A DNA stretch of 12,824 nt from Acidobacteriota bacterium (GTDB taxonomy: Bacteria; Acidobacteriota; Blastocatellia; Pyrinomonadales; Pyrinomonadaceae). The number at the start of each line of letters is the position of its first letter. Within the stretch, counting starts at the first letter, position 1. Below the pieces are notes generated by a model. It saw only the letters and a program-made list of their open reading frames with translations. It searched no databases and was not told where the DNA came from. The stretch is taken from NCBI GenBank assembly GCA_003222935.1, contig QHXL01000015.1:2723-15546 (forward strand), in the 5' to 3' direction. A program made the position numbers and the translations under genes. This document shows, in pieces, positions 1 to 12,824 of the stretch.

Positions 1-92
1 ATTGTGAATAGGAGTAGCGCACGACTCAGAACAGTCGGCTTCAACATCTTCCGCATTTCTGTTTTATCTCCGACGATTTGCGTGGCGTACCA

Positions 93-122
93 TTGACCTA
101 TAAGGAAGAGCTTGAATAGTAT
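93..122 (+). promoter_or_regulatory. putative sigma70-type promoter of hpt
   Basis: A -35 hexamer TTGACC (93-98) lies 18 bp before a -10 hexamer TAGTAT (117-122). Transcription would begin near position 129 and leave a 5' leader of about 63 nt before hpt. The -35 matches consensus at five of six bases and the -10 at four of six. The same TTGACC box occurs in the promoter at 5115. I see no gene in positions 1-92. Confidence 0.5.
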
Positions 123-191
123 GTCGCACCACGCGGCACATAAGCAAACGTCTTTGCATTACAACTTCCCCGCAATTCAAGGAGAAACAAG

Positions 192-758
192 TTGGCTACT
201 TCTTCCGCTCAAATCAATTCAGAATTCAGTAATCCGAACATAGCCGTTTTAATTTCCGAGGAACAGATTCGCGAACGAATCAAAGAGTTGGGCGTGCAGA
301 TTACGCGCGAATATGCCGGCCTCAATCCCCTGCTGATTGGCGTACTGAAGGGCGCATGTTTCTTTCTGAGCGACCTGCTCCGCGTTATTGACACTCGTGT
401 GGGTATAGAGTTCATGGCGATTTCGAGTTATGGATCCTCAACGCGTACATCGGGTGAGGTCCGGATAATGAAAGACCTCGATGTACCAATTGAAGGACGA
501 CACATACTTGTCGTTGAAGACATCGTGGACACTGGACTGACGCTCTCTTATCTATTGGCGAATCTGGAGTCACGCGGAGCTGCAAGCGTCAAACTTGCTG
601 CGCTGCTCGACAAGTTTGAGCGACGTGAGAAAGAAGTGAAGATCGACTACCTGGGGTTCAAAATTCCGGATGAATTTGTCGTGGGTTATGGACTCGACTT
701 CGCTGAACGGTATAGGAATCTGCCATTCATCGGTGTGCTAAAGAACCCCGAAGCCTAA
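192..758 (+). CDS. hpt: hypoxanthine phosphoribosyltransferase
   Basis: A cytoplasmic purine-salvage enzyme that joins hypoxanthine (often also guanine) to PRPP to give IMP or GMP. At 188 residues it has the usual bacterial length. Visible motifs are the LKG turn (residues 52-54) that binds pyrophosphate, the flexible SSYGSSTRTSG loop (78-88), the PRPP signature VVEDIVDTG (107-115), and the purine-pocket residues K141, the FVVGYGLD stretch (162-169) and D169. The start is TTG at 192, chosen because AAGGAG (179-184) sits 7 nt before it and the N-terminus aligns with the family. A promoter lies at 93-122. The next gene begins 42 nt downstream with its own Shine-Dalgarno sequence, so the two may share a transcript. 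The family is certain; the exact base preference is not visible. Confidence 0.95.
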   Translation: MATSSAQINSEFSNPNIAVLISEEQIRERIKELGVQITREYAGLNPLLIGVLKGACFFLSDLLRVIDTRVGIEFMAISSYGSSTRTSGEVRIMKDLDVPIEGRHILVVEDIVDTGLTLSYLLANLESRGAASVKLAALLDKFERREKEVKIDYLGFKIPDEFVVGYGLDFAERYRNLPFIGVLKNPEA

Positions 759-800
759 GCCTTTCTTAAAGTCATTTAATAAACTGTTCGGAGGACCATC

Positions 801-1659
801 GTGAGAAGCCTTCTATTAGTTTGTCTGTTCATAGCCTCGTCGATTCTCGTGTCGGCGCAGGATTATTCGAAGGTAGAAATCAAGGCAACAAAAGTAAACG
901 GCAACGTTTACATGCTTGAAGGTGCCGGTGGAAACATCGGCGTCTCTGTTGGACCAGACGGAATTCTGATTGTCGACGATCAATTCGCGCCCCTCGCGGA
1001 AAAGATCAGGGCGGCGCTCAGCAAACTTGGCGAAGGTAACTTGAAGTTTATTTGACGCGCCGATCATCGCTCACGATAATGTTCGGAAGAGACTCTCCAC
1101 GGAACAATACTTAGCGTTCTTCAAGCAGAAAGTTCCAGCGTCACCTAAAGAAGCGTGGCCAGTGATCACTTTCGATCAATCACTGTCAGTATATTTCAAC
1201 GGTGAGGAGATCAAAGTAATTCACTTCCCTGCCGGACATACCGACGGCGATAGCATCATCTTCTTCACGACATCGAACGTCATTCATATGGGTGACGATT
1301 TCTTCTCTGGAAGCTTTCCCTTCGTAGATCTCGACAGTGGCGGTAGTGTTCAAGGGATGGCAAAGAACATCGGCGAGATCATCCCGAAAATTTCACCCGG
1401 CGCAAAGATCATTCCCGGTCATGGTCCCATCTCATCAATCGATGATGTGAAGGCGTATCACCGCATGCTTCTCGGAACTACTGCTTTCATTCAGAAGAAG
1501 ATCAGTGCCAGGAAATCGCTGGCTCAGATTAAGAAAGAAGGTTTACCGGCAGAGTGGAAGTCGTGGGGTGAAGGTTTTATTAAGACTGATCAATGGATCG
1601 ACCTGGTCTATCTCAGTTTGACGAAACAGAAAATGGGTGGAAGGAGTAGAGCACACTAG
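801..1659 (+). pseudogene. secreted metallo-beta-lactamase-fold hydrolase, disrupted by a deletion with frameshift
   Basis: An MBL-fold metal hydrolase split over two frames. The GTG start at 801 follows GGAGG (790-794). Residues 1-19 are a signal peptide ending SAQ. The first frame runs through GGNIGVSVGPDGILIVDDQF to LKFI and stops at 1053-1055. From 1054 the next frame continues the same fold directly (DAPIIAHDNVRKRLS) and ends at 1659. It keeps the later metal motifs GHTDGD, HMGDDFF and IIPGHGP. In intact relatives LKF[IV] is followed by NTHWHxDHTGGN and about ten more residues. That segment of roughly 17-18 codons, carrying the first metal-binding motif HxHxDH, is absent, and the frame shifts as well. 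Either half alone would lack an active site. The gene is therefore a recent pseudogene, or the gap is an assembly error. Calling it two independent genes fits poorly because the halves abut within one family alignment. Confidence 0.85.
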
Positions 1660-1687
1660 ATCGCTCGATTAAAAGACTCTTGGAAAA

Positions 1688-1797
1688 CAGCGCAAGTTAG
1701 GAAAGGCGGTTTACCCCCGCTGGACTCATTAGGAGCTACTTCGAAGTCTTTATTGCCCAGTCCAGCGGGGGTAAACCGCCCTTCCTAACTTGCGCTG
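1688..1797. repeat. long inverted repeat A between convergent genes
   Basis: Two 39-bp arms (1688-1726 and 1759-1797) are reverse complements with one mismatch and enclose a 32-nt loop. The mismatch would be a G-U pair in a minus-strand transcript and an A-C mismatch in a plus-strand one. The element lies 28 bp after the hydrolase stop and 62 bp before the deoB stop, so both genes point into it. Each arm contains a smaller imperfect palindrome centred on GGTTTACC. There is no T-tract, so it is not a typical intrinsic terminator, although it could block transcription from both sides. Confidence 0.9.
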
Positions 1798-1859
1798 GTT
1801 CAAGTCCTCTTTTCCACTGGAATTGACTTTTGAAAGAGGCTCTAAAGCTCATTGATCAT

Positions 1860-3023
1860 TTAGAGTTCTCCCAGAAAACTCTTGCCGGCGACAAGTTTTA
1901 ATCCAAAGTTGTCGGCGATCGTCTGACCAATATCTGCGAGCGAGTCCCGAGTTCCCAGATCAACTGAACGAGCTTTCTTTCCGTAAACCAGGAGTGGAGC
2001 GTATTCACGCGTATGATCCGATCCGGGAAACGTAGGATCATTCCCATGGTCTGCAGTGATCATCATCAAATCTTCGTCACCCATGGCTGCTTCAATCTCA
2101 GGAAGACGTGCGTCAAAGTGCTCGAGTGCTTTTGCATAGCCTTCCGTGTCGCGTCGATGTCCGTACAACATGTCGAAATCGACCAGGTTCGAAAAAATCA
2201 GGCCACGACCCGGCCCGGCTAACGCCTTGATCGTTTGATTGATCGACTGCTCGTTATTCTTCGCAGTCATGTCTTGTGTCACACCGATCGAATCGTAGAT
2301 CGAAGCTATCTTTCCAATACAAACGACATCGAGATCGGCGTCGGCGAGTGCGGGTAGCAAATTCTCCCGCGGAGGTGGAACAGCGTAGTCGTGCCGGTTC
2401 TCAGTTCTATAAAACGCTCCCGGCTCACCAAGAAACGGACGCGCAATTACTCGTCCGACTTTGTGTTCACCATCAAGAATGCGTCGAGCAGTTTCACAAA
2501 TCTCATAAAGTCGATCGATCGGAATCACTTCTTCATGCGCGGCGATCTGAAACACAGAATCTGCCGACGTGTAGACGATCGGCTTTTTAGTATTGACGTG
2601 CTCTTGGCCCAGCACCTTGATGATCTCGGTTCCCGAGGCGGGGTAGTTACCAAGTATCCCGGGGACAGAAGTTTCGGTTACGAAACGATCGATTACGTTC
2701 GGCGGAAAACCATTCGGATAGGTTGGAAACGCGTGCTCAAGAATGATTCCGGCCATCTCCCAATGACCTGTGGTTGTATCTTTGCCGTTTGAACGAAGGG
2801 CGCAACGACCGAATGATCCAACTGCGTTTTCGACGGCCGGAAGGTCTTTGAGCGGTCGAATATTTCCCAGCCCGTAGCGTTGCAAGTTTGGCAGCAGCAA
2901 TTTGCGCGACTCGAGAATGTGTCCAAGCGTATCGGAGCCAGCGTCGCCCCATTCGGGTGCATCGGGCATTGCGCCGATACCGGCGCCGTCGAGAACGATC
3001 AATGTGATTCTATTAAATGGCAT
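1860..3023 (-). CDS. deoB: phosphopentomutase
   Basis: Interconverts ribose-1-phosphate or deoxyribose-1-phosphate with the 5-phosphates, linking nucleoside breakdown to the pentose phosphate pathway in the cytoplasm. The protein has 387 residues, typical of DeoB in the alkaline-phosphatase superfamily. Visible are the N-terminal metal motif LDGAGIGAMPDA (11-22; D12), the catalytic threonine in KDTTTGHWEM (81-90; T85), VDFDMLYGHRRD (281-292; D284, H289), and the C-terminal metal motif TADHGNDPTFPGSDHTREY (323-341; D325, H326, H337). The ATG at 3021-3023 is preceded by a weak, distant AGGA. The upstream gene is on the same strand 117 bp away, with inverted repeat B between them. Its usual partners (deoA, deoC, deoD) are not in the window. 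Nothing in the protein looks damaged. Confidence 0.96.
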   Translation of the reverse strand: MPFNRITLIVLDGAGIGAMPDAPEWGDAGSDTLGHILESRKLLLPNLQRYGLGNIRPLKDLPAVENAVGSFGRCALRSNGKDTTTGHWEMAGIILEHAFPTYPNGFPPNVIDRFVTETSVPGILGNYPASGTEIIKVLGQEHVNTKKPIVYTSADSVFQIAAHEEVIPIDRLYEICETARRILDGEHKVGRVIARPFLGEPGAFYRTENRHDYAVPPPRENLLPALADADLDVVCIGKIASIYDSIGVTQDMTAKNNEQSINQTIKALAGPGRGLIFSNLVDFDMLYGHRRDTEGYAKALEHFDARLPEIEAAMGDEDLMMITADHGNDPTFPGSDHTREYAPLLVYGKKARSVDLGTRDSLADIGQTIADNFGLKLVAGKSFLGEL

Positions 3024-3040
3024 TTTGCTTTTGTTTTTCC

Positions 3041-3143
3041 TAATGTTCGATATGCTTTAGCTTGTCGTGAGTTTGGCAAAGCGAATATGGTGTCTTGGAG
3101 CCTCTCTATTTAGTCACGACAAGCTGAAGCATATCGGACATTA
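3041..3143. repeat. long inverted repeat B, overlapping the stop codon of the VWFA gene
   Basis: Two 30-bp arms (3041-3070 and 3114-3143) match as reverse complements with two mismatches and enclose a 43-nt loop. The last three bases of the right arm (3141-3143) are the TAA stop codon of the minus-strand VWFA gene, and the left arm ends at the weak AGGA before deoB. Both mismatches would be G-U pairs in a plus-strand RNA. In the expected minus-strand transcript they would be C-A mismatches. The left arm carries a mini-palindrome GCTTTAGC. The repeat fills nearly the whole gap between the two genes. Confidence 0.88.
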
Positions 3144-4379
3144 ATTTTTCGGTGCGTAATATCCGTCCCTCGCGCGTATCTGCGCCTTGTCTTTCAAACC
3201 ACGCACTTCCAGATGAATCGCACGAAACTTTCCATCGCGCGCTTTGTTGCTTGGATAGTAACCGATGCTGTAGAGCGTGCCGATGTCGGCAGCGACTCGC
3301 GCAAACGCGTTGCGAGCGTCCGACAGGTTACTGGCAACAAAACTCCGCCCTCCTGACACTTTCGATAATTCGTTCATCTCACGTCGCGCTAGGTTATAGA
3401 GCTCTCTGCTGATCGACATGCGTTCAAACTGCCCCATCTCACAGAAGTTCGTGTAGTCTTCCGGTCTTGAGCGTGGAGCAAAGATCGCGCGATATCGCTG
3501 CAACTGTCTCTGTGAAAGCGCCAGTCGACCATCGTCCTTACAATCTCTCATCAACCGATCTTCGACAAAGTCTTCCGTGTTTACTTGAATGAAGTAACAA
3601 GCGATTCCCGCGCGCGACAATTTCATCTTCGCTTGCCCAAAATCAGAATCGCTCTGCGAATCAACTCCATCGGTTAAAGCAACAACTGCACGACGTCCGC
3701 GAACCTCTTCGCTCGGAGCTTCACGAAAAACACTATCAGCAACTCGTTCGAGTGCGTCGTAGTAAGGCGTGCCGTTGCTGCTTCCGAGATGTTCAATTGC
3801 GCGAGTGAGCGTTTGACGGTCACTAGTCAAAGGCGCGAGTACCTCGACTGTCGCGATTGGTTCTGGGCCATTCTGAGTAGTATTGAAAGCCACCACACCA
3901 ACTCGATCACCCGGTCTCAGCGCAGCAATGAAACTGTTTGCTGCTTGCCTGATCAATGTGACGTCGTCACGAGTGGAACCCGAAGTATCGAGTAGCAACG
4001 CGATTTCAAATGGTGTTTCGGTAGTGCCGAAATTGGTGATGGTCTGAGGTTTTCCATCTTCTATTATTTGAAAGTTCTCGGCACGGAGACCAGATAAGGG
4101 ACGTCCGGCGCTGTCTGTCACGACAGCGGGCACTGAAACAAGTTGCGTTTCGACGCGTACGACGTCGCCCTCGTCAACTTCGTCAGCAGCAGCCGGATCC
4201 TGTTTCCGGGGATCGCCGTTTTGCTCAGTTCCCGCAACTCTGCGGGGTCGTTGTTTCTGCTGAGCGTCCTGGTGTGCTTCAGTTGGGCTTAATGGTCGAC
4301 CAGCGGTCAGCACCGCGAAAGTGAGTAAAAAGAAGAGAGAGATTCTAAACAAACTTCGACGTTTAAGTGATGATGTCAT
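3141..4379 (-). CDS. secreted VWFA-related protein of acidobacterial type
   Basis: A 412-residue exported protein with a von Willebrand factor A domain. Residues 9-27 form a hydrophobic signal segment (LFRISLFFLLTFAVLTAG), and residues 36-72 are a polar, charged linker. Next comes a short beta region (VSVPAVVTDSAGRPLSGL, NFQIIEDGK) of the kind that precedes VWFA in this family. The VWFA domain starts near 124 and keeps its metal-binding MIDAS motif: D131-T-S133-G-S135, T204, and TDG with D237. The C-terminus has TLYSIGYYPSN and IRARDGYYAP, typical of the VWFA-related acidobacterial family known as TIGR03436. A charged insert at about 281-345 contains four cysteines together with C271, possibly disulfide-bonded. 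The ATG at 4377-4379 is preferred because a promoter lies at 4413-4440; no clear Shine-Dalgarno sequence is present. It probably acts in protein-protein contact outside the cytoplasmic membrane. The partner is unknown. Confidence 0.88.
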   Translation of the reverse strand: MTSSLKRRSLFRISLFFLLTFAVLTAGRPLSPTEAHQDAQQKQRPRRVAGTEQNGDPRKQDPAAADEVDEGDVVRVETQLVSVPAVVTDSAGRPLSGLRAENFQIIEDGKPQTITNFGTTETPFEIALLLDTSGSTRDDVTLIRQAANSFIAALRPGDRVGVVAFNTTQNGPEPIATVEVLAPLTSDRQTLTRAIEHLGSSNGTPYYDALERVADSVFREAPSEEVRGRRAVVALTDGVDSQSDSDFGQAKMKLSRAGIACYFIQVNTEDFVEDRLMRDCKDDGRLALSQRQLQRYRAIFAPRSRPEDYTNFCEMGQFERMSISRELYNLARREMNELSKVSGGRSFVASNLSDARNAFARVAADIGTLYSIGYYPSNKARDGKFRAIHLEVRGLKDKAQIRARDGYYAPKN

Positions 4380-4412
4380 GGTTGCAAATCCGGTTGGGCT
4401 CTTCTTGGTGAG

Positions 4413-4440
4413 AATATAACGGAGAACCACCCGACTGCAA
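4413..4440 (-). promoter_or_regulatory. putative promoter of the VWFA gene
   Basis: On the minus strand, TTGCAG (4440-4435) lies 16 bp before TATATT (4418-4413). Transcription would begin near 4406, about 27 nt before the ATG at 4379. This position inside the longest open frame argues that the extra 40 N-terminal codons (4380-4499) are not translated. Confidence 0.5.
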
Positions 4441-4467
4441 AAGTTGAAGCATATAACCTGACCGTCG

Positions 4468-4557
4468 TGCTGGGACCGCAGGCCCCCGCCTGCATCCATT
4501 TGCTACCAAGACGTATGGAGGCTAAAGCGGCAGGCGGGGACGCCTGCGGTCCCAGCA
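4468..4557. repeat. long GC-rich inverted repeat C with self-palindromic arms
   Basis: The arms at 4468-4493 (26 bp) and 4530-4557 (28 bp) are reverse complements apart from a 2-nt indel and enclose a 36-nt loop. Each arm folds on itself: the right arm has GCAGGCG-GGGA-CGCCTGC and the left arm GCAGGC-CCCC-GCCTGC. The unit is therefore an inverted pair of REP-like palindromes. It lies between the tRNA terminator and the VWFA promoter. The arms contain no coding sequence, although a spurious open frame runs into the left arm. Confidence 0.88.
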
Positions 4558-4561
4558 GTTG

Positions 4562-4608
4562 AAAATTAAAAAGCGGTTGCGCTTCATTTTACTGAAGTGC
4601 AACCGCTT
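4562..4608 (-). terminator. intrinsic terminator of the tRNA operon
   Basis: Read on the minus strand, 16-nt arms (4608-4593 and 4586-4571) pair with one A-C mismatch around a 6-nt loop. They are followed by TTTTTAATTTT (4572-4562). The hairpin starts 7 nt after the CCA end of tRNA-Asp, the expected position for ending the tRNA transcript. Confidence 0.85.
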
Positions 4609-4612
4609 AAAA

Positions 4613-4694
<82 letters not shown>

Positions 4695-4700
4695 AAAATC

Positions 4701-4717
4701 GATCTCGATTTGAGATC
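4701..4717 (-). other. small hairpin between the two tRNA genes
   Basis: GATCTC (4701-4706) and GAGATC (4712-4717) form a 6-bp stem with a 5-nt loop. On the minus strand it is followed by GATTTTTGC, just before tRNA-Asp. It could be a weak terminator, a processing landmark or a chance palindrome. Confidence 0.35.
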
Positions 4718-4724
4718 TCAAAGC

Positions 4725-4799
4725 TGGTAGGCACGGAGGGACTCGAACCCCCAACTTCTTCCTTGTAAGGGAAGCTGTCTACCATTGACGTACGTGCCT
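4725..4799 (-). tRNA. tRNA-Val (anticodon TAC)
   Basis: A 75-nt tRNA with CCA encoded at 4727-4725. The acceptor stem AGGCACG/CGTGCCT has 7 perfect pairs, T8-A9 follow, and the D-arm is CGTC/GACA with one terminal mismatch. The anticodon stem CTTCC/GGAAG encloses loop CTTACAA with anticodon TAC. The T-arm is GGGGG-TTCGAGT-CCCTC, and the discriminator is A73. It reads GTA and, by wobble, other valine codons. It is the promoter-proximal gene of the tRNA pair. Confidence 0.96.
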
Positions 4800-5114
4800 G
4801 TCGGAGGAAGACCCTGTCGTCTATCCTTCTTATGTTTGACGGCTTTCACTCAAGCCATCCAAAAAATCTATTTGGCACGTTCGATTCAAACATCATTGCC
4901 GCAAAGTACGGCTCCTCAAACGAGTCGTCATGCTAAGAGAAGCTCGTGGGAGTGTCAAGTTTGCCTCGTTTGAAGAAAAAAGTTTGCAGTGCTCTGTACG
5001 ATATCGATCAGTAGTAATACCGAATTACGTACAAAAACTCACTCACAAAGTAGCCTCGTAGCCGTTTAAGGTAAAAAACAGCCATTTAGGAAAACAAATA
5101 ACCGCTTTCGCCTA
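4800..5114. other. intergenic region without a recognised gene
   Basis: This 315-bp stretch separates the divergent tRNA pair and moeA transcripts. The part next to tRNA-Val must hold the minus-strand tRNA promoter, but I see only weak hexamers (for example TTGAGT near 4850) and do not assign it. An open frame at 4785-4973 begins inside tRNA-Val and has no coding character. The segment 4975-5114 is AT-rich, with no clear repeat or gene. Confidence 0.5.
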
Positions 5115-5142
5115 TTGACCGCGAAGTTATTTTGAATAAAAT
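5115..5142 (+). promoter_or_regulatory. strong sigma70-type promoter upstream of a structured leader or small RNA
   Basis: TTGACC (5115-5120), a 16-bp spacer and TAAAAT (5137-5142) match consensus at five of six bases each. This is the best promoter I can see in the window. Transcription would begin near 5149 and go straight into the structured element ending at 5247. Confidence 0.7.
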
Positions 5143-5148
5143 TCAACC

Positions 5149-5247
5149 AACGGCGCATGTGGTTGCTGGGGTGAGGACAGTAACCAACAGAGGCTGAATG
5201 CCTCCGCCAACCTTGAGAGGCCGGTCCAAACCGGCCTTTCGGTTTTT
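5149..5247 (+). ncRNA. candidate structured RNA of about 100 nt, small RNA or moeA leader
   Basis: The segment between the promoter at 5115-5142 and the terminator ending at 5247 can fold into three consecutive hairpins. Stem 1 is TGGTTGCTG/CAGTAACCA (5160-5168 with 5178-5186; nine pairs, one G-U) and presents a purine-rich loop GGGTGAGGA. Stem 2 is GAGGC/GCCTC (5190-5194 with 5200-5204). Stem 3 is the terminator hairpin. A second pairing of GGTTG (5161-5165) with CAACC (5208-5212) competes with stem 1. The transcript is noncoding and ends 26 nt before the moeA ATG, which has only a poor ribosome binding site. It is either an independent small RNA or an attenuator or riboswitch for moeA. I do not recognise it as a known class, and it does not resemble the Moco motif. 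Confidence 0.5.
5218..5247 (+). terminator. intrinsic terminator with two overlapping hairpins
   Basis: AGGCCGGT (5218-5225) pairs perfectly with ACCGGCCT (5230-5237) around a 4-nt loop and is followed by TTCGGTTTTT. An alternative 6-bp hairpin, AAACCG/CGGTTT (5228-5233 with 5240-5245), uses the right arm of the first and runs into the T-tract. The two cannot form together. The element ends the RNA that starts near 5149. Confidence 0.75.
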
Positions 5248-5273
5248 AAAGTACCGCCAGGCATGTACATCCA

Positions 5274-6485
5274 ATGATCTCAATCGCTGAAGCAATCCAA
5301 ATAGTTAAGGAACACGCCTCTCAACTTCCGACAGAGCGTGTATCTCTAGACACTTCACTCGGTCGCATTCTCGCACAGGACATAGTTGCCGATTCGGATC
5401 TGCCCCCTTTCGACCGTTCTCAAATGGACGGATATGCGGTCCGTGCAAGCGACTCACACAACGCGCCGGTTAGGTTGCGTATTGTAGGTGAATCCTCAGC
5501 GGGCAAGGGTTGGCATCAGGAAATGCATGAAGGCGAAGCAGTCCGGATTATGACTGGAGCTCCGGTCCCAGTCGGAGCCGACGCGGTCCAACAAGTCGAG
5601 TTGGCCCACGAACTCAAAGACAACACAGTCGTTGAACTGCTCGAAAGTGTAGAAGAAGGTCGCTCGATCGTCAGACGTGCCGCCGAGGTCAGCGAAGGTC
5701 AAACTGTCTTGCGTGCAGGCGTAACCATCAATGCGGCCATTCTCGCGGTACTTGCGTCGTTTGGTTATGCCGAAGTTGAAGTTGGGACCAGGCCTCGGGT
5801 AGGCGTGTTAGCGACTGGAAGTGAACTGGTAGCTGTCGATCAGAAACCTGGACAAGATCAGATTCGCGACTCAAATAACTACTCCATCGGCGCCTATGCA
5901 CAGAACGCCGGCGCGTTCGTGACTCAGTTACCACTCACCGGTGATGAAATATCCGATTTGAAGAAACAGATTTCAAAAGCTGCTGAAACTTGCGACGTGA
6001 TCGTTACTTCAGGCGGCGTGTCGATGGGAGTTTATGATTTTACGAAGACAGCGTTGACCGAGCTTGGCGCTGAACTGTTCTTCGAACGAGTCGCGCTGCG
6101 TCCCGGAAAACCAACAGTCTTTGCTCGCCTGCCACAAGGAACACTGGTGTTCGGTTTACCCGGCAACCCGGTCTCAGTTTCAGTCACTTTCAATCTCTTC
6201 GCTCGCACTGCGTTACTTGCGATGCAAGGAGCGAACAATCCGGCGCTCAAGACCGAAACAGGCGTTCTCGCGAAAGCTGTTAAAGGAGCGAAGGAGCGCG
6301 ATAGCTATCTGCCCGCGCAACTGACGACAAACGACGACGGTCAACTAATTGTATTTCCACTTAAGTGGGGAGGCTCGTCGGACTTTATCGCATTTGCCAG
6401 GGCGACCGCGCTTGCGATCATTCCGGCCGGAACGAAAACGTTGGACGCTGATTCGTTAGTGAAGTTCGTTCGGCTCCCTGAATAA
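5274..6485 (+). CDS. moeA: molybdopterin molybdenumtransferase MoeA
   Basis: Catalyses insertion of molybdate into adenylylated molybdopterin to give molybdenum cofactor, in the cytoplasm. The 403 residues match the family length. Domain signs in order are the N-terminal MoeA region with DLPPFDRSQMDGYAVR (42-57; D52) and the MTGAPVPVGADAV stretch (93-105). Next is the MPT-binding MogA-like domain, with VGVLATGSEL (176-185), VTSGGVSMGVYD (244-255; D255), LRPGKPT (275-281) and GLPGNPVSV (294-302). The C-terminal domain IV ends at LPE. The ATG at 5274 aligns with the family start but has only a weak CAGG 12 nt upstream, so leader structure may govern translation. The upstream terminator at 5218-5247 raises the possibility of attenuation. 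moaC of the same pathway lies 1.1 kb downstream, beyond a gene on the other strand. Confidence 0.95.
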   Translation: MISIAEAIQIVKEHASQLPTERVSLDTSLGRILAQDIVADSDLPPFDRSQMDGYAVRASDSHNAPVRLRIVGESSAGKGWHQEMHEGEAVRIMTGAPVPVGADAVQQVELAHELKDNTVVELLESVEEGRSIVRRAAEVSEGQTVLRAGVTINAAILAVLASFGYAEVEVGTRPRVGVLATGSELVAVDQKPGQDQIRDSNNYSIGAYAQNAGAFVTQLPLTGDEISDLKKQISKAAETCDVIVTSGGVSMGVYDFTKTALTELGAELFFERVALRPGKPTVFARLPQGTLVFGLPGNPVSVSVTFNLFARTALLAMQGANNPALKTETGVLAKAVKGAKERDSYLPAQLTTNDDGQLIVFPLKWGGSSDFIAFARATALAIIPAGTKTLDADSLVKFVRLPE

Positions 6486-6491
6486 AAAGAT

Positions 6492-6594
6492 CCTCCTTGG
6501 AGTGCGGGGACTTGTCACCGCTTTGTTATAACGTTCGTCGAGTCGAGCGAGCTTCTTTGACAAAGCGGTGACAAGTCCCCGCACTCCAAGGAGG
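6492..6594. repeat. long perfect inverted repeat D, flush with the stop codon of the desaturase gene
   Basis: Two 35-bp arms (6492-6526 and 6560-6594) are perfect reverse complements and enclose a 33-nt loop. The left arm starts 6 bp after the moeA stop. The right arm ends at 6594, immediately before the TAA (6597-6595) of the minus-strand desaturase homologue. The unit fills the whole gap between the convergent genes. Each arm contains an imperfect palindrome, GCGG-g-GAC-TT-GTC-a-CCGC. There is no T-tract. Perfect identity of the arms suggests a recent origin or gene conversion between arms. Confidence 0.93.
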
Positions 6595-7410
6595 TTACAC
6601 TTGAAGACCTGAGGCGATTCGCTCAGTCAACCCGTTGAATCCATCAAACCCGGGCAAGCGCTCAATTCTTCCGGTGACGGTGCGGTGGAAATCTTTTAAG
6701 CCGTTAGCTCCCTTGAACAAGGTCATCAACACGTAATTTGTTTCGTGTTCACGCTTGGCGCCCTGTCCCACCGGAGTCCAGAATCGAGCGATGATGAATC
6801 GCGCTAGATCCCTGGCGAACTTCTTCTCAGCCAGTTTCAGGCGTGCAATATTCCAATAGAAACTCGCATGAATTGATTCTTCCTGAACGATACCCATCGT
6901 CAGTTGTTTCAGGACTGGATGACCAGCAAGTTCCCCGAGTTTCCGATAAGCCTGGACTGCGGTCACTTCATTGATGGTTCCCCAGACCATATGAGCGGCA
7001 TGAAAGTTTTTGCCGAATGCTCGTGAGGTGTAATCGGCCACATAGCTTCCGACGAGGTAGCTTTTGGGGATGTTCTTCATCGCGTCGGATCGCCAATTCT
7101 TTCCTGTAGGGTAGCCAGCTTCTTCGAGAAATCTATTCAACAAATTTGCGTGGTGAAGCTCTTCAACGCTCCAACGATCCATGAATTTTTTTATGACAGG
7201 ATCGCGACCCGTCGGTGTTCGCATCAACTCCGTGTAATACATGTCGGTGAAGTACTCGATGTCGCGCATGTAATACAGGACAGGAACGAAAGCTTCGTTC
7301 ATTGGATAATTCTTAATGTCCTTCCAACGAATCCTGCTAACGTACTCTTTCGATAACGCACGCGGCTGTCGTTCATACCAGTCAAGGACGTCTTTGTCTG
7401 TCTCAAACAC
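6595..7410 (-). CDS. ferritin-like diiron acyl-ACP desaturase homologue
   Basis: A 271-residue soluble protein of the acyl-ACP desaturase superfamily (stearoyl-ACP desaturase fold), a four-helix bundle with two iron ions. All six expected ligands are visible in order: E52 in MRDIEYFTDMYY (48-59), E84 and H87 in EELHH (83-87), E148 in INEVTAVQAY (146-155), and E178 and H181 in QEESIHASFYW (176-186). No membrane segment or signal peptide is present. The likely role is oxygen-dependent desaturation of fatty acyl chains on acyl carrier protein, with ferredoxin as electron donor. Substrate and double-bond position cannot be read, and a different diiron oxidation is possible. It starts at GTG (7410-7408), with GGAGG (7422-7418) 7 nt upstream. 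It stands alone on the minus strand between moeA and moaC. Confidence 0.85.
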   Translation of the reverse strand: MFETDKDVLDWYERQPRALSKEYVSRIRWKDIKNYPMNEAFVPVLYYMRDIEYFTDMYYTELMRTPTGRDPVIKKFMDRWSVEELHHANLLNRFLEEAGYPTGKNWRSDAMKNIPKSYLVGSYVADYTSRAFGKNFHAAHMVWGTINEVTAVQAYRKLGELAGHPVLKQLTMGIVQEESIHASFYWNIARLKLAEKKFARDLARFIIARFWTPVGQGAKREHETNYVLMTLFKGANGLKDFHRTVTGRIERLPGFDGFNGLTERIASGLQV

Positions 7411-7635
7411 TGAGGAGCCTCCGTCTTAGGCGATGTTAGATTCTTACTCTACGGGTGTGCCCTGAAAATTGGATTTTCACGACGCCACCGGAACACTAAG
7501 AGAACGGCTGATAATTATCGGACAACCAACTGAAGAAAGACTGCCCGTGAGTGCTGATAAAAATAGACGAAATTAGCCGGAACTGTCGAGGTTTATGCTT
7601 GCTTCGAGCCTGTTTTGTGTTGTCTACTTTTGAAA
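7411..7635. other. divergent intergenic region with an AT-rich palindrome
   Basis: This 225-bp region must hold the promoters of the desaturase homologue (minus) and moaC (plus). A short palindrome TGAAAAT-TGG-ATTTTCA (7463-7479) has 7-bp perfect arms and lies 53 bp before the desaturase start, where an operator could sit. I cannot assign convincing promoter hexamers in either direction. The remainder shows no gene. Confidence 0.35.
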
Positions 7636-8109
7636 ATGAAACAGTTTTCCCATCTAGATGATCAGGGACGAATCCGTATGGTGGATACGGGCAACAAGCA
7701 GATAAGTTCCCGGCGCGCTGTCGCTTCCGGTCGGGTGCTGATGAACAGTGAAACGCTCAATGCCCTACGCGAGCGCCGAACCCCTAAAGGTGATCCACTT
7801 GAAACTGCCCGGCTGGCGGGCATCATGGCGGCCAAAAGGACTGCCGACCTGATTCCACTTTGTCATCCACTCCCACTGACGAACATCGATGTACAAGCGA
7901 CCGTAGAAGCCGACGGAATCGCACTTTCAGCTGAAGTTTCGACAAACGCTCAAACGGGAGTTGAGATGGAAGCGCTCACTGCCGTGTCGGTCGCGGCGCT
8001 AACTATTTACGACATGTGCAAAGCGCTGGATAAATCGATGACTATTTCGGAGATTCGCCTGGAAGTTAAGACTGGCGGAAAATCAGGGGATTACCAGCGA
8101 ACGACTTGA
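7636..8109 (+). CDS. moaC: cyclic pyranopterin monophosphate synthase MoaC
   Basis: Works with MoaA in the first step of molybdenum cofactor synthesis, converting the GTP-derived intermediate to cyclic pyranopterin monophosphate. At 157 residues it has family length. Conserved parts are MVDTGNK (15-21), K51 in TPKGDP, the [18 protein letters not shown] stretch (65-82; H77), [19 protein letters not shown] (108-126; E112, D126), [10 protein letters not shown] (127-136) and the glycine-rich end KTGGKSGD (145-152). The ATG at 7636 gives the standard N-terminus (MKQFSHLD). A TTG 21 bp upstream would only add unrelated residues. No Shine-Dalgarno sequence is visible, so initiation may be weak or use a very short leader. 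The gene is not adjacent to other moa genes. The M50 gene follows 110 bp later. Confidence 0.95.
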
Positions 8110-8151
8110 GCGGGAACCTGGCGCAGGAGTTCAGCGTTATCAAGTCGGTGT

Positions 8152-8180
8152 TTAGATTTTGGCGGGCACGGTCTTACAAT
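8152..8180 (+). promoter_or_regulatory. possible promoter of the M50 peptidase gene
   Basis: TACAAT (8175-8180) is a good -10 element. The -35 region 17 bp upstream (TTAGAT, 8152-8157) is poor. It would start an RNA near 8187, with a 33-nt leader before the ATG at 8220. The location right after moaC suggests that the following gene can be transcribed separately. Confidence 0.35.
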
Positions 8181-8219
8181 AGCGCCAACCCAAAACCGAA
8201 CGGACTACGGAGATTTGAA

Positions 8220-9008
8220 ATGAGAGTAAGTCTTACAAGAGATGCCAGACCCCAGGCCATGACTCTTCTGGTCGCGGCCACGATTTCGGTTCTACTTTGG
8301 TTCATTCCTTACGCCGAATTCATCGCTTATCCATTTAGAATTTTCGTTACATTCATTCACGAAGGCGGGCATGCGATAGCGGCCCTGCTTACCGGGAATT
8401 CTGTTCAGAGCTTGAGCGTCGCGACAAATGCGAGTGGCGAGACCTACACCACACAGGGCGGATTGATTTCGCAAATTGCCGTCTCCAGTGCCGGATACCT
8501 GGGGTCGATGGCATTTGGCGCTCTGCTGCTGGTTCTCATTCGCAAGTCAGTCGCGGCTCGAATCGTGTTGTTGGGTTCGGGCGCTCTGGTGTTAGGGCTG
8601 ACAACTATTTACGGACTTTTCAAACCGCTCTATAGCGGCACGTCGTGGAGCGGAATTCCCTTCACGCTGCTGGCGGGTTCGCTAATCGGAGCTGGTTTGA
8701 TCCTCATCGCCAGATTTGCCAGCGCTCGCGTCGCAAGTTTCTTTGTAAGTTTTCTTGCCGTGCAATGTGTTCTCAACGCGCTGTTCGATCTAAAGACTGT
8801 TTTCTTCCTCTCATCACCCTTTGCACCTTCAGTTCCCACTGATGCGGTGAACATGGCAAGCGCGACTGGCATTCCCGCACTCTTCTGGGCTGTTATCTGG
8901 ATTGGCCTGGCACTGGGAATTCTTTGGTTCGCGATGCGCTTGTATGTAGCGGGCCGCGATAAGGGATTCCAACCTGATCTCCCTTTCGAAGAAACTACCA
9001 CTCTCTAA
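8220..9008 (+). CDS. M50-family membrane metalloprotease homologue
   Basis: A 262-residue integral membrane protein resembling the peptidase M50B-like family (site-2-protease relatives). The zinc-binding motif HEGGH (47-51) lies inside a hydrophobic segment after the first membrane helix (about 12-30). Later features are the SSAGYLGS glycine motif (89-96) and helices near 97-108, 114-131, 148-165, 170-185 and 231-248. A conserved TDAVNMASATGIPA stretch (217-230) may supply an aspartate (D218). The protease role is inferred from the motif; some family members have no proven substrate. The start is ATG 8220, with GGAG (8209-8212) 7 nt before it. Inverted repeat E starts at the very next base after the TAA stop. 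Confidence 0.82.
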   Translation: MRVSLTRDARPQAMTLLVAATISVLLWFIPYAEFIAYPFRIFVTFIHEGGHAIAALLTGNSVQSLSVATNASGETYTTQGGLISQIAVSSAGYLGSMAFGALLLVLIRKSVAARIVLLGSGALVLGLTTIYGLFKPLYSGTSWSGIPFTLLAGSLIGAGLILIARFASARVASFFVSFLAVQCVLNALFDLKTVFFLSSPFAPSVPTDAVNMASATGIPALFWAVIWIGLALGILWFAMRLYVAGRDKGFQPDLPFEETTTL

Positions 9009-9133
9009 CGGGTAGCACAGACTTCAGTCTGTGTCGGCCATACTGAAAGGGGACTTCGATCATTTCGAAGTCCCTTTATTCATTTGATCCCAACTCAAAC
9101 GATCGGTACACAGACTGAAGTCTGTGCTACTCG
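9009..9133. repeat. nested palindromic repeat E (copy 1 of a two-copy family)
   Basis: The outer arms of 26 bp (9009-9034 and 9108-9133) are reverse complements with one mismatch. Each contains the near-perfect palindrome CACAGACTTCAGTCTGTG or its complement. Between them is an inner hairpin GGGACTTCGA/TCGAAGTCCC (9050-9059 with 9065-9074, loop 5 nt) followed by TTTATTC, so the core resembles an intrinsic terminator for the upstream plus-strand gene. The repeat begins on the base right after the M50 stop codon. The mismatch in the arms would be a G-U pair in plus-strand RNA. Confidence 0.93.
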
Positions 9134-9238
9134 CTTTATTAACTAACTCTGGTAGTAGTTCCCAGTTCCGCCTAAATTCTCAAGGTTAGACTCCTTCCAA
9201 TATTCAAGCTCGGGAAATTCTTTAATAAGGCGGAAAAT

Positions 9239-12200
9239 ATGCAGCAATCAGATTTACGGATTCCTCTGAAATCCATGCCACACAAGTTAGTGCTCTTGTT
9301 CATTACCTTTCTAAGTTTTAGTTCAGCCATCTTTGCGCAGACGCCAAACACCGCATCGATGATCGTCAACGTGGTCGACCAAAATGGCGCCGTCGTCGTA
9401 GGAGCGAACGTCTCCGTTGTAAACGACGCTACCCGAGCTACGCGCGACGCTGTGTCAGACTCAGACGGCAGGGTCACTATTCCAGCCCTGTCGCTGACAG
9501 GTACTTACACCATAACCGTCGCGAAGGAAGGCTTCGGCAAAGAGGAGCGTCACAACATCACTCTTCGTTCGGGTGAGACTGCCAGCCTGAAAGTGAGTCT
9601 TCAAGTCGGTTCTGAAAAGGCCGAGGTCACAGTGTTCGGAACCGCGGAAGGCGTGCGTGCCGATCCACAAATAGGACTTTCAGTCAGGAGCGAGCAGATC
9701 GACGAGACACCGATTCTCGGAAGAAAAGCAACAACACTACCGTTACTCAATTCTGCATTTCGCCAGGGTAAAGGCACCGGCGACCTGTTTGTGAACGCCA
9801 CATACTTCATCACCGGTGTCGGGTCGCGACGGGCAACAACCTTCGTTATTGATGGCGCCAACAACGACGAGGGCTGGGGACGTCAAACGGCAATCGCCAC
9901 TGTTCCACTGGGAGCAATTCAGGAGATAGCCATTCTCTCAAATGCTTTTTCATCCGAGTACGGCTGGACGTCAGGGCCGGCTCTAAATATCGTCACCAAA
10001 GCCGGCACAAACGAGTTTCACGGTGAAGGTTTGTTCATGTCGCGACCTGGTGATTGGCAAGCCAAGACTTTTTCAACAAAAGGCTTCTGTCCAAGCTCGG
10101 TTCCGACCTGTTTTACACCGAGTACGCTCGTCGCGATCAATCCGGTGGATATTCCTGACGCACTTTCACAAGTCTCAGGTTCAATCGGTGGTCCGATCGT
10201 CAACGACAGGACTTTCTTCTTCGCGACCGCAGACTACACTCGTCAAAACCGAACCGCATTCCTGTCGCCCACTTTACCGGCGTTCGTGTTGCCCGCTGAT
10301 GGGAATCTTGCTTACGAAGGTCACTATCGTCAGTTCCTCTTTAATGGTCGTATCGATCATAAGCTGACAGCCAAACAGAACTTGATGTTCAGGGTAAATG
10401 TCGATCGCTTTTTTGACGACAATCCGCAAGACGCCGTCGGCGGTACCAATGCCCCAAGCGTCGCGCGTCGTTACTCACGCCGGGCGTTTACGGCCCAGGT
10501 AAATCACACGACAGTTTTTAGTCCCACGCTTCTCAACGAGGCTCGCTTTTCCTATCTTCATGGCGACCCGGTAACGCTGTGGGAGGCTCAATCACTTTCA
10601 ACAACCTATACACGTGGCAGCGGTAACGGTGCGGTACCTTTCACGGTCGGACAGTCGAGGGCTTCGGATCTTTGGGGTCATCAGGTTCAGTTTGCAGACA
10701 CTCTTTCCTGGTCCCATGGTCGACATTACTTTCGTTTCGGCGGCAGTATTATCCACCACGAAGCCGGGGGAACAGGCAGCGAACCCGGAACGGCAATTCT
10801 CGGCACCTTTACCTTCCTGACTACTGACGCTTCACGAACTTTACCGCTCAACCAACTAACTCTGGCGAACGTTCAGAACTATCAACAACCAATTAACTTT
10901 GGTATTGATAGTTATGAGTTGCCTCAGTGGTTACTCACAGGCTTTGTGCAGGACAGCTTTCACGTAAACCGAAATCTGACTCTAGATCTGGGACTTCGTT
11001 ACGACCGTCAAACTCTTACCGATGCCAAAATGAACTTTGCGCCGCGACTCGGTTTCGGCTGGCATCCAGGCGGCGATTCGCGCACATCAATTCGCGGCGG
11101 TTACGGAATGTACTACACGCAGATTCGAACTAATGCTGTCGCCGGCTACCTCGTCAACGGTCTGGATGGTCTAACAACCTATACCGCTAATCCCGGACAG
11201 ACTGGTTTCCCGACTTCTTTGACTTCTGTTCCAGTCAACGTGGATCCACGAACTATACCGGCGAATCAATTGCCCGCTCGTGATATCACGATCCGGGCAG
11301 GACGACGGTCGTTCTACCAGACTCAATTCGCAAAGTACGGACTGAACTTCAATCTGCTGCCAAACTACCCGGATGAGTTAGTGAATCCTCGTAGCCAGGT
11401 GGTCTCGATCGGGGCCGAACACGAGTTCTTTAGCGGGTTGTTTTTCGGGGCGGACTACGTACATCAACATCTCAGCGACATGGATCGCACTTTTGATCTC
11501 AACGCTCCTTCGGCGATCGAGCGAACCACGATCGGATCAATCAGAACTGTTGCGGCAGCAAATGCTACCCGCCCAATCCTTCCCGCCAATGGCGGCGTGC
11601 GACAGGTCAATGTTATTACCAACCTCGGAGTTGCTGATTACGATGGCTTGCAGACTCTGTTGACCTATCGAGGCAATCGTCGAATGTATGCTTCTGTAAG
11701 TTACACACTTTCCAAGGCAACCAACACGAGTGAACCTGACGGTAATGGTATTGGACCAAACGAGACCGTTCTTTCGCGGCTGGGTGAAGTAGAACGCGGG
11801 CCAAGTGTTGTAGACCAACGCCATCGCGCGGTTATGACTTTCACCTATCGGTTCCCATACAACATCTCCGCCGGGACGCTTGCGATGCTTGCGTCAGCCA
11901 GACCTTTTAATGCGACAACCGGAGTGGACAACAACGGCGACGGCATCTTGAATGATCGACCGGTTGTGAACGGGCAAATCATTCACAAGTCGGCGTTTCG
12001 CGGAACTCCGACTTCAGAAGTAGCGGCTTTCGTTGAGGGTCGCATCAAGACGTCGGAGCGCACCAGCATCTTGTTGCGCTTCGAGGGCTTCAATCTTTTC
12101 AACCATGGAAACTTTCTGGCGAGAGGCGTAACGGTTTACGGGGATGCCGCAAGCCCGGCTGCAACATTCGGGCAGTTCGTGGGCGGACTTGGTACCAGCA

Positions 12201-12274
12201 CCAATGCGATTCCAGCATTCGCAAATATCGACCCACCACGCACCTTCCAACTCCAGGCAAGATTTATTTTCTAG
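9239..12274 (+). CDS. TonB-dependent receptor, Oar-like, with carboxypeptidase-regulatory-like domain
   Basis: A 1011-residue outer-membrane protein. Residues 15-33 are a signal peptide (LLFITFLSFSSAIFA). Residues 40-125 form a carboxypeptidase-regulatory-like beta sandwich (VVDQNGAVVVGANVSV to LKVSLQVGS). A plug-like region follows, with FVIDG (202-206), IQEIAILSNAFSSEYG (227-242) and NIVTKAGTNEFHGEGLF (250-266). The rest is a beta barrel with alternating strands such as DLGLRYDRQ and the FLFNGRIDHKL segment, ending in the aromatic FQLQARFIF. This layout is common in acidobacterial Oar-like receptors that take up or bind large substrates such as peptides or glycans; the ligand here is unknown. 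The ATG at 9239 follows AAGGCGG (9228-9234). An alternative ATG at 9275 would give a shorter signal peptide but lacks a ribosome binding site. Copies of the same palindromic repeat lie on both sides. Confidence 0.9.
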   Translation: MQQSDLRIPLKSMPHKLVLLFITFLSFSSAIFAQTPNTASMIVNVVDQNGAVVVGANVSVVNDATRATRDAVSDSDGRVTIPALSLTGTYTITVAKEGFGKEERHNITLRSGETASLKVSLQVGSEKAEVTVFGTAEGVRADPQIGLSVRSEQIDETPILGRKATTLPLLNSAFRQGKGTGDLFVNATYFITGVGSRRATTFVIDGANNDEGWGRQTAIATVPLGAIQEIAILSNAFSSEYGWTSGPALNIVTKAGTNEFHGEGLFMSRPGDWQAKTFSTKGFCPSSVPTCFTPSTLVAINPVDIPDALSQVSGSIGGPIVNDRTFFFATADYTRQNRTAFLSPTLPAFVLPADGNLAYEGHYRQFLFNGRIDHKLTAKQNLMFRVNVDRFFDDNPQDAVGGTNAPSVARRYSRRAFTAQVNHTTVFSPTLLNEARFSYLHGDPVTLWEAQSLSTTYTRGSGNGAVPFTVGQSRASDLWGHQVQFADTLSWSHGRHYFRFGGSIIHHEAGGTGSEPGTAILGTFTFLTTDASRTLPLNQLTLANVQNYQQPINFGIDSYELPQWLLTGFVQDSFHVNRNLTLDLGLRYDRQTLTDAKMNFAPRLGFGWHPGGDSRTSIRGGYGMYYTQIRTNAVAGYLVNGLDGLTTYTANPGQTGFPTSLTSVPVNVDPRTIPANQLPARDITIRAGRRSFYQTQFAKYGLNFNLLPNYPDELVNPRSQVVSIGAEHEFFSGLFFGADYVHQHLSDMDRTFDLNAPSAIERTTIGSIRTVAAANATRPILPANGGVRQVNVITNLGVADYDGLQTLLTYRGNRRMYASVSYTLSKATNTSEPDGNGIGPNETVLSRLGEVERGPSVVDQRHRAVMTFTYRFPYNISAGTLAMLASARPFNATTGVDNNGDGILNDRPVVNGQIIHKSAFRGTPTSEVAAFVEGRIKTSERTSILLRFEGFNLFNHGNFLARGVTVYGDAASPAATFGQFVGGLGTSTNAIPAFANIDPPRTFQLQARFIF

Positions 12275-12396
12275 CGGGTAGCATAGACTTCAGTCTGTGC
12301 CTGCAAAAGTAAAGGGGACGTCGAGATATCTCGGCGTCCCTCTTCTTGTTCACCTACCTAAACGATGGAGACACAGACTGAAGTCTGTGCTACTCG
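12275..12396. repeat. nested palindromic repeat F (copy 2 of a two-copy family)
   Basis: It has the same architecture as the repeat at 9009. The outer arms are 25 bp (12275-12299 and 12372-12396) with two mismatches. The inner hairpin is GGGACGTCGAGA/TCTCGGCGTCCC (12315-12326 with 12329-12340), followed by TCTTCTTGTT. It begins on the base after the TonB receptor stop codon (TAG, 12272-12274) and ends 1 bp before the stop codon of the minus-strand gene. All three mismatches become G-U pairs in plus-strand RNA. Conserved bits outside the arms include AAAGGGGAC and the AAACGAT segment before the right arm. Confidence 0.93.
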
Positions 12397-12397
12397 C

Positions 12398-12824
12398 TTA
12401 TCGACTGACCGTGTATTGATCGAAGTAAGTTACGCTGTCGGTCTTCGACCAGGCTCCAACTCTTCCGGAGACTACTTCGGCCAACGTGTAGTCAAGCAGA
12501 TGTATTCCATCCAAAGAAGCTTGTAAGGCAGTTCCCTTAACGCCTATTTCCAGTGTGTGCCAGGTGCCCTTCTCGAGCGGGACGTTCTCACTTCCCTTCT
12601 TCACAAACGAACGTTTGCCATGCACAAAAGTCCAGAGCACGACATTGTCTTCCTTGCCATTGAAACGGACCGTCAAGTAATCGCCGTTAGGCTTTAAGTT
12701 GAAGAGTATTCCCGCACACGAATCAAGCTGACCAGCAACAAGCTTGAAACGCATACTGATTGTGCCATCGTGAAAGTCGTCCACTTCCTTCAACACCGCA
12801 TAAGGAAAATAAGCAAACGCTTTT
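12398..12824 (-). CDS. lectin-like or DUF1080-like domain protein, 5' end beyond the window
   Basis: The C-terminal 141 residues are visible; the frame stays open to the window edge, so the start is outside. A GTG at 12796 is probably internal, because the same frame reads KAFAYFPYAV before it and no Shine-Dalgarno sequence is present. The sequence is beta-rich: DFHDGTISMRFKLVAG, AGILFNLKPNGDYLTVRF, VLWTFVHGKR, TWHTLEIGVKG, VSGRVGAWSKTD. This pattern matches concanavalin-like jelly-roll domains (LamG/3-keto-disaccharide hydrolase DUF1080 type) that bind or act on sugars. No catalytic residue can be named from this part, and whether it is exported is unknown. Repeat F separates it by 1 bp from convergent transcription of the receptor gene. 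Confidence 0.65.
   Translation of the reverse strand, partial: KAFAYFPYAVLKEVDDFHDGTISMRFKLVAGQLDSCAGILFNLKPNGDYLTVRFNGKEDNVVLWTFVHGKRSFVKKGSENVPLEKGTWHTLEIGVKGTALQASLDGIHLLDYTLAEVVSGRVGAWSKTDSVTYFDQYTVSR

What the first reader, a model, noticed from the sequence alone, without database searches (positions are those of the whole stretch)
1688..12396. Six long inverted repeats of five sequence families in one window, resembling paired REP-like palindromes
Repeats at 1688, 3041, 4468, 6492, 9009 and 12275 share one plan: two arms of 25-39 bp in inverted orientation, separated by roughly 32-75 nt. Sequences differ between families, yet most arms contain a small imperfect palindrome, usually with a 2-nt centre (GGT-TT-ACC, GCT-TT-AGC, GAC-TT-GTC, AGACT-TC-AGTCT). 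That is the form of a BIME: two REP-like units head to head. Five families side by side is unusual. RAYT (TnpA-REP) transposases are known to be associated with REP elements. Their involvement here is inference; none is present in the window.
Basis: partly seen in the sequence, partly recalled or inferred. Interest (0 to 1): 0.75.

Follow-up and report, generated by a model that had tools for sequence, protein, structure and literature searches.

The report
Five REPIN families with matching RAYTs
The six long inverted repeats are copies of five families of small mobile DNA hairpins (REPINs) scattered by the hundred through a soil acidobacterium's genome, and each family can be matched, firmly or tentatively, to its own kind of copying enzyme (a RAYT transposase); this is a known type of element, here in a little-studied phylum and unusually varied in one stretch.

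Summary
In detail: six inverted repeats of five families, far beyond chance. They are not locus-specific. In the same 5.19-Mb genome the arms recur 632 times at up to 3 mismatches (A1 83, A2 250, C 113, D 76, E 110), with no match to reversed-pattern controls. Arms form inverted pairs with near-identical ends and near-random spacers, often right behind stop codons: the anatomy of REPINs. One RAYT gene of this genome lies between two A1 REPINs, and RAYTs of other genomes are bracketed by E- and C-like arms, with fewer cases for D and one distant case for A2. RAYT ORFs carry the same family on both sides in 12 of 94 cases against 0 of 270 other ORFs. What is new is modest: the phylum, five families in 11 kb, and a GTAG-type arm (E) that recurs letter for letter in Ignavibacteria and Bacteroidetes. 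Open: this genome and two near-complete relatives hold many E arms but no close E-type RAYT.

The parts
1685..1800 (.). REPIN of family A1 (arms 1685-1726 and 1759-1800), between two convergent stop codons (1659 and 1860)
   Evidence: 83 arm copies in genome; RAYT between two A1 REPINs at G000:C52; fold z -12.4
3041..3143 (.). REPIN of family A2 (arms 3041-3070 and 3114-3143); its right end overlaps the stop codon of the VWA gene (3141-4499, -)
   Evidence: 250 arm copies in genome; fold z -9.0; only a distant A2-like RAYT neighbourhood (L322)
4470..4555 (.). REPIN of family C (arms 4470-4493, with a 2-nt deletion, and 4530-4555), between the start region of the VWA gene and tRNA-Asp (4615-4691, -)
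   Evidence: 113 arm copies in genome; fold z -8.8; C-like arms on both sides of RAYTs L265 and L303 and beside L266
6492..6594 (.). REPIN of family D (arms 6492-6526 and 6560-6594, 100% complementary), nearly filling the gap between the stop codons of moeA (ends 6485, +) and of the next gene (ends 6595, -); GGAG head
   Evidence: 76 arm copies; D-like arms at RAYT L436 and at a short RAYT-like ORF in L283
9009..9133 (.). REPIN of family E (arms 9009-9034 and 9108-9133), starting directly after the stop codon of the M50B-like gene (9008); GTAG head; inner hairpin in the spacer
   Evidence: 110 arm copies; RAYTs flanked by E in other genomes
12273..12398 (.). REPIN of family E (arms 12273-12305 and 12366-12398), filling the gap between two convergent stop codons (12274 +, 12398 -)

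Best explanation
Each repeat is a REPIN: two REP units in inverted orientation around a short spacer, a non-autonomous mobile hairpin. A REP-associated tyrosine transposase (RAYT, a Y1 HUH single-strand transposase) of the matching clade recognises the REP hairpin with its unpaired foot (GTAG for E, GGAG for D) in single-stranded DNA, cleaves beside it and copies or moves the doublet to new sites. Because only the arms are recognised, arms stay near-identical and spacers drift. Copies settle mainly just behind stop codons, where a long bidirectional hairpin is tolerated and may act on transcript ends. Shown here: dispersal, pairing, arm/spacer contrast, closeness to 3' ends, RAYT flanking, and agreement of families with RAYT clades. 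Inferred from published work on E. coli and Pseudomonas: cleavage and transposition chemistry, and any effect on transcripts. A1 has its RAYT in this genome; the other four families are matched only through other genomes, A2 weakly.
For: 632 arm copies at up to 3 mismatches with 0 reversed-pattern matches. 24 of 30 loci fetched for exact E arms show an inverted partner at up to 3 mismatches, 21 of them within 120 nt, always GTAG outward (five pairs of these loci cover one element each). Arms 0.91-0.96 identical between elements, spacers 0.48-0.67 against 0.46-0.58 for shuffles. Own genome: RAYT at G000:C52 (L168:2182-2904; NF047646 85.9 bits, cut-off 80) with an A1 REPIN about 25 nt before and 28 nt after the ORF. 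A1-like arms lie beside 6 of 11 fetched A1-type RAYTs (57-70% identity) of relatives, in 5 of them on both sides, with hairpin positions changing together in L177 and L179. E arms lie on both sides of the 3 fetched E-type RAYT loci of at least 57% identity in relatives (one side of L304 at 5 mismatches of 22) and in Terriglobia SRVP_13, S-RSF-IL-17 and palsa_91. Same family on both sides: 12 of 94 RAYT ORFs, 0 of 270 other ORFs, Fisher p 5e-8. 19 labelled RAYTs need 4 label changes on the tree, the minimum for five families (D and A2 have one row each).
Against: No E-type RAYT match in this genome (0 at E up to 0.001; assembly 88.6% complete); near-complete relatives G017 and G043 carry 67 and 54 E arms but their best matches are 46% and 34% identical. 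For C, D and A2 no matching RAYT was seen in the own genome. A2 rests on one distant case (L322). 5 of 11 A1-type RAYTs have no A1-like arm, and 74 of 93 RAYT rows carry none of the five families; other REPs may serve them, untested for most. Arms on any one side are only mildly commoner at RAYTs (17 of 94) than at other ORFs (23 of 270, p 0.02). A1 and A2 arms alone are weak palindromes. No transposition was observed.
Confidence: 0.93

Rival explanations
1. They are bidirectional transcription terminators or mRNA-stabilising hairpins of the host, amplified and kept for that role, and their likeness to mobile REPs is secondary.
For: 42 of 80 facing 3' ends lie within 20 nt of an element against 11 of 66 facing 5' ends; all six fold into very stable stems; the two E spacers carry a further strong hairpin.
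Against: Near-identical arms in 76-250 copies per family need a copying mechanism; RAYT genes are bracketed by the arms; families follow RAYT clades. A role at 3' ends and mobility are compatible, so this is a rival only as the origin.
Confidence: 0.04
2. They are terminal inverted repeats of TIRYT-type elements (the TIRtrons described for Acidobacteria and Stenotrophomonas), that is, derivatives of longer transposase-bearing elements, and not REP doublets.
For: A1, A2 and C lack a GTAG foot; the arms are long; in PMC3733652 the Acidobacteria passage concerns TIRYTs (passages and section 16).
Against: E and D carry GTAG/GGAG feet and small palindromes; enzymes beside A1, E, C and D arms score as NF047646 REP-associated tyrosine transposase above cut-off (L168, L264, L265, L436); RAYT loci are flanked by whole doublets as well as single arms. 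For A1 the border between RAYT and TIRYT is partly a matter of naming and was not tested.
Confidence: 0.03

Closest known systems
REPINs and RAYTs of Pseudomonas fluorescens SBW25 (groups GI-GIII; PMC3116915, abstract and passages seen)
   Same: REP doublets in inverted orientation, conserved ends, less conserved spacer, extragenic, each group near its own RAYT; several groups in one genome.
   Different: Five families instead of three; the paper reports compensatory changes along the hairpin, whereas here the two halves of a spacer show no covariation; other sequences, other phylum.
GTAG-tagged REP superfamily (PMC3733652; abstract and passages, section 4 part 1 of 4, section 16 seen)
   Same: Family E has the GTAG foot, a short-loop stem and head-to-head dimers; most dimers there lie 20-100 bp apart; species with several families have several REPtrons.
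   Different: GTAG repeats are listed there for Proteobacteria, Cyanobacteria, Chloroflexi and the PVC group; Acidobacteria are named for TIRYT genes. The figure with family consensus sequences is not held, so identity of E with a published family could not be checked. A1, A2 and C lack the foot.
E. coli REP/BIME with TnpA-REP (PMC8266576, passages seen)
   Same: Two REPs inverted around a linker, Y1 HUH enzyme, GTAG foot.
   Different: E. coli BIMEs are mosaics of REP types, here both arms of a pair are of one family; E. coli REPs carry a bulge, the E stem has none.

Membership tests
REPIN (REP doublet) | Short palindromic units repeated many times, mostly outside genes | tested here: met
   76-250 arms per family; 8 elements lie mostly inside a called ORF (A1 0, A2 2, C 2, D 3, E 1); small palindrome clear for E, D, C, weak for A1, A2
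REPIN (REP doublet) | Two units in inverted orientation at short, fairly constant distance | tested here: met
   101 pairs listed (spacers 15-90 nt; one in L160 is an overlap artefact); median spacer 32-43 nt per family
REPIN (REP doublet) | Ends conserved, spacer less conserved | tested here: met
REPIN (REP doublet) | Same REP flanks a RAYT gene | tested here: met
   A1 in own genome; E and C in other genomes; D in L436 and beside a short ORF in L283; A2 one distant case, L322
REPIN (REP doublet) | Transposition or excision of the doublet | not testable with these tools
   no reads or series of close strains
RAYT (flanking enzymes) | Y1 HUH domain and REP-associated tyrosine transposase model | tested here: met
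   Pfam Y1_Tnp in 8 of 8 tested, 7 over cut-off; NF047646 over its cut-off of 80 in 5 of 8, below it in L272 (78.7), L429 (71.4) and L322 (61.7)
GTAG superfamily of REPs | Unpaired GTAG foot next to the stem (family E) | tested here: met
   E: GTAG unpaired beside a 7-bp stem
GTAG superfamily of REPs | Unpaired GTAG foot next to the stem (families A1, A2, C, D) | tested here: not met
   D has GGAG; A1, A2 and C have no such foot
CGTC superfamily of REPs (for A2) | CGTC or TGTC tag with A-T pairs at the first two stem positions | tested here: not met
   A2 starts TGTC but its stem starts with C-G and G-C; definition from PMC3733652 section 4

The most novel reading that the evidence does not exclude
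Family E is a REP whose recognition by its RAYT clade has been frozen across phyla: the same 22 letters are a repeated element in Acidobacteriota, Ignavibacteria and Bacteroidetes, and E populations persist, and perhaps still copy, in genomes without a close cognate RAYT, served in trans by a diverged or transferred enzyme.
Probability: 0.25. Interest if true: 0.6.

Novelty: new member of a known kind. Interest (0 to 1): 0.4.

Why it matters
It extends well-studied REPIN/RAYT systems to Blastocatellia, with five co-resident families and natural sets of RAYTs whose REPs have changed or stayed the same. That gives a ready comparative set for the open question of how RAYTs read their REPs, and genomes in which a REP population seems to outlive its enzyme.

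Tried and rejected
Locus-specific structures: rejected, arms are dispersed. Chance: rejected. Spacer structure kept by compensatory change: each spacer's two halves were compared with halves of other spacers; no family showed an excess, so it is not claimed. Enrichment between convergent genes: not seen (16 of 73 elements, 26 of 97 control gaps); only closeness to stop codons is claimed. A2 and the double-Y1 gene on C165: one A2 arm lies about 170 nt away, but that gene is bracketed by another palindrome, so no link is claimed. Loose C-like matches near L315, L330 and L268: on reading not the same hairpin or too far, not counted. Rfam: besides the two tRNAs only matches far below gathering scores, two of them microRNA models on the A1 stem, taken as chance. 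Literature: the held library gave no paper with any of six arm strings and none with both 'repetitive extragenic palindrom' and 'Blastocatell'. RAYT, Acidobacteri and palindrom together gave 4 papers; PMC3733652 and PMC6006769 were opened, PMC7305122 and PMC6776889 (one RAYT occurrence each) were not. Figures and supplements were not seen.

Full report
What is in the window. Five of the six inverted repeats come out of an ungapped search at 88-100% complementarity; the sixth, at 4470-4555, has a 2-nt gap in its left arm. All six fold far below shuffles. Windows simulated from the same dinucleotides never gave arms of 25 nt or more (0 of 200; observed 4). The window is G000:C427:2723-15546 of a 695-contig, 5.19-Mb genome, 88.64% complete. 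Genomes of the same genus can be tied to named MAGs: G111, reached from a JAVEDP01 contig (Pyrinomonadaceae BP_18), has the same RAYT places as G004, and E-bearing contigs of G009 and G011 equal in length and position those of JACDCK01 (Pyrinomonadaceae MGR_bin306) and JACCVY01 (Blastocatellia MGR_bin138). So the window is most likely from a Pyrinomonadaceae bacterium; this is inference.

Dispersal. With up to 3 mismatches the own genome holds A1 44+39, A2 136+114, C 59+54, D 38+38 and E 54+56 arms on the two strands, 632 in all, and no match to any pattern read backwards. 52 of the 110 E arms are exact (rows counted). E is nearly self-complementary, so a few arms may be counted on both strands (one seen, L028). 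Of 30 loci fetched for exact E arms, 24 show an inverted partner at up to 3 mismatches, GTAG outward, 21 of them within 120 nt (five pairs of loci cover one element each). One search lists 101 pairs (A1 17, A2 23, C 17, D 20, E 24) from the held loci and the window, with spacers of 15-90 nt; one E entry in L160 is an overlap artefact.

Arms against spacers. Over 97 pairs without N and with spacers of 15-80 nt (A1 17, A2 22, C 16, D 20, E 22) mean arm identity is 0.91-0.96. Mean spacer identity is 0.48-0.67 against 0.46-0.58 for shuffled spacers, and the best single pair per family reaches 0.77-0.94. So spacers are clearly related only between some copies. The two halves of a spacer do not complement each other better than halves of different spacers (421 to 1924 of 2000 permutations reach the observed mean), unlike the compensatory pattern reported for Pseudomonas REPINs (PMC3116915, passages).

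Place. Among 73 elements with a called ORF on both sides, 42 of 80 facing 3' ends lie within 20 nt, and 11 of 66 facing 5' ends (medians 17.5 and 93 nt; simple caller, ORFs of 100 aa or more; elements without two neighbours dropped). In the window, D and the second E take up nearly the whole gap between two stop codons, the first E starts one base after a stop codon, and A2 overlaps one. The share between convergent genes does not exceed that of control gaps.

The enzyme. Pfam PF01797 gives 15 matches in the own genome. The one on C52 is a 240-aa RAYT (NF047646 85.9 bits, cut-off 80) with a whole A1 REPIN on each side. A broken A1-type copy is on C553. Among 96 relatives the A1 RAYT has homologues of 57-70% identity in 11 fetched loci; A1-like arms lie beside 6 of them (L177, L178, L179, L182 and L187 on both sides, L185 on one). 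The pair around the TT loop is T-A in A1 and C-G in L177 and L179 (read).

E is present at up to 1 mismatch in 15 of 96 relatives, patchily. Scanning 70 Y1 loci of six E-bearing genomes and four others gave 17 arm hits, 0 in one shuffle of each (some loci overlap), among them a RAYT of G012 with E on both sides (L264). At 57% identity or more to the G004 enzyme, E-type RAYTs were found in G004, G012 and G044 only; the three fetched genes are bracketed by E, the far side of L304 at 5 mismatches, and the G044 gene has a stop inside. A further 73-residue fragment in G044 was not fetched. In 15 genomes reached through exact E arms (one of them G004 again), homologues are bracketed by E or E variants in Terriglobia SRVP_13 (L429), S-RSF-IL-17 (L427) and palsa_91 (L439; in L428 E lies about 520 nt off on one side). 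The Ignavibacteriales UBA8501 RAYT, 37% identical, has E-like doublets on both sides at 4-5 mismatches (L431). C-like arms bracket RAYTs L265 and L303 and lie beside L266; D-like arms lie at both ends of L436 (5 mismatches) and beside a short RAYT-like ORF in L283, which was too weak (profile E 3.5e-8) for the sets below; A2-like arms surround L322.

Controls. From 127 hits of a RAYT profile, 98 ORFs (130-400 aa, E up to 1e-10) were scanned with 500-nt flanks; 20 carry one of the five families, 0 hits in shuffled flanks. In one search the loci fetched because of an arm were left out, so the own A1 RAYT is not counted: 12 of 94 RAYT ORFs have the same family on both sides against 0 of 270 ORFs more than 520 nt from any RAYT-like ORF (Fisher p 5e-8), while any-side counts differ little (17 of 94, 23 of 270, p 0.02). 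Of 26 IS200-like Y1 loci 2 had an arm on one side and 0 on both. On a tree of 93 RAYTs (150 aa or more) 19 rows carry a label; 4 changes suffice for five labels, the least possible. That tree is a quick one with SH-aLRT only, D and A2 have one row each, and 74 rows carry none of the five families.

What does not fit. The E-type RAYT gives 0 matches in the own genome. G017 and G043, both near-complete, hold 67 and 54 E arms, but their best matches to it are 46% and 34% identical. For C, D and A2 no matching RAYT was seen in the own genome either. So four of five families here have no visible enzyme: lost, unassembled (REP-flanked genes break assemblies, an inference), or served in trans.

Across phyla. 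At up to 1 mismatch the counts are 9, 2 and 17 in three Ignavibacteria, 3, 1 and 16 in three Bacteroidetes, 1 in the Armatimonadetes, and 1-47 in eight acidobacterial genomes, reversed control 0 in all 15 (genomes were chosen because they hold E). MAG contamination cannot be excluded, least of all for the low counts.

Verdict. REPINs of five families with RAYT partners: a known kind, new members, in a phylum for which PMC3733652 (parts seen) names TIRYT genes but does not list GTAG repeats.

Noticed in passing
window 801-1659: Two ORFs (801-1055 and 1162-1659) look by eye like two pieces of one metallo-beta-lactamase-fold hydrolase with the middle missing or out of frame (recalled likeness; the second piece has no Pfam hit). 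Broken gene or assembly error.
   Followed up: no
window 9009-12398: The outer-membrane receptor-like gene (9239-12274) lies between two E REPINs whose spacers both hold a strong inner hairpin with paired differences.
   Followed up: partly
L166 (G000:C165), L167 (G000:C161): Two Y1 transposase domains in tandem; the C165 gene, with a stop in one part, is bracketed by copies of a further palindrome (CCACCAACGGCAGTTGGTGG), not found elsewhere in the held own-genome loci.
   Followed up: partly
L170 (G000:C545:5000-10873): Two back-to-back copies of a Y1 gene with an NHVH motif, resembling class 3 of PMC6006769 (passages).
   Followed up: no
L201, L202, L205: RAYTs of another clade with other inverted pairs beside them: different sequences on both sides in L201 and in L202, and a pair on one side in L205, so more REPIN families exist in these relatives.
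   Followed up: no
window 4566-4614 and 5160-5247: A terminator-like inverted repeat beside tRNA-Asp, and a structured-looking leader with a terminator-like stem upstream of moeA that matches no Rfam family.
   Followed up: no
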